Source: Gammaproteobacteria bacterium (GTDB lineage Bacteria > Pseudomonadota > Gammaproteobacteria > Pseudomonadales > Pseudohongiellaceae). Taken from it: 64,000 nucleotides of DNA. The stretch covers positions 90,993 to 154,992 of the forward strand of contig JAGYKB010000004.1 of the NCBI GenBank assembly GCA_018401885.1, read 5' to 3'. A model generated the notes under the pieces. That model had not been told where the DNA came from and did no database searches. It was given only the letters and a program-made list of their open reading frames with translations. The position numbers and the translations under genes are program-made. Shown in pieces: positions 1-64,000 of this stretch. Positions within the stretch are counted from its first letter, which is position 1. Each line of letters opens with the position of its first letter.

Positions 1-67
1 TATAGCAATGCAAAGAAACGGCAACACCGATTCAATGAGATTGAGCTTAGCTAAGTTCTAACGCTCT

Positions 68-95
68 CTGGCTGCTAGCCAGGACGCTCTTTTTT
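68..95 (+). terminator. Possible intrinsic terminator (CTGGCT-gct-AGCCAG hairpin, then T6)
   Basis: 6-bp perfect stem 68-73/77-82 with TTTTTT at 90-95; would terminate a gene upstream of the window. Confidence 0.45.
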
Positions 96-137
96 AGCCG
101 GAATTATTAGTGCAATAAATTTTTTTTCATTTTTTTT

Positions 138-164
138 TAAAGTCAAGACACGCACTGTCGATTG
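138..164 (+). promoter_or_regulatory. Candidate sigma-28 (FliA) promoter for the first flagellin copy
   Basis: TAAA (138-141), N15, GTCGATTG (157-164); resembles TAAA-N15-GCCGATAA, about 145 nt upstream of a flagellin ATG. Confidence 0.4.
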
Positions 165-307
165 GCCCTTCGTGTTTGAGTGAAAGCAAAAACCGGTTAT
201 CAAAACCACACTTTAAGAGTGAGACAACCGGAAACTCACAAGCGATTTAGAGAACGGTTTTAAACCGCAAACTAAATCAAAACTAATAACTCAATGAGGT
301 CAGAATC

Positions 308-1701
308 ATGAGCGTTATAAATACCAACATCTCGGCGACAATTGCGACAAACGCAATGGCTCGCAACGAACGTCAAATGTCGACAGCCATGGAGAGACTC
401 TCTACTGGCCTACGAATCAACTCAGCGAAAGACGACGCAGCCGGCCTGGCAATTTCATCTCGCATGAAAGCAGTCGTAAGCGGTTTAACGATGGCATCGA
501 AGAACGCGAACGACGCAATCTCGATGTTGGAAGTAGCCGAGGGCGCGACACTCGAAATCAGCAACATGCTAATTCGTATGCGTGAGCTTGCCGTGCAGTC
601 AGCGTCGGGCACTTACTCCGATTCAGACCGCGATGCACTTGACCTAGAGTTTGGTGCGCTTATGACTGAGATGGATCGTATCGCCAGGAATACAACATGG
701 AACACCATGTCGTGGTCTGCCAAAAACATAAATAATGCAACTATGACCAAATCAGTTCTGACATTCAGCTTGCGCCGATGCCTGGCAGAAGATAACCCGA
801 ACAAGGCGTGGGTTCCTTCGGTTGCGGCTGATATGCAGGTCGGAATGCTGGATGGGCATGACATGAGGTGCCGCGCGCTGAAGCAAAGTCCACGCGCAGC
901 TGAAGCAGATGCTTTGATTCGCGGAATGCTACTGAAAAGACGGCGATAACTTTCGCTGCATTAGCCAATACCCAACCGTAATCATTGATGGACTTACGTT
1001 GACTGCGGCGGCTGATGGTATGACTGCCCAAGAAGTAGCAGAGGCGTTTTCGGGCATAGATAAAACTACCACTTCATCCGCGATTTGCAATAACCAGCTG
1101 CTTGATTTTTGCACTTTGCATCGCACACAGCGTATCTTCACGACGACGCACTTCCTTACCAACGAATTTCAGCTACGAGCGTTTTTTCTTCTCCTGTACA
1201 TATCGTCTGGTCACAGTAACATTTACAAGCTCGAGACTTTTAATGACGTAGGTAACCTCAGGAAGTACCACTACTGTTACAGGGCCTAACGCGATAACTC
1301 CAGATACCGCTGGATCTGCCGGAACAGCGCCTGTGGCAAACGAATCAGCCTTCGGTGACGCAGTTCTCTACTGGAACAAAAACGGTACCCCAACGGCGAT
1401 CAATATCGACACGGTAGCTAACTCAGAGTTCGCCATCGACCAGCTCGACAAGGCAATCCTCGGTGTTGCAACTGAGCGTGCTAAATACGGTGCATTTATG
1501 AGTCGTCTCGAGCACAGCTCTGATAACTTGTTGAATGTTGCGCAGAACACCGACCAGTCACGTAGTCGCATCGAAGACGCTGACTATGCAGTCGAAACGT
1601 CTGAGCTCGCACGCACGCAGATTATCTCGCAGGCGAGTACTGCAATGCTTGCACAGGCGAACCAGTCTAAGCAGTCGGTTCTCACATTGCTCCAAGGCTA
1701 A
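308..1701 (+). pseudogene. fliC: Decayed flagellin: intact N- and C-terminal regions, frameshifted central region
   Basis: 308-949 encodes MSVINTNISATIATNAMARNERQMSTAMERLSTGLRINSAKDDAAGLAISSRM...; 1333-1701 encodes the flagellin C-terminus (FAIDQLDKAILGVATERAKYG...ARTQIISQASTAMLAQANQSKQSVLTLLQG). Central homology to the intact copy recurs in other frames (DGLTLTAAADGMTAQEVAEAFSGI at about 990-1060). Confidence 0.85.
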
Positions 1702-1718
1702 TAAAAGTTAGAACGTAA

Positions 1719-1776
1719 AATCAGGCGGCTTAAATACCCGGCCGTCTGATTCAGGCCCCCTTGGGCCCTGATTTTA
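1719..1776 (+). terminator. Possible terminator region downstream of flagellin copy 1
   Basis: AATCAGGCGG...CCGTCTGATT, then TCAGGCCC...GGGCCCTGATTTT inverted repeats immediately after the stop codon. Confidence 0.4.
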
Positions 1777-1857
1777 GAGAAAAGCAACAGGTAGCTGGTT
1801 GAAATAATGAAAACCGGAAACCAATCGAAGCACTGTAATCGCAAAAGGAACGTTAAA

Positions 1858-2262
1858 GTGAGCAGCAATAACTCTAACAACTCTGTCATCACTTGCGCGA
1901 GCGCAATAGCACTCAATTTGCGCCAGAGAATGCAATTAGTGACAAGAATTTCCTTTGCGACTTCAAACAACTCAACAAGCAATTCTGCAGCCCGACTATC
2001 CGTATTAAAGAATCGGCTGCACAAATCCATCCTACTCTTCGGTCGCGATAACAAGACTGACACAGTTTTGGCGACTAAGTGCTCTCGTAAGTCCAACTCT
2101 GACTCAGAGCTAACCAAGGCGAAGGGAGAGCGGACGCGCGCTAAATTCAAACTACATGAGTATGTCAATAAGGCATTTCAGCTTGCGCGCGTAGGAATAA
2201 TTTCACTAACAAGGAGCGCTACGTTGGCAACTGCCAATCAGGTGAGACAGGGTGTCATTTAA
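1858..2262 (+). CDS. Short, highly diverged flagellin-like protein (about 134 aa; GTG start) or in-frame deleted flagellin remnant
   Basis: GTG preceded by AAAGGA. N-terminus (V)SSNNSNNSVITCASAIALNLRQRM...RISFATSNNSTSNSAARLSVL aligns with flagellin MSVINTNISATIATNALIRNERSM...RLSTGMRINSAKDDAAGLAI; C-terminus EYVNKAFQLARVGIISLTRSATLATANQVRQGVI aligns with DYAIETSELARTQIISQAATAMLAQANQAKQGVL. Confidence 0.5.
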   Translation: MSSNNSNNSVITCASAIALNLRQRMQLVTRISFATSNNSTSNSAARLSVLKNRLHKSILLFGRDNKTDTVLATKCSRKSNSDSELTKAKGERTRAKFKLHEYVNKAFQLARVGIISLTRSATLATANQVRQGVI

Positions 2263-2359
2263 TCGCGTGAAAAGAGAAGCGACAAGATACCAAAAGCCAA
2301 AGTTGTAGCGAAACTATCAAGTGAGACCACTGGCAGTGAAGACGCCTGACAGTGAAAGA

Positions 2360-2423
2360 ATTTGGCCCGAGGCAGAAGGGGCAAGACCCCTGACCTCCTT
2401 ACCCCGGTTGCCTCGGGCCAAAT
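2360..2423 (+). repeat. Structured hairpin element, copy 1
   Basis: Perfect 15-bp inverted repeat ATTTGGCCCGAGGCA (2360-2374)/TGCCTCGGGCCAAAT (2409-2423); loop contains AAGACCCCTGACCTCCTTACC; inner GGGGCAAG/CTTACCCC. Confidence 0.85.
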
Positions 2424-2443
2424 ATTTGCCGGGGTGTTTTTTT
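2401..2443 (+). terminator. Candidate intrinsic terminator overlapping hairpin element copy 1
   Basis: ACCCCGG (2401-2407)/CCGGGGT (2429-2435), then T7 (2437-2443). Confidence 0.4.
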
Positions 2444-2594
2444 AGAAAGGCTGAGTACTACGATGCCTGAAAAAAGAGGTTGGGGAAGAGTGAGTGACGG
2501 AAGTTGCCACATAAATTAAACGACTAATGCGAGTTGGGCACACAGGCTGCCGACCAAGAATTTCGCTAGGCGGGATGATCCGCTCAGCAACCGA

Positions 2595-2656
2595 ATTTGG
2601 CCCGAGGCACAGGGGTAAGACCCCTGACCTCCTTACCCTTAAGTCTCGGGCCAAAT
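2595..2656 (+). repeat. Structured hairpin element, copy 2
   Basis: Perfect 12-bp inverted repeat ATTTGGCCCGAG (2595-2606)/CTCGGGCCAAAT (2645-2656); inner stem GGGTAAG (2613-2619)/CTTACCC (2632-2638); loop ACCCCTGACCTC. Confidence 0.85.
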
Positions 2657-2787
2657 ACTTACTGATCGTTATGCGATAAGTAGGCAAAAAATTGGGTAGA
2701 GGACAGGACAGGGGGGATGAACGGGGCGACGAAATAATAGGTGCGTCTACCCATTCACAATTTTTACTAAATAAAGAGGTCTTTCCT

Positions 2788-4149
2788 ATGAGTGTTATTA
2801 ATACAAATATTTCTGCGACTATCGCGACCAATGCATTAATAAGAAACGAACGATCAATGAGTACCGCCATGGAGCGGCTGTCGACTGGCATGAGAATTAA
2901 CTCGGCCAAAGACGATGCTGCAGGCCTAGCGATCGCTTCCCGGATGGGCGCGATGGTGAGCGGGCTAGAAATGGCATCTAAAAATGCAAACGACGCTATC
3001 TCGATGCTGGAGGTTGCTGAAGGTGCGACGCTTGAAATTAGCAATATGCTAATTCGTATGCGCGAGCTAGCCGTGCAGTCGGCGTCTGGTACTTATTCAG
3101 ACACAGATCGCGATGCGCTTGATCTAGAATTCGGTGCGCTGATGAGCGAAATTGATCGTATAGCCAAGAATACGACCTGGAACACTATGTCGATTCTAAA
3201 TGGCGGTAACGATGCCAATAATGCTACAACGACTAAGACCGAGCTTAATATCCAGCTTGGACCAAACGCGTCGCAAACGATGGCGCTCGAGTTTAAGGCC
3301 TGGGTTCCTTCGATTGCCGTTGATATGCAGGCGCTAAATGCTGATGGCTACAACCACGTCGATGGTAAGTCTGCCTTTAGTCAAAAGGCAGATGGAATTG
3401 ATGCGCGCATCTCCGGAGTATCGGGGGCTACTACTGAAAGCTCAACTGTGACTTTTGGTGCCCTGAGTGCAAATGAACAAGTAACGGTTGGTGGACTGAC
3501 GCTTACGGTGAACGCCGGATATTCTCTAACTGGTACAGAGGTTGCGGGAGCATTTAAAAATTTAGATGCGGGGGATGGAGGAGCGGCAGATAGTGTTAGT
3601 CCTGCACGCTATACATTTGGAGGCACACTGGACGCTAATTTCGACTCTGCTACCACTAATACTGCAAATACGCTTGTATTCACAGCAATAACAGCGAAAG
3701 CAAATACAAATATCGACGATTTGCAAATCACTGGCAAAGCTTCCCAAGTCATCACCCAAGGCTCTGCTGCTGCAGTGACCGAGGCTAAGAATGAATCCGC
3801 CTTCGGCGACGCAGTCCTCTATTGGAACAATGGAGGGACACCCGAGGCTATCAATATCGCAACGGTAGGCAATTCCGAATTCGCCATCGATCAGCTGGAT
3901 AAGGCAATCCTAGGCATGGCAACTGAGCGCGCAAAATACGGCGCCTACATGAGCCGCTTAGAACACAGCTCCGACAACCTACTGAACGTTGCACAAAACA
4001 CCGATCAATCACGTAGCCGCATCGAAGACGCTGACTACGCGATAGAAACATCGGAACTGGCTCGCACGCAGATTATCTCGCAGGCGGCGACGGCGATGCT
4101 TGCCCAAGCCAACCAGGCGAAGCAGGGCGTGCTGCAACTGCTCCAATAG
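2788..4149 (+). CDS. fliC: Flagellin
   Basis: Complete N- and C-terminal flagellin domains in one ORF; ATG at 2788 preceded by AAGAGGT (the tracked ORF extends upstream to 2692). Confidence 0.95.
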   Translation: MSVINTNISATIATNALIRNERSMSTAMERLSTGMRINSAKDDAAGLAIASRMGAMVSGLEMASKNANDAISMLEVAEGATLEISNMLIRMRELAVQSASGTYSDTDRDALDLEFGALMSEIDRIAKNTTWNTMSILNGGNDANNATTTKTELNIQLGPNASQTMALEFKAWVPSIAVDMQALNADGYNHVDGKSAFSQKADGIDARISGVSGATTESSTVTFGALSANEQVTVGGLTLTVNAGYSLTGTEVAGAFKNLDAGDGGAADSVSPARYTFGGTLDANFDSATTNTANTLVFTAITAKANTNIDDLQITGKASQVITQGSAAAVTEAKNESAFGDAVLYWNNGGTPEAINIATVGNSEFAIDQLDKAILGMATERAKYGAYMSRLEHSSDNLLNVAQNTDQSRSRIEDADYAIETSELARTQIISQAATAMLAQANQAKQGVLQLLQ

Positions 4150-4231
4150 AGTAGTTAGTTGAAGGCGCGCGAGTCGCGCCTACTGAATTCGCTTGTGCCC
4201 GATCTCTGGCGAAGAGGCACAAGCAATCCTG

Positions 4232-4295
4232 ATTTGACCCAAGGCGGGCGGGGTGGGACCCCTGACCTCCTCATTCCGAGCGCCTTGGGTCAAAT
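4232..4295 (+). repeat. Structured hairpin element, copy 3
   Basis: Perfect 15-bp inverted repeat ATTTGACCCAAGGCG (4232-4246)/CGCCTTGGGTCAAAT (4281-4295); loop ACCCCTGACCTCCT conserved; three compensatory pair changes relative to copy 1. Confidence 0.85.
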
Positions 4296-4447
4296 ATTTT
4301 TCTTCAAAAAAAGCGGCAAAAGTGTCGCTGTCACGAATCCAACACCCCCTGCCGCTTTACTCATGCGCTCGCATAGAATCGTCTAAAAACCTTGTCATAA
4401 TCCTTACACTCCACCCTAACTCTCTATTTTTATTACTTTTATATTTC

Positions 4448-4463
4448 TGGCACGGTGATTGCT
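4448..4463 (+). promoter_or_regulatory. Sigma-54 (RpoN) promoter TGGCAC-GGTGA-TTGCT
   Basis: Full match to TGGCAC-N5-TTGCW with GG-N10-GC spacing; 48 nt upstream of the ATG at 4512. Confidence 0.8.
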
Positions 4464-4511
4464 AAAGCTTAACGGTACTGAACGTAAATCCGGCAAAGTG
4501 GCAACCACATC

Positions 4512-5537
4512 ATGAATCAGATTACCGACGACTACCCCTTCGTCTTCGTAGACCCCAAGAGCGTTGAATTGTTTGAGTTGGCTTGTAAGGTCGCTCGCAC
4601 CGACATACCCGTCTTGGTAAGAGGCCCTTCGGGCACTGGCAAAGAAGTTCTGGCGCGTGTGCTGCACGAATCTTCTGCGCGCGCCGATCAGCCCTTTGTC
4701 GCGCTTAACTGCGCAGCGATACCCGAACACTTAGTAGAAGACACTCTGTTCGGTCACGAGAAGGGAGCATTCACCGGCGCGCATAAACACTCGATGGGAT
4801 TCTTCGAGCAGGCATCGGGCGGTACGTTGTTTCTTGATGAGATCGGTGAGATGCCACTCGAACTGCAGGCCAAGCTCTTGCGGGTATTACAAGAGAAGCA
4901 GATTTACCGTGTTGGAGCGACAACACCCGTCTCGGTTAACGTGCGCATCATTGCCGCGACAAACGTCGATCTTAAATACAATATTCAGAATCGCCTCTTT
5001 CGCGAGGATCTCTATTTTCGCTTAAGCGGATTCAATCTTGCGATTGGTCGGCTAGCCGATCGCCCGGCCGACATCGAACCGCTTGCGCGCATTTTTGTGC
5101 AAAAACATTCGGGCGAGCAGCGTTCTTCTTTAAGCCAGCCGGCGTTGCAAAAACTTCTTACGCACAGCTGGCCGGGCAATGTTCGCGAGCTCGAAAACGT
5201 CATCGCGCGAGCGATGGTGCTGCATGAGAACTACACCATCGAAGCAAGCGATATCGCCTTCGACGATTTAGGGCTTGGGGAGCCAACGCAAGCAGTAGAG
5301 TCTGCGAATGCAAACACTGGCGCTAAAGACCATGAGGCGACTATTCATACACCGTCAGCGCAATACTCAACGCGTGAGAGCAGTGAGCTGCACGCTATTT
5401 TGCGCGCCCTGCAGGCGAGCACTAACCGCGAGCAAGCGGCAGAGCAGCTAGGTATAAGTCCGCGCACGCTGAGGCAGAAGCTTTTTGAATTTCGCAGAGC
5501 GGGGCACGAAGTGCCACGTGCCTACGCGCGCAGCTAA
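4512..5537 (+). CDS. Sigma-54-dependent flagellar transcriptional activator (FlrC/FleR-like) lacking a receiver domain
   Basis: AAA+ domain with GPSGTGKE Walker A, GAFTGA loop, [20 protein letters not shown] and a C-terminal Fis-type HTH; no REC domain N-terminal to it; next to fliE. Confidence 0.9.
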
Positions 5538-5575
5538 AACAATTTTTTAAAAAGATCGCAAAGTAAGAGGTCATT

Positions 5576-5953
5576 ATGGAAATTTCATCAGCAGAATCCT
5601 TGCTTTCGCAGGTTCGTGACTATCAGGCAAAGATCGCTTCGGCGCGCCGTGATAACGGTGATCTTGGCTCGATTCCTTCGATCGGTGACGCCGGTCGCGG
5701 GCAGGGTGTTGACAGCGCCTCGGGCAACTTTTCAAGCCGCCTAAGTACTGCGATGGTCAATTCACTAAACGAAGTTAACTCGCTACAAGAGACGTCGCGA
5801 GTTTCACAAGAGACCTTTCAGATGGGCGGCGATATTCCATTGACCGAGGTTGTGATGAACATGCAGAAAGCCTCGCTTGCTTTTGAAGCTACCGTACAGG
5901 TTCGCAACAAGGTCATGCAGGCATACCAAGACATTATGAACATGCCAGTGTAA
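5576..5953 (+). CDS. fliE: Flagellar hook-basal body protein FliE
   Basis: C-terminal PLTEVVMNMQKASLAFEATVQVRNKVMQAYQDIMNMPV; position before fliF. Confidence 0.95.
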   Translation: MEISSAESLLSQVRDYQAKIASARRDNGDLGSIPSIGDAGRGQGVDSASGNFSSRLSTAMVNSLNEVNSLQETSRVSQETFQMGGDIPLTEVVMNMQKASLAFEATVQVRNKVMQAYQDIMNMPV

Positions 5954-5976
5954 TAGCCTGAGTCATTTTTAATTCT

Positions 5977-6009
5977 AATTAAAGATTAATTAAAGATTAA
6001 TCAAAGACA
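5977..6009 (+). repeat. AT-rich about 11-bp tandem repeat in the fliE-fliF intergenic region
   Basis: AATTAAAGATT AATTAAAGATT AATCAAAGAC. Confidence 0.6.
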
Positions 6010-6037
6010 GACAACACAACTTTAGGGAGCGAATACC

Positions 6038-7849
6038 ATGGCCGAGCAACAAATACTGGCCGCACCTCAAGGATTCGGCGACAGCCAACCGGCGATGCAA
6101 CCTGCTGGCCAGATGCCAGCAAATGCAGCGGCGCAGCCACTTCAGCAGAATGGCGCGCAGCAGGGACAATTGCCGGCGGCACAATCGGCACAGCCAGCAG
6201 GACTGCCGAGCCTTCGTGAAGTGTTGGCGCAGCCCTTGGTACGCCGTTCTATCCCGCCAATCCTTGCGCTATTCACGCTTTTCTTCTTTGTGATGGTTTA
6301 CTTTTGGGTAAACGAAGGCAATTTGCGTGCGCTTTATCCAAACATGTCCGAGGCCGACCGCAGCGAAGCCTACGAGCAGCTTTTGGCTTCGGATATTGCC
6401 GTTTCGCTAGATAGCCGTTCGGGCAGCTTAATGGTGCCAACCGAGCGCTACTACGAAGCGCGTATGTTGCTTGCCTCGGCTGGTCTTCCGGCTAACGCTA
6501 ACTCGCAGGCAATGGACTCATTGAGTGCCTCTTCGTCGATGACGACCAGTCAATTTATGGAGCAAGCGCAATACTCTGCGGCCATAGAAAATGAACTATC
6601 CAAAAGTATCGTTCAGATATCCTCTGTGCAGTCGGCTCGCGTACACTTAGCCGCACCGCGACAGAGTTCCTATGTTCGTAATCGTGAGCCGGCCAAAGCC
6701 TCGGTCATCGTCATTGCACATCCAGGCCGCACGGTTTCGGCAGCACAGGTGCAGGCAATTACGAGTCTTGTTGCCTCGAGCGTGCCTTATCTATCGATCG
6801 ATGACGTATCGGTAGTCGATCAGCAGGGCAGTTTGCTCACAAGTGGTGTGTCAGCAGGTCTTGCCATCGCAGACGAGCAGGCCGCATTCAAGCGCTCTAT
6901 CGAGATGGAATACAAAAACAAAATTGTTGATCTACTGACGCCAATTTATGGACGCGACAACATCCAGTCCGACGTTGACGTAGCGATGGACTTCTCAGAG
7001 TTCGAGGCTACTAACGAAATTTTCGATGGTAACGGCACTGGCCCCAAGGCGGTATCCGAAGTCTTAGTGCTTGATACCAGTTCGAATGCAGCGGCCGGAG
7101 GCGTACCGGGTGCGCAGTCAAATATTGCACCAAATGATACTATTCTCACAGCAGCCAATGAGGAGAACGCTGCGAATCCTGACAATAACGCAAACGGTAT
7201 TCGCAGCAGTCAAACTACACGAAATTATGAGATCGATCGATCGATTCAATACGAAAAGAAGCAGACAGGAGTCGTGACCAAAATGTCTGTCGCGGTAGTC
7301 ATTAATCAAGCAGCCTTCGCCCCCGCTGGTGAAGACGCGGCGGCGCTCGATACGATTGATACCTCGCGTATCCAAAGTTTAGTCGCTAACGCGGTTGGAT
7401 TTGACCTTACCCGCGGAGATTCTGTAGAGGTGCTTGTTTCGCCTTTCCGCGACCAGACTCTTATAGCCGATCCGATGGCGTGGTATGAGAACCCTACGCT
7501 GTTCGGATTCGCAAAGATGCTGCTCGTGGCTCTCACGTTTGCACTCGTAGTTGTGTTTGTTATACGTCCACTAATTAATGCATTCCTTTCACCAGCCCCG
7601 TTAGCTGGGATCGAGGGAGGCTTAGCAAACGATGCGCTTTCTCCAGAGGAAGCGGCGTCTATCGATTTTGAAAGTGGTGAAACACTCGAACAAATAAAGG
7701 CGAAACTCAAGCCTAAGAAGTCCTCGATCTCGGCAGACATGCTAGATACAGCAAATACCTATGACGATAAAGTAACGCTTGTGCGTATGCTGGTATCCGA
7801 AGATTCGGGTCGAGTTGCCAATGTACTCAAGAAAATGGTGACGTCTTAG
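6038..7849 (+). CDS. fliF: Flagellar M-ring protein FliF
   Basis: Two TM segments flanking a periplasmic domain (ALYPNMSEADRSEAYEQLLAS..., RSIQYEKKQTGVVTKMSVAVV); gene order. Confidence 0.97.
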   Translation: MAEQQILAAPQGFGDSQPAMQPAGQMPANAAAQPLQQNGAQQGQLPAAQSAQPAGLPSLREVLAQPLVRRSIPPILALFTLFFFVMVYFWVNEGNLRALYPNMSEADRSEAYEQLLASDIAVSLDSRSGSLMVPTERYYEARMLLASAGLPANANSQAMDSLSASSSMTTSQFMEQAQYSAAIENELSKSIVQISSVQSARVHLAAPRQSSYVRNREPAKASVIVIAHPGRTVSAAQVQAITSLVASSVPYLSIDDVSVVDQQGSLLTSGVSAGLAIADEQAAFKRSIEMEYKNKIVDLLTPIYGRDNIQSDVDVAMDFSEFEATNEIFDGNGTGPKAVSEVLVLDTSSNAAAGGVPGAQSNIAPNDTILTAANEENAANPDNNANGIRSSQTTRNYEIDRSIQYEKKQTGVVTKMSVAVVINQAAFAPAGEDAAALDTIDTSRIQSLVANAVGFDLTRGDSVEVLVSPFRDQTLIADPMAWYENPTLFGFAKMLLVALTFALVVVFVIRPLINAFLSPAPLAGIEGGLANDALSPEEAASIDFESGETLEQIKAKLKPKKSSISADMLDTANTYDDKVTLVRMLVSEDSGRVANVLKKMVTS

Positions 7850-7926
7850 TCGATTTCTTTAGAACCCCGGCGACCCAATTGAGATGGCAATTCAGAGAAG
7901 CCATCAAACTCTAAAAGGAAGTGATC

Positions 7927-9000
7927 ATGGCTGATAAAGCAGAAGCCAAAAAAGAAGATGCGAGTGTAGCCGAATCGCTTATGAGTGAAGAGACACGCAA
8001 TGAACTTGCAGTGTTAACTCGTTCTGAGCGCGCAGCGGTAATTTTGCTTTTGCTCGGAGAGGAGCAGGCTGCCGACATTATCTCCTATATGTCACCGCGT
8101 GAGGTACAAGCACTAGGCGCCAACATGGTTTCTGTTGCCGATCTGTCACAAGAAGCGGTTAACGTTGTGTTGGACGATTTTATCTCCACTATTAAAAAAC
8201 AAACGAATCTCGGCCTGGGCACGGCAGACTATGTGCAGGCAGTATTCACTAAAGCGTTGGGTGAAGATAAAGCAGCAACAGTCTTGGGCCGCATCATGCC
8301 AGGCTCATCGAGTAAAGGCTTGGACATACTTCGATGGATGGATGCACGCTCGATTGGAGAGATGGTCGTCGAAGAGCATCCTCAGGTTATCGCCATTATC
8401 TTGTCGGTGCTGGAATACGATATCGCCGCCGACGTTCTCAATTTTATTCCTGCCGAGGTGCGCGCCGAAGTGATCCAGCGCGTCGCGTCGCTCGAAACTA
8501 TTCATCCTAGTGCTATGGAAGAGCTCGAGAATGTGATGCGTGAGCAGTTCTCCTCTAATTCGAGTGCAAAGTCGTCGAGTTTTGGTGGTATTAAAACCGC
8601 CGCTAAAATAATGAACTTCACGAAAAGCGAGATGGAAACGGCCATTATCTCAGGCGTGACAGGTATCGACGAAGAGCTGGCGCTTAAGATTCAAGACAAC
8701 ATGTTTACCTTCGAAAATCTGTCTGGGCTCGATAACCGCAGCATTCAGGTGCTGATGCGTAATATCGAAACCGACCTGTTGATGACGGCGCTCAAGGCGG
8801 CCGACGAAGAAGTTAAAGACAAGTTCATGGACAATATGTCACAGCGCGCAAAGGTGATGTTCATCGACGAAATGGAGGCCAAAGGCCCTATCCGAATCAC
8901 CGACGTTGAAGATGCGCAGAAAGTTATCTTGCGCATCGCGCGTAAGCTCTCGGATTCCGGCGACATCGTATTAGCCGGCAGAGGTGATGATTTTGTCTAA
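7927..9000 (+). CDS. fliG: Flagellar motor switch protein FliG
   Basis: LTRSERAAVILLLLGEEQAADIISYMSPREVQALG, EEHPQVIAIILSVL; ATG at 7927 (tracked ORF starts at GTG 7921). Confidence 0.97.
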   Translation: MADKAEAKKEDASVAESLMSEETRNELAVLTRSERAAVILLLLGEEQAADIISYMSPREVQALGANMVSVADLSQEAVNVVLDDFISTIKKQTNLGLGTADYVQAVFTKALGEDKAATVLGRIMPGSSSKGLDILRWMDARSIGEMVVEEHPQVIAIILSVLEYDIAADVLNFIPAEVRAEVIQRVASLETIHPSAMEELENVMREQFSSNSSAKSSSFGGIKTAAKIMNFTKSEMETAIISGVTGIDEELALKIQDNMFTFENLSGLDNRSIQVLMRNIETDLLMTALKAADEEVKDKFMDNMSQRAKVMFIDEMEAKGPIRITDVEDAQKVILRIARKLSDSGDIVLAGRGDDFV

Positions 9001-10003
9001 TCGATCAAAACCCAACGCCTCAGAAGAGTTCGTGCCGTGGCTCGCACCGAAGCGCGACGCTAAGCCGGTATTCGAGCCAGGGCTAGATGCTAAAGTGGCA
9101 ACGGGTAGCTTTGCGATAGAGACTTCGAATCAGAGTTCTCCGCAGCCAGAGTCCGCAGGCTTTACGGCATGGAAGCCCCGTTCGCTCGACGATGAGGCGG
9201 CTTTAGCGGCTGCGGCAAACGCCGGGCCGTCAGAGACGGTTGCCGACGAGGCCATTGCCGAAGAGTTACCCGATCCGCTTGAATATACTCAGAAGCAGTT
9301 GCAAGAGTACGGAGATAATCAATTTCAGTTAGGTATCGCGCAGGCGCGTGAAACCGAAGCCGCTGCATTGACCGAGTCGCGGCACCGCCTCGAAGCGCTC
9401 ATCGCGACAATAAGCGAACAGCGCGTGGACTCCTCGAGTTTTTATGAGCCGCTAAAGACGCTGCTTCTAAAAAGTGTGGGCGCGATTCTGCATACACCGC
9501 TTGTCGAGAGTCGCGCGGCTGTTGAGGCGACGCTAGCCCAATTGCTACACGAGATTGACAAGGACAGCGATGGCAAACCAGCGGGCGTTCGTCTCTTTCT
9601 TAATCCCGCTGACTTGGCACTTTTGAATGAGACTGATCTTGTTATCCGCACAGAGATTAAACTCGCCGCAGACGAGAGCCTAAGTCGTGGCTCTCTGCGC
9701 GCTACGATGCAAGATTCCATTATCGAAGACCTTACTGAGACACGGATACAGCAGATCACTGAGCAGCTGCTAAGCGCTATTGGCCGCGTTGATGAAAGCG
9801 CTACCCATACCGAGCTACCTAACGAAGCCCCTTTGTATGAGGATACAACAACCGTGTCCGAGATAGCGCTTGAGTCGCAACCAATTTTCGCTGAAGAGCT
9901 AGAGCCAGAACTGCAACAAGAGTTCCCACAGGCATTAGAAGAGGCAGACTCAGCAGGACTAGAGTTGGACGAGGATGAACAGTCCGACGAGTTTGGCCAA
10001 TGA
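8984..10003 (+). CDS. fliH: Flagellar assembly protein FliH
   Basis: Overlaps fliG; FliH-like coiled-coil/C-terminal domain; position before fliI. Confidence 0.88.
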   Translation: MMILSNRSKPNASEEFVPWLAPKRDAKPVFEPGLDAKVATGSFAIETSNQSSPQPESAGFTAWKPRSLDDEAALAAAANAGPSETVADEAIAEELPDPLEYTQKQLQEYGDNQFQLGIAQARETEAAALTESRHRLEALIATISEQRVDSSSFYEPLKTLLLKSVGAILHTPLVESRAAVEATLAQLLHEIDKDSDGKPAGVRLFLNPADLALLNETDLVIRTEIKLAADESLSRGSLRATMQDSIIEDLTETRIQQITEQLLSAIGRVDESATHTELPNEAPLYEDTTTVSEIALESQPIFAEELEPELQQEFPQALEEADSAGLELDEDEQSDEFGQ

Positions 10004-11331
10004 GCGGCGAACAAAATTTTTCTTCCGAGCTTGCGCGGTTGAGCGCACAAGAATTTACGACGCGCACCGAACGCTTTGGTCGAGTAACGCGCGTCGTAGG
10101 CCTCACAGTTGAGGCAACTGGAATTGCTGCCGAAATCGGTGCGCAGTGCGTTATCGAAACTAACAACGGCGGCAACGCCATCGAAGCCGAAGTGGTGGGT
10201 TTCGACGGCAAACATCTTTATCTCATGCCAATTCATTATCTCGAAGGGATTCGTGCCGGCAGTCTAGTCCGCTTTAAGCAGGCTCAGTCTTTATGTGGCG
10301 TTGGCGAGAAGATGCTCGGCAGAGTGATTAATGGTCTTGGCGAGCCGATCGATGGCAAGGGACCAATCACCTATGATGCGGAGGTTGCTCTGGATGCGAA
10401 GGCAATTAATCCGATGGAGCGAGGCGAGGTCAAAGACGTTCTCGACACCGGAATTAAAGCGATTAACGGCTGCCTTACCTTTGGTAAGGGCCAGCGCATG
10501 GGTCTCATTGCAGGTTCTGGCGTCGGCAAAAGTGTCCTTATGGGTATGCTTACGCGCAATACGGCCGCAGACGTAGTGGTTATTGGCCTGATTGGCGAGC
10601 GCGGTCGTGAAGTACAAGAATTTGTGCAGAAAACGTTGGGTGAAACTGGCCTGGCACGGGCGGTGGTGATAGCCGCGCCGGTTGATGTGTCTCCCGTGAT
10701 GCGAATAAAAGCAGCGAAGCTTACACACAGCGTCGCCGAGTATTTTGCCGCAAAGGGCAATGATGTTCTGTTGTTGTTCGATAGTCTGACGCGCGTGGCA
10801 CACGCCCAGCGTGAAATCGGTCTCGCGGTCGGCGAGCCGCCTACGACAAAGGGCTATACGCCGTCGGTGTTTAGCCTCCTGCCAAAACTCATCGAACGCG
10901 TCGGTGTCGGACCCGGGCCGCAAGGCACGATCTCTGCATTCTATACAGTACTTGCCGAGGGCGACGATCGCAGCGATCCGATTGTTGATATCGCACGCGC
11001 TACGCTCGACGGTCAAATTATGCTTTCGCGCGAACTTGCCGACGCAGCCCATTATCCAGCAATTGATCTCGAAGGCTCTATTTCTCGCATTGCGACAAAT
11101 TTGGTTTCTGCCGATCAGCTTCGCTTGGCACAGCAACTCCGCAGGTACTGGACTCTTTATGCTCAGAAACAGGATTTAATTCAAGTAGGCGCCTATACAC
11201 CAAAGACCGACCCCGAATTAGATGAAGCAATTCGCTTAAGAGGCACGATTAATGCATTCCTTACACAGGGAAGCGAAGAGACAGTTGATCTCGCGCAGAC
11301 ATTTAAGCAACTTAAGCAGACGATGAATTAA
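10000..11331 (+). CDS. fliI: Flagellum-specific ATPase FliI
   Basis: GLIAGSGVGKSVLMGMLTRNT Walker A, LLLFDSLTRVAHAQREIGLAVGEPP. Confidence 0.97.
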   Translation: MSGEQNFSSELARLSAQEFTTRTERFGRVTRVVGLTVEATGIAAEIGAQCVIETNNGGNAIEAEVVGFDGKHLYLMPIHYLEGIRAGSLVRFKQAQSLCGVGEKMLGRVINGLGEPIDGKGPITYDAEVALDAKAINPMERGEVKDVLDTGIKAINGCLTFGKGQRMGLIAGSGVGKSVLMGMLTRNTAADVVVIGLIGERGREVQEFVQKTLGETGLARAVVIAAPVDVSPVMRIKAAKLTHSVAEYFAAKGNDVLLLFDSLTRVAHAQREIGLAVGEPPTTKGYTPSVFSLLPKLIERVGVGPGPQGTISAFYTVLAEGDDRSDPIVDIARATLDGQIMLSRELADAAHYPAIDLEGSISRIATNLVSADQLRLAQQLRRYWTLYAQKQDLIQVGAYTPKTDPELDEAIRLRGTINAFLTQGSEETVDLAQTFKQLKQTMN

Positions 11332-11333
11332 TC

Positions 11334-11783
11334 ATGGCTAAAAGCGAAATTTGGGGTGTGCTCTCAAGCAAAGAGAGCAGCAGCCTTAACAGACTCAACG
11401 CAAAGCTCGAAGCGACCGTCGCTGAACAGCACCGGCTCGAAGAAAAAATTGCCGATATTGGTAACTACATCGAAGAGTACTCGGCACGTATTCGTAAGGC
11501 CAGTGAGGGCCAAGCGGACTTCAGGGTTATGCATCACAGCATGAACCTAATCTCACAACTTACCTCAGCGCAGGCAAACCTCAGACAGGTGCATGCCGAA
11601 CTAGGTGATAGCCTTGTCGGCCTTCGAGCCAAAGTCACATATCACGAAATGGAGCGTCTCAAATACAATAAAATTGGGGCCCGACAACATGAAAAGCTGA
11701 GTGCCTCAATAGAGAAGCGCAGCACGGCACTCGGCGACGCAATGGCGTTGCAGCAGTTTGTGAGCTCGGCTACGAGTCGATAG
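11334..11783 (+). CDS. fliJ: Flagellar export protein FliJ
   Basis: 149-aa coiled-coil protein directly after fliI. Confidence 0.8.
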   Translation: MAKSEIWGVLSSKESSSLNRLNAKLEATVAEQHRLEEKIADIGNYIEEYSARIRKASEGQADFRVMHHSMNLISQLTSAQANLRQVHAELGDSLVGLRAKVTYHEMERLKYNKIGARQHEKLSASIEKRSTALGDAMALQQFVSSATSR

Positions 11784-11832
11784 CTGTCAGATTACTGACA
11801 TGAAATTTGTAGATATTCGATCTCTTGGGAAT

Positions 11833-11848
11833 TGGTACAGTAATTGCT
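11833..11848 (+). promoter_or_regulatory. Candidate sigma-54 promoter TGGTAC-AGTAA-TTGCT upstream of fliK
   Basis: GG-N10-GC spacing; 43 nt upstream of the fliK ATG, in the 107-nt fliJ-fliK gap. Confidence 0.65.
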
Positions 11849-11890
11849 AATACCTAAATAACAGCATAAAAAATCGAGCAAATTACGACT

Positions 11891-13927
11891 ATGAATATTT
11901 CCTCAAAATACGACCTCGGCGACATTGTAAAAGAGCTTGGGTCCAGTAATTCAGCAAAAGCCAGTAAGACCGCCGGTTCTGAAGGTATTTTTGGCGCTAT
12001 TCTCTCGGATCTCGCCGCGGCCGGCATTACTGGAAAAGTGGCAGCCGAAGTGGCAGAAGCGGTAGAAAGCGGCGCCACTACGCCACTTTCCTCAACAGCC
12101 AACGATTTGCTTGCTCAGCTCAAGGCGATGCAAGGTGAGGCGAATACGATAGCTCGCGATAGCACGCTTGACTCGAATTCGGCTAGAGCTGCAACAGGTT
12201 TGCTTGCCGAGCTAAAAGAGTTGCAGGATTTGAGGAAAGGAAATTTTGACAGCGATTCTGGCAAAGCGTCTCAACCGCGTATTGAACGCGATGCCGAAGC
12301 TATGGGTGCTCAGGGACTAATAGCCTTCCTGCAGGCGCGGTTAGAATCTTCTCGCGCGACTGCTCAGTCAGACGCCGTGTCGAAGTTCCAAGCGGAACCA
12401 ACGCAGCGGGCTCACGAGAAGCAAAGCAATCCCTTTACAAGTCTCCTTACAAACGATGCGCTTCGCATTACTAAGCTAAAAGACTCGCGTGCAGTCTTAC
12501 TGGGCCCAGATTCGGCTCGCAAGCCAAACGAGGGGGCAACTAATCGGGTCGAGAACGAATTTGCCAGTCGGTTAAACCAAATAAGCGAATCACAAGTCTC
12601 TAAAAATGACGACAGCCCCGAATATTGGAACCGGGAGACGGCGAGACTTCTTGCCGAAATGGGTCGAGGCAGTGGCACGAGCGAGTTCATTCCAGACACG
12701 CCCTCGGCGAGCGCTAAACACATAGAGGCATCTAATTCAGCACTAACCAATGCAAGTGCATTCTCAGCGCAACTCGCTTCACTTAGTTCCGTCGCTGCAA
12801 ATAGCGCTGTAACTTCAACCAGCAGCGCGACCACAATGAGCCGCGCGTCCGAGTTGCAGAGCGATGCCGGGTCGACGAGATCTCACAGCAATGACCAAAG
12901 ACAGAACAGTAACCAATTTGCCGCTATGGGAATCGAATCAGCGGCTGTAACCTATACCCAAGCGCAGCGCCCAGCGCGCTTCGACAATATCGGGTTATTA
13001 GGTCAAACAGCTACCGAATCACAAGCAATGAGCGCAACTACTGCGCAGGCTATCGCACAAGCAAAAACCGAGGCCGGACAGGCTAACCAGCCACTTTCAG
13101 CAAACCGGGGTGAACAGTTCGCCGTATCAGCAACGCCAATAAGTGCTCAATTAACTGAGAAAGCTCAGCAACAACGTAAGAGGTTAACAAGCTCGCTAGA
13201 AGCGGGAGCACTAGGATCGACGACGAGGAGTAAGTCCGAGGCTAATACCGCGGCGCTCAAACAGCAGTTTTCAAACGTTGTGCTAAATGGAATCAGCGCA
13301 ACGTCAGGCAGTGGAACCGCGCCTTCGCAAACTAATCCGCTAGGGTCTGCTTTCTCGCCTGTCGTAAATCAAGCTAAACAAGCACGTGATACTTCGCCGC
13401 TCACTCAAATTGCTGAGTCAGAGATTACACTTCAAGAGCTCGAACTTGGCGTAAGCCAAGCCACTAGCGCTAGGACCAACGAGGCTGCAACTGAGCGCGT
13501 GTCGATAGCGAACCTGCCTCAGGGTATCGCGTCTAGAATTAATCCACACTTGGCTAGAGGGTTAGGCAGTGGCCCGACTAAAATATCAATCAGCTTATTT
13601 CCAGAAAATTACGGACAGGTTGATGTAGAGTTCGTTTACTCAGAAGAAGCTGGCCTGCGAATTAGCATGAGCAGCGAAAACGCTGAAACGACTCGCCTCC
13701 TGCAATCCAATTCAGGCGGACTTCGAGAGGCTTTGCTGGGTAACTCACTCGCCGACGTCAGTGTAGATGTTAATACGCATGGGCAAAGCAAACGTGAAGG
13801 TAGCGCGGCAAATGAACAAAACAAAGCGTCAATCAAACAGATCGCTACTGAGTCTGCTAAAGAAGCTGGCCCTTTAAAGGCAAAAGCTAGCAGTGATAAT
13901 TCAGATGGCCTAGACACTTACGTTTGA
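11891..13927 (+). CDS. fliK: Flagellar hook-length control protein FliK
   Basis: Long low-complexity S/A/Q/T-rich protein; C-terminal KISISLFPENYGQVDVEFVYSEEAGLRISMSSENAETTRLLQSNSGGLREALLG is typical of the FliK C-domain. Confidence 0.92.
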   Translation: MNISSKYDLGDIVKELGSSNSAKASKTAGSEGIFGAILSDLAAAGITGKVAAEVAEAVESGATTPLSSTANDLLAQLKAMQGEANTIARDSTLDSNSARAATGLLAELKELQDLRKGNFDSDSGKASQPRIERDAEAMGAQGLIAFLQARLESSRATAQSDAVSKFQAEPTQRAHEKQSNPFTSLLTNDALRITKLKDSRAVLLGPDSARKPNEGATNRVENEFASRLNQISESQVSKNDDSPEYWNRETARLLAEMGRGSGTSEFIPDTPSASAKHIEASNSALTNASAFSAQLASLSSVAANSAVTSTSSATTMSRASELQSDAGSTRSHSNDQRQNSNQFAAMGIESAAVTYTQAQRPARFDNIGLLGQTATESQAMSATTAQAIAQAKTEAGQANQPLSANRGEQFAVSATPISAQLTEKAQQQRKRLTSSLEAGALGSTTRSKSEANTAALKQQFSNVVLNGISATSGSGTAPSQTNPLGSAFSPVVNQAKQARDTSPLTQIAESEITLQELELGVSQATSARTNEAATERVSIANLPQGIASRINPHLARGLGSGPTKISISLFPENYGQVDVEFVYSEEAGLRISMSSENAETTRLLQSNSGGLREALLGNSLADVSVDVNTHGQSKREGSAANEQNKASIKQIATESAKEAGPLKAKASSDNSDGLDTYV

Positions 13928-13965
13928 GCCAAAATAGAAAACAAAATTAGAGTAAGGAGTTTACT

Positions 13966-14541
13966 ATGAGTGAAGAGGTAGCAGCCGAAGGCGAAGCTAA
14001 GGCTAAAAAGCCCTGGTTACTCATCATAGGCATTATTTTCGGGGTCATCATTCTTACCGTCGGCACGGTAATCGGCACTTTGTTCGCAACCGGTTTCTTT
14101 AGCCAAGAAGATCAGCTGCAAGCCGAGTTAGCACAGATCGAAGAAGGCGAGGCAGAGGGCGAGGGAGAAGGAGAAGAGGAGGCTGTGGTCCCCGAGCTGC
14201 TTGAGACACCTAATCCTTCGCGATTAGAAACGCTTTACTATCAGATGCCAGCGGCATTTACAGCTAATCTGGCAAACTCACGAAAGGTTATGCAGATCTC
14301 TATTACTGTGATGACTCACTATGATCAGCTTGTTATAGATAATGTGACTAAGCATGAGCCGTCTATCCGCGCGGCGATTCTCGCTAGGCTTTCGATTGTC
14401 GATGAACAGCAGTCGATGGCACCAGATTTTCGCTCTACGATGGCCGAAGAGCTTCGTCTCGTAATTAACTCAGAACTTGAGGCGGCGGAAGATTTCGGTG
14501 GTATTGAGAAAGTTCTGTTTACAGAATTTTTGATGCAGTAG
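13966..14541 (+). CDS. fliL: Flagellar basal body-associated protein FliL
   Basis: Single N-terminal TM, E/G-rich linker, FliL-like domain, position before fliM. Confidence 0.93.
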   Translation: MSEEVAAEGEAKAKKPWLLIIGIIFGVIILTVGTVIGTLFATGFFSQEDQLQAELAQIEEGEAEGEGEGEEEAVVPELLETPNPSRLETLYYQMPAAFTANLANSRKVMQISITVMTHYDQLVIDNVTKHEPSIRAAILARLSIVDEQQSMAPDFRSTMAEELRLVINSELEAAEDFGGIEKVLFTEFLMQ

Positions 14542-14582
14542 CTACACTGCATCATTAACCGTAGTTTAATTGAGCAAGACCC

Positions 14583-15581
14583 ATGGTTGAAGAAACACTA
14601 GGACTAACAGACGAAGAGCTCGATGCGATCGCGGAGACGAGTCTCGATGGCGATAATGTGCCGATCAACGCGAGCTCACGCGATACACAGGTGATTGCGC
14701 ACGACCTCGCGAGCGAAGACAGCTCTCTCGGATTTAATCAGGGCGCTATCGATCTCGTGAACGAGCGATTCGCGCGCCAGCTTCGCATGGGTCTTATCGA
14801 TGTGCTGCGGACGACGCCAAAGATTGCACCCGAAAAGGTAGAAATTACTACCTTTAAGAAGAGCATCGCCAATATGGCTGCGCCGTTATCAATCAACACA
14901 GTCAAAATGGACCCGCTGCGTGGTATGTCACTTATTGTCATTGAGCCGAAGATTATTTTTTCTGCGCTCGACAGTTTTTTTGGTGGCTTTGGCAAGGGCA
15001 TCGACAACATCACACCGACGCGTATCTTTACGCCAACCGAGGCATCAATTATTGATCTTTTGATGAATATTGTCTTCGCGGCCCTAAAAGATGCCTGGTC
15101 GCCAATTATGCAGGTGAATTTTCAGCGAGTGAGTTCTGAGGTTAACCCTCAGTTTGCTCAAATTGCTGACGACGATGAGTTGATGCTCGTGAGCAAGTTT
15201 AATTTCTCGCTCGCAAATGATGTCGAAGGTTATCTGCAGATAATTCAGCCTTTCTCACTACTCAAACCCGCGCGTGATTTGCTTCGAAGCCGAGTTCAAA
15301 CGAGTGATGACGAAGACGAGCAGGACTCAGCTTGGGAGAGACAGTTAAACGAGGCGGCACTCGATGTGCCCCTCCTACTTAGAGCTAAGATTGCCGAACT
15401 GTCTTTAACCTACGGGCAACTCACAAACCTTCGCGAAGGCCAGATGCTACCGATCGAGGTGTTCGAAGAGGCATCGGTTAGCATAGACAATATAGAAGTC
15501 TTCACTGCCGCCACAGGCGAGGTGGCAGGCAAAGTGGCGCTGCAGATCAATAAAATGAGCAGCCTCAACAAAAAAGAGTAA
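14583..15581 (+). CDS. fliM: Flagellar motor switch protein FliM
   Basis: FARQLRMGLIDVLRTTPKIAPEKVEITTFKKSIANMAAPLSINTVKMDPLRGMSLIVIEPKIIFSALDSFFGG. Confidence 0.97.
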   Translation: MVEETLGLTDEELDAIAETSLDGDNVPINASSRDTQVIAHDLASEDSSLGFNQGAIDLVNERFARQLRMGLIDVLRTTPKIAPEKVEITTFKKSIANMAAPLSINTVKMDPLRGMSLIVIEPKIIFSALDSFFGGFGKGIDNITPTRIFTPTEASIIDLLMNIVFAALKDAWSPIMQVNFQRVSSEVNPQFAQIADDDELMLVSKFNFSLANDVEGYLQIIQPFSLLKPARDLLRSRVQTSDDEDEQDSAWERQLNEAALDVPLLLRAKIAELSLTYGQLTNLREGQMLPIEVFEEASVSIDNIEVFTAATGEVAGKVALQINKMSSLNKKE

Positions 15582-15622
15582 TTTATCCGCTGAGACAAGT
15601 TAGTCTCGCGAAGGAAGCGAAA

Positions 15623-15979
15623 ATGAGTAATGAAGAGAGCACAAGCGGCGCCGATGACGTGTTGTTAAACACAGGCGTTGATCCTGATATAGGCAAACCA
15701 TCGGGCGAGGAATTGGGCATTAGTCTCGATTCAGAGCTACTGAAAAATATTCCCGTGACGATATCTATTGAAGTCGGGAGGACTTCTCTCAAGATTCGTG
15801 ACCTAATGCGTCTCACTCAAGGCTCGGTGGTTGAACTCGACCGCTTAGCCGGTGAACCTTTAGATCTACTAGTGAATGACACGCTGGTCGCTCAGGGCGA
15901 AATAGTGTTGGTAAACGACCGCTACGGCATGCGCCTCACGCAGGTTGTGCCAAAAAGCGAAAGGCTTAAGTCGTTGTAA
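15623..15979 (+). CDS. fliN: Flagellar motor switch protein FliN
   Basis: IPVTISIEVGRTSLKIRDLMRLTQGSVVELDRLAGEPLDLLVNDTLVAQGEIVLVNDRYGMRLTQVV. Confidence 0.97.
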   Translation: MSNEESTSGADDVLLNTGVDPDIGKPSGEELGISLDSELLKNIPVTISIEVGRTSLKIRDLMRLTQGSVVELDRLAGEPLDLLVNDTLVAQGEIVLVNDRYGMRLTQVVPKSERLKSL

Positions 15980-16069
15980 ACACCAGGCTGCATGCTAAAG
16001 CAGCGCAAATTCATGTCCTAGGCGCTGCGAAGCGGTTGCTACGGAGCTGATACTCGAAAAGGGTGCACT

Positions 16070-16345
16070 GTGGAAATTGTCGGATTCGGGCGCGTACTGG
16101 GCTCTTTGCTCTTTGTCCTAGCACTCTTCTTCCTCTTTATCGTTCTACTCAAGCGATATCGCAATCCCCTAACGCATGGTAATTCTGGCAAGATTAAATT
16201 GGTTGACCAACTCACCCTAGAACTCGGTCGCCGTGCAGTGTTGATTGAAGCGGAAGGCAGGCTGAGTCTTATAGTGCTGTCGAAAGAGGGCGCCGAACAT
16301 ATCTGGACGCGAGATGGCGGTCAGCAAACGGATTCAATCCAATGA
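16070..16345 (+). CDS. fliO: Flagellar biosynthetic protein FliO
   Basis: GTG start; N-terminal TM; position fliN-fliO-fliP. Confidence 0.85.
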   Translation: MEIVGFGRVLGSLLFVLALFFLFIVLLKRYRNPLTHGNSGKIKLVDQLTLELGRRAVLIEAEGRLSLIVLSKEGAEHIWTRDGGQQTDSIQ

Positions 16346-17133
16346 GTTTTCCAAGTTTAAGCCAGATGAGCAATAAGTCGGTAAGGCCTTTGACTATGAT
16401 CGCTGCGGCGCTCTGCGGCCTCGCGATAGTCTTCTCAGGCTCTGCTGTTGCACAAACCGGACTCCCGCTTGTTAATGTAAGCTCGGATCCTAACGGTGCG
16501 ACCGAATACAGCTTAACGCTGCAAGTTCTGATTCTGATGACGGTACTGACGCTGTTGCCGTCGATTCTTATTATGATGACGTCCTTTGTGCGCATCATTA
16601 TCGTTATGTCGCTGTTGCGTCAGGCTATCGGTACCGCCCAGACTCCACCGAATACCGTGCTAGTCGGTATAGCTCTATTCCTTACTTTCTTTATTATGGC
16701 GCCGGTGTTTGAGACTCTTTATGAGGATGCGTTCGTGCCCTATGTCGCCGAGGAAATTTCGGCCGAAGCCGCACTTGATGCGGCGATTATTCCTGTCCGC
16801 GGCTTTATGCTTACGCAAACTCGCGAAGCAGACCTTATGGTGTTTTCGGACATTGCAGATTTTGATTATACGGATGACGAGTCAGAGATCCCTCTGAGCA
16901 TACTGATTCCGTCGTTTATGACGTCAGAGCTAAAGACAGCGTTTACTATTGGTTTTCTCATCTATATCCCGTTTGTAATCATAGATCTTGTAGTCGCAAG
17001 CGTGCTCATGTCTATGGGTATGATGATGTTGTCACCGATGATGATCTCAATGCCGTTTAAGCTCATGCTGTTTGTCTTAGCGGATGGATGGATACTTATC
17101 ATGCAGTCTCTCACCGCGAGTTTCTCGATATGA
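16342..17133 (+). CDS. fliP: Flagellar export protein FliP
   Basis: LLPSILIMMTSFVRIIIVMSLLRQAIGTAQTPPNTVLVGIALFLTFFIMAPVF. Confidence 0.98.
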   Translation: MSFPSLSQMSNKSVRPLTMIAAALCGLAIVFSGSAVAQTGLPLVNVSSDPNGATEYSLTLQVLILMTVLTLLPSILIMMTSFVRIIIVMSLLRQAIGTAQTPPNTVLVGIALFLTFFIMAPVFETLYEDAFVPYVAEEISAEAALDAAIIPVRGFMLTQTREADLMVFSDIADFDYTDDESEIPLSILIPSFMTSELKTAFTIGFLIYIPFVIIDLVVASVLMSMGMMMLSPMMISMPFKLMLFVLADGWILIMQSLTASFSI

Positions 17134-17399
17134 TTATTAGCGACGTGGTAACACTCGGCCAAGAAGCGCTCTGGGTCACTGCGCTCATCGCAGGTCCTCT
17201 GCTACTCGGGATCTTGGTTGTGGGTGTGGTCGTCGGCATTCTGCAAGCCGCGACGTCGGTTCAGGAAATGACCTTGAGTTTTATTCCGAAGCTCATAGTG
17301 CTCGTGCTTTTACTCTTGTTCGTTGGCAATTGGCAAATCGGACTGTTGATAGATCATTTTCAAACACTAATGCTTACGATTCCGTCGTTAATTCAATAA
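17130..17399 (+). CDS. fliQ: Flagellar export protein FliQ
   Basis: ATGA overlap with fliP; ALIAGPLLLGILVVGVVVGILQAATSVQEMTLSFIPKL. Confidence 0.96.
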   Translation: MIISDVVTLGQEALWVTALIAGPLLLGILVVGVVVGILQAATSVQEMTLSFIPKLIVLVLLLLFVGNWQIGLLIDHFQTLMLTIPSLIQ

Positions 17400-18166
17400 T
17401 GAATTTTCTCGTATCAGAAGTCGTTACCTACTTAAGTCTTTTTGTACTGCCCTTCGCGCGTGTATCCGCATTCATGCTCGCAGCACCGATTTTCTCGTTG
17501 CAAGCATTCAACGTTCGTTTTCGTGTACTGTTCAGTGCGATACTGACTTTTGCAGTAGTTGAGTCGATAACATTCGATACGCAGGGTCTCGCCTTTGTAG
17601 AGCTAATGACGCTCGTTATCATGCAAATATTTGTAGGCGTATTTGCTGGGTTTCTTCTTCAGATAGTTAATGGCGCGGTCGCCGTGGGTGGTCAGGCGAT
17701 TTCAAACTCGATGGGTTTGGGTATGGCGAGCTTGGTCGATCCAAGCCTCGGTAACGTTCCTGTAATATCGCAGTTTCTCATTATTCTTTCGACGTTCATC
17801 TTCATCGCAGTCGACGGTCATCTCATTCTGGTTCAACTTCTTTTGCAAAGCTTTCAAACCATTCCTGTTGATGAAACTTTCTCGTTGGAGCTAATTTATC
17901 GCGTATTCATCGAATGGTCACCTTTGCTCTTTCTAGGTGGACTCGTAGTCGCTTTGCCGATACTGATTTCAGTTCTGCTAATCAACGCAGGTTTAGGCAT
18001 GATCACGCGCTCCGCTCCTTCGCTAAATATTATTTCGGTTGGCTTCCCGGCAATCCTCGTTGCAGGCACCGTCTTGCTGATGCTCGCAATTCCCGGAATC
18101 ATTCAGCGAATTGGTCTCTTTTGGCAAGATGGGTTTGCTTTATTAGCAACGCTTTGGGGGCTGTAA
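17399..18166 (+). CDS. fliR: Flagellar export protein FliR
   Basis: Start ATG 17399 overlaps the fliQ stop; VGGQAISNSMGLGMASLVDPSLGNVPVISQFL. Confidence 0.96.
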   Translation: MNFLVSEVVTYLSLFVLPFARVSAFMLAAPIFSLQAFNVRFRVLFSAILTFAVVESITFDTQGLAFVELMTLVIMQIFVGVFAGFLLQIVNGAVAVGGQAISNSMGLGMASLVDPSLGNVPVISQFLIILSTFIFIAVDGHLILVQLLLQSFQTIPVDETFSLELIYRVFIEWSPLLFLGGLVVALPILISVLLINAGLGMITRSAPSLNIISVGFPAILVAGTVLLMLAIPGIIQRIGLFWQDGFALLATLWGL

Positions 18167-18169
18167 CAG

Positions 18170-19312
18170 ATGGCAGATGATGACAGCAAAACAGAAGAAC
18201 CAACCCAGAAAAAGTTGGACAAGACACGCGAAGAAGGTCAATTTGCTCGCTCGCAAGATCTTAGCGTTGCTCTACTAATGATTGCGGTTGCGGCAATGTT
18301 TTTGTTTATTGGCGATGACATCTCGAGCAATCTTCTTTCGGCTTTGCAAACTGCGTTTGTATTCGACGCCTCTGTAATAAGCGATTCTAGCCAAGTTGGC
18401 GCCTATTTTTTTGAGCTGTTAATACGCTGTCTCACAATTGCGTCGCCTATTTTCTTTGTGACCCTATTACTCGCGTTCGCCGGTGCGTTCTTCGTGGGTG
18501 GGATAGGGTTCTCTGTAAAAGGATTTATGCCAAAAGCTTCAAAACTTAATCCGATCCAGGGACTTGGACGGATGTTTGGGGTAAAGAGCCTTGTCGAACT
18601 CACGAAGGGTTTGCTTAAACTTAGTCTGATAGGCGGCATTATCTTTTTAGTTGTGTCCTACTATTTCGACGCAATATTTACGCTGAGTATTCTTCCACCG
18701 TCAGCGGCGTCAGCCGAAGGTTTAGGGATTCTTGTAACCGGTATCTTTGCAATCTCACTTTCACTCTTGATCATCGCCGCGATCGACGTTCCTTATCAAA
18801 TGATCTCTTTTCGCAACAAACTTAAAATGTCGATTCAGGAAATTAAGGACGAGTATAAAGATTCAGAGGGGCGGCCTGAGGTTAAGAGTAGGATACGGCA
18901 GAAGCAGCGCGAAATTGCCATGTCACATATGATGGACGCGATAAAGGATGCCGACGTTGTAGTTACCAACCCAACTCATTTCGCTGTCGCCTTGTCTTAT
19001 GCAGTGGGGAGCCAAGAAGCACCGCGGGTCGTTGCTAAAGGGGCCGACCTGACAGCGCAGCGTATTCGAGAACGCGCTGAAGAAGAGGGAGTGATGCTAT
19101 TCGAAGAACCGATGCTTGCTCGCGCATTGTTCTTTACCACAGAGATAGATCAAGATATCCCGCGACCACTATTCGAAGCAGTGGCAGAGGTTATTGCGTA
19201 CGTGTTCCACCTAAATTCGTTTGGGCGCAATGGTCGCGCAGCAAAGAAACCACGAGTGAGTTTGCCTGCGGAAATGAAATTCGATTTCGAGGGACGGAAA
19301 ATAGATGAGTGA
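18170..19312 (+). CDS. flhB: Flagellar export protein FlhB
   Basis: KTEEPTQKKLDKTREEGQFARSQDL; autocleavage motif NPTH (VVTNPTHFAVAL). Confidence 0.97.
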   Translation: MADDDSKTEEPTQKKLDKTREEGQFARSQDLSVALLMIAVAAMFLFIGDDISSNLLSALQTAFVFDASVISDSSQVGAYFFELLIRCLTIASPIFFVTLLLAFAGAFFVGGIGFSVKGFMPKASKLNPIQGLGRMFGVKSLVELTKGLLKLSLIGGIIFLVVSYYFDAIFTLSILPPSAASAEGLGILVTGIFAISLSLLIIAAIDVPYQMISFRNKLKMSIQEIKDEYKDSEGRPEVKSRIRQKQREIAMSHMMDAIKDADVVVTNPTHFAVALSYAVGSQEAPRVVAKGADLTAQRIRERAEEEGVMLFEEPMLARALFFTTEIDQDIPRPLFEAVAEVIAYVFHLNSFGRNGRAAKKPRVSLPAEMKFDFEGRKIDE

Positions 19313-20240
19313 TCAGAACGGAGCATCTGGCGAAAGTGCCGTCAGTTCAGATCAGCCACGCGTCTCCGAGCAGACACGCGTGCGCGCAGAACAGCTGAAA
19401 CAACAATATGAACTAAGGCAACGACCCGAGGGCTTCTATTTAAGTGATGGCCATTTTGAGAGGGTAAACGAGGCTGTGGAGGCGTTAAGGGCGTCAAAAT
19501 CTCTAGTCTTCGTTTCGGAGAATTATGAGATGGCAAAGCATTATAAAGAGCTTTGTATTGCGCGTCTTCGCAATGATCCTGCGATAAGACTTCTGAGTTT
19601 CGATCCTTTGTCCGGCCCAGATCTCTTGTCGATAATTAACGCTCAGATCAAAGAGACGTCTCTCGAAGAGATTCTCTCGTCAGATCGCGCCCATTCACTA
19701 AGCAAATCAGAATTACCACGCAGTGTGCTAATAGTTGACAACGAAGACCTTGTCGCCGAAACGGATTGGCACCTTATTGCTACGCTCGCCTCACAGTTGG
19801 CAAATGCGACTATTGGCGTGCTGAGACTCGAACCAAGAGACCGTTTCTCGGCGCGTCCCAATAGTGCAAACCTGTCTTCCTCCCTGTCGATTGAGTTCGA
19901 CTTGCCCAGAGAGAGAGAGATACAGATTTTGGAGGCGCTTTCAAAACATAGTCCGAAGGGCGAAGAAGTGCTGCGCCTAATCGATGAGTTGGAGTTCGTT
20001 AGGTCAACTCCTAAATTATCGGATTCAGTTTTGACGCCGCAAGTATCTGATGAAGGGGCTGCTGAAATTAGAGCCAAAGGTCCAGCGGCCGCGTCTGACT
20101 CTGAGTCGACAAGAGAAGAAAGTAAATCCTTAGATCAAAGTGTCACTACCTCTAATGAGGTTGCTCATCTCTCGTTTCGACTTTTTCTTGGCTTGATCGT
20201 AGTCGAGGCTTTCCTGATCGCAGCGTATTTTAATCAATGA
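19305..20240 (+). CDS. Uncharacterised protein: divergent AAA/ExeA-DamX-like domain without an obvious Walker A, C-terminal TM anchor
   Basis: Overlaps flhB by 8 nt; SKSLVFVSENYEMAKHYKELCIARL...SVLIVDNEDLV...FDLPREREIQILEALSKHS; terminal TM FRLFLGLIVVEAFLIAAYF. Confidence 0.7.
   Translation: MSDQNGASGESAVSSDQPRVSEQTRVRAEQLKQQYELRQRPEGFYLSDGHFERVNEAVEALRASKSLVFVSENYEMAKHYKELCIARLRNDPAIRLLSFDPLSGPDLLSIINAQIKETSLEEILSSDRAHSLSKSELPRSVLIVDNEDLVAETDWHLIATLASQLANATIGVLRLEPRDRFSARPNSANLSSSLSIEFDLPREREIQILEALSKHSPKGEEVLRLIDELEFVRSTPKLSDSVLTPQVSDEGAAEIRAKGPAAASDSESTREESKSLDQSVTTSNEVAHLSFRLFLGLIVVEAFLIAAYFNQ
19908..19920 (+). repeat. Coding (AG)6.5 dinucleotide tract
   Basis: AGAGAGAGAGAGA. Confidence 0.9.
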
Positions 20241-20251
20241 TTAGCTTATGA

Positions 20252-20722
20252 CTATTCACGGCTCTTGTTGCTGTTAGAGAGTCTCAACGAAAATAGAGTT
20301 TTGCTGATCCTGAGATCCTTTGGTGCACTGTTGAAATCTAAATATAGAGAGATCGCCAAAATCGATAGCAAAGCTCTGGCTAAGAACAGCAGTACGCTAA
20401 AAATAGTCACTTCATCAGTCCTTAGTTGATAAATCATCGGAAGATCAGTTATCAGGTTGGCTGAGCTCGACACGGCAACAAAGCCGAGTATCTCTTTTAG
20501 CCAATGCTGCCGCCACCAAGCCATAATCACCGCAGAGATCAGAACTAGTGCTAGAACACCTCGAGAAATGGCGATCATTCTCAGCCGGGGTTCTTCAAGT
20601 CGCATCATCCCAAGCTTTTCCATCATGTCCGGATTGGCAAATAGTACGTAAAATGTAAATAGGATTGCAAAAAGAAGGAGTAGCTGTGCTCGCCGTACGA
20701 ATTGCCGTGATTCAGGACGCAT
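20252..20722 (-). CDS. Uncharacterised 4-TM membrane protein (paralogue of 20787-21338)
   Basis: Four hydrophobic segments; shared motif NLITDLPMIYQ...FLARALLSILAISLYLDF..APKDL. Confidence 0.75.
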   Translation of the reverse strand: MRPESRQFVRRAQLLLLFAILFTFYVLFANPDMMEKLGMMRLEEPRLRMIAISRGVLALVLISAVIMAWWRQHWLKEILGFVAVSSSANLITDLPMIYQLRTDEVTIFSVLLFLARALLSILAISLYLDFNSAPKDLRISKTLFSLRLSNSNKSRE

Positions 20723-20786
20723 TTAGTCGCTCTTTTGGGGTAAAAATGTAGCGCTATTCGAATGATACGGCTTTGAAACGCCCATG

Positions 20787-21338
20787 CTATTTAACCGCTC
20801 GAGAGTAATCGCTGCTGCGAAATGGGTTGGCAAAAAGCTCTCTTGGGGGGCATGGTAAGTACTCGGCAGTTAGATAGAGACTAGCCAAGAAGTAGATCAG
20901 CACTGAACGGGCGACAAAGATGATTGAAAGATCCCAATCGCCTTCCGCTAGCTTAGCCGAGTAGTAGACGGGGATGTCCATAAAAAGGTTCACCACAACG
21001 ATACTCAAAATTATACCAAGCGCGATCTTGATGTTTGGTAGATAGCGATAACATAAATAGCCGGAAATAATCGTAGTGGTTATTGTTATCGCCCGCAGTT
21101 CGAGCAATTCATAGAGGGTATTTTTATAAGGCGTTTCGGCCAGTTTAAGCCATCTGATCACTTGATCAGGATAGAAGCCTGCGAACACCATCAAGGTAAG
21201 GCCGATAATAAAGCAGATTTGAATTTTTAAAAGCCAGTAATTCGTCGCAGCGCCGTAATCTGCGGTAGCCTCATCTATAGCCTTGAGTTCGTCTTTCGTT
21301 AAAATGTCTTCATTCATAGCACACGTTCGACAGTTCAA
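20787..21338 (-). CDS. Uncharacterised 4-TM membrane protein
   Basis: Four hydrophobic segments; NLFMDIPVYYS...FVARSVLIYFLASLYLTAEYLPCPPREL aligns with the neighbour. Confidence 0.75.
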   Translation of the reverse strand: MNCRTCAMNEDILTKDELKAIDEATADYGAATNYWLLKIQICFIIGLTLMVFAGFYPDQVIRWLKLAETPYKNTLYELLELRAITITTTIISGYLCYRYLPNIKIALGIILSIVVVNLFMDIPVYYSAKLAEGDWDLSIIFVARSVLIYFLASLYLTAEYLPCPPRELFANPFRSSDYSRAVK

Positions 21339-21575
21339 ATTATTTTTTCGGGCTGGCAGTTCCCGCCGACGGCAAATCAGCCTCGAGCCTTAGCCTAACG
21401 CATGCTCGATAAGACCTAAGTCGCAATTATCGAGGAGAATAATGATCTAGTCGACCCCTTTAGACAGGGGATCATCACGCTTGTCCTCTCAAAAATTTAA
21501 TAGGTGCATCGACGTCCGCTGCCCCGTGTAGATAAAGATCTCGCTAAAGCTAAAGAAGATGACTCAGCAGCGAAG

Positions 21576-21956
21576 TTAGTATTCACTACTCCCCTTAATC
21601 TTATTTCTAGGTCGTTCGAAATACGCCGAATAATAATCGTCGGGCAGCTCGCCAACAATCTCGTCGAGAGACGTGCGGTAGATGACTTTGATCTTAGCCA
21701 GAAGCTCAAGATCTAAATGACAACCGTAGTTGCGAATCGTCTCGATGTCCTCAAGCTGCTTGCGGGACACGCCAAGAAGTCGGGCGCCCTCATTCATCGA
21801 ATAGCCGGCATCAATGCGCAGCTTTTTGATAGTTCGCTTTACCAGAACGGTAATTGGAGAAAATTTTGTGAATTGTGAATGTTTTATAGGTTGTGAATCT
21901 TTCATAAGTTGTGAATCTTTCATAATGAGTCGCCTATTGTTATTTCGATCAGCCAT
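21576..21956 (-). CDS. XRE/HTH-type transcriptional regulator
   Basis: VKRTIKKLRIDAGYSMNEGARLLGVSRKQLEDIETIRNYGCHLDLELLAKIKVIYRTSLDEIV; start codon uncertain because of N-terminal repeats. Confidence 0.65.
   Translation of the reverse strand: MADRNNNRRLIMKDSQLMKDSQPIKHSQFTKFSPITVLVKRTIKKLRIDAGYSMNEGARLLGVSRKQLEDIETIRNYGCHLDLELLAKIKVIYRTSLDEIVGELPDDYYSAYFERPRNKIKGSSEY
21871..21924. repeat. Three tandem 18-bp repeats at the 5' end of the HTH gene
   Basis: aattgtgaatgttttata / ggttgtgaatctttcata / agttgtgaatctttcata. Confidence 0.9.
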
Positions 21957-22252
21957 CGGCTTCTAGGTTCGAGGCGTTGATATATCGACTGCTCTGCCGA
22001 GGGCAGTAGAAGCTCCATTGGCCCCACCCCTGAGACTCAGAACAACCGCTCGTTGACAGTACCCCTGGGTGAGGAGTGGCGGAAGCTGGATTCTCATATG
22101 CACCGAATAGGTGACCGTCAATGTGAGCAAAGATGCTCAGCCCGTTGTAAATAAGTCACAGAGTTGCAGCTATGGTTGTAGACGGCCCAGGGGGAGTGTT
22201 TTCAGCTCTTGTAATCTGGCTGCAAATCGATGTGTCACACTGTGCCACGCTT

Positions 22253-22270
22253 TTGATACATTTGCATCAA
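22253..22270. promoter_or_regulatory. Near-palindromic operator-like site
   Basis: TTGATAC-ATTT-GCATCAA, 7-4-7 with one mismatch, in a roughly 0.6-kb non-coding gap. Confidence 0.3.
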
Positions 22271-22533
22271 TACTAGCAAAAAGTGCATAAATCACCCCTT
22301 ATTGGGGCTAAGATCGAGGAAAAGCGCAAAATAGTGAAGGCATCGGCGTTAGCATGGCTTGAGTCGCTCAAGTCAACTTAATTAGCAATAGCCTTCGCAG
22401 ACGCGCTTTGTTTTTCTGCGAAACCGCGAGAGTGTCTGCTAAACTCCCAGCAAAATCTCTCCGACAAATCGCTTTAGCTGGGGCTTGCCTGGGGGGGTAG
22501 AGGTAACGCCGATAAAACCGAGGATTACATCTT

Positions 22534-23109
22534 TTGACCAGTGTAGACACGAGCAACGCCCCTGACAGCAACGATGATCAGGACAAGACCGCAGACGCAG
22601 CCACTATAATAGCCCTGAATAAGGTGGTGAGTTTTCATTACAAACTTGCAGAGGTGGCGCCGGATGGTAGCCACGGCGACTGGATGGAAGAGTCTAGCGG
22701 CGGCGAACCGCTTTTCTACCTGCACGGTTTTCACAATGTGGTAGTGGGCCTCGAGCGCGCGCTAGAGGGCAAAGCTGTGGGCGAAAGTATCGAAATCACC
22801 CTAAAACCCGAGGAAGCCTATGGCCCTCGCCGATCAGACGCGATACAGCGTGTACCGATTAAGCACCTGCAACTCCAGCAAGGTGTTACCAAGCTGAAAC
22901 CCGGCATGGTGGCTGCGGTAAAAACCGATCGAGGTGTACGGAATGTGGTGGTCGCGAAGGTGGGCAAATTCAATGCCGATGTCGACTTCAACCATCCGCT
23001 CGCCGGGCGCACGCTTTACTACGAAATCGAAGTCGTCGGCATCCGCGATGCAAGTGCAGAAGAGATTGCGCACGGGCATGTGCATGGCCCCGGCGGGCAT
23101 CATCACTAG
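22534..23109 (+). CDS. FKBP-type peptidyl-prolyl cis-trans isomerase (SlyD-like)
   Basis: VSFHYKLAEV...LFYLHGFHNVVVGLERALEGKAVGESIEITLKPEEAYG; HGHVHGPGGHHH C-terminus; start codon (TTG) uncertain. Confidence 0.92.
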   Translation: MTSVDTSNAPDSNDDQDKTADAATIIALNKVVSFHYKLAEVAPDGSHGDWMEESSGGEPLFYLHGFHNVVVGLERALEGKAVGESIEITLKPEEAYGPRRSDAIQRVPIKHLQLQQGVTKLKPGMVAAVKTDRGVRNVVVAKVGKFNADVDFNHPLAGRTLYYEIEVVGIRDASAEEIAHGHVHGPGGHHH

Positions 23110-23200
23110 CGTTTGGCAGACACTGACATCTGTTGTTAAATAAAAGTAAGCGCGGTAACCAACAAGAGCAAAAATAAAAACATTATTCAGGAGACGAGCA

Positions 23201-24439
23201 ATGAGCAACGATGGCACCAACAACAATAAAGACGAGCTTAACGAGGCTACTCTCTCACTTCTGCCGGACGCAGGCTCAACGATAAATAGGCGCTCGCTGC
23301 TGAAAGGCGCCGCGGGAGTTATGGGTGCTGCCGGAGTTGCCTCGCTTCCTAGTTTCGTTTTTCCTGCGCTCGCGCAGGGCGAACGCCTTGTTCCTTTTAC
23401 CGATGTGCCAGATACCTTTAAGGTCGGCCCGGTGCGACCTAACGCAGTGCACTATCTCGACACGCGCGAGATTGATTCCTATTTTACCGACAACGACGAC
23501 TTCTACCTCGTTCAGCATTATGGACAGCCTGAGCTAGATAACGATTCCTATCGCCTGCGTGTGACTGGTATGGTCGACAAGGAGCTCGACTTATCTCTGT
23601 CAGATCTGATGGCGCGCGATGTATTTGAGCAGCAGGTTGGTTTCGAATGCGGAGGAAACGGCCGCAGGTTATTTCATGGTTTGGTCGGTAACGCCTACTG
23701 GCGTGGTGTCACTCTGCACCGTCTTCTCGAAGAGGCGGGCATTCAACCGGGCGCGAAAGAGATCGTGTTTTTTGGAGCAGATATTCAAACCCAAGAAGTC
23801 CCTGCACGTGGCGTCGAGGTCGAGAAGGCCTTCGCGCGTAGCCTATCTATCGAAGACGCCATGCGCCCCGAGAATATGCTCGCTTACGAGATGAATGGTG
23901 AACCCTTACCGCATTATCACGGCAAGCCTGTACGCCTCCTTGTCCCCGGTTGGTACGGTGTAGCAAACGTAAAGTGGCTAACTCAAATTCACGTGCAAGA
24001 TACACGCTATATGGGCCGTTTTATGGGTCGTGACTACGTGACGCTCAAGAAGGAAAACGTAGGTGGCGTTGAGCGTTGGGTCGAAAACTCTGTCGCTGAG
24101 ATGAACCTCAAGTCGACGATAGTTAGAGTTGTTGAGATCGGTGGTCAGTACACCATACAAGGTTTCGCGCTTAATGACGGCACTCCGCTAGAGTCGATTG
24201 AAGTTAAAATCGACGACGGCCCATGGCGCCGTGCTCAGATCAATCCACGCTCCACTAAATACGCGTGGAAACTCTTTAGCTTCGATTGGACTGATGCAAC
24301 GCCGGGAGAGCACACGATTGTCTCGCGCGTTACGGATATCAACGGTAATGTTCAACTTACAGAGGCCGAAATGCCCGAAAAACCGGCGTCAAGCTACTGG
24401 GAAGACTTCGCACAATTCCCGCGTACGGTCACAATTTAA
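23201..24439 (+). CDS. Tat-exported sulfite oxidase family molybdopterin enzyme (SorA/SoxC-like)
   Basis: NRRSLLKGAAG twin-arginine signal; VGFECGGNGR; VPGWYGVANVKWLTQI. Confidence 0.9.
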   Translation: MSNDGTNNNKDELNEATLSLLPDAGSTINRRSLLKGAAGVMGAAGVASLPSFVFPALAQGERLVPFTDVPDTFKVGPVRPNAVHYLDTREIDSYFTDNDDFYLVQHYGQPELDNDSYRLRVTGMVDKELDLSLSDLMARDVFEQQVGFECGGNGRRLFHGLVGNAYWRGVTLHRLLEEAGIQPGAKEIVFFGADIQTQEVPARGVEVEKAFARSLSIEDAMRPENMLAYEMNGEPLPHYHGKPVRLLVPGWYGVANVKWLTQIHVQDTRYMGRFMGRDYVTLKKENVGGVERWVENSVAEMNLKSTIVRVVEIGGQYTIQGFALNDGTPLESIEVKIDDGPWRRAQINPRSTKYAWKLFSFDWTDATPGEHTIVSRVTDINGNVQLTEAEMPEKPASSYWEDFAQFPRTVTI

Positions 24440-24465
24440 TCACTAGCGAGTGGGGGAGAGCCGCG

Positions 24466-27105
24466 GTGCAAGCAACAGTCGCGCCCGGTTTCATCCTCTC
24501 GCGCCAATCTAGCGATACCAAAACGGGCATAAGGCTTACCTTTTGGCTCGCGACAGAGAAAGGCCCGCGCTGCCTCGTATTCGAACAGCAAGAGGCCGTC
24601 TGCTTCTTTCCTGCAAGGCAGCTCGCTCTGCTTGAATCAACCTTGGGTCTTTCTAGCAGCTTCCAGCGAACCTCAATATTCTCCAGTGCAGGCCTGGCCG
24701 ATAAGGCGGACACCTCGACATCTCCTTTAAACGCGGGTGGATTACTCTCTCGGCGCAGCACGTCGGCGTGGCGCGTCGCGGAAACTAAGCTTAGAAACTT
24801 TTCGCACGAGCAGGTTCTAGCGCTTTATGTTAAGACAACTAAAGCGATGGGGGAGATAGGCCGAAAGCTAAATGCCGCAGGTGTGGAGCTTTCTGAAGCC
24901 GACGTGCGTGCGCCAGATAGATTTTTGATGGAACGTTTTATAACAGGTTCATTGGCGTTCGAATACGAAACTGAATCCTCAAAGACGGCAAAGCCACTGT
25001 TAAATCCTCGAATCAAGTCAGCCGAATTTAGGCCAACCCTTAGCGCACTCTCCTTCGATATCGAAACCGACATGAAGGCCGAAAAGCTTTACTCCATCGC
25101 TGCTTACTCAACACAGGCATCGAAGGTATTTATGCTTGGCGATGCAGAATGGCGCGAAAAGCTCAATGCCCGCGCCGGCGTTGATGCCCCGTTTCATATC
25201 GAGGTTCTACCAAACGAACGTGCTGTAATCTCGGCATTTCTAGATCATGTCGCCGAGGTAGATCCGGACGTAATGATCGGATGGAATGTGGTGAACTTCG
25301 ACCTTCGCTGTCTCCAGAGAATCTGCGACAGATTAAAGATGAAGTTGACTCTTGGGCGTCCCGTTGGCGGCGAGCCTCAGCCTGTCCTGTGGCGCGAGGC
25401 GCGTGAGAGAGGGAGCGCGAAGAAGACTGAGCGATACTACGCAACGATTTCGGGGCGCTGCGCATTAGACGGTATTGAACTTATGCGTTCGGCCACCTAT
25501 GCCTTTGAGGATTTTTCGTTGGAAACCGTGTCGCGCGAAGTTCTTGGGCGTGGCAAGCTGGTTAAGGATGTCGAGCAGCGTGGGGCAGAAATAAGCACAC
25601 TGTTTGAACAGGATAAAGAGGCGCTCGCGCGCTATAACCTCGAAGACTGTAAATTGGTTTGGGATATCTTTATCAAGGAAAAGCTACTCGAATTTGCAAT
25701 CGAGAAAAGTTTGTTAACGGGGCTCGCTCTCGATCGCTATGGCGGCTCTGTCGCCGCATTCGATTTTCTTTACCTTCCTCGGCTACACCGTAAGGGCTTT
25801 GTAGCGCCTGCCCTCGGCAGGGGTGATACAACGAATGTTAGTCCTGGCGGATACGTGCTCGATTCTGAACCAGGTATTTTTGACGATGTAGTGGTTTTGG
25901 ACTTCAAAAGCCTCTATCCGAGTATTATTCGCACTTTTCATGTCGACCCATTAGCCCTTGCTCTTGCTAAGGATGAGCCGAAGCCTATCGAGGGTTTCGA
26001 CGGTGGCAAGTTTGCGCGGGATGGGGCAATTCTTCCTGAGTTGATCGCAACCCTCTGGGCCGCAAGGGATAGAGCAAAACTTGCGGGCGACGCGATCATG
26101 TCGCAGGCGATTAAGATTATTATGAATTCGTTCTATGGCGTTCTCGGTACGAGCGGCTGTAGATTCTTGGACACTCGTCTTGTCAGTTCAATCACCAAAC
26201 GCGGTCATCAGATAATTCTCGAAAGTAAGCGGTTTATTGAAGAACAGGGCTTTCGTGTGATTTATGGCGACACGGACTCGGTGTTTGTATTAATTCCCGA
26301 AAAAGCAATTGATGTTGAGTCATGCAACAGTCATTTGCCTGTATTGCGCGCACAAGCTGTTGAACGAATAAGCGAGCGGCTAGCAACTAGCATGACTGAA
26401 TGGTGGCGAGACCGAATAATAACGGAGCAGGGTGTCGACAGTTTTCTTGAGATGGAGTTTGAGACACACTTTACGAAATTTCTAATGCCCACTATTCGCG
26501 GTTCAGAGGCGGGCAGTAAGAAGCGCTACGCGGGTATGGTTAGAATAGCCGACACGCTTGGTGATAATTTTCGAACTGCTAACGGAGACGACGCCGATCT
26601 CGCGTTAGACGAGCCTGGACAGGTTGATCGATATAGACTTGTGTTCAAAGGACTTGAGTCCGTGCGGACTGACTGGTCGCCACTGGCACGGGAATTTCAG
26701 CGAGAACTCTACCGCCGTATTTTTTTGGGCGAAGAGTATGCAGAGTATTTGTATCATCTCGTCGACGATCTGCGTGCTGGGCGCATTGATGAAAAATTGG
26801 TTTTTCGTAAGCGGCTGAGGCGTCGCTTAGACGACTATGTAAAGAATGTGCCTCCTCACATTCAGGCGGCGCGTAAGGCACAGAGAGCAATCGCGGATCA
26901 AGGGCTTGGTGTAAACCAGGGCGAGTCGGGGTGGATTGAATACATTATGACGTGCACCGGCGCAGAGCCGATTCGGTTCACTACACAAAGGCCTGACTAT
27001 GAATTTTATATCGAGAGGCAAATAGAGCCGATCGCAGATGCGATACTTGGTTTTGTTGGCGACTCGATGGAACAACTTTTTGGGCGCCAAATTGGTTTAT
27101 TCTGA
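24466..27105 (+). CDS. polB: DNA polymerase II (family B)
   Basis: LSFDIETDM exonuclease motif, DFKSLYPSIIRTFHVDPL, KIIMNSFYGVLG, YGDTDSVFV. Confidence 0.95.
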   Translation: MQATVAPGFILSRQSSDTKTGIRLTFWLATEKGPRCLVFEQQEAVCFFPARQLALLESTLGLSSSFQRTSIFSSAGLADKADTSTSPLNAGGLLSRRSTSAWRVAETKLRNFSHEQVLALYVKTTKAMGEIGRKLNAAGVELSEADVRAPDRFLMERFITGSLAFEYETESSKTAKPLLNPRIKSAEFRPTLSALSFDIETDMKAEKLYSIAAYSTQASKVFMLGDAEWREKLNARAGVDAPFHIEVLPNERAVISAFLDHVAEVDPDVMIGWNVVNFDLRCLQRICDRLKMKLTLGRPVGGEPQPVLWREARERGSAKKTERYYATISGRCALDGIELMRSATYAFEDFSLETVSREVLGRGKLVKDVEQRGAEISTLFEQDKEALARYNLEDCKLVWDIFIKEKLLEFAIEKSLLTGLALDRYGGSVAAFDFLYLPRLHRKGFVAPALGRGDTTNVSPGGYVLDSEPGIFDDVVVLDFKSLYPSIIRTFHVDPLALALAKDEPKPIEGFDGGKFARDGAILPELIATLWAARDRAKLAGDAIMSQAIKIIMNSFYGVLGTSGCRFLDTRLVSSITKRGHQIILESKRFIEEQGFRVIYGDTDSVFVLIPEKAIDVESCNSHLPVLRAQAVERISERLATSMTEWWRDRIITEQGVDSFLEMEFETHFTKFLMPTIRGSEAGSKKRYAGMVRIADTLGDNFRTANGDDADLALDEPGQVDRYRLVFKGLESVRTDWSPLAREFQRELYRRIFLGEEYAEYLYHLVDDLRAGRIDEKLVFRKRLRRRLDDYVKNVPPHIQAARKAQRAIADQGLGVNQGESGWIEYIMTCTGAEPIRFTTQRPDYEFYIERQIEPIADAILGFVGDSMEQLFGRQIGLF

Positions 27106-27205
27106 CTAGATCCAATCGCCGTGCACCAAACTAACCGACCCTTTCGCTTAGTATGGCTTGCGCATAACATACCTATCAATGACTCAACTGGAACGGCTCT
27201 ATATT

Positions 27206-27751
27206 ATGAATACATACCTAATACTCACCGTTATTGCCGACGACCGACCAGGCCTTGTCGACTCCTTAGCCGCAACAATTGGTGAACACGCAGGCAACTG
27301 GCTTGAAAGTAATATGTCTCAGTTGGCGGGGAAATTTGCGGGCATACTTCGTATAGGAGTTGCTGCTGATGCGGCCGAATCACTCGTCGCGGCGCTGCAC
27401 GCGCTCGCCGCTGGTGACTGTTCGTTCAAGTTAGTCGTCGAGAGGGTGGATGCGAAGGGCGACGTGATCGGTGAGGCGTTGGATGAGTCTGCTGCCGCTA
27501 GGCAGCATCTTGAAATAGAGCTCGTCGCCAATGATCGACCCGGCATCATAAGCGAAATTTCTCGTGTGCTCGCGAGCCTGTCTGTTAACGTCGAGTATTT
27601 AACGACGCTTTGTGAGCCTGCGCCCATGTCTGGTGAACCGCTATTCCGTGCTCACGCTGAGCTGAGCATGCCTAGCACGCTGCTACGTAGCGAATTGTCG
27701 GAAAAGCTTGAACAGCTCGCCGACGACCTTATGGTTGAGATTCTGGATTAG
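27206..27751 (+). CDS. gcvR: ACT-domain glycine cleavage regulator GcvR-like
   Basis: Two ACT domains (VIADDRPGLVDSLAATI..., LVANDRPGIISEISRVLASLSVNVEYLTT); ATG 27206 preferred over tracked start 27158. Confidence 0.82.
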   Translation: MNTYLILTVIADDRPGLVDSLAATIGEHAGNWLESNMSQLAGKFAGILRIGVAADAAESLVAALHALAAGDCSFKLVVERVDAKGDVIGEALDESAAARQHLEIELVANDRPGIISEISRVLASLSVNVEYLTTLCEPAPMSGEPLFRAHAELSMPSTLLRSELSEKLEQLADDLMVEILD

Positions 27752-28458
27752 TCCCGCAGACTACGTATTTCCCATCCACTCGCCTCTGCTTCTGCGGCCA
27801 GGCGCGGGTCCGGATCTACCGCGACTGCGGTTGTGACGGCGCTGAGGAGTGGTAAGTCGTTAAACGAGTCGCTGTAGAGAATGCTGTCTGCAAGTGATGC
27901 AAGGGGTTCGTCCTGAACGGCATTCGTTGCTCTTTCTTCGAGCCAGGCGGTTAGCTTGGTGATTTTTCCCTCTTGGTAGCAAGGCGTGCCCGAGATTGCG
28001 CCGGTGTAGCGGCGTGCGTCGCCCTCACCAGTCTGTTCGAGCCCAGTAGCGATGAGATGTTCGACGCCGAATGCCGCTGCGATAGGCTGTGTTATGAACT
28101 CATTTGTCGCAGTAATAATAACGCACAGATCACCGGCGTCACGGTGACTTTTCACGAGATCAATAGCCCGAGGCAACATAATTGACGCGACCCTGCTAGT
28201 GACAAACTCTTGCCTGAGTGCGTCCAACTCAGCAGGAGCGAGGCTGAGTATCGGTGCAAGCGTAAACGCAACATAGCCATGAATGTCGAGCTCACCTTGC
28301 AGATATTGCTCGTAGAAGGCGTCGTTCTGAGCCCTGTGTTTCGCCTCATCGACAAGCCCTTGCTCGATAAGAAACTCTCCCCACGCATGATCGCTATCGC
28401 CAGCGAGTAGGGTATTGTCGAGGTCAAACAGCGCGAGTCGAGGTGCGGCGAGGGCCAT
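27748..28458 (-). CDS. HAD-IB family hydrolase (SerB-like)
   Basis: LALFDLDNTLLAGDSDHAWGEFL; YSDSFNDLPLLSAV. Confidence 0.9.
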   Translation of the reverse strand: MALAAPRLALFDLDNTLLAGDSDHAWGEFLIEQGLVDEAKHRAQNDAFYEQYLQGELDIHGYVAFTLAPILSLAPAELDALRQEFVTSRVASIMLPRAIDLVKSHRDAGDLCVIITATNEFITQPIAAAFGVEHLIATGLEQTGEGDARRYTGAISGTPCYQEGKITKLTAWLEERATNAVQDEPLASLADSILYSDSFNDLPLLSAVTTAVAVDPDPRLAAEAEASGWEIRSLRD

Positions 28459-28654
28459 ATTAAATCCTGTGGGTTTTGAAACGTGTCAAACTTGGGTTTT
28501 TAAAGCGGGGTATTATAACGCCGCGGCCTCTAACTTCAAGCTATCTAATTGTATTTATTGATTAATTTTATAGCATAGCGCATGGCATGATTGATCTATC
28601 GCCTCTATCTGTGAAACAATGTCTCCCTCGTGTTCCAGTTAAGGTAGCGCTAAC

Positions 28655-29149
28655 GTGATTGATTCCGACGGCTTCCGACTCAATGTCGGCATCGTAATTT
28701 GTAACCCGAAAGGGCAGCTGCTTTGGGCTAAGCGCATTGGACAAAGTTCTTGGCAATTCCCTCAGGGCGGAATCAAAGAGAATGAGACTGCCGAAGACGC
28801 ACTTTACCGCGAACTCGAAGAAGAAGTCGGCCTCGAGCAGCAGCATGTTTGCCTGCTGCATCAGACCGAGGATTGGCTACATTATCGGCTGCCAGAGAAT
28901 TATATTCGCCGTCATAAAGATCCTCTCTGCATTGGGCAAAAGCAAAAGTGGTTTTTGCTCGGTCTAGAGAGTGACGAAAACTCAATTGTGCTGAGTAAGT
29001 CCGGCACGCCGGAGTTCGACGACTGGCGCTGGGTTAATTATTGGTACCCGGTCGAACAGGTCATCGAGTTCAAACGTGATGTCTATCGCTCAGCGCTAGA
29101 GCAACTTCAGTCGCCACTCGAGCGGTATGTTGCGCTCAATAAGCGCTAA
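28655..29149 (+). CDS. rppH: RNA pyrophosphohydrolase
   Basis: [27 protein letters not shown] Nudix box; gene adjacent to ptsP. Confidence 0.96.
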
Positions 29150-29244
29150 CCTAAACCTCAACTCAAGTCGGGAAGAGTATTGTCCCTGTTTTCTGGCCGC
29201 CTAGCCTTACTACGCTAGGTTTATCGAGAGGAGTCGCTTCAAGA

Positions 29245-31518
29245 ATGCTCGACCAATTGCGTAGCATTGTACAAGAAGTAAATTCAGCTCGAGATCTACA
29301 ATCTGCGCTGGATATCATTGTCACTCGTGTACGCAGTGTGCTCAACACGCAGGTATGTTCGGTTTATTTGCTAGACTCCAACATCAACAGCCACGTTCTC
29401 ATGGCATCTCAAGGTCTCAAGGCTGAAGCAGTTGGCCGCGTCAGTCTGCAAACCGGCGAAGGACTCGTTGGCCTGGTTGCGAAACATGCCGAACCTATAA
29501 ACCTAAGCGATGCCTCAAAACACCCAAGCTATTTTTACCTTCAGGACACCGGTGAGGAAGAATTTAACTCATTCCTTGGTGTGCCTATAATTCACCACCG
29601 CGCGGTGCTTGGTGTGCTGGTGATTCAACAGCGCGAAAGTCGCCGTTTTGATGAAGGCGAGGAAGCGTTTCTAATTACACTCTCGGCTCAGCTTTCCGGC
29701 GTTATTGCGCACGCTAAGGCAACAGGCGCGATTCAGGGGCTAAGTCCTTCGGGCCAGAAAACCGAAGATACAGTTTTCCCCGGTGTCTCCGGATCGTCAG
29801 GTGTAGCGATCGGGCGCGCCGTCGTGGTATTTCCCCACGCCGACCTTAGTCAGATTCCGCAGCGTCCTGCAAAGGATATTGAGCACGAAGTCGCCTTCTT
29901 TAAAAGCTGTATCGATGCAGTGCGGCGAGATATGAACGATCTCTACGAAAAGATCGCCGGGCAGGTTGCTGAGGAAGAGCGTCAATTATTTAGTGTCTAT
30001 GCGCGAATGCTCGACGACAATGCGCTAGGTAACGAAGTAGTTTCTCGGATCCGACAGGGGATCTGGGCGCAGGGTGCGCTTGCCTATGTTGCGAATGAGC
30101 ACGTGCGAGCTTTCGAAGCGATGAGCGATGACTATTTACGTGAACGAGCGGTTGATATTAGAGATCTTTGCAGTCGCGTGCTTTTTTATTTACAAGCGCG
30201 CGAACCAGTTGAGATCGAGTACCAGGACAACACAATTCTAGTCAGCGAAGAGCTGACGCCATCGATGCTTGCCGAAGCACCCAAAGATAAGCTCAAGGGG
30301 CTTATCTCTGTCAAAGGATCGGGTAACTCTCACGTTGCCATTCTTGCTCGTACGATGGGTATTCCGACAGTGATGGGGGCGGTGGACCTTCCCTATGCCC
30401 AACTCGAAGGGCGCAGCCTAGTAGTAGACGGCTACCGCGGGGAGGTGATCACAAGTCCTTCAAAAGCGCTTCGTTTGCGTTACCGTGAAATCATCAAAGA
30501 GCAAGAGCAACTAATCGCGGGTCTCGAGGGAATCAAAGAAGAGCCGTGTGAGACGCTGGATGGACAACGTGTCCAGCTGTGGGTAAACACGGGTCTTATG
30601 TCTGATGTGATGCAGTCGCTCGATCAAGGTGCCGAAGGCATTGGCTTGTTCCGAACAGAGGTCCCTTTTTTGCTAAGCGAGCGATTTCCAAGCGAGCAAG
30701 AACAGTACGCCATCTACCGTGAGCAACTTGAGGCATTCGCCCCTAAAAAAGTAACGATGCGCACGCTAGATATTGGCGGTGACAAATCTCTTCCCTACTT
30801 TCCGATTGAAGAGGCCAATCCCTTTTTAGGTTGGCGTGGAATACGTGTGACGCTCGATCACCCAGAAATTTTCACGGCACAGATTCGCGCGATGCTGCGT
30901 GCGAGTGTTGGTTTGAACAATCTGCAAATTATGTTGCCAATGATCAGCAATGTTAATGAAGTGGCGATGGCGCAACAGCTGATAAAAAAGGCTTATCGTG
31001 AGCTTGTTCAAGAAGGCGTCGATGTACTTTATCCGCCGATTGGCGTCATGATCGAATTACCTGCGGCTGTCTATCAGACGTCAGTGCTTGCTAAGATGGT
31101 TGATTTTGTCTCAGTAGGCAGTAACGACCTAACACAATATCTACTGGCTGTTGATCGCAACAATCCACGCGTCGCAAGTCTATATTCGGCGTTCCATCCT
31201 GCGGTTATCGCCGCCTTGCAGCAGGTCGTTACACTTGCTAAGGCAGAGGGGAAACCGGTGAGCATTTGTGGTGAAATGGCAGGCGACCCTGGCGCGGCGG
31301 TACTCCTTATCGCGATGGGATACGACGTACTTTCCATGAACGCCTCGACACTGCTAAAAGTTAAATCAGTGATTCGAAGCGTGTCGATGGATGTAGCGAA
31401 AGATTTGCTGGAGCAAGTATTCGAATTGGACGATGCGCAAACTATTCGCAGCGCAGTTGATATGGCGCTCTACAACGCGGGAGTCGACAGGTTGCTGCGC
31501 TCTTCTCGTACACACTGA
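29245..31518 (+). CDS. ptsP: Phosphoenolpyruvate-protein phosphotransferase PtsP (EI-Ntr, GAF domain)
   Basis: N-terminal GAF; GSGNSHVAILARTMGIPTVMG; GEGIGLFRTEVPFL; PEP-utiliser C-domain. Confidence 0.96.
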   Translation: MLDQLRSIVQEVNSARDLQSALDIIVTRVRSVLNTQVCSVYLLDSNINSHVLMASQGLKAEAVGRVSLQTGEGLVGLVAKHAEPINLSDASKHPSYFYLQDTGEEEFNSFLGVPIIHHRAVLGVLVIQQRESRRFDEGEEAFLITLSAQLSGVIAHAKATGAIQGLSPSGQKTEDTVFPGVSGSSGVAIGRAVVVFPHADLSQIPQRPAKDIEHEVAFFKSCIDAVRRDMNDLYEKIAGQVAEEERQLFSVYARMLDDNALGNEVVSRIRQGIWAQGALAYVANEHVRAFEAMSDDYLRERAVDIRDLCSRVLFYLQAREPVEIEYQDNTILVSEELTPSMLAEAPKDKLKGLISVKGSGNSHVAILARTMGIPTVMGAVDLPYAQLEGRSLVVDGYRGEVITSPSKALRLRYREIIKEQEQLIAGLEGIKEEPCETLDGQRVQLWVNTGLMSDVMQSLDQGAEGIGLFRTEVPFLLSERFPSEQEQYAIYREQLEAFAPKKVTMRTLDIGGDKSLPYFPIEEANPFLGWRGIRVTLDHPEIFTAQIRAMLRASVGLNNLQIMLPMISNVNEVAMAQQLIKKAYRELVQEGVDVLYPPIGVMIELPAAVYQTSVLAKMVDFVSVGSNDLTQYLLAVDRNNPRVASLYSAFHPAVIAALQQVVTLAKAEGKPVSICGEMAGDPGAAVLLIAMGYDVLSMNASTLLKVKSVIRSVSMDVAKDLLEQVFELDDAQTIRSAVDMALYNAGVDRLLRSSRTH

Positions 31519-32313
31519 TCAGTCGGCTGTTAAGTGGAAAAAATGACTTCGCGTCGGCCGGCCCTGCGCATCGTAATTGCGTTCATGAAAGCGTCTCTCA
31601 CCCTCGCGGGAAAAGATTAGTGCGGTGGAGCAGAGCGTGCCGTAGTCTTGAGCGCCGAGAATGTCTTCGTTAGTCTCTTTTTCATTCTGAATAAACGCAG
31701 AAGAGAGACGCCGTTCGAGCGCAAGGCTCAGTCCTGTCGACGGCAGTTCATGGTCGGGCGCTTTCTCCCTGTCGTTCATCAACTCGATAAGCCTGTCGGT
31801 CGTTAACGCCGAGGGCCGGCTCGCGAGTTCTTGAAAGCGCTGCTTGCCTTTACTTACCTTAGGCCAAGGCTCGTCGAGTACACCGTTTGATAGTCCATAG
31901 TAGCCAGGGGCTAGTTGGGTTGGCGCCGTTTGATTATCATTAGCGAGATAGTAAAGCGAACTACTATCGCAAACTAACAGATTGAATCCAGCATAGTTCT
32001 GGCTTTGCAACGCGACAGTCTGCGCATAATCACGCGCACTCATCGAGCCGCTGAGAAAATTGGCAGTTAATTCGCCTCGGCTGCGCAGGCCATCTTTGGG
32101 CGGACTGCCGCGGCGATTCGTGATTGCAGCAAAGCGTGCATTGGGCCCGATACCAAGCCATGTCCCACCGGCCTGCCCATCTTGGCCTGCGATTACGCCA
32201 TTGCCCCAATGGCGTGCCTGCCGAGTTTCGCGGGCGAAAAATTCGTCACGATTGGCTGCAACAAAGAGTGGAAACTCTTGGTGACAGCGATAGCCGATGA
32301 ATAAAAGACACAT
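31519..32313 (-). CDS. NRDE family (TANGO2-like) protein
   Basis: MCLLFIGYRCHQEFPLFVAANRDEFFARET. Confidence 0.9.
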   Translation of the reverse strand: MCLLFIGYRCHQEFPLFVAANRDEFFARETRQARHWGNGVIAGQDGQAGGTWLGIGPNARFAAITNRRGSPPKDGLRSRGELTANFLSGSMSARDYAQTVALQSQNYAGFNLLVCDSSSLYYLANDNQTAPTQLAPGYYGLSNGVLDEPWPKVSKGKQRFQELASRPSALTTDRLIELMNDREKAPDHELPSTGLSLALERRLSSAFIQNEKETNEDILGAQDYGTLCSTALIFSREGERRFHERNYDAQGRPTRSHFFHLTAD

Positions 32314-32441
32314 AGCGATAAAACATTCACTTCATTGTCAGGAAGCTCATTCTACCCAAAAGGATATCTAGCGCCAGTTTGCTATAAAAATAGTGCGTAA
32401 ACAGGTAATCTTAACGCTTACGAAAACAGCTCGAGAACGGC

Positions 32442-33248
32442 ATGCTTACCCACCCCCAGTTCGACCCCGTTGCACTATCTCTAGGTCCTCTCAGTATTCA
32501 CTGGTATGGGCTTATGTACATTGTTGCCTTTGCGGGTATCTGGCGGCTGGGCCTCTATCGTGCACATCGAAACCCCGGAGCTTGGAGCGATGAGCAAATA
32601 TCCGACCTCGTTTTCTATGGCGCTATGGGGGCGGTGATAGGCGGTCGGCTTGGCTCGGTTTTCTTTTATAATTTCGATCGCTTTCTGGCAGACCCCATTT
32701 GGCTTTTCCGAGTGTGGGAAGGCGGCATGGCGTTTCATGGCGGTTTGTTAGGCGTGCTCGCAGCCTTTGCTTGGTACTCGCGTAGGTTAGGCAAACCCTT
32801 TTTCGAGACGATGGATTTCGTAGCCCCGCTAGTCCCCTTCGGGCTCGGCGCTGGCAGACTGGGTAACTTTATCGGCGGCGAACTCTGGGGGCGACCAACG
32901 GATCTGCCTTGGGGTATGGTTTTTCCGTATGTCGATGCGCTCCCTCGTCACCCTTCGCAGCTGTATCAGTTTGCGCTCGAAGGTGTCGCGCTGTTTGCAT
33001 TGCTCTGGTGGTTTTCTTCAAAACCGCGCCCGCGATGCAGTATCACCGGGTTTTTTGGTGTTGGCTACGGTGTGTTCAGATTTCTCGTCGAATTCGCTCG
33101 CCAGCCCGACGCGGACATCGGCTTCATCGCTTTCGATTGGATGACCATGGGACAGTTGCTTTCATTGCCAATGATTTTCATCGGCGCGGCCATGATGGTC
33201 TACGGTTACCGCCGCGACGGTGCTGTCTCAAACGCCAAGCGTAATTAA
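32442..33248 (+). CDS. lgt: Prolipoprotein diacylglyceryl transferase
   Basis: GGMAFHGGLLGVL; GLGAGRLGNFIGGELWGRPTDLPWGMVFP; RHPSQLYQ. Confidence 0.97.
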   Translation: MLTHPQFDPVALSLGPLSIHWYGLMYIVAFAGIWRLGLYRAHRNPGAWSDEQISDLVFYGAMGAVIGGRLGSVFFYNFDRFLADPIWLFRVWEGGMAFHGGLLGVLAAFAWYSRRLGKPFFETMDFVAPLVPFGLGAGRLGNFIGGELWGRPTDLPWGMVFPYVDALPRHPSQLYQFALEGVALFALLWWFSSKPRPRCSITGFFGVGYGVFRFLVEFARQPDADIGFIAFDWMTMGQLLSLPMIFIGAAMMVYGYRRDGAVSNAKRN

Positions 33249-33265
33249 TACAGGGTGAATAGTGT

Positions 33266-34117
33266 ATGCATCAGTATCTAGAGCTTTGCCGGCGTATAGT
33301 CGATGAGGGCGAATGGGTTGCGAATGAGCGAACCGGCAAGCGTTGCCTGACTGTTATAAACGCCGACCTAGAATACTCTGTTGAGCGCAATGAATTCCCG
33401 ATCATAACGACTCGAAAGAGTTACTGGAAAGCCGCCATCGCCGAGCTGTTAGGTTATCTGCGAGGCTATGACAACGCCGCAGATTTCCGAGCGCTAGGCA
33501 CCAAAAGTTGGGATGCCAATGCTAACGAAAACCCAGCGTGGCTCGCGAATCCGGTGCGCCGCGGCGAGGATGATATGGGCCGCGTATACGGTGTGCAAGG
33601 AAGGGCGTGGGCGCGGCCAAGCGGCGAGCCGCTGGATCAGCTGCGTAAGATAGTCGACGACCTGAGTAACGGCTTAGACGATCGCGGCGAAATACTGACG
33701 TTTTATAACCCCGGAGAATTCGAGCTTGGCTGTTTGCGCCCCTGTATGCATACGCATACATTCTCGCTGCTCGGCGGCAAGCTCCATCTAACGAGTTACC
33801 AGCGCTCTTGTGATGTACCCCTTGGTCTTAACTTCAACCAAATACAGGTATTCACGCTGCTCGCCCTGATGGCGCAGATCACGGGGCATGCCGCGGGAAC
33901 TGCCTATCATAAGATCGTCAATGCGCATATTTACGAAGACCAGCTCGAACTGATGCGCGACGTTCAGCTAAAACGCAAACCATTTCCGGCGCCAAAGTTA
34001 CACATTAACCCCGACATTAAGAGCCTCGAAGATATAGAAACGTGGGTTACTCTTAATGATTTTTCAGTCGAGGGCTATCAGCACCATGACCCAATCGCCT
34101 ACCCTTTTTCGGTTTAG
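33266..34117 (+). CDS. thyA: Thymidylate synthase
   Basis: [56 protein letters not shown]. Confidence 0.97.
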
Positions 34118-34152
34118 GTGCCGCACTTAAGATTCAGAGTGGACTATCAGAA

Positions 34153-34674
34153 ATGAAACTTTCGTTGATTGTGGCGATGGCTGAGAACCGAACTATCGGT
34201 CGAGACAATACACTGCCTTGGCATCTGTCCGAAGATCTAAAATATTTTCGTCGAGTGACCACTGGTCATTGCATCATCATGGGGCGCAACACGTGGGAAT
34301 CAATCGGTAGGCCGTTACCCAATCGTCGCTCAATCGTAGTCAGCTCGAATCCACACTATGTTGCCGACGGCGCAGACGTCGTGACAAGTCTCGGGCAAGC
34401 GAAGAGTCTTGCCGAATCGATAAGCAAGGAGCTTGGCGTTGACGAAACTTTTGTGATCGGCGGTGCGCGTTTATACGCCGACGCGCTGCAGCAAGCTGAG
34501 TGTTTTCATCTTACTCGCGTCCACGCAAGTGTCGAAGGCGATACTTTTTTACCGGAGTTCGATGAAAGTGAGTGGCAAGAAGTTGAGCGCGAGAATTTCG
34601 CCGCTAACGGAGAAAGCGAGCCGGATAATCCCTACGCATATAGTATATGCAAACTAACCCGCCGACCCCGCTAA
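34153..34674 (+). CDS. folA: Dihydrofolate reductase
   Basis: MKLSLIVAMAENRTIGRDNTLPWHLSEDLKYFRRVTTGHCIIMGRNTWESIG. Confidence 0.97.
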   Translation: MKLSLIVAMAENRTIGRDNTLPWHLSEDLKYFRRVTTGHCIIMGRNTWESIGRPLPNRRSIVVSSNPHYVADGADVVTSLGQAKSLAESISKELGVDETFVIGGARLYADALQQAECFHLTRVHASVEGDTFLPEFDESEWQEVERENFAANGESEPDNPYAYSICKLTRRPR

Positions 34675-34684
34675 GCGAGAAACC

Positions 34685-36091
34685 TTACACAGATTTTAAG
34701 AATATTTTTGACTTGCGCTGTAAATTGTAAAGCGCCTGTCTCTGTTCCGGAAGATCGTCGAGTGTTCCCTGCGCAAATCCATGATCGATAAACCAGTGTG
34801 CGGTGACAGTCGTTAGGACAAATACTTTCTCTATTCCAAGCCTCTTAGCTTCGGCAGACAAACTTTGCAGAAGCCTCGCGCCTAATCCGCCACGACGGTA
34901 GTTTGGGTGAGTGGCAATACAGGCAATTTCGGCGAGCGATTCGCTCGTGCGATAAAGCGCCGCACAGGCGATAATCGCGCCCTCTAACTCGATCACTTTA
35001 AAGTTCTCAATCTCGGTTTCAAGCCTTTCGCGCGAGCGCTCAACCAACGTGCCATCGGCTTCGAGCGGTCTAATAAGCGACAGGATCGCAGACACGTCGT
35101 CGATCGTGGCCTGTCGTAAGGTATCGAGGCTGTCGTCGCTTATAAGCGAGCCTGCTCCTTCGCGCGTAAATAATTCACGAATGAGCGCGCCGTTGCTCCT
35201 GTAGCCGATAAGATGTGCGCGATTTACTCCAGCCGCATTGGCTTTTATGCACGCTTTCAATGCGCCGCCGAGAGATTTGTCGATGTCGATGTCACTGGCC
35301 GAAAAGCGCTCAGCGGCAAGTGCTGCACTGGCAGGATTGAGCGAGGTGATAAGCTCGCCTTGTTCATCGCAGACACCCTCTTGTGGAACAAGGAAAATTA
35401 ATTTGTCGGCTTTTATCGCGATCGCTAGCTCAGTAGCGACTTCCTCGGCGGTAAGGTTAAAGATTTCTCCGGTGAGTGAATATCCGAGATTACTCTGCAG
35501 TACGATCGTGCGCTCTTCGAGACGTTTCGCAATAGCTGCGGCTTTAACCCGACGTACGCGCCCGGTGTGATGAAAGTCGATGCCGTTATGCACGCCAATT
35601 GGCATAGCAGTAATGAAATTGCCGCGGCTGAGTGTTAACGCTTCGCTTCCCGCGACAGCAAGAGGCGCTGAGGTAGATGAAGTTGTACCCGCGCTAAAGA
35701 GCGCTTCTAAACGAATAGATTCAGCACCTACAACGCTTGCGATGACAGCAAGAGAGTCTGGATCTGTGACACGCATTCCTTTATGAAATTCGAGCTGCAG
35801 TTTTGCAGCCGTCAGAGCGGCATCGATCTGAGGCCTCGCACCGTGGACTAACACTAGCTTAACGCCGAGGCTGTGAAGCAGTGTGAGATCGCTGACAAGG
35901 TTTCGAAGGTGCTCGCTTGCCAGAGCCTCACCGCTTAGCGCGACGACAAAGGTTTTACCGCGGTGAGCGTTGATGTACTGAGTAGACGCACGAAACCATT
36001 CGACAAGCGCGCCTGCGCCCTTCGTGGCGTTGCTTTCCGTGTTCTGGATGATCTCTGCTTCTGGGAAGCTCTCAGTTGGCGTGCTCATCAA
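34685..36091 (-). CDS. argA: N-acetylglutamate synthase (kinase-like + GNAT)
   Basis: WFRASTQYINAHRGKTFVVALSGEAL...; C-terminal GNAT domain HPNYRRGGLGARLL. Confidence 0.95.
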   Translation of the reverse strand: MMSTPTESFPEAEIIQNTESNATKGAGALVEWFRASTQYINAHRGKTFVVALSGEALASEHLRNLVSDLTLLHSLGVKLVLVHGARPQIDAALTAAKLQLEFHKGMRVTDPDSLAVIASVVGAESIRLEALFSAGTTSSTSAPLAVAGSEALTLSRGNFITAMPIGVHNGIDFHHTGRVRRVKAAAIAKRLEERTIVLQSNLGYSLTGEIFNLTAEEVATELAIAIKADKLIFLVPQEGVCDEQGELITSLNPASAALAAERFSASDIDIDKSLGGALKACIKANAAGVNRAHLIGYRSNGALIRELFTREGAGSLISDDSLDTLRQATIDDVSAILSLIRPLEADGTLVERSRERLETEIENFKVIELEGAIIACAALYRTSESLAEIACIATHPNYRRGGLGARLLQSLSAEAKRLGIEKVFVLTTVTAHWFIDHGFAQGTLDDLPEQRQALYNLQRKSKIFLKSV

Positions 36092-36092
36092 T

Positions 36093-36470
36093 CTAACTCT
36101 CGGTTGGCGACTCTTGGTTCTCGGCGTTCATCGCAAGGCGCGCGATCGTATCAGTTTTTGCCGCCATGATGAAATCGTTAACATGTAGGCCGTTGATGCG
36201 ATGAGACCACCAGTAGACCGTCACTTTTCCCCATTCAGTCAAAATCGTCGGGTGGTGGTCCTCACGCTCGGCAATATTGGCTACTTTCGCGGTGAACGCA
36301 AAGGCGTCTTTAAAGCCAATAAAGAAAAACTCTCGCACGAGTTTCTCTACGCCTTCGTGGAACTGGCGCTTCCAACCCGGTACGCCCAACACGAGTTGAT
36401 GCGCTTCTTCTTCGGAAATGACAGGAGACCCTAGTTTGCATGGTTCGCAGTGATGTAGATGCAGTTTCAA
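36093..36470 (-). CDS. phhB: 4a-hydroxytetrahydrobiopterin dehydratase
   Basis: VANIAEREDHHPTILTEWGKVTVYWWSHRINGLHVNDFIMAAKTD. Confidence 0.94.
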   Translation of the reverse strand: MKLHLHHCEPCKLGSPVISEEEAHQLVLGVPGWKRQFHEGVEKLVREFFFIGFKDAFAFTAKVANIAEREDHHPTILTEWGKVTVYWWSHRINGLHVNDFIMAAKTDTIARLAMNAENQESPTES

Positions 36471-37688
36471 TTAGATAAATTCCTCGAGAACATTATTCAA
36501 GTACCTAAAGCCTCGCGCGGTAGTCGTAATCCAGCCTTCGCCAAACGAGGACGCGCAGAGTAGTTCGCGCGAGCGCAGGTATTCTACTCGGTTTGCGATT
36601 TCGCTAAAAGCGACGCCGGTGTGCGCCTCGAAATGCGCGGGGGAGAAGCCACGGCGGGTTCGCAATGTATTGAGTAGATATTCGATGGTAATTTCGTCAA
36701 CGGGAATAGGCGTGGACTCGGCCGTATAGCGCTGTACGTTGTGCGTGTCTCGTCGCTCTGAGGCTGCGCGGAGATAATGATCCGGCTGACGGTGCTTGCG
36801 TGTTCGCAGTGGCTGCGAACTATCGGGCAGACTGATTTTCCCGTGCGCTCCCGCGCCGATACCGAGATAGTCGCCAAATTGCCAGTAATTGAGATTATGA
36901 CGAGACTGAAGGCGATCACCGCGCGCGTAGGCCGAAACCTCGTACTGTTCTAGTCCCCGTGATAAGAGCAGCTCGTGTCCCGCGTCCTGCACGCGGGTCA
37001 ATATAGACTCGCTGGGTAAAGGAGGCGGTTTGGAGTAAAACACGGTGTTGGGTTCTATGGTGAGCTGATACCAAGACAGATGGGGTGGCTCAAACGATAG
37101 CGCAGCTTCAAGGTCGGATAGCGCAGCGGCTAATGATTGATCCGGAAGCCCATGCATAATGTCGAGATTAAAATTGTCGAATCCAGCGGCACGGGCGCTG
37201 TCTATCGCGCGTCTCGCCTGCGCACTATCGTGTATGCGGCCAAGCTTGCTGAGCTGCGCATCTGCGAAACTTTGAACACCGATGGATAGCCGATTAATCC
37301 CTGCGGCGCGGAACTCTGCGAAGCGTCCCACCTCGAGCGTACCTGGGTTTGCTTCTAGTGTAATTTCTAAATGGGTAGACTCGAGCCAACCTGATGATTG
37401 GCTTCGGGCAATGTGTTGTAAAAGCGAATCGAAGGCGCGCGCACTAAAGAGGCTTGGTGTGCCCCCTCCGATAAAGATCGAATGAATCGGTCTAGGGTTT
37501 TCCACCGTGTCGCCGCCGCATGCTAATGCATAGTCGGCGTCGAAATCTTCGGACAGCGCAGCAATATAAGCGTCTTCCGGTAGGGACGCGTGCGCACCAA
37601 ACTCATGCGAATTGAAGTCGCAGTAGGGGCACTTCTTTACACACCATGGGATGTGTATGTAGAGGCTTAGAGTTGGCTGGGCCAGCAT
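36471..37688 (-). CDS. hemW: HemW-like radical SAM protein
   Basis: YIHIPWCVKKCPYCDFNSHEF; GIGAGAHGKI. Confidence 0.95.
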   Translation of the reverse strand: MLAQPTLSLYIHIPWCVKKCPYCDFNSHEFGAHASLPEDAYIAALSEDFDADYALACGGDTVENPRPIHSIFIGGGTPSLFSARAFDSLLQHIARSQSSGWLESTHLEITLEANPGTLEVGRFAEFRAAGINRLSIGVQSFADAQLSKLGRIHDSAQARRAIDSARAAGFDNFNLDIMHGLPDQSLAAALSDLEAALSFEPPHLSWYQLTIEPNTVFYSKPPPLPSESILTRVQDAGHELLLSRGLEQYEVSAYARGDRLQSRHNLNYWQFGDYLGIGAGAHGKISLPDSSQPLRTRKHRQPDHYLRAASERRDTHNVQRYTAESTPIPVDEITIEYLLNTLRTRRGFSPAHFEAHTGVAFSEIANRVEYLRSRELLCASSFGEGWITTTARGFRYLNNVLEEFI

Positions 37689-38293
37689 CGACGCAGCTGC
37701 TCCAATGCTTGTCCGCGATGACTTATCGCATTCTTAGTGTCGGGATCGAGCAGGGCAGAGGCGCAGTTATGCGAAGGCACGAAGAAGAGAGGATCGTATC
37801 CGAATCCATTGTTGCCCTCGGCTGAATTAAGAATCAATCCGTCCCAGGTGCCCTGACAAATGAGTGGCGTAGGATCTGCGGCATGCTTAAGGAGCACAAT
37901 AACGCATTGAAACCGCGCGGTGCGTTGAGCCGGTGCGACACCTTGTAAACGCTCGAGCAACAGCGCGTTATTTGCAGCGTCTATTTCATCACGATTGGCA
38001 AAGCTGGCCCCGCGCGCAGCAGCGAACCGCGCCGAATAGATACCGGGTTCGCCGTTAAGCGCATCGACTTCGATGCCTGAGTCATCTGCGATCGCTGGAA
38101 GGCCGGTTATCTCACAGGCATGCCTTGCTTTAATGAGTGCGTTCTCTACGAAAGTCAGCCCCGTTTCTTCGGCGTCATCGACGCCGAGCGCACGCTGCGA
38201 AATAAGGTCGACTCCTAGGGACGACAATATTCTATGCAGTTCGCGTAGCTTGCCTTCGTTACCGCTGGCGAGAACAATTTTTGTGTCTTTCAA
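37667..38293 (-). CDS. rdgB: dITP/XTP pyrophosphatase
   Basis: KIVLASGNEGKLRELHRIL; PAIADDSGIEVDALNGEPGIYSARFA. Confidence 0.96.
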   Translation of the reverse strand: MKDTKIVLASGNEGKLRELHRILSSLGVDLISQRALGVDDAEETGLTFVENALIKARHACEITGLPAIADDSGIEVDALNGEPGIYSARFAAARGASFANRDEIDAANNALLLERLQGVAPAQRTARFQCVIVLLKHAADPTPLICQGTWDGLILNSAEGNNGFGYDPLFFVPSHNCASALLDPDTKNAISHRGQALEQLRRCWPSQL

Positions 38294-38334
38294 TAACTTG
38301 ACTCTTGTTATTTGTGTGTCCGTAAACGCGATGG

Positions 38335-38928
38335 TTAGCTGCGCGCGATATGGTAAATGGCGATTTCGCCTAACAGATTAGGCAAAAGCCTCATCGACAG
38401 ACTTCCCTCATGTTTTAAATCAACAACCGTTCGTTCTAGTATTTGTATGTTTTTCTCTTCGCAGAGGGCGTCGAAGTCTCGCACGGTGCAGAAATGGATG
38501 TTAGGCGTGTCATACCACGCATGCGGCATAAATTTAGACACGGGCATACGGCCTTTCGAAGAAAGATAAAGTCTGCTTTTCCAATTGCCGAAATTAGGAA
38601 AGGTCACGATGCCGCGTCGACCAACGCGCAGCATCTCGTCTATTAACTGATCGGGATGGCTCAGCGCCTGAAGCGTCTGTGCGAGCAGCACTGTATCAAA
38701 ACTGTCGGATTGAAAATTCCACAGGCCGGCATCGAGGTTCTGCTCGATAACATTAATGCCCCGCTCGACGCAGGACTGTATTTTGTTGCCGTCGATTTCG
38801 AGCCCAGTGCCTTTGACCCCTTTGGTTTGCTTGAGGTTTGCGAGCAGACTGCCATCACCGCAGCCGAGATCTAGCACTCGACTATCGGGCTCAATCCAAC
38901 GCTGGATTATCTCTTGATCAGGACGCAT
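38335..38928 (-). CDS. metW: Methionine biosynthesis protein MetW
   Basis: [31 protein letters not shown]; overlaps metX; start ATG at 38928. Confidence 0.95.
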
Positions 38929-40168
38929 CGGTGACAAGCTCCTTGTAGGCATTATCCAAGAAGCCGCGCATCGCATTACTATAACGCGGTATAGGCATGA
39001 GGAAGGCATCGTGACCCTGATCTGCTTCGACCTCGAGATACGTCACTTCTCGGCCTGCCTTCAACAGCGTTTCGACGAGTTCGCGTGAGCGTTCGGGTGG
39101 GAAACGCCAGTCGGTGCTAAAAGACACTAGCAAAAATTTACAGTCGCCTTCGGCGAATGCTTTGGAGAGATCATTGCCATAGTCGACTGAGGGATCGAAA
39201 TAATCGAGCGCCTTGGTCATTAAAAGGTAAGAGTTGGCGTCGAAGTTTGAACTGAAACGCTCGCCCTGATAATGCAAGTAGCTTTCTACTTCGAAGTCGA
39301 CATTTAAGCCAAAGCTCAGTGTGCCCGAGCGCAGGTCGCGTCCAAGATTGCCGCGCGTCGTATTTTCGAGCAGTGAACCTGCATTGCCAAATTTTGCACG
39401 CATCGCGCTATCAGAAAGATAGGTTATATGCCCCACCATTCTTGCGAGCATCAATCCATGTTTAGGGTAGGTGTTGTGCTCGAGATAGCGTCCAGCATGA
39501 AAATTAGGGTCGCTAGTAATCGAGTAGCGAGCCACTTCATTAAACGCGATGTTCTGCGCTGAAAGCTTCGGCGCCGATGCTATACAGACCGCGTTCGCTA
39601 CTCTATCGGGATAGCTTATCGCCCAACGCTGAACCTGCATGCCACCGAGGCTGCCGCCGATAACCGCTGCCCATTTCTGGATGCCGAGACGATCCATCAG
39701 GCGTAACTGGCTTTTGACCCAGTCACGGACGGTAACTACAGGGAAATCGGGACCGTAGGGCTTGCCCGTCTCTGGATTAATAGACGTGGGGCCTGTGCTA
39801 CCGGCGCAGCCGCCCAAATTGTTAAGTGCGACGACAAAGAATTTAGTCGTGTCGATTGCCTTTCCCGGTCCGATCGCGCTATCCCACCACCCCGGTTTGC
39901 TGTCACTGGCCGAGTGATAGCCCGCGGCATGGTGGTCGCCGCTCAGGGCGTGACAGATAAGTATTGCGTTGCTGCGCGCAGCATTAAGCTCGCCATAGGT
40001 TTCGACCATGAGATCGTAGCTTGGGAGTGTTTTGCCGCTGCGCAGCTGCAGAGGTTCGTCGAAGTGATACGAGTGAGGCGTTACGATACCGACCGAATCC
40101 GGCGCGTCTATCGAGCTGCGGATAGCAGACTTCGGCGTCTCTTTAAGCTGTGTTGGTTCGATTGCCAT
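38918..40168 (-). CDS. metX: Homoserine O-acyltransferase (MetX family)
   Basis: [29 protein letters not shown]-type region; [31 protein letters not shown]. Confidence 0.96.
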
Positions 40169-40186
40169 AGCGTCTTCGAGTCTTTG

Positions 40187-40786
40187 TTAGATGCCCAGAA
40201 TCACAGCGGCCATGCCGGTCGTGATACCAAATGTTTCGTAGATGAAATTCTGCAGCAATTGGATGCCCAGGAAAATAACAATCGGTGAGAAGTCGAGTCC
40301 GCCGATAGCGGGGATGACCGAGCGTATCGGTCCCATCACCGGCTCTGTGAGCTGCCATACCAGTTGAAGCAGAGGATGAGGCGTTGGGTTGCCACTGAAC
40401 ATCATGACAAACGACATAATTATCGAGCCGATTATCGCGTAGTAATAAATGTTGATGACGAACAGCAGATTGCCGACGAACGCCCAGGCGACGAGAGCAC
40501 CGAGAGACGGGGGACTCGCTCCGTAAAGCGCGATGAGTCCATAGATCGCGCCAAGTTGGACGAATAGGGAGGCGATAAGCGTAGAAAAATCGATGCCACG
40601 GTAGCCGGGGATCACGCGTCTGAGCGGCCTGACTAACGGATCGGTAAAGCGCACGATGGCTTGGGACATCGGGTTATAAAAATCTGCGCGCGCGATTTGC
40701 AGTAAGAATCGCAGCAATAGCATTAGCAGATAGATGCCACCTAGAGTGCTGACTAATGTGATACCTGAGCTGCTCATAAAATCCAT
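40187..40786 (-). CDS. yggT: YggT family membrane protein
   Basis: Two repeated halves (DPLVRPLRRVIPGYRGIDFSTLIASL; EPVMGPIRSVIPAIGGLDFSPIVIF). Confidence 0.93.
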   Translation of the reverse strand: MDFMSSSGITLVSTLGGIYLLMLLLRFLLQIARADFYNPMSQAIVRFTDPLVRPLRRVIPGYRGIDFSTLIASLFVQLGAIYGLIALYGASPPSLGALVAWAFVGNLLFVINIYYYAIIGSIIMSFVMMFSGNPTPHPLLQLVWQLTEPVMGPIRSVIPAIGGLDFSPIVIFLGIQLLQNFIYETFGITTGMAAVILGI

Positions 40787-40894
40787 TCTCTAATCCCCGT
40801 GCAAATCACTCGGTCGAGCGATCTAATTGTTTACGCTTATCCTAATGTTGTTGGTCTGTAGCGAGCCGCCAGCGCAGGAGCTTCGCCTAAAGGT

Positions 40895-41710
40895 TTACAT
40901 TTCCCCGGCAAGTTCAATTGAGCGTGCGTGTGCCGCTTGCAATGCGCCGTCTACGAGTTGACGCAGGCCGCCGTCTTCGAAATGGTTAATCGCCCGCTCT
41001 GTCGTGCCGTTGGGCGAAGTCACATTGCGCCGAAGCTGCGCGGTTTCTTCGTCGCTTGCGAGCGCGAGCTGTGCTGCGCCCAGTGCAGTCTGGTAAGTAA
41101 GCGCCCTCGCGAGTTCGGAACTAAGCCCGAGTTTAACCGCGCTCTCTTGCATCGCCTCCATCATTAAAAAGAAATAGGCGGGGCCGCTTCCCGAGAGCGC
41201 GGTAACGCTATCGATGTCTGATTCGGTTTCGACCCAAACGCTCAGTCCGACCGCGCCAAGCAGCTGATCAGCGATACTACGCTGCGCGGCGTTGACTTGG
41301 GCGTTAGCGAATAAGCCGCTTGCGCCGCTGCCGACGAGAGCCGGTGTGTTAGGCATGCAACGCACGAGCGCCGCATCGGGGCCAAACCAGCGTTCGAGCG
41401 CCGAGAGGGTAATGCCGGCGGCAATCGAGACTATTAGTGGTCGGCGATCCCCTAAGGACGCGGCGAGCTCGGTGCAGACAGCACTCATAACCTGTGGTTT
41501 TACTGCGAGCACGATGACGTCGGCTGTCCGTGCGATGGTCTCGTTGTCCGCAGCGCTCAACCCTGTTTTTGCTGCGAGTGCGCCAAGTTTCTCGGTGTCT
41601 AAGTCCGACGCACTAATTAAGCTGGCCGCATGGCCTCGATTGATCAGGCCGCCAATGATGCTGCTAGCCATATTGCCAGCGCCGATGAAGCCGATGCGAG
41701 TGTCTTGCAA
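40895..41710 (-). CDS. proC: Pyrroline-5-carboxylate reductase
   Basis: IGFIGAGNMASSIIGGLINRG; VTALSGSGPAYFFLMMEAM. Confidence 0.96.
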   Translation of the reverse strand: MQDTRIGFIGAGNMASSIIGGLINRGHAASLISASDLDTEKLGALAAKTGLSAADNETIARTADVIVLAVKPQVMSAVCTELAASLGDRRPLIVSIAAGITLSALERWFGPDAALVRCMPNTPALVGSGASGLFANAQVNAAQRSIADQLLGAVGLSVWVETESDIDSVTALSGSGPAYFFLMMEAMQESAVKLGLSSELARALTYQTALGAAQLALASDEETAQLRRNVTSPNGTTERAINHFEDGGLRQLVDGALQAAHARSIELAGEM

Positions 41711-41812
41711 GGTTTATCTCCAAGCTGAGTTTATTGCCCACCGCGACGAGCACTCGCCTCAGCAGATCTTAGGGCTAAAGTTTACCGACTTGAGCGCCAA
41801 TGCGCGAACCTC

Positions 41813-42523
41813 TTAGCTCGGACGGGCGCCAAACAGTGCGGTACCAATTCGCACGAGGGTCGAGCCCTCGGCAATCGCCGCATCGTAGTCGCCACTCATG
41901 CCAATAGAGAGCGTGTCTAGGATAGGCATTACTTGGCGCAGACGCTCGAATTCTTTGCGCAGTGGCGCATAGCATGCGCGCTGCTCGGCAACGCTATCAA
42001 GCGGCGCGGGAATCGCCATGAGTCCGCGAAGAGTGAGGTTGGGTAGGCTTGAGACGAGAGCACAGAGGGGTTCAGCCTCGGTAAGAGGGACACCGGATTT
42101 ACTGTCTTCGTTTGAAAGATTTACCTGCACGCAAACATTGAGAGGAGGTAGCGCTGGGCTGCGCTGTGCTGAAAGCCGTTCGGCTATCTTGGCGCGATCG
42201 ACGCTATGAACCCAATCAAACGCATTGGCGATATCGCGCGTCTTATTCGACTGGATCGGTCCGATAAAATGCCAGACTAAGCCGAGGTCGGTAAGGGCGT
42301 CGCGTTTATCCAAAGCCTCTTGTACGTAGTTCTCGCCGAAATCGCGTTGTCCAGCCGCATAGGCGTCGCGCATCGCGTCAGTCGATTGGCGTTTGCTGAC
42401 GGCAAGCAGCGTAACCGCGTCTGTGGGACGGCCATGGCGCGTTGCAGCCGCCTCGATACTCGTGCGGAGCTGGTTGAGGGTTTGACTGATGTTCGGCATC
42501 GTGAGGAAAGTCCGGTTCGGCAA
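41813..42523 (-). CDS. yggS: YggS family PLP homeostasis protein
   Basis: LLAVSKRQSTDAMRDAYAAGQRDFGENYVQEALDK; IGMSGDYDAAIAEGSTLVRIGTALFG. Confidence 0.95.
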   Translation of the reverse strand: MPNRTFLTMPNISQTLNQLRTSIEAAATRHGRPTDAVTLLAVSKRQSTDAMRDAYAAGQRDFGENYVQEALDKRDALTDLGLVWHFIGPIQSNKTRDIANAFDWVHSVDRAKIAERLSAQRSPALPPLNVCVQVNLSNEDSKSGVPLTEAEPLCALVSSLPNLTLRGLMAIPAPLDSVAEQRACYAPLRKEFERLRQVMPILDTLSIGMSGDYDAAIAEGSTLVRIGTALFGARPS

Positions 42524-42598
42524 AGCGTTTGCGTTAGGTGAATATAGCGTTGGAGGTTACCATGCAAGCATTGTTAATCAGCAAGTAGACTGCGATCA

Positions 42599-43663
42599 AT
42601 GAAAATTGCCGACCTCTTGAATTTAACTGTCGAACGAGGCGCCTCCGACCTACACCTGACGGCTGGTTTACCCCCTTTGGTACGCATCGATGGTGAAATA
42701 TCTCCGCTGTTCGCTGAACCGATGGTTGGACTTGGGGGTAGCGGCGACAGTATTTCCCAGCACCAGGCCCTAGCCCTTTTGCATGAGGTGATGCGTGAAG
42801 ATCAGCGCCAGGAATTTGAGGACAGACTCGAGGCGGATTTCTCCTATGAGCTTGCAGGTGTTGCTCGTTTCCGTGTGAACGCCTTTCATCAGAACCGCGG
42901 TGTGGCCGCTGTATTCAGAAGCATTCCCTCCAAGACAGTGACAATGGAAGCGATAGGCCTTGGGCCCATTTTCAAAACTATTGCTGATTCACCGCGAGGC
43001 TTGGTTATCGCGACTGGGCCGACTGGTTCGGGCAAAAGTACGACACTCGCGGCACTCATTGACTATCTCAACAAAACCAAATCGCAGCATATTCTAACTA
43101 TCGAAGACCCGATCGAATTCGTTCACGAAAGTAAGCGCTGCCTGATCAATCAGCGCGAGGTGTATCGCGACACGCACAGTTTTTCAAACGCATTGCGCTC
43201 TGCCCTGCGCGAAGATCCCGACATCATTATGGTCGGCGAGCTGCGCGACCTCGAGACTATAAGGCTCGCGCTCACCGCAGCCGAAACTGGTCATTTGGTG
43301 TTTGCAACGCTGCACACAACGTCGGCGGCAAAGACAATCGATCGAGTGATAGATGTTTTTCCGGCCGGCGAAAAAGACATGGTCCGCTCAATGCTCTCGG
43401 AATCTCTCCAAGCGGTCGTGTCGCAGGTTCTGCTTCGTAAAGAGGGCGGCGGACGGGTTGCTGCCTTCGAGATTATGCGCGGGACGCCGGCGATCCGTAA
43501 TCTAATTCGCGAAGACAAAGTCGCGCAGATGTACTCGACGATTCAAACCGGCGCATCGCAAGGCATGGTGACACTCGATCAATCGCTTAAGGTTCTCGTG
43601 GATCAGGGACTTGTGCACGCCGATGTCGCGAGGGCGAAGGCCAAGTCGCCGGATAATTTTTAA
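42599..43663 (+). CDS. pilT: Type IV pilus twitching motility ATPase PilT
   Basis: GLVIATGPTGSGKSTTLAALIDYLN; LREDPDIIMVGELRDLETIRLALTAAETGHLVFATLHTTSA. Confidence 0.96.
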   Translation: MKIADLLNLTVERGASDLHLTAGLPPLVRIDGEISPLFAEPMVGLGGSGDSISQHQALALLHEVMREDQRQEFEDRLEADFSYELAGVARFRVNAFHQNRGVAAVFRSIPSKTVTMEAIGLGPIFKTIADSPRGLVIATGPTGSGKSTTLAALIDYLNKTKSQHILTIEDPIEFVHESKRCLINQREVYRDTHSFSNALRSALREDPDIIMVGELRDLETIRLALTAAETGHLVFATLHTTSAAKTIDRVIDVFPAGEKDMVRSMLSESLQAVVSQVLLRKEGGGRVAAFEIMRGTPAIRNLIREDKVAQMYSTIQTGASQGMVTLDQSLKVLVDQGLVHADVARAKAKSPDNF

Positions 43664-43743
43664 TCTTAAGGCTCTGTCGGCTTGTTTGACTTTGTTTAAT
43701 TTAGCGCCGGCCGGATTGAGCCTTTTGCTGATGCAATTCCAAT

Positions 43744-44370
43744 TTAGCCTCGCCGCGCGAGCTCGGCCAACCAATTCTCTAGAATAATCTGCGCAGCGAC
43801 ATCGTCTATAGCCTGCTTTTTCTGTGCGCCCTGGCCACGCCTGCTGCTGAGTTTGCCGCTAGCTTCCCAATCGGCATCATCGATTATCCGCTCGGCGGCT
43901 TCGACAGACGAGAGCCGTTCGTCGAAGCCGTAGCTTGGTTTATGGAAGCGGCCGTTGAGCCGATGACCAAATTTTATTGCGCGCAGCATGAGTGGGCTCT
44001 CGCTGCCATCGAGGTTGTAGGGTAGGCCCACAACGAATACATCGGGCTGCCAGCGATCGATCAGCGCGGCGATATCGTTCCAGTCGGGCACCCCATCGCG
44101 CGCTCGAATCACTGCCACCGCTTGTGCGGTGCCGGTAAGGCTCTGCCCATAGGCGACGCCGATACGCTGGGTGCCGTAGTCAAACGCGAGCGCACTTAGC
44201 TGCGTTTTCTGCTGAGGGAAATTGTCTAGTGGCGTCATCACAGTGCTCAGAACTTCGCTAGCGGTCATCATAGCGCAGAGCTTACGAGCAAGCCTACTGT
44301 CGCAATTCGCGTGCTCCCTCACTATCGACAGCGTTTGGGAGTTACGCTGCAGCTGCAAGCCGCGGCGCAC
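43744..44370 (-). CDS. ruvX: Holliday junction resolvase-like YqgF/RuvX
   Basis: ALAFDYGTQRIGVAYGQSLTGTAQAV; VGLPYNLDGSESP; true start likely downstream of the tracked one. Confidence 0.92.
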   Translation of the reverse strand: MRRGLQLQRNSQTLSIVREHANCDSRLARKLCAMMTASEVLSTVMTPLDNFPQQKTQLSALAFDYGTQRIGVAYGQSLTGTAQAVAVIRARDGVPDWNDIAALIDRWQPDVFVVGLPYNLDGSESPLMLRAIKFGHRLNGRFHKPSYGFDERLSSVEAAERIIDDADWEASGKLSSRRGQGAQKKQAIDDVAAQIILENWLAELARRG

Positions 44371-44413
44371 TCTTCACTATTAGGCGCTCTCCTCGCTATT
44401 ACGCGTCTCACCA

Positions 44414-45277
44414 TCAATAGCTCCGCAGGGCATTGCCTTCATGAAAGCGCCACGTGCGGATAATCTCCACGACGTCGGCTTGCTTGCTCAATTCGGGTGG
44501 GAAAGGCTCGTAGGGAGAGGCTAGCATGACGATATCTAATGCCGCCTGATCAAGTATTACATGCCCAGAGGACTGCAGGATTTCCGTTTTTTGAATACTT
44601 CCATTAGGCAGTATCGAGACGAGTAGCCGCAGACTGCCATAGAGTTTTTGGCGTTTAGCCGCGTCGGGATAGTTAAGGTTGCCTATAGCTTCGATCCGGC
44701 GGCGCCAGCCATCGAGATAGAGTGCATCTTCACTGCGCTGGGTCGATGCAGCGGTGAGCACAACACGTCGTGGACGCCGCGCATATTCCTGCACCTCGGA
44801 GTCGAGCTGTGCGATCAGGCTTGCGATCGCGAGTCGTGTTGAATCTGGCGTCGATAGCTGCGCATCACCGTCTTCGGTTACGGTCAGCGCGTCGCTAGCC
44901 AGCTCGCGTGACTCTGCCGATGTCGTGACTATCTCGGTGCTGCCCTGCCGCTGCTGTGCTCTGCGTTCCGGCGCTACGGGCCTCGCCGCTTGCAGCGTCG
45001 CGGATTCGAAGTCGGCTTGAAAGGGTGAGGTGGGTGCGACAGGTGTGGCGTCTTCGGCCAGCGTGCCGCTGCCAAGCTGATCAGCCTGAGCGAGGAAATC
45101 GGCGCGCTCTGGCGCAATTTCGCTGTGATGTGCGACGAGGGTTATATCAAGCGTTGGAGTCTCGCTCGTCGACTGCGCGGCGCCGAAGCTTATGCCGAAA
45201 ATGAGGATGCCGTGCGCCGCGATCGACAGAAAAATCGTGAAGTTAAAGCGTTCGCGCTCTGCCGCGTCCGCAGCCAT
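44414..45277 (-). CDS. Energy transducer TonB-like protein
   Basis: N-terminal TM; C-terminal TonB-type domain (NYPDAAKRQKLYGSLRLLVSILPNGSIQKTEILQSSGHVILDQAALDIV). Confidence 0.88.
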   Translation of the reverse strand: MAADAAERERFNFTIFLSIAAHGILIFGISFGAAQSTSETPTLDITLVAHHSEIAPERADFLAQADQLGSGTLAEDATPVAPTSPFQADFESATLQAARPVAPERRAQQRQGSTEIVTTSAESRELASDALTVTEDGDAQLSTPDSTRLAIASLIAQLDSEVQEYARRPRRVVLTAASTQRSEDALYLDGWRRRIEAIGNLNYPDAAKRQKLYGSLRLLVSILPNGSIQKTEILQSSGHVILDQAALDIVMLASPYEPFPPELSKQADVVEIIRTWRFHEGNALRSY

Positions 45278-45282
45278 TTGTC

Positions 45283-46239
45283 CTAGCCTCGAGCCGCGAG
45301 TTTAGTGGCGATGACGTTCATCAGATCCCCGGCGATATCAAGCTCGTGCGCGCGATCGAGCTCACGCACGCAGGTCGGGCTCGTCACGTTGATTTCGGTG
45401 AGGTAATCACCTATCACGTCAAGACCAACGAAAAGGAGTCCTTTTTCGCGCAAAACCGGCGCGACTTGAGCGCATATCCAGCGCTCGCGATCGGTGAGTG
45501 GCATTGCAACGCCGCTGCCCCCCGCCGCGAGGTTGCCACGCGTTTCCCCCGACATCGGGATCCGAGCGAGGCCGTATTCCGCGGGCTCGCCATCGACCAA
45601 GAGTATCCGTTTGTCGCCAGCGACAATTTCAGGGAGAAACTTTTGCGCCATAATTTGTTGACGACCGTGATCGGTAAGCGTCTCGATTATGACACTCAGG
45701 TTAGGATCGCCGGCTTTGACGCGGAAAATAGAGGCGCCGCCCATGCCGTCAAGAGGCTTGAATATCACATCGCCGTGTTCGGCATGAAACGCTTTAAGTC
45801 GCGCCGCCGATGCGGCGACGATAAGAGGCGGACAGCACTGCGGAAATTGAGTGGCGAAAAGCTTTTCGTTGCAATCGCGTAGGCTTCGAGGGTCATTCAC
45901 AACTAACGTGCCCGCGCGCTGCGCCGCCTCGAGTATGTAAGTCGAGTAGATAAAATCCATGTCGAACGGCGGGTCTTTGCGCATTAACAAAACATCGAGT
46001 TCAGATAGCGCAATGTCCTGTGGGCTGCCGAGTTCATACCAGCCTTCGGGATTGTCTTGGACGCTGAGACGGCGAACTTCGCCCCGCGCTAGCCCCTGAT
46101 CGAGTGAGAGGTTGTTTTGTTCCATGTAATACAACTCCCAACCGCGGCGCTGTGCGGCAAGGAGCATGGCTAGCGTTGTGTCTTTTTTGACGTTGATGTT
46201 CGCGATCGGATCCATGACCACGCCGAGTTTTACCGTCAT
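45283..46239 (-). CDS. gshB: Glutathione synthetase
   Basis: VVMDPIANINVKKDTTLAMLLAAQRRGWELYYMEQ; DVIFKPLDGMGGASIFRV. Confidence 0.96.
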   Translation of the reverse strand: MTVKLGVVMDPIANINVKKDTTLAMLLAAQRRGWELYYMEQNNLSLDQGLARGEVRRLSVQDNPEGWYELGSPQDIALSELDVLLMRKDPPFDMDFIYSTYILEAAQRAGTLVVNDPRSLRDCNEKLFATQFPQCCPPLIVAASAARLKAFHAEHGDVIFKPLDGMGGASIFRVKAGDPNLSVIIETLTDHGRQQIMAQKFLPEIVAGDKRILLVDGEPAEYGLARIPMSGETRGNLAAGGSGVAMPLTDRERWICAQVAPVLREKGLLFVGLDVIGDYLTEINVTSPTCVRELDRAHELDIAGDLMNVIATKLAARG

Positions 46240-46252
46240 TGCATCCTACCTA

Positions 46253-46280
46253 TCGTTGAAGTCGTTGAAGTCGTCGAGAC
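46253..46280. repeat. Short 9-bp tandem repeat at the divergent gshB promoter region
   Basis: TCGTTGAAG TCGTTGAAG TCGTCGAG. Confidence 0.6.
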
Positions 46281-46485
46281 GAAAAGTGAGTCTAGGAGGT
46301 GATAATAGCCTAGATCGACTTTTCGCGCATGGGCGTTATACGCTAGGAAGCGCGCCTCCAAGCTGCAGAGAAGCGCGTCGCCCCAGTGCCGCAAAGCCGC
46401 TATAATGGCAAACATGTTAAACCGGCGTTTTAGTCACACGACGCCTCGCGCGTAGCGCAACAACGATAATCGGAGAGGAGTCGAC

Positions 46486-47031
46486 TTGAGAACTTTGGGC
46501 TTTGCATGGGGTATTGCTGGCGTGCTTTTCCTGCTGTCGTTCGCTATCTTTCGCCTCGCACCCATCGCCTTTGAACTGGGAGAGCTGCAACTAAGCCTCG
46601 CCCACTGGGCCAGCTTAGTTTTTAGCATCCTCTACATGGCGTATGCCGAGGGCTATAAGGGGTTTCATCGCGGATTTTCACCGCGGGTCGTCCAGCGTGC
46701 TAACTATCTGCGCGAAAATCCGCGTTGGCATCATGTGCTCTTGGCGCCTGCATTCTGTATGGGCTATATCTATGCCACTCGTCGCCGACAGATTCTCTCT
46801 ATCGGGCTCACGCTTGTTGTCATGGGGTTTGTGGTTATCGCGCGTCAATTGCCGCAGCCATGGCGGGGGATTCTTGATGCAGGGGTAGTCACCGGGTTGA
46901 GTCTTGGGATTGTGTCGATACTCTATTTTTTGCTTAATAGCTTACGTACGCCAGGGTTTATAACCGTCTCACCCGAAGTCCCCCAGCCAGTGTGCGTGGA
47001 CACAGATGCGGTGACCCAGCCTGATGCCTAG
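46486..47031 (+). CDS. Conserved-looking multi-TM membrane protein, unknown function
   Basis: Four to five hydrophobic segments; overlaps the downstream GT by 8 nt. Confidence 0.7.
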   Translation: MRTLGFAWGIAGVLFLLSFAIFRLAPIAFELGELQLSLAHWASLVFSILYMAYAEGYKGFHRGFSPRVVQRANYLRENPRWHHVLLAPAFCMGYIYATRRRQILSIGLTLVVMGFVVIARQLPQPWRGILDAGVVTGLSLGIVSILYFLLNSLRTPGFITVSPEVPQPVCVDTDAVTQPDA

Positions 47032-47956
47032 TCCATCTAACGCTCTGACTATTTCGAAGCCCAGCCGGCACTGCGCGGTAGTCGTTACCTTTAACCCCGA
47101 TCTAACCGCTCTTCTAAAACTTTTAGGTCAGCTCGAGAAAGACAGCGACTTTATCGTCCTAGACAATGGCAGCAAAAATATAGACGAGGTTGCTGTATCG
47201 ATAGAAGTCTATTCCCGCTGTCGGGCAATCGAAAAAATTGGCGAAAATATCGGTTTGGCACGCGCGTTGAACAAGGGTATCGCGTGGGTTAAAGAGCACG
47301 GCTATGAATTTGTCTTTTTGTTCGATCAGGACAGTCGTCCCGGTGATATGTTTGCTCGGGGTCTTATCGAGGCGCTAGAGCGCGCCTCTAAACTTAGCAA
47401 AAAGGGCGTGGCAGCAGTCGGGCCCAGAATCATGAACCCGCAGTCGATGAAGCAAACGCCATTTAAATTGTTCAATCGACTCGTAGGGCGTACTAACCGC
47501 CGCTTCGAGGGGCTGCGAACCGAGTTCAAAGCGGATTTTCTGATCACCTCGGGGACGCTTATTCCACTCGCGATTATTGATGCTGTTGGCGCAATGCGCG
47601 ATGACTATTTTATCGACAATATCGATCTCGAATGGTGTTTCCGCGCGAAGGCAATGGGGTATGACTTGATCGGCTCCGATGCCTCCATTCTCTATCATGC
47701 CATCGGTGAACGCAGCGCACATCCGTGGGTGCGCGCCGGTTTGATTGCGCACCACAATCCTTCGCGAAGCTATTATTCGAGCCGTAATCGAGTTCATCTC
47801 TATGGCGTAGACTACGCGCCACTCGGTTGGAAGCTCAGAGATGCGCCGCGGTTTGCGCTCAAAGCACTTTGGTTATTTTTGAGTTCGCAGCAACGTTGCG
47901 ACTACTTTTCAAGCATCCGCCAGGGCATACGCGACGCGGAGACTTTGACGAAATGA
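47024..47956 (+). CDS. Glycosyltransferase family 2 (rhamnosyltransferase-like)
   Basis: CAVVVTFNPDLTALLKLLGQL...FVFLFDQDSRPGDMF...DYFIDNIDLEWCFRAKAMGYDL. Confidence 0.92.
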   Translation: MPSPSNALTISKPSRHCAVVVTFNPDLTALLKLLGQLEKDSDFIVLDNGSKNIDEVAVSIEVYSRCRAIEKIGENIGLARALNKGIAWVKEHGYEFVFLFDQDSRPGDMFARGLIEALERASKLSKKGVAAVGPRIMNPQSMKQTPFKLFNRLVGRTNRRFEGLRTEFKADFLITSGTLIPLAIIDAVGAMRDDYFIDNIDLEWCFRAKAMGYDLIGSDASILYHAIGERSAHPWVRAGLIAHHNPSRSYYSSRNRVHLYGVDYAPLGWKLRDAPRFALKALWLFLSSQQRCDYFSSIRQGIRDAETLTK

Positions 47957-48888
47957 TAGAAGGATCGTCACCGCGCATCGCGGTCTTGTTGTCTACTTAC
48001 AACGGCGAGTCGTTTATCGCCGCACAGATTGATTCACTACTTGCGCAAACTCATCAGAACTTTGTCATCATCGTACGCGACGATGGCTCTAGCGATAGTA
48101 CACCGCAGTTACTGAAAGACTATGCGCAGGGATCGCCTGATAAATTCCATATTATCGAGGAAGAATCGGTAAATTACGGACCTAGCGGCAGCTTCTCGGT
48201 GCTCTGCGAGTACCTGCTCGCGAATAAATCGATCTTAGGATTCGATCACGTAATTGCCTGTTTCTGCGACCAAGACGATGTTTGGGTTAAAGAAAAACTA
48301 GAACTGCAGCTGGAACGTTATCTTCAGGTTGAAGGTTACGATAGCAAGCCTGTGCTTGTTCATTCTGACCTCGAAGTTGTAGATGAAAATCTCGAAAATG
48401 TTGCACACTCGCTTATTGCTTATCAAGGCCTCGAAATTGAACGTAATCGCTTTCCGCATTTAGTAGTAAGCAACTTAGTGACGGGATGTACGGCTTTGTT
48501 CAACGAGGCGTTGCTAGACGCTGCGCTCCCCGTTTCGAAAAATGCCATGATGCATGATTGGTGGTTCGCCATGACTGCCACTGCGTTTGGCGAGCTGGTG
48601 TTTATCCCGAGTCCACTCGTTCGATACCGGCAGCATGGACGCAATACTATTGGTGCCAAGCAGCGAGAGAGCTCGGAAGCTGCGGGCAGGGGTCTGGTGA
48701 GACGCTTACTCTCGCTTGAGCATAACAAACACCTAGTCGATGTTGCACGACAGGCGAAAGAATTTGATCGCCACTGCGGCGGAAAGCTGTCGCTCAAGAA
48801 TCGACTCGCTCTATTTCTGGCAAGGCGAATGCGTACGGGTAGCGCTATCTTTCAGCGGGTCTATTATCGCCTACTACGACGTTTCTAG
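47953..48888 (+). CDS. Glycosyltransferase family 2
   Basis: RIAVLLSTYNGESFIAAQIDSLLAQTHQNFVIIVRDDGSSDST; ATGA overlap start at 47953. Confidence 0.92.
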   Translation: MIEGSSPRIAVLLSTYNGESFIAAQIDSLLAQTHQNFVIIVRDDGSSDSTPQLLKDYAQGSPDKFHIIEEESVNYGPSGSFSVLCEYLLANKSILGFDHVIACFCDQDDVWVKEKLELQLERYLQVEGYDSKPVLVHSDLEVVDENLENVAHSLIAYQGLEIERNRFPHLVVSNLVTGCTALFNEALLDAALPVSKNAMMHDWWFAMTATAFGELVFIPSPLVRYRQHGRNTIGAKQRESSEAAGRGLVRRLLSLEHNKHLVDVARQAKEFDRHCGGKLSLKNRLALFLARRMRTGSAIFQRVYYRLLRRF

Positions 48889-51800
48889 TTTATGTCTGCA
48901 AGGCGAGATTTTATCTTCTCGCCGACGGCGCGAGGTGAAAATTCGGCTTCGATAAACTCCTTTGCTCTAGTGCCGAGTTCTCGTGCGAAGTCAGGATCAT
49001 CGGCGAGCCTTCTCATTGCAGCGCTGGCCTGTTCTAAAGACGGATCTGCCCAACGCTGACCTTTCAGATATGGGCCATAGTCTTGCGCTAAGGTAATCAA
49101 TTCATAATCGATCGGTATGCAATGGCTGGCGTCGGTGTAATCAGTCGATCCAGACCAATTGGTAACAATGACGCTTTTTCCCAAGCTCATTGCTTCTGCA
49201 GGACCTAGGCCGAACCCTTCGGATCGATGCAGCGAAACAAAACAGTCGACGGCGTTGATGAGTGAGTCGATCTCAGATTTACTATGGTCGTCTGTCAATA
49301 CGATTATGTTGCGGCGCGTTCCGATGATTTCTCTCAGAGCAATCATCGACTCGTCTGTCGCATTGTTAACTTTGAGGACGAGAGTTGCGCTCTCATCTTC
49401 GGCATCGAATGCAGCGATAAAGGCATTAAGTGCAGCTTTTGGATTTTTGCGTTCAGCCATGCTGCGTGTGTCGTACATCGCGAGAAAGATGAACGGCTCT
49501 TTGGGAAGGCCAAAGTAGTCTCGATCAAAGGATTCGACAGGACTCGGCGCTACACAGTGAGGAATGCACACGACGGGTTTAGTCGTTTCCGACGAGATCG
49601 CTTGGCGCACAAATTCCGACGGCACCCAAATTTCATCGACTTCGTCGAGCGCAGGGCGCCATCCCTCGGGCATTGTTTCGAGTTCCCACGCCCAGTAAGC
49701 AATGTGATAGCTTTTTTCTAACAAGAATGCAGGAATTGTCGCGCGAGCGAGGTGGAGGTAATCGGCATTTATATGCCACAGCGTAACGGAGAAGGGCGCG
49801 TCGCTGCATTCTTTATGCTGCCATGAAAGGTCGCCCATGCGTGCGGGGTTTTCGCGTTCAAAATTTATAATGCCAAATTCGATCTCTGCTGCCGCGAGTG
49901 CACGCGCGTCAGATCGAGCGCCTTCACCTAACCCCATTTCTGCACGAATATAACCAATTAGATTAACGCCCTTTAAAGGCGGTGTATCGATGGAGGACGC
50001 TGCGCTGTGATCAGCTTTATCTGCTCTCGCTAGCATGTCGTTTGACAGCCTTAATTCTGCTCGGCAGTCGACGCCTTCTAAGGTTAAGTTTGGATTGTAG
50101 TATTCGTCGCCAGCGCGCAGCACGTCTCCCCATTTTTCCCACATGCGTATTTCATCTTCCTTGGGCACGTGTGTTTTTCGAGAAATACTCTCGTGGTGAA
50201 CGAGTGCGCAGCGGGGTGTCCAGATATTGACTAGGCCTGCCTGCTTTAACCTTAAGCATAGGTCTACGTCGTTGCTCACCACAGCCAGGCTCTCATCGAA
50301 ACCGTCTACCGCATCAAACTTCTCTCTACTAACCATTAAGCATGCGCCGGTATTCGCAGACACCTCTCTAACAAGATTATGCAGATTCCCACGTAGCTCA
50401 TTGCTTGGTGACATTTTGTGAAATAGATGAAGGCCACCGCCACCTGAATTGATGAGGAATACGCCGGCATGCTGCAACTGACCCTCAGGGTAATAGAGCA
50501 GCGCACCGACTGTGCCAACAGCAGGCCGCTGCGCCTGCTTTACAAGTTCGGTGAGCCAGCTTGCTTCGATAATTTCAACGTCGTCATTGAGAAAAAGGAG
50601 GAGCTCTCCATTGGACTCGCGAGCGCCGAGATTATTCAGGCGCGGCCAATTGAAGTCGAAATCGCACTCAATTACGGTCAATCCCTTTTCAACAAGATAG
50701 AGAATCCCCTCGGGATTTTTCCCGCGGCTATTATCGAGCATGACCACTTCGAAATTCGGATAGTCTGTAAGCGAAAGTAGCGTCTCAATACAAGGTTCGA
50801 TTACAGCAAGCTTGGCCATAGTAGGAATAATAATGCTGACACGAGGCGTCGTTGTTAAAGGCCGGTCAACATAGCGAACCGGCTTAGAGCCATCGCTGGG
50901 GCAATGTTCAAGCAGTTTGCATCCTGGCTCTTTCTCTTCGAGGAAATTGCTCGCCCATAAAGACTCGGTGCCGCGCGCTGCGTCTGGCGTTGATATTTCC
51001 GACCAAAGAACCTCAGGCACTCGCGCTACTTTCCCTGCTGCGTTACCCAGTTCGAGCAGAAGGCGATAGCGCAGCGTCGCGATGGTCTGCGGGTTATTGC
51101 TGATAACATCGGTTAGCGATTTGAGTAAAGTCTCGGTGTTAATGCGCTCGAAAAGCTCAGCCGAGAACAGATAGACACCTCCGATGTAGTTCCTACCTAA
51201 AAGGTGTTCGGAGGACCAGCCAAATGTAAACTCGGGGTTTGTCTGAATGCCATTCGAATCAAGATGATCGTGGTCTGAATAGACAAGTTCTGCACCAGCA
51301 TTTTCGCGAAGGGCTGTTAAAGACTGCAGTGCGTGTGCGGCAAGTCTTTCCGCTCTATCAGCAATTAGTAACGCATCGGCCGATTTGGCTACTTTAGATA
51401 GGTTGCGCAGTAACGCGTCAGCGTACTCTCGAGACTCATGATCGCTTGCAATCATGCAAACGACGGCGGCGACCGCGGAATTGGTCTGGAGTGACGAAAC
51501 GTAGGCATCAAGTTCGGCGTCATGTTGTTCTGCCAGGACCATTACAGCAATTCGATTCGATGCTACCGGATTTTTCTCGAAGTGGTGTGCAGCGACCTGT
51601 TGCCGGTCGCTAAGCCAAAGTTGATAAATTTCAGTGCTAGTAAAGTTAACCACCTCACGCTCGAGCGATACTCTGTCCGAGCCGTTGTCGAAGGTAACAG
51701 TTAAGGTGAACCGGCCCTGTGGCAAGAAGCGTTTTTCGAAGGTTTCGCGAAAACCAGAATTGCGAGCTTCGGCAGTTGCTCGGAAAGAGGCAGCGACATC

Positions 51801-53168
51801 GTCTCGCAGCAGGTTCGGCTCGAATGTGCGGTAGAGTCTCTTGTTAACCGAAACGGAAATCTTAATGTCGCTGCCCGCCGAGAATGCCCATCCGGTTAGG
51901 GTTAAATCTCCGTCGACTAGTTGAATGTCTGGGCCCGGTGAGTCCACGCTGCATTTAATTTTGCTTGGTGATCTTTTAGTTGGCGCTGTGTTTACTGAGG
52001 AGTTTTTGGGCGTCTCGGCTGTGACCCTGTTATAGGGGACGGCTGTTGAGCGCGAGACAAGACTCTTCACCCTTCTTGAAATATAGCGGTAGGGTTTGGT
52101 GATTCGCCACGAGAATGAATTGAGTATGGCAGTGAGATACTGTGACAGATTCTTGTTCTCTTGCGCCAAATTTTCTAGGCCGCGGCGTAATTCATCTGTC
52201 GCTTGCTGCAGAGAATTAATCTGAGTTTGAAGGTTATTGGCATGTGCCTGCGCTTCCGCGCGTTGCTTTACAAGGGTCTCGTCAAAGGCGGCTCGTTCCT
52301 TATCAAAACTAGCAACAAGTTCGCACCTTGCCTCCTCTGCCTCCGCGCCGAGCTGCTGTAACGCCGCCTGATACTCCTCCTGCGAGAGACGCAGATGTTT
52401 GTGCAGGTCTGCTATTTCGTCCGAGGAGTCAAAGGTGCCGAAAACTTGATTGAGTTCTGCGGGAGTCCAAGTGGGCGCCCATTTGCCAAGGACTTTCGCT
52501 CGCCATTTAGCGCTGGGGCTTTCGGCTTCGTATTTTTCTCGCTCGGTCTCTACGGCCGTCTCGGAATCCCCACCCGCTCTATAGAAGGCAGTGACTTTGT
52601 CTACATGATAGAAGCTGCCGTGTTGGGCGACCTGTAACCAAAAATCCCAGTCTTCATAGATATCGAGACTCTCATCTACGCGGCAGCCAGCAGTTAAAAC
52701 TCGGCTTCTAAAAAGCACGGAGTGAATTGGCATGAAGTTGTCGCGCCTTAGAAACGCAACATCGAATTCGCGGGAGAAGAACTCATCGAGCAACTCACCG
52801 CTGGCCGACGTGCGCTGAGTGTTACTGTAAGCGGCTATCGCCGTTCGATTATTCGTTAGCGCATGAAGCAGATTTTCTATGTGTGTTTCAGAGACCCAAT
52901 CGTCATCATCTAGGAACATAACGAAGTCGCCGTTCACTGCAGAGAGCCCTGCGTTGGCTGCTTTCGGTCTACTCAGCGGAGAACCAGTGGACACAAGCCT
53001 CTGGTCTGATCCAAGCTCGAGCGACGGCAAACCGTCCCCGCGGGCATCGACGATAAGTGTCTCAAGATTTGTATGACTTTGGGCAGCAATCGATGCGAGC
53101 GCCTCGACAAGTTCCGGTCGTCCGACGGTGCGAACGACAATGGAGACAAGAGGCAGCGCGGCAGTCAC
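48885..53168 (-). CDS. Very large (1427 aa) multidomain glycosyltransferase: GT2, coiled coil, degenerate GT2-like, GT2, GT4
   Basis: VSIVVRTVGRPELVEALASIAAQ...FLDDDDW; QQLGAEAEEAR coiled coil; VSIIIPTMAKLAVIEPCIETLLSLT...LLFLNDDVE; C-terminal EGFGLGPAEAMSLGKSVIVTNWSGSTDY. Confidence 0.9.
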   Translation of the reverse strand: MTAALPLVSIVVRTVGRPELVEALASIAAQSHTNLETLIVDARGDGLPSLELGSDQRLVSTGSPLSRPKAANAGLSAVNGDFVMFLDDDDWVSETHIENLLHALTNNRTAIAAYSNTQRTSASGELLDEFFSREFDVAFLRRDNFMPIHSVLFRSRVLTAGCRVDESLDIYEDWDFWLQVAQHGSFYHVDKVTAFYRAGGDSETAVETEREKYEAESPSAKWRAKVLGKWAPTWTPAELNQVFGTFDSSDEIADLHKHLRLSQEEYQAALQQLGAEAEEARCELVASFDKERAAFDETLVKQRAEAQAHANNLQTQINSLQQATDELRRGLENLAQENKNLSQYLTAILNSFSWRITKPYRYISRRVKSLVSRSTAVPYNRVTAETPKNSSVNTAPTKRSPSKIKCSVDSPGPDIQLVDGDLTLTGWAFSAGSDIKISVSVNKRLYRTFEPNLLRDDVAASFRATAEARNSGFRETFEKRFLPQGRFTLTVTFDNGSDRVSLEREVVNFTSTEIYQLWLSDRQQVAAHHFEKNPVASNRIAVMVLAEQHDAELDAYVSSLQTNSAVAAVVCMIASDHESREYADALLRNLSKVAKSADALLIADRAERLAAHALQSLTALRENAGAELVYSDHDHLDSNGIQTNPEFTFGWSSEHLLGRNYIGGVYLFSAELFERINTETLLKSLTDVISNNPQTIATLRYRLLLELGNAAGKVARVPEVLWSEISTPDAARGTESLWASNFLEEKEPGCKLLEHCPSDGSKPVRYVDRPLTTTPRVSIIIPTMAKLAVIEPCIETLLSLTDYPNFEVVMLDNSRGKNPEGILYLVEKGLTVIECDFDFNWPRLNNLGARESNGELLLFLNDDVEIIEASWLTELVKQAQRPAVGTVGALLYYPEGQLQHAGVFLINSGGGGLHLFHKMSPSNELRGNLHNLVREVSANTGACLMVSREKFDAVDGFDESLAVVSNDVDLCLRLKQAGLVNIWTPRCALVHHESISRKTHVPKEDEIRMWEKWGDVLRAGDEYYNPNLTLEGVDCRAELRLSNDMLARADKADHSAASSIDTPPLKGVNLIGYIRAEMGLGEGARSDARALAAAEIEFGIINFERENPARMGDLSWQHKECSDAPFSVTLWHINADYLHLARATIPAFLLEKSYHIAYWAWELETMPEGWRPALDEVDEIWVPSEFVRQAISSETTKPVVCIPHCVAPSPVESFDRDYFGLPKEPFIFLAMYDTRSMAERKNPKAALNAFIAAFDAEDESATLVLKVNNATDESMIALREIIGTRRNIIVLTDDHSKSEIDSLINAVDCFVSLHRSEGFGLGPAEAMSLGKSVIVTNWSGSTDYTDASHCIPIDYELITLAQDYGPYLKGQRWADPSLEQASAAMRRLADDPDFARELGTRAKEFIEAEFSPRAVGEKIKSRLADIN

Positions 53169-53171
53169 GAG

Positions 53172-53978
53172 CTAGTTCGACCTGTGTAAGATGGCACCGA
53201 CGACATGGCCGATGAAATCCAGGAACAGGGTATCAAGGCTAGTATTGAAATAGTCTTCGGACTCGTTGCCAAGCGCAAGTAGCGCGATTATTTCGGACTC
53301 GTGCATTATCGGGCAGAGCGCGGTCGACCCAACGCGGCTGCTCGTTGTGCCGAATAGATTCTCGATGCTGCTACGAGGTATCGCACCGCAATGCGTGCGC
53401 CTGAGGCGGAACACGTCGGCGAACTCTTCGGCAAGCTTTTCGGCATTCTCTGTGCGCACACCTTCGGAAATTTTAAGTCCCGGGCGCGCAACGACAATAA
53501 TTTCGCAGGCATCGACACTACCCAGGGCAGTGAGTTTGTCTTGTGTGATTTCTGCGACTTCTGTTGCATCCCTTGCACGTAAAAGGGAGAGAACCAAATC
53601 ACGGGTGACATCAAAAAGTTGATCGTTGTCGCGGGCATTGGCCAGCAGGGAGCCTAATTTTTGTCGTGCCTCTTGACCGCGTTCACGAAGAATAACCACC
53701 TGCCGTTCGAGAAGCGATATCGCCTTGCCGCTCTCATGAGGGAGTGTAAGATCAGCGAGTAGCTCAGTTTGGCTTTGGAAAAACTCAGGGTGGGAGCGCA
53801 AATAATCGGCAACCTGTGTGGCGCTGAGTTCCTGCGGGGAATTCTTCGCTGGCGTTTTACTCTCTGCGTGGTTCTCGTTTTCTAAGGCATTCGATGTGTC
53901 AGCAGGTTTTGTGCTCTTAGAGGAGTTTACGTCTGTCACCTTTGCCGAGTCGCTCGCCGTAGTTACTTTGTCGGTCAT
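53172..53978 (-). CDS. DUF484 family protein
   Basis: VADYLRSHPEFFQSQTELLADLTLPHESGKAISLLERQVVILRER; adjacent to dapF. Confidence 0.92.
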   Translation of the reverse strand: MTDKVTTASDSAKVTDVNSSKSTKPADTSNALENENHAESKTPAKNSPQELSATQVADYLRSHPEFFQSQTELLADLTLPHESGKAISLLERQVVILRERGQEARQKLGSLLANARDNDQLFDVTRDLVLSLLRARDATEVAEITQDKLTALGSVDACEIIVVARPGLKISEGVRTENAEKLAEEFADVFRLRRTHCGAIPRSSIENLFGTTSSRVGSTALCPIMHESEIIALLALGNESEDYFNTSLDTLFLDFIGHVVGAILHRSN

Positions 53979-54056
53979 CGCTATCTGTTTCCTATTTATT
54001 TCTTTCAGTAGCAGGAGCGCGGATCGCGGATATCGACCGCAGCCCGCTACACTGCG

Positions 54057-54926
54057 TTAATTATCGGGCAATTCGAGTGTGCCTTCGTAGACAGTAGTTG
54101 CAGGCCCTGTCATTAGAACTGGCGCCCCGTCTCCTTGCCATTCAATTATTAGTCTGCCGCCGCGGACCTGCACCTCTACGGGCGACGACAGCAATCCCTG
54201 TCTACAACCGCTAACGACCGCTGCGCAGGCGCCTGTGCCGCATGCGAGCGTCTCGCCCGAGCCGCGCTCGAAGACGCGAAGACGAATGCGCTGATCCTCC
54301 ATTATCTGCATAAATCCGACATTGACGCCCTTCGGGAAACTACTGTGCGCACCGAGCGCTTCACCGAGACCTGCTACGTCCACCGCGTCTAGGTTACTCA
54401 CCACGATAACCGCATGTGGATTCCCCATCGACAGCGCCTCGAACTCAATGCGCTCGGTTTTTGATGAGGTCATAATTTCGCAAGAGTAGCGGCCAAAGTC
54501 TTCGCGCGCCACCTGATCTGACGCAAAAGGCAGACTTGCCGGAGCGAAGTCGGGTTCCCCCATGTTGACCGTAACCTCGCCAGAGTCCGATAACTTAAGA
54601 CTCAGCAGTCGATTGACCGTTTCAACTTTGATCGGGTTCTTTTTGGTCAAACCCTTCTCATGTACATACTTAGCAAAACAGCGCGCGCCGTTGCCGCAGT
54701 GCTCCACTTCGCTGCCGTCCCGATTGAAAATGCGGTAGCGGAAATCGGCGTCTGGTCGAGTCGCAGGCTCAATCTGCAAGAGTTGGTCGAAACCGATACC
54801 GAGCTTCCTGTCGGCAAATAGCGCGATCTGCTCAGCGCTCAGGCTGTACGGTTGCGAAACACAGTCCACAACCATAAAGTCGTTACCTAGGCCGTGCATT
54901 TTTGTAAAGGGTAGTCGCATTATCAA
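54057..54926 (-). CDS. dapF: Diaminopimelate epimerase
   Basis: FTKMHGLGNDFMVVDC; HCGNGARCFAKYV; ACGTGACAAVVSG. Confidence 0.97.
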   Translation of the reverse strand: MIMRLPFTKMHGLGNDFMVVDCVSQPYSLSAEQIALFADRKLGIGFDQLLQIEPATRPDADFRYRIFNRDGSEVEHCGNGARCFAKYVHEKGLTKKNPIKVETVNRLLSLKLSDSGEVTVNMGEPDFAPASLPFASDQVAREDFGRYSCEIMTSSKTERIEFEALSMGNPHAVIVVSNLDAVDVAGLGEALGAHSSFPKGVNVGFMQIMEDQRIRLRVFERGSGETLACGTGACAAVVSGCRQGLLSSPVEVQVRGGRLIIEWQGDGAPVLMTGPATTVYEGTLELPDN

Positions 54927-54927
54927 G

Positions 54928-56226
54928 TTATCGGCCGGTTGCCGATTCGCTATCGGGCTGGCTTTCGGCGCCTAATTGCAATCGTGACTCGAGGGACAGC
55001 TGGTATTCAATTGTCTCCCTCGCGCGAACAATCTGAAATTCCTTGCCATCTACCATCACCTCAGCGACGCGGTTTCGGGTGTTGTAATTGGAACTCATCA
55101 CGAAGCCGTAGGCACCCGCAGAGCGCACTGCCAAAAGGTCGCCAGCCGTTATTCTGAGCGGACGATCTTTACCCAGAAAGTCGCCAGATTCACACACAGG
55201 CCCGACGACATCGAACTGTAGTTCTGGACGCGATTTGTCAGCGTTCAATTCGACCGGAATGATCTTCTGCCATGCGCCATAAAGAGCTGGTCGCAAAAGA
55301 TCGTTCATCGCGCCATCGACGATGGCAAAATTCTTATGTTCATTACATTTGATGTATTCGACGCGCGTAACAAATACACCTGCATTCGCCGCGATTGAGC
55401 GCCCGGGCTCGACCATGAGTGTTAGATTGCGTGAGGCGAAACGACCGCGGACCGCAGCAATCAGTTCATCTGGCAAGGGAGGCTCTTCGCCATCATAAGG
55501 GACACCGAGACCGCCGCCCATGTCGAAATGCTTGAGATGAATACCTTCCGCCGCCAGTGCATCGACCATGGCGAGTAGCCGATCGATAGCGTCGAGGAAT
55601 GGCGCAACACTCGTAAGCTGCGAGCCTATGTGGCAGTCGATACCGACTAACTCGATTCCCGGCAGGGTGGCTGCGTGGCGATAAACACCGAGGGCTGCGC
55701 CGCTTGCAATGCCGAATTTATTCTCCTTGAGTCCGGTTGAGATGTAAGGGTGCGTGCCGGCATCAACGTCTGGATTCACCCGAAGTGAAATAGGCGCAAC
55801 AACGCCAGCAGCTGTCGCGATGCGGCTGATACGTTCGAGCTCTGCTTCAGATTCGACGTTAAAACAATAGATACCGACGTCAAGAGCGAAGCGGATCTCT
55901 TCTTCAGTTTTTCCAAGGCCCGAAAAAATCGTTTTCTTAGGGTCGCCGCCTGCGCGAAGGACGCGCTGTAGTTCTCCGCCTGAGACAATGTCGAAACCCG
56001 CGCCTAGCCTAGCGAGAACATCAAGCACCGCGAGGTTTGAGTTAGCCTTAACGGCGAAGCAAATCATACTAGGCTGATCGTCGAGTGCTTTTTCATACGC
56101 ACGATAATGACGTTCGAGAGTTGCGCGTGAGTAAACATAGCAAGGCGTACCAACGGCCTCAGCGATCTGTGAGAGCGGCAGATCTTCGGCGAAGAGGCTC
56201 TCACCTCGATAATTAAAATGATCCAT
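54928..56226 (-). CDS. lysA: Diaminopimelate decarboxylase
   Basis: GTPCYVYSRATLERHYRAYEKAL; FAVKANSN; FDIVSGGEL. Confidence 0.97.
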   Translation of the reverse strand: MDHFNYRGESLFAEDLPLSQIAEAVGTPCYVYSRATLERHYRAYEKALDDQPSMICFAVKANSNLAVLDVLARLGAGFDIVSGGELQRVLRAGGDPKKTIFSGLGKTEEEIRFALDVGIYCFNVESEAELERISRIATAAGVVAPISLRVNPDVDAGTHPYISTGLKENKFGIASGAALGVYRHAATLPGIELVGIDCHIGSQLTSVAPFLDAIDRLLAMVDALAAEGIHLKHFDMGGGLGVPYDGEEPPLPDELIAAVRGRFASRNLTLMVEPGRSIAANAGVFVTRVEYIKCNEHKNFAIVDGAMNDLLRPALYGAWQKIIPVELNADKSRPELQFDVVGPVCESGDFLGKDRPLRITAGDLLAVRSAGAYGFVMSSNYNTRNRVAEVMVDGKEFQIVRARETIEYQLSLESRLQLGAESQPDSESATGR

Positions 56227-56249
56227 CGTTTGGTCTCTGAGTCGCTTTG

Positions 56250-56366
56250 CTATTGCAACTGCGCGTTAATTGCTGAAGGTTGTTCGGGTCGCGTGAGGCC
56301 GCCTTTCTGCCCGCAGCCGCCAAGCAGACTCGTGAATAAACAGAAAATAAGCAGAGCTCGGGTCAT
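56250..56366 (-). CDS. lptM: Small lipoprotein LptM/YifL-like (38 aa)
   Basis: Read directly from the reverse strand: MTRALLIFCLFTSLLGGCGQKGGLTRPEQPSAINAQLQ*; LLGGC lipobox and GCGQKGGLTRP signature; adjacent to lysA-dapF; absent from the ORF track (<60 aa). Confidence 0.9.
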   Translation of the reverse strand: MTRALLIFCLFTSLLGGCGQKGGLTRPEQPSAINAQLQ

Positions 56367-56717
56367 GCCGGCCTGCTTTGGTGGCAACTGTCGATCGTCA
56401 CTTGATCGTCTGCAAAATCCCTGCATGGTGTTTTCGGCCTCTCATAAACTCTGGTTTCAAACAGTAGCCCGGATTGAAATCCAAGCTAAAAACAGGCGCC
56501 TTTCCGACGCGGACGAGCAACAGAAGTATAACTGTGAGAACCGAATAAACCCAGATCAAAGTCGAGGGTGCCTGCGCGAGAGGCGTGCTAACAGGGCAAC
56601 CTAGCCCAATCTTTCGCGAGGATCCCCTATTCCCTTGAAAATAGTCATCCCCGCACCTATATTCCCTCGGTCTGCGTGCGAAGGCACTCACTGCTCAACA
56701 AAAAAGGAAGACAAGCG

Positions 56718-57653
56718 ATGATTGAGATTACTCATCTAAGCAAAAAGTTCGAGCAATTTACCGCCGTCGATGACCTCAGTTTCAAGGTCGCTGAAGGCGA
56801 GGTGCTCGGGTTTCTCGGTCCTAATGGCGCTGGGAAATCGACAACGATGAAGATTATTACCGGCTTTCTTGCCCCAACTTCAGGCTCGGTAACGGTCGAT
56901 GGCCACAATCTTGCAACAGACGCACTCGCCGCTAAGGCGCTGATGGGCTATCTGCCCGAGGGCGCGCCGTCGTATGGTGATATGACGACACTTGATTTTC
57001 TCCGCTTTGTGGGCGAGGTTCGTGGCTACCGCGGGGATGAGCTCGTTAAGCGAGTTGGGCGTGTGCTTTCGGAGGTCGAGCTCACGAAGGTCGCAATGCA
57101 GAAAATTGAAACGCTGTCGAAGGGATTTAAACGCAGAGTTGGCCTAGCACAAGCGATTATGCACGACCCGAAGGTATTGATTCTGGATGAGCCAACCGAT
57201 GGCCTGGACCCTAATCAGAAGCAACATGTACGCGAACTAATAAAAAACCTTGCCCGCGATAAAATTGTCATCATCTCAACTCATATACTCGAAGAGGTCT
57301 CCGCGGTTTGTACGCGGGCGGTGATCATCACACAGGGACGATTGGTCGCCGATGGGACGCCCGCTGAGCTCGAAGCGAGTTCCAAATATCATCAAGCCGT
57401 AAGTTTGCGCTTGGCGCAGCCCACCGACGTGAGCGTCCATCTCGATTCGCTCGCGGATGTCGCCGGCATCGAGATTGACGCCGAGGACGTGCTCAACATG
57501 CGCATATTGGCGCGTCCAGGCAAGTCGATTTATGGTCAGGTCGCAACACTCGCACAGGAACAAAACTGGCCGGTTGCGGAAATGACGGTGGCACGAGGAC
57601 AGCTAGAGGATGTTTTCAAACAAGTAACCGCAGGAGGAGTACGCCGTGGGTAA
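56718..57653 (+). CDS. ABC transporter ATP-binding protein (GldA-like)
   Basis: LGPNGAGKSTTMKIITGFL; LSKGFKRRVGLAQAIMHDPKVLILDEPTDGLDPNQ. Confidence 0.93.
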   Translation: MIEITHLSKKFEQFTAVDDLSFKVAEGEVLGFLGPNGAGKSTTMKIITGFLAPTSGSVTVDGHNLATDALAAKALMGYLPEGAPSYGDMTTLDFLRFVGEVRGYRGDELVKRVGRVLSEVELTKVAMQKIETLSKGFKRRVGLAQAIMHDPKVLILDEPTDGLDPNQKQHVRELIKNLARDKIVIISTHILEEVSAVCTRAVIITQGRLVADGTPAELEASSKYHQAVSLRLAQPTDVSVHLDSLADVAGIEIDAEDVLNMRILARPGKSIYGQVATLAQEQNWPVAEMTVARGQLEDVFKQVTAGGVRRG

Positions 57654-58380
57654 TCTCAGCGTCATCTTCAAGCGCGAGTTAGCAAGCTATTTTGCGACGC
57701 CGCTTGCCTATATCTTTATTGTTATTTTTCTGATTACAAACGGTATTTTCACGTTTGAACTCGGGGGCTTCTATCTTCGTGGACAAGCTGACTTATTGCC
57801 GTTTTTTAGTTTTCATCCTTGGCTTTACTTGTTCATGGTTCCTGCAATAGCAATGACACTGTGGGCTGACGAGCGCAAAACCGGCACGATCGAGTTGCTG
57901 CTCACGCTCCCCGTGCGCCTCAAAGATGCAGTGCTCGGAAAATTCCTTGCCGCGTGGGCTTTGATGGGAATTGCGCTTGCGCTGACGTTCCCTATTTGGA
58001 TCACAGTCAATTACCTCGGCGATCCTGATAACGGCGTAATATTCGCGGCTTACCTCGGCAGTTGGTTTATGGCCGGTGGCTTTTTGGCGATTGGCTCTTG
58101 CATGTCGGCGGCGACAAAGAATTCCGTTATTGCGTTTATTCTAACCGTTAGCCTCTGCTTCGTTTTTGTGATCATGGGATCACCTATCCTGCTTGAAGCT
58201 TTCCCCGCATGGGTACCACAGGTTGTGGTGGATGCCTTCGCAGCGATGGGGTTCTTGACACACTATGATTCTATCGCCAAAGGCGTATTGGACCTCCGCG
58301 ACATGTTGTTCTTTGCCGTATTTATTGGCGCATGGCTCGTTGCGAGCGCTATCGTTATTGAAATCAAGAAAGCAAACTAG
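57646..58380 (+). CDS. ABC transporter permease (GldF-like)
   Basis: FKRELASYFATPLAYIFIVIFLITNG; six TM; overlaps the ATPase. Confidence 0.92.
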   Translation: MGNLSVIFKRELASYFATPLAYIFIVIFLITNGIFTFELGGFYLRGQADLLPFFSFHPWLYLFMVPAIAMTLWADERKTGTIELLLTLPVRLKDAVLGKFLAAWALMGIALALTFPIWITVNYLGDPDNGVIFAAYLGSWFMAGGFLAIGSCMSAATKNSVIAFILTVSLCFVFVIMGSPILLEAFPAWVPQVVVDAFAAMGFLTHYDSIAKGVLDLRDMLFFAVFIGAWLVASAIVIEIKKAN

Positions 58381-58393
58381 GAGGAGACTGCAG

Positions 58394-60391
58394 ATGACTA
58401 AAGCTAAGTTTTTATTCTCGGGCATGGGCCTCCTTTCGGTCGCGGCGACACTGCTTATTGTAGTCGGGCTTATCAGCGCATTACCGAGCGTGCGCATAGA
58501 TCTAACTGAGGACGAACTATTCTCGCTCGCCGATGGGACCCGCAACATCGTGTCAGGTCTTGAAGAGCCGATTGAGCTCATTTTTTTCTATAGCGAATCG
58601 GCGACAGAGGACCAGCCGCAGATACGCAGCTATGGGACACGCGTGCAGGAATTACTCCGCGAGATAGTGATTGCGAGTAACGGCAAGCTTTCGCTTAGGC
58701 TTGTTGACCCAGAGCCGTTTTCGGAGGACGAAGATCTCGCAACACAATATGGCATTCAGCCTGTCCCTGTTACCCAGGGGGGGCCGGGAATCTACTTTGG
58801 ACTCGTCGCTGCGCAGTTAGATAACGATCCCGCATCCCGCGTGTCCGAAACGATGCCGTTAATTCGTCCGGACCAAGAGCAGTTTCTAGAATACGAATTC
58901 ATGAAGCTGGTGACCCGCGTAGCGAATCCGGATTTGCAAGTTATCGGTTTGCTCACGACCCTCGACATAGACGGCGGTTTCGATCCAATGACGGGGCAGG
59001 CGACACAGCAGTGGATGATTACCGATTTCATTCGTCAGCTTTATGAACTGCGCCGCATACAAACCGAGGCCGAATCAATCGACGAGGATGTCGACATACT
59101 TATGATCGTGCATCCAGAGGGTCTCTCCAAACAGACACTCTACGCGATCGATCAGCACGTAATGCGAGGCGGAAAAACAATCGTCTTCCTAGACCCAACC
59201 GCTGACTCTATGGTGTCTCGTTCGTCACGCGGCTCGATGATTCCTGCCGGGATGCGCTCCGATTTACCTGGGCTGCTTGAGGCGTGGGGCGTCGATTACT
59301 CGCCAGACAAAGTTCTTACCGATAACACCCTCGCGCTGCGGGTGCAGATGGGTCAAGGTTCGCGTCCGGTTGCGCACATCGGGATGATCGGTGCGAATAG
59401 GACCGCGCTTGTCGAAGATGACATAATTACTCGACGCCTCGAAAATCTAAATCTTTCATCAGTGGGTGCGCTAGCGCCGAGTGAAGGCGCGAATACGCGT
59501 TTCGAGCCGCTCATTCAGTCGTCGAGAGACGCGATGCTAATGGACGCCTCTCTATTCGAAGATGTTCTGGATCCATCGGTTTTATTCGACGAGTTTGTTT
59601 CGGCAAACGAGCGCTACACAATCGCTGCCCGCATTAGTGGCGTGATTGCTACGGCGTTTCCTGAAGGTCGACCTGTTATAGCGAGTGCGGAGGCTGAGGC
59701 GACTGAGGATGAGACTACAGTCGATACTGACGACGCTGTTGCGGATGATGCCGTTGGTGAAGTGGTGAGTAGTGATGAGGAGAGTGTCGAGATCGATCCG
59801 CTGCAAGGACATCTTGCTCAGACCGACGGTGAGACAAATATCCTTATTTTTGCAGACACCGACGTTCTGACCGACCGGCTCTGGGTTCAAGTTGCGCAGT
59901 TCTTGGGCCAAAGAATTCCTCAGCCTTATGCCAATAACGGGGATTTCGTTATTAATGCGCTCGACAATCTCAGCGGCGGCGCCGATCTTGTGAGTATCCG
60001 TAGCCGTGGTCGTTATTCTCGACCCTTTGAGCGCGTTGTTATAATGCAGCGTGAGGCAGATGATCGCCTGCGCATCGAAGAGGCGGCACTTCTAGAGAGG
60101 CTCGCCGCAACCGAAGAACAGTTGGCCGCGCTGAATACTGATGAGAATGGCCAACCGTTGGGTCAGCTAACACCCGAAATTCAGGCTGAAATAGATCGAT
60201 TCAACGCTGAATTACTCGACACTCGCCGCAGCCTTCGAGACGTGCAGTATCAGCTAACAGCTGACATAGAAGAGTTGGGCTCTAACCTGAAATGGTTTAA
60301 CACTGTGGCGATTCCGATGCTGCTTACCGTGTTAGCGCTGTTTATTAGTCTGACACGCGCGCAGCGTCGTCGTGCGGCGGCACAGCGTTAA
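58394..60391 (+). CDS. GldG-family ABC-type auxiliary/permease protein
   Basis: VRIDLTEDELFSLADGTRNIVSGLEEPIELIFFYS; C-terminal TM; ATG 58394 preferred over tracked 58265. Confidence 0.9.
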   Translation: MTKAKFLFSGMGLLSVAATLLIVVGLISALPSVRIDLTEDELFSLADGTRNIVSGLEEPIELIFFYSESATEDQPQIRSYGTRVQELLREIVIASNGKLSLRLVDPEPFSEDEDLATQYGIQPVPVTQGGPGIYFGLVAAQLDNDPASRVSETMPLIRPDQEQFLEYEFMKLVTRVANPDLQVIGLLTTLDIDGGFDPMTGQATQQWMITDFIRQLYELRRIQTEAESIDEDVDILMIVHPEGLSKQTLYAIDQHVMRGGKTIVFLDPTADSMVSRSSRGSMIPAGMRSDLPGLLEAWGVDYSPDKVLTDNTLALRVQMGQGSRPVAHIGMIGANRTALVEDDIITRRLENLNLSSVGALAPSEGANTRFEPLIQSSRDAMLMDASLFEDVLDPSVLFDEFVSANERYTIAARISGVIATAFPEGRPVIASAEAEATEDETTVDTDDAVADDAVGEVVSSDEESVEIDPLQGHLAQTDGETNILIFADTDVLTDRLWVQVAQFLGQRIPQPYANNGDFVINALDNLSGGADLVSIRSRGRYSRPFERVVIMQREADDRLRIEEAALLERLAATEEQLAALNTDENGQPLGQLTPEIQAEIDRFNAELLDTRRSLRDVQYQLTADIEELGSNLKWFNTVAIPMLLTVLALFISLTRAQRRRAAAQR

Positions 60392-61713
60392 TCTGAGTCA
60401 TTCTGGGTTGGCCTTTGAAGCACTTGCACAATAATGCGAGTACCTTTGCCGAGCTCGCTCTCTATCTGGAGCGAGCCGCCGTGGGCCTGAGCGATAAGGC
60501 GGCAAAGATAGAGGCCAAGGCCAAAGCCGCCTGTGTTGCGCTGCCTCGAACTGTCGGCGCGGTAGAACGGTTCGCAGACCTGCTCAATATGCTCCGATCC
60601 AATTCCCTCGCCCTGGTCTTCGACAATGAGAGTCGCGCTTGCTTCGTTAAAAATAACTTCGACGCGCAGAGGTTTATCCTGTCCGTGTCTAATTGCATTA
60701 TTAAGTAGATTCGTCAGCAGCAGGCGAATACGCAATTTGTCGATGACAAATTCTCGATCCTCAGGCGGTAGCACAATCTCGAGCCCGCCTTCATAGCTAA
60801 AATATTGGTCAACTACGGACTCAACAAACTCGGCAAGCTGAACCGGTTCGGCTGAGAGCGCGGTGTGTTCGTCGTTGAGTCGTTCGGCTTCGATGAGGTC
60901 GCCAATTAAATGATCTATTTCGTCGATGTCTTCGCGAAGGTTCGTCTTTTCGGTACTTTCTGGCATAAATTCAAGGCGTAGCTTTGCCTTGGTGAGTGGC
61001 GTGCGCAATTCGTGACTAATGGCCAATAGAAGCTGACGTTTTGCTTCGAGCATTGACTGTAAAGAGTCTGCCATGTGATTGATACTGTCGGTTAGCGCGC
61101 CTAACTCATCTTGACGCTCATTGTGCACGCGATAACTTAGGTCTCCGCTGCGAATCCGCTCGGCGCCTCGGCGTAGCATACGCACGGGGTCAAGCAGGCG
61201 ATTGACCATAAAATAATTCACAAAAAGCACGAATCCCGCGAGTGCGAGACCGATATAGAGCACGGCTAAATTCGCTGCGCTATCGTCTAGCGAGCGCTGG
61301 TAGAGGTAAAAATCATAGCCATCGCGGCGTACAACAATCATGTCCTCATTGTCGCTGGACCGAATTTCGGCATCGTCGGTAAGTGTTCTAACGAACGTCG
61401 AATCGTCGAGGTTAAGTCGATTATCGCCGTCTGAACTCCAGCGCATGATCGGGTTACGAATGTTGATGCTCCAGTCGAGTTCTGCTGCGAGTCGCATCGC
61501 GTTGCTCAAATTGGGCGGCGTGCCAATGTCCTCGATGATGGATTCGACGTTGCGTGCAAAAAAATCAGGAATAGCCTCTATCGCACCGCTGTCACGAGTG
61601 ACGGTCTGTATAGACACGGAGATAATAATGAAAAACATTAACACCGTGACGCTAAAAATCGCCAGCAAGCGCAGGAAGAGAGAGTAGCGTATCGTTTGCA
61701 GTAAGCCTGCCAC
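60388..61713 (-). CDS. Sensor histidine kinase (HAMP, HisKA, HATPase)
   Basis: AISHELRTPLTKAKLRLEFM; NLLNNAIRHGQ; GFGLGLYLCRLIAQAHGGSL. Confidence 0.95.
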   Translation of the reverse strand: MAGLLQTIRYSLFLRLLAIFSVTVLMFFIIISVSIQTVTRDSGAIEAIPDFFARNVESIIEDIGTPPNLSNAMRLAAELDWSINIRNPIMRWSSDGDNRLNLDDSTFVRTLTDDAEIRSSDNEDMIVVRRDGYDFYLYQRSLDDSAANLAVLYIGLALAGFVLFVNYFMVNRLLDPVRMLRRGAERIRSGDLSYRVHNERQDELGALTDSINHMADSLQSMLEAKRQLLLAISHELRTPLTKAKLRLEFMPESTEKTNLREDIDEIDHLIGDLIEAERLNDEHTALSAEPVQLAEFVESVVDQYFSYEGGLEIVLPPEDREFVIDKLRIRLLLTNLLNNAIRHGQDKPLRVEVIFNEASATLIVEDQGEGIGSEHIEQVCEPFYRADSSRQRNTGGFGLGLYLCRLIAQAHGGSLQIESELGKGTRIIVQVLQRPTQNDSD

Positions 61714-61718
61714 GGCGG

Positions 61719-62417
61719 CTACAACTGCTCGCCAATAAACGTGTAACCGCGGCCCCAGACTGTCTTGATAAATCGTGGCGTCTTGGATGTATCGCCAAGC
61801 TTGTGACGCAGGCGACTAACGAGGGTATCAACTGCGCGGGAGAAAAGCTCAGCATCGATGCCCCGCAGGCGGTTCATTAATTCGTCGCGTGTAAATGTTT
61901 TGTTCGGATACTGCATAAATAAAATTAGCAGTTCATATTCCATAGTAGTTAGATCAAGTACGACCTTGTCGAGTTTGACTTCGCGTCTTGAGGGGTCAAC
62001 ATCGAGTCCCTTGATCGGCTTGATATCCCGCATCGAGGCATCGTCGCCGCTTCGGCGTAGAATGTTGTGGATCCGCGCGACGAGTTCGCGTGGCTCGAAA
62101 GGCTTAGGTAAGTAGTCATCAGCGCCGAGCTCTAAGCCGACGATGCGGTCGGTGACTTCGGCATGAGCAGTGAGCATCAAAATGGGTAGTTGACCGTAGA
62201 TGGACGATTTAGCGCGGATCTCACGGCATACCTCGAAGCCATCTTTCTCAGGCAACATGACGTCGAGAATGAGAAGGTCTGGTTTGAGCTTCTTAATCAT
62301 TTCCAAGCCTTTGCTTGGAGTGAGCGCGACATGCGCCTGCATTTCGTAGCGGGCGAGATACTGAGTTAGCAGATCGCCAAGGTTTTCGTCGTCATCGATG
62401 ATAAGTATTTGTTTCAT
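61719..62417 (-). CDS. OmpR-family response regulator
   Basis: ILIIDDDENLGDLLTQYL; LLILDVMLPEKDGFEV; LGADDYLPKPFEPRELVARI; wHTH; start ATG at 62417. Confidence 0.95.
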   Translation of the reverse strand: MKQILIIDDDENLGDLLTQYLARYEMQAHVALTPSKGLEMIKKLKPDLLILDVMLPEKDGFEVCREIRAKSSIYGQLPILMLTAHAEVTDRIVGLELGADDYLPKPFEPRELVARIHNILRRSGDDASMRDIKPIKGLDVDPSRREVKLDKVVLDLTTMEYELLILFMQYPNKTFTRDELMNRLRGIDAELFSRAVDTLVSRLRHKLGDTSKTPRFIKTVWGRGYTFIGEQL

Positions 62418-62675
62418 CCTATGTTCCACTTGTCTCAGGCCTCGGAATGAGGCGACCAAGCGACGTCGATGCGGCACGCCTTGCCGCAAGTCCAAGCTAT
62501 TTTGAGTCGCTTTTGGTGAGGGCTTCATAGTACGAATTCGGCCTGCCTAAATCAATTCTGTAGTATGATGACCACCAATCAGAGGCATCCGCACCCTGAC
62601 GATAAATTTGCCCTGTGAAGACCGTTAACCCTAGCGTCGTAATCATACCTCTAAGCGATCCCTCGAAACGCCTCT

Positions 62676-64000
62676 ATGATCTCTCTTAATAACATTACCC
62701 TCATGCGTGGCACCCAGACGCTGATTCGAGAGGCGAGCGTTCTGCTGTCGAGTGGCCAGCGGACCGGTATCATAGGTCGCAATGGCTCCGGGAAAACAAG
62801 TCTTTTTAAAGCGCTCGCGGGCGAGATCCAGCTCGAACAGGGCGAGATTGAGATGCCCAACGGGCTGCGCACCGTATCGATGGCGCAGGAGACGCCGGCC
62901 AGTGATCGAACCGCGCTAGAGTTCGTAATAGATTCGCATGCCGAGTTCCGAGATCTAGAGAAAAAAATTCAAGCAGCTGAGGAAGGGCAAAACGACGCGC
63001 TTTTGGTGCGACTGCATGCAGAGATGGAGGAGCTCGGCGCTTACGATATAAAAAATAAGGCCGAGCAGTTGCTGTCCGGACTCGGCTTTGACACTGCTCA
63101 GTTCTCTAGCACGGTAGGTGAGTTTTCTGGTGGTTGGCGAGTGCGCTTAAATCTTGCCGCCGCGCTTATGCGCCCATCCGACCTGCTCATGCTCGACGAA
63201 CCGACAAACCACCTAGACCTCGAGGCAACCGTCTGGTTGGAGCAGTGGCTGCGCAGTTACCGCGGCACTATTTTGGTCATCTCCCACGATCGAACATTTC
63301 TCGATGCGGTAATTGATCATGTGATTAGTCTGGAAAGTGGTTCGCTCGCCCTCTACCGTGGTAACTACAGTGCCTATGAGCGCCAGCGCGCCGAGCGCAT
63401 GGCCCTCCAGGCCGCGCTTTATGAGAAACAGCAGCGTAGGCGCGGCGAGATCGAAGATTTCGTTCGGCGCTTTAAAGCAAAGGCAAGTAAGGCCCGGCAG
63501 GCACAAAGTCGACTCAAAGAACTCGATCGGATGCAAGACATCGCACCGGCCCATGCCGATTCTCCGTTTCGTTTTTCGTTCCCCGAAGTTGAAACCGACA
63601 GCGGCTACCTCATGCAGATCAACAAGCTTTCGTTTGGCTTCGATAAACCCTTGGTTGATGAGGTGACGTTTTCGATTCGTGGCGATTCGCGATTCGGTCT
63701 GCTCGGTTTCAACGGTAGCGGCAAGTCGACTCTGCTCAAAGTTCTCTCCGGCTCACTTAAAGAAATGGCAGGGGAGAAGATTGCGGCTAAGAAGCTCCGC
63801 ATCGGCTATTTCGCTCAGCACCAAGTTGACGAGTTAGATCAAACAGCCACGCCAGTTGCGACCATTCAGGCGCTTGCGAAGAAAGATCCAACGCTCAAGG
63901 CGACAGAGCAGGCTATTCGCGACTATTTAGGCGGTTTTGATTTCCGAGGTAGCCGCGTCGACGAGTGTATTGAGCATTTCTCGGGCGGAGAGAAAGCTCG
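62676..64000 (+). CDS. ABC-F family ATPase (YheS-like), truncated by the window end
   Basis: MISLNNITLMRGTQTLIREASVLLSSGQRTGIIGRNGSGKTSLFKALAGE...; LLMLDEPTNHLDLEATVWLEQWL; open to 64000, so not in the ORF track. Confidence 0.93.
   Translation, partial: MISLNNITLMRGTQTLIREASVLLSSGQRTGIIGRNGSGKTSLFKALAGEIQLEQGEIEMPNGLRTVSMAQETPASDRTALEFVIDSHAEFRDLEKKIQAAEEGQNDALLVRLHAEMEELGAYDIKNKAEQLLSGLGFDTAQFSSTVGEFSGGWRVRLNLAAALMRPSDLLMLDEPTNHLDLEATVWLEQWLRSYRGTILVISHDRTFLDAVIDHVISLESGSLALYRGNYSAYERQRAERMALQAALYEKQQRRRGEIEDFVRRFKAKASKARQAQSRLKELDRMQDIAPAHADSPFRFSFPEVETDSGYLMQINKLSFGFDKPLVDEVTFSIRGDSRFGLLGFNGSGKSTLLKVLSGSLKEMAGEKIAAKKLRIGYFAQHQVDELDQTATPVATIQALAKKDPTLKATEQAIRDYLGGFDFRGSRVDECIEHFSGGEKA

Follow-up and report, generated by a model that had tools for sequence, protein, structure and literature searches.

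A conserved hairpin behind flagellin genes with a loop complementary to flagellin Shine-Dalgarno sequences: a candidate 3′-UTR riboregulator

A hairpin with an invariant loop was found three times among the flagellin genes of the window, the 64,000-nt stretch of DNA analyzed here, and in nine further genomes of the same genus. Its loop is complementary to the Shine-Dalgarno (SD) sequences of neighboring flagellin genes. Our main reading, to which we assign a probability of about 0.6, is that the element is a flagellin 3′-UTR riboregulator: pairing of the loop would repress translation of flagellin and fliS, and tandem arrays of the complementary motif would serve as further targets or decoys. 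Structure, conservation, orientation, complementarity and co-occurrence can all be read from the sequences.

Flagellin is among the costliest proteins of a swimming cell, and the post-transcriptional balancing of many flagellin genes is poorly known. If the reading is correct, the element would constitute a new RNA family in which both pairing halves are readable from sequence and which would connect the 3′ end of one flagellin mRNA with the translation starts of several more.

Three hairpins in a flagellin cluster

The first flagellin gene of the window, F1 (308..1701, + strand), is disrupted, comprising a 213-codon N-terminal part and a C-terminal part from about 1333. A consensus scan identified a sigma-28-type promoter upstream of it (138..164, + strand, C34:91130-91156; TAAAGTCA-N11-GTCGATTG), and its SD, GAGGTCAG (296..303, + strand), is exactly complementary to the loop sequence CTGACCTC. 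A decayed flagellin relic ORF, recognized by eye from its C-terminal similarity, follows at 1807..2262 (+ strand) and is also present in the relative G017. The intact flagellin F3 (2788..4149, + strand, 453 aa) has the SD GAGGTC (2773..2778, + strand), the complement of GACCTC in the loop. Further downstream are the ORF of an NtrC-type regulator, from 4512, and then fliE, fliF and fliG.

All three hairpins lie on the + strand. Copy 1 (2360..2423; outer stem ATTTGGCCCGAGGCA/TGCCTCGGGCCAAAT) is located 3′ of the relic and carries the loop ACCCCTGACCTCCT at 2386..2399, with the core CTGACCTC noted above. Copy 2 (2595..2656; loop 2620..2633) is 235 nt past copy 1 and 132 nt ahead of the F3 start. 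Copy 3 (4232..4295; loop 4258..4271) is 83 nt past the F3 stop. Copies 1 and 2 are thus downstream of the decayed relic, and copy 3 is downstream of an intact gene. The original prediction had placed three hairpins here, and its coordinates and strand were all correct. The loop is identical in the three copies, as claimed: the window contains exactly three instances of the 14-mer, as compared to 0.19 occurrences expected with up to two mismatches. Similarly, the three compensated differences between the outer stems of copies 1 and 3 were confirmed, and the description of a retained inner stem was correct in substance. The copies folded far more stably than dinucleotide shuffles, with z values of -5.3, -7.2 and -5.5 for copies 1, 2 and 3, respectively.

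Copies 1 and 2 are similar to tandem pairs found 3′ of single flagellin genes in four relatives. A search of the source genome (2.62 Mb, 70 contigs) by DNA similarity found no further hairpin copies. The loop 14-mer occurs once more in that genome, by chance, within argD and without a stem or hairpin.

Two features of this region are of separate interest. The segment 308-2262 is a decaying tandem flagellin array: the reading frame of F1 breaks down around 949-1333, and the relic is all that is left of another flagellin. Behind copy 1, at 2404-2440, the sequence ACCCCGG...CCGGGGT followed by TGTTTTTTT is a possible terminator that would exclude the inner stem of the element; the stem in G017 is longer (ACCCCGGTA/TACCGGGGT).

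Distribution of the element

The covariance-model search that had been suggested as a check was performed using a model built from nine copies, first on 137 genomes of the family and then on 392 genomes of the order. The family search yielded 20 copies in 10 genomes, all in the genus of the window; the order search added nothing beyond that genus. The one other match of the model, in G016, was rejected as a different, GC-rich palindrome, and a weak match in G118 was noise. The G016 palindrome (L092 2228-2325, G016:C22; GGGGACGGAGGA...) is long, belongs to another genus of the family, is unrelated to the element and matched the model weakly. When 85,462 species genomes were scanned for the exact pattern, 9 contigs matched, all from this group; two carry the title uncultured Pseudohongiella sp.

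The copies proved to be associated with flagellin loci elsewhere, too: all 20 copies are in flagellin clusters, over 10 genomes, and their orientation relative to flagellin is fixed. Seventeen are downstream of a flagellin gene or relic, 59-112 nt past the flagellin stops, and the remaining three are at contig ends beside the NtrC-type gene. The relatives G017, G004 and G054 have the same hairpin behind flagellin genes. Tandem hairpin pairs about 104-107 nt apart occur in G082, G116, G122 and G124, and a locus contains up to three hairpins. Among 4227 Rfam families, none scored at or above the gathering threshold, the best sub-threshold matches being eukaryotic miRNA hairpins.

Conservation of the structure and the strand it favors

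All 20 copies, representing 19 distinct sequences, have a fully (100%) paired outer stem of 14 bp. In these 19 rows, six outer-stem pairs are altered on both sides. Over the whole structure, 97.8% of cells are paired, as compared to 92.3% in shuffled alignments, and slid pairing registers collapse. The covariation score was above that of all 500 shuffles (0/500), so the claim of maintained pairing with covariation also holds in this larger alignment. The stretch CTGACCTCCT is invariant across copies.

Read in the flagellin sense, the stems contain 26 G-U and 5 A-C pairs, figures that describe a bias rather than a count of independent events as the copies are related. Based on this bias, the constrained molecule is most likely an RNA of the flagellin-sense strand. 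Folding predictions were mixed: clade-2 copies and copies 2 and 3 of the window fold better on the plus strand, and the minus strand gives slightly better folds for several clade-1 copies. For some clade-2 copies, the predictions include an alternative fold in which part of the loop is hidden.

Complementarity of the loop to flagellin and fliS start sites

The loop sequence UGACCUC is the exact complement of GAGGUCA. Flagellin genes in the element clusters have SDs of the form GAGGTC(AG), exact complements of the loop, while the SDs of paralogues within these genomes are of the AAGGAA type. In a counted table of 40 flagellin entries from 10 genomes, 14 have a GAGGTC SD; all of these belong to element clusters or are truncated at a contig end (G118 and G126). 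The element is directly behind eight of these 14; a contig end cuts four, and two are upstream in the same array. The other 26 entries (24 distinct genes) have neither the GAGGTC SD nor the element. Fisher's test of the association gave 4e-5, a value to be read with the genes not being independent and two entries being double. The nearest relative without the element, G023 (flagellin 73% identical), also lacks the GAGGTC SD. Flagellin F1 has a GAGGTC-type SD, yet no element is directly behind it.

The survey of gene starts covered 757 predicted genes in 853 kb of the 2.62-Mb genome. Among these, the only ATG starts with GAGGTCA at the SD position are those of fliS, fliC (flagellin F1) and fliE. 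Relaxing the motif to GAGGTC added F3 and two more ATG starts outside the flagellar contig. The fliS motif, present wherever fliS was seen, is kept in G000, G017, G004, G122 and G124. The fliE motif (GAGGTCA, 5567..5573, + strand, for the start at 5576) is confined to the subclade of the window, where it marks a further candidate target.

Predicted loop-SD duplexes had energies of -10.5 to -20 kcal/mol, as compared to -4.7 and -6.4 kcal/mol for two control flagellin SDs. Ranking all possible starts by duplex energy did not single out the proposed targets (of 756, fliS ranked 11, F1 57 and fliE 200); this ranking was not discriminating because every possible start, including TTG, was allowed. 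Since the core pair GAGGUC/GACCUC is invariant, there is no covariation at the point of contact between loop and target.

The loop had been described as an anti-SD sequence, and copies 1 and 2 as containing the sequence of the 3′ tail of 16S rRNA. The complementarity to SDs stands, specifically for the cluster flagellins and fliS. A match of the loop to the 16S tail does not: the loop reads GACCTCC and the 16S tail CACCTCC, and a generic mimic of the 16S tail was rejected. The differing base is the one that separates GAGGTC from GAGGTG SDs.

GAGGTCA arrays and partner hairpins

The flagellin clusters of element-bearing genomes also contain tandem GAGGTCA arrays of 2-11 copies; the same scan with a reversed control pattern found no tandem arrays. 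Isolated double motifs in G122:C5 and G124:C7 were dismissed, being inside ORFs and consistent with chance; all other arrays were confined to flagellin clusters. The arrays are always in the sense orientation and end 42-60 nt ahead of the start codon at the second flagellin locus. Most are behind a sigma-28-type promoter (TAAAG..N11..GTCGATTG) and would therefore be inside transcripts. Two further genomes, G118 (11 units) and G126, have arrays and the matching SD; their cluster-1 flagellin runs into the end of the contig. The loop flanks match the arrays of their own clade best in two clades out of three: clade-2 loops (CCUCUGACCUCC) match their own arrays over 12-13 nt, clade-1 loops match theirs best, and clade-3 loops do not.

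In G054, G118, G122, G124 and G126, the promoter, array and leader are retained though the next reading frame has no flagellin match, and this retention suggests an RNA role for the leader. These arrangements are located at L090 2300-3200 (minus strand), L091 6380-7200, L178 3470-4430, L179 3480-4650 and L044 9800-10800; possibly, they represent decayed flagellins or non-coding RNAs.

Hairpins presenting the sense motif were also observed. In clades 2 and 3, a hairpin with GAGGTCA in or beside its loop is located in the flagellin 3′ UTR, just before the element. Upstream of flagellin in G118, G122, G124 and G126, a sigma-28-like promoter is followed by a hairpin that contains the GAGGTCA motif two or three times; that of G122 ends in a clear T-run. 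The G122 locus (L090 5206-5365, G122:C9) comprises a promoter, a hairpin with two GAGGTCA motifs in the loop region and TTTTTT, and is 5′ of the flagellin's own sigma-28-type promoter. This arrangement is probably a free-standing sigma-28-driven small RNA.

In L178 8849-8925 (G118:C40), eleven perfect tandem GAGGTCA units are present about 60 nt before a flagellin start. The variation in array copy number between species, from 2 to 11, resembles that of a phase-variable repeat. Single occurrences of GAGGTCATGGAGGTCA are found in other genera.

Proposed mechanism

The predicted link between flagellin and a cis- or trans-acting regulatory RNA is well supported by the covariation, the G-U strand bias, the strict association with flagellin in 10 genomes and the matching target sites. 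From these features, we infer repression, pairing in the cell and a decoy role for the arrays. The hairpin RNA would be either the whole flagellin mRNA or an sRNA that is cleaved off at the 3′ end. Its loop would pair with the SDs of flagellin and fliS mRNAs and so block ribosome binding or initiation, resulting in negative feedback on flagellin and fliS output. Sense arrays and sense-loop hairpins, as extra targets or decoys, would tune the amount of free loop. The least certain steps are the sign of the effect, that is, repression, and whether the RNA would act in cis or in trans.

A more elaborate version is a tentative proposal and, as a whole, somewhat unlikely: a complete RNA-only circuit in which the anti-loops in 3′ UTRs bind the SDs of flagellin and fliS and repress both genes. 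Other flagellin leaders driven by sigma-28, some of them retained ahead of reading frames without a flagellin match any more, would contribute their arrays and sense-loop hairpins as tunable decoys; flagellin mRNAs would compete for the anti-loop, with array copy number as the dial. Because of the tandem decoy-like arrays, a competing-RNA model of flagellin dosage could be tested directly and quantitatively. More generally, the patterns suggest that, in this group of marine bacteria related to Pseudohongiella, the messages for the swimming filament pair with one another as RNAs and are silenced or titrated in this way.

Alternative explanations

Stable 3′ hairpins protect abundant mRNAs. The element could likewise be a plain 3′-end structure, either an mRNA-stabilizing hairpin or a transcription terminator, that was copied with flagellin genes; its position 59-112 nt past flagellin stops and its high stability are consistent with this. 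However, a check of the copies for intrinsic terminators recognized no terminator-like hairpin: the tails, such as ATACCCATCC, are not conserved U-runs, though a few are T-rich. The lack of a U-tract directly behind the hairpin rules out a canonical intrinsic terminator. As a plain 3′-end structure would also leave the invariant loop and its match to SDs and arrays unexplained, we consider it unlikely. Somewhat more improbable is that a Csr-like RNA-binding protein recognizes GAGGUCA in leaders and that a hairpin transcribed from the opposite strand is its sponge, displaying GAGGUCA in the loop. On the minus strand, the loop is GAGGUCAGGGGU and so presents the sense motif of the SDs and arrays, several clade-1 copies fold slightly better on that strand, and sense-loop hairpins occur on the plus strand as well. 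Against this, the wobble pairs are those expected for the plus strand (26 G-U vs 5 A-C), as is the folding of clade-2 copies and of copies 2 and 3, and the orientation with respect to flagellin is fixed.

The element might instead act in DNA, as an aid to recombination or gene conversion among flagellins, as a double-stranded regulator site or, in the arrays, as phase-variation heptanucleotide repeats. The flagellin copies are tandem and in places near identical, and array copy number ranges from 2 to 11 between species. Nevertheless, the SD position of the motif, the fixed orientation of motif and anti-motif and the tolerance of G-U pairs indicate RNA, and most arrays, being downstream of a sigma-28-type promoter, would be within transcripts; a DNA-level role is thus very improbable. 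The several copies with inverted-repeat ends had also raised the prospect of a mobile palindromic repeat (REP or MITE). This was contradicted: no copy was found outside flagellin clusters in any of the 10 carrier genomes, the orientation is fixed and no target duplication was seen. The absence of dispersed genomic copies in practice refutes such a repeat, leaving it a negligible probability.

Comparison with known RNA regulators

Alphaproteobacterial anti-SD sRNAs present a CCUCC-type anti-SD sequence in a loop. They are free-standing sRNA genes in another bacterial class, and the elements described here have no Rfam match. In Escherichia coli, the FliX sRNA derives from the fliC 3′ UTR. Base pairing by this sRNA reduces fliC mRNA and flagellin; its pairing sites are within the coding region of fliC and in the S10 operon (Melamed et al. 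2023, eLife, PMC10578931). FliX resembles the riboregulator proposed here in being a flagellin 3′-UTR RNA of the sigma-28 regulon; the differences are the match of our loop to SDs and leader arrays and the presence of up to three hairpins per locus. In Vibrio cholerae, the 3′-UTR RNAs OppZ and CarZ pair with the 5′ part of their own transcript and inhibit translation (Hoyos et al. 2020, eLife, PMC7398697). Complementarity of a 3′-UTR RNA to its own transcript's 5′ part is predicted here from sequence; OppZ and CarZ are RNase E products that need Hfq and have no known sequence relation to our elements. In icaR mRNA of Staphylococcus aureus, the C-rich 3′-UTR motif UCCCCUG pairs with the mRNA's own SD and blocks initiation (Ruiz de los Mozos et al. 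2013, PMC3868564). The loop studied here, which contains CCCCUGACCUCC, would be a comparable anti-SD motif in a 3′ UTR, but icaR is a single mRNA in a Gram-positive bacterium without a multi-gene target set or arrays.

As in 3′-UTR autoregulatory sRNAs, the element has a same-strand 3′-UTR location (17 of 20 copies behind flagellin or a relic) and is complementary to its host mRNA (loop GACCTC vs SD GAGGTC in 14/14 cluster flagellins). The proposed kind of regulator is a known one, each step of the mechanism having a precedent in FliX, OppZ/CarZ or icaR. The RNA family, absent from Rfam, and the array/decoy layout are not known to have been described before; a literature search on sponge RNAs with flagellin or tandem repeats returned nothing relevant. 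Finally, inspection by eye of the region beyond copy 3 revealed a sigma-54-type promoter, TGGCAC-N5-TTGCT (window 4449-4464), just 5′ of the NtrC-type regulator.
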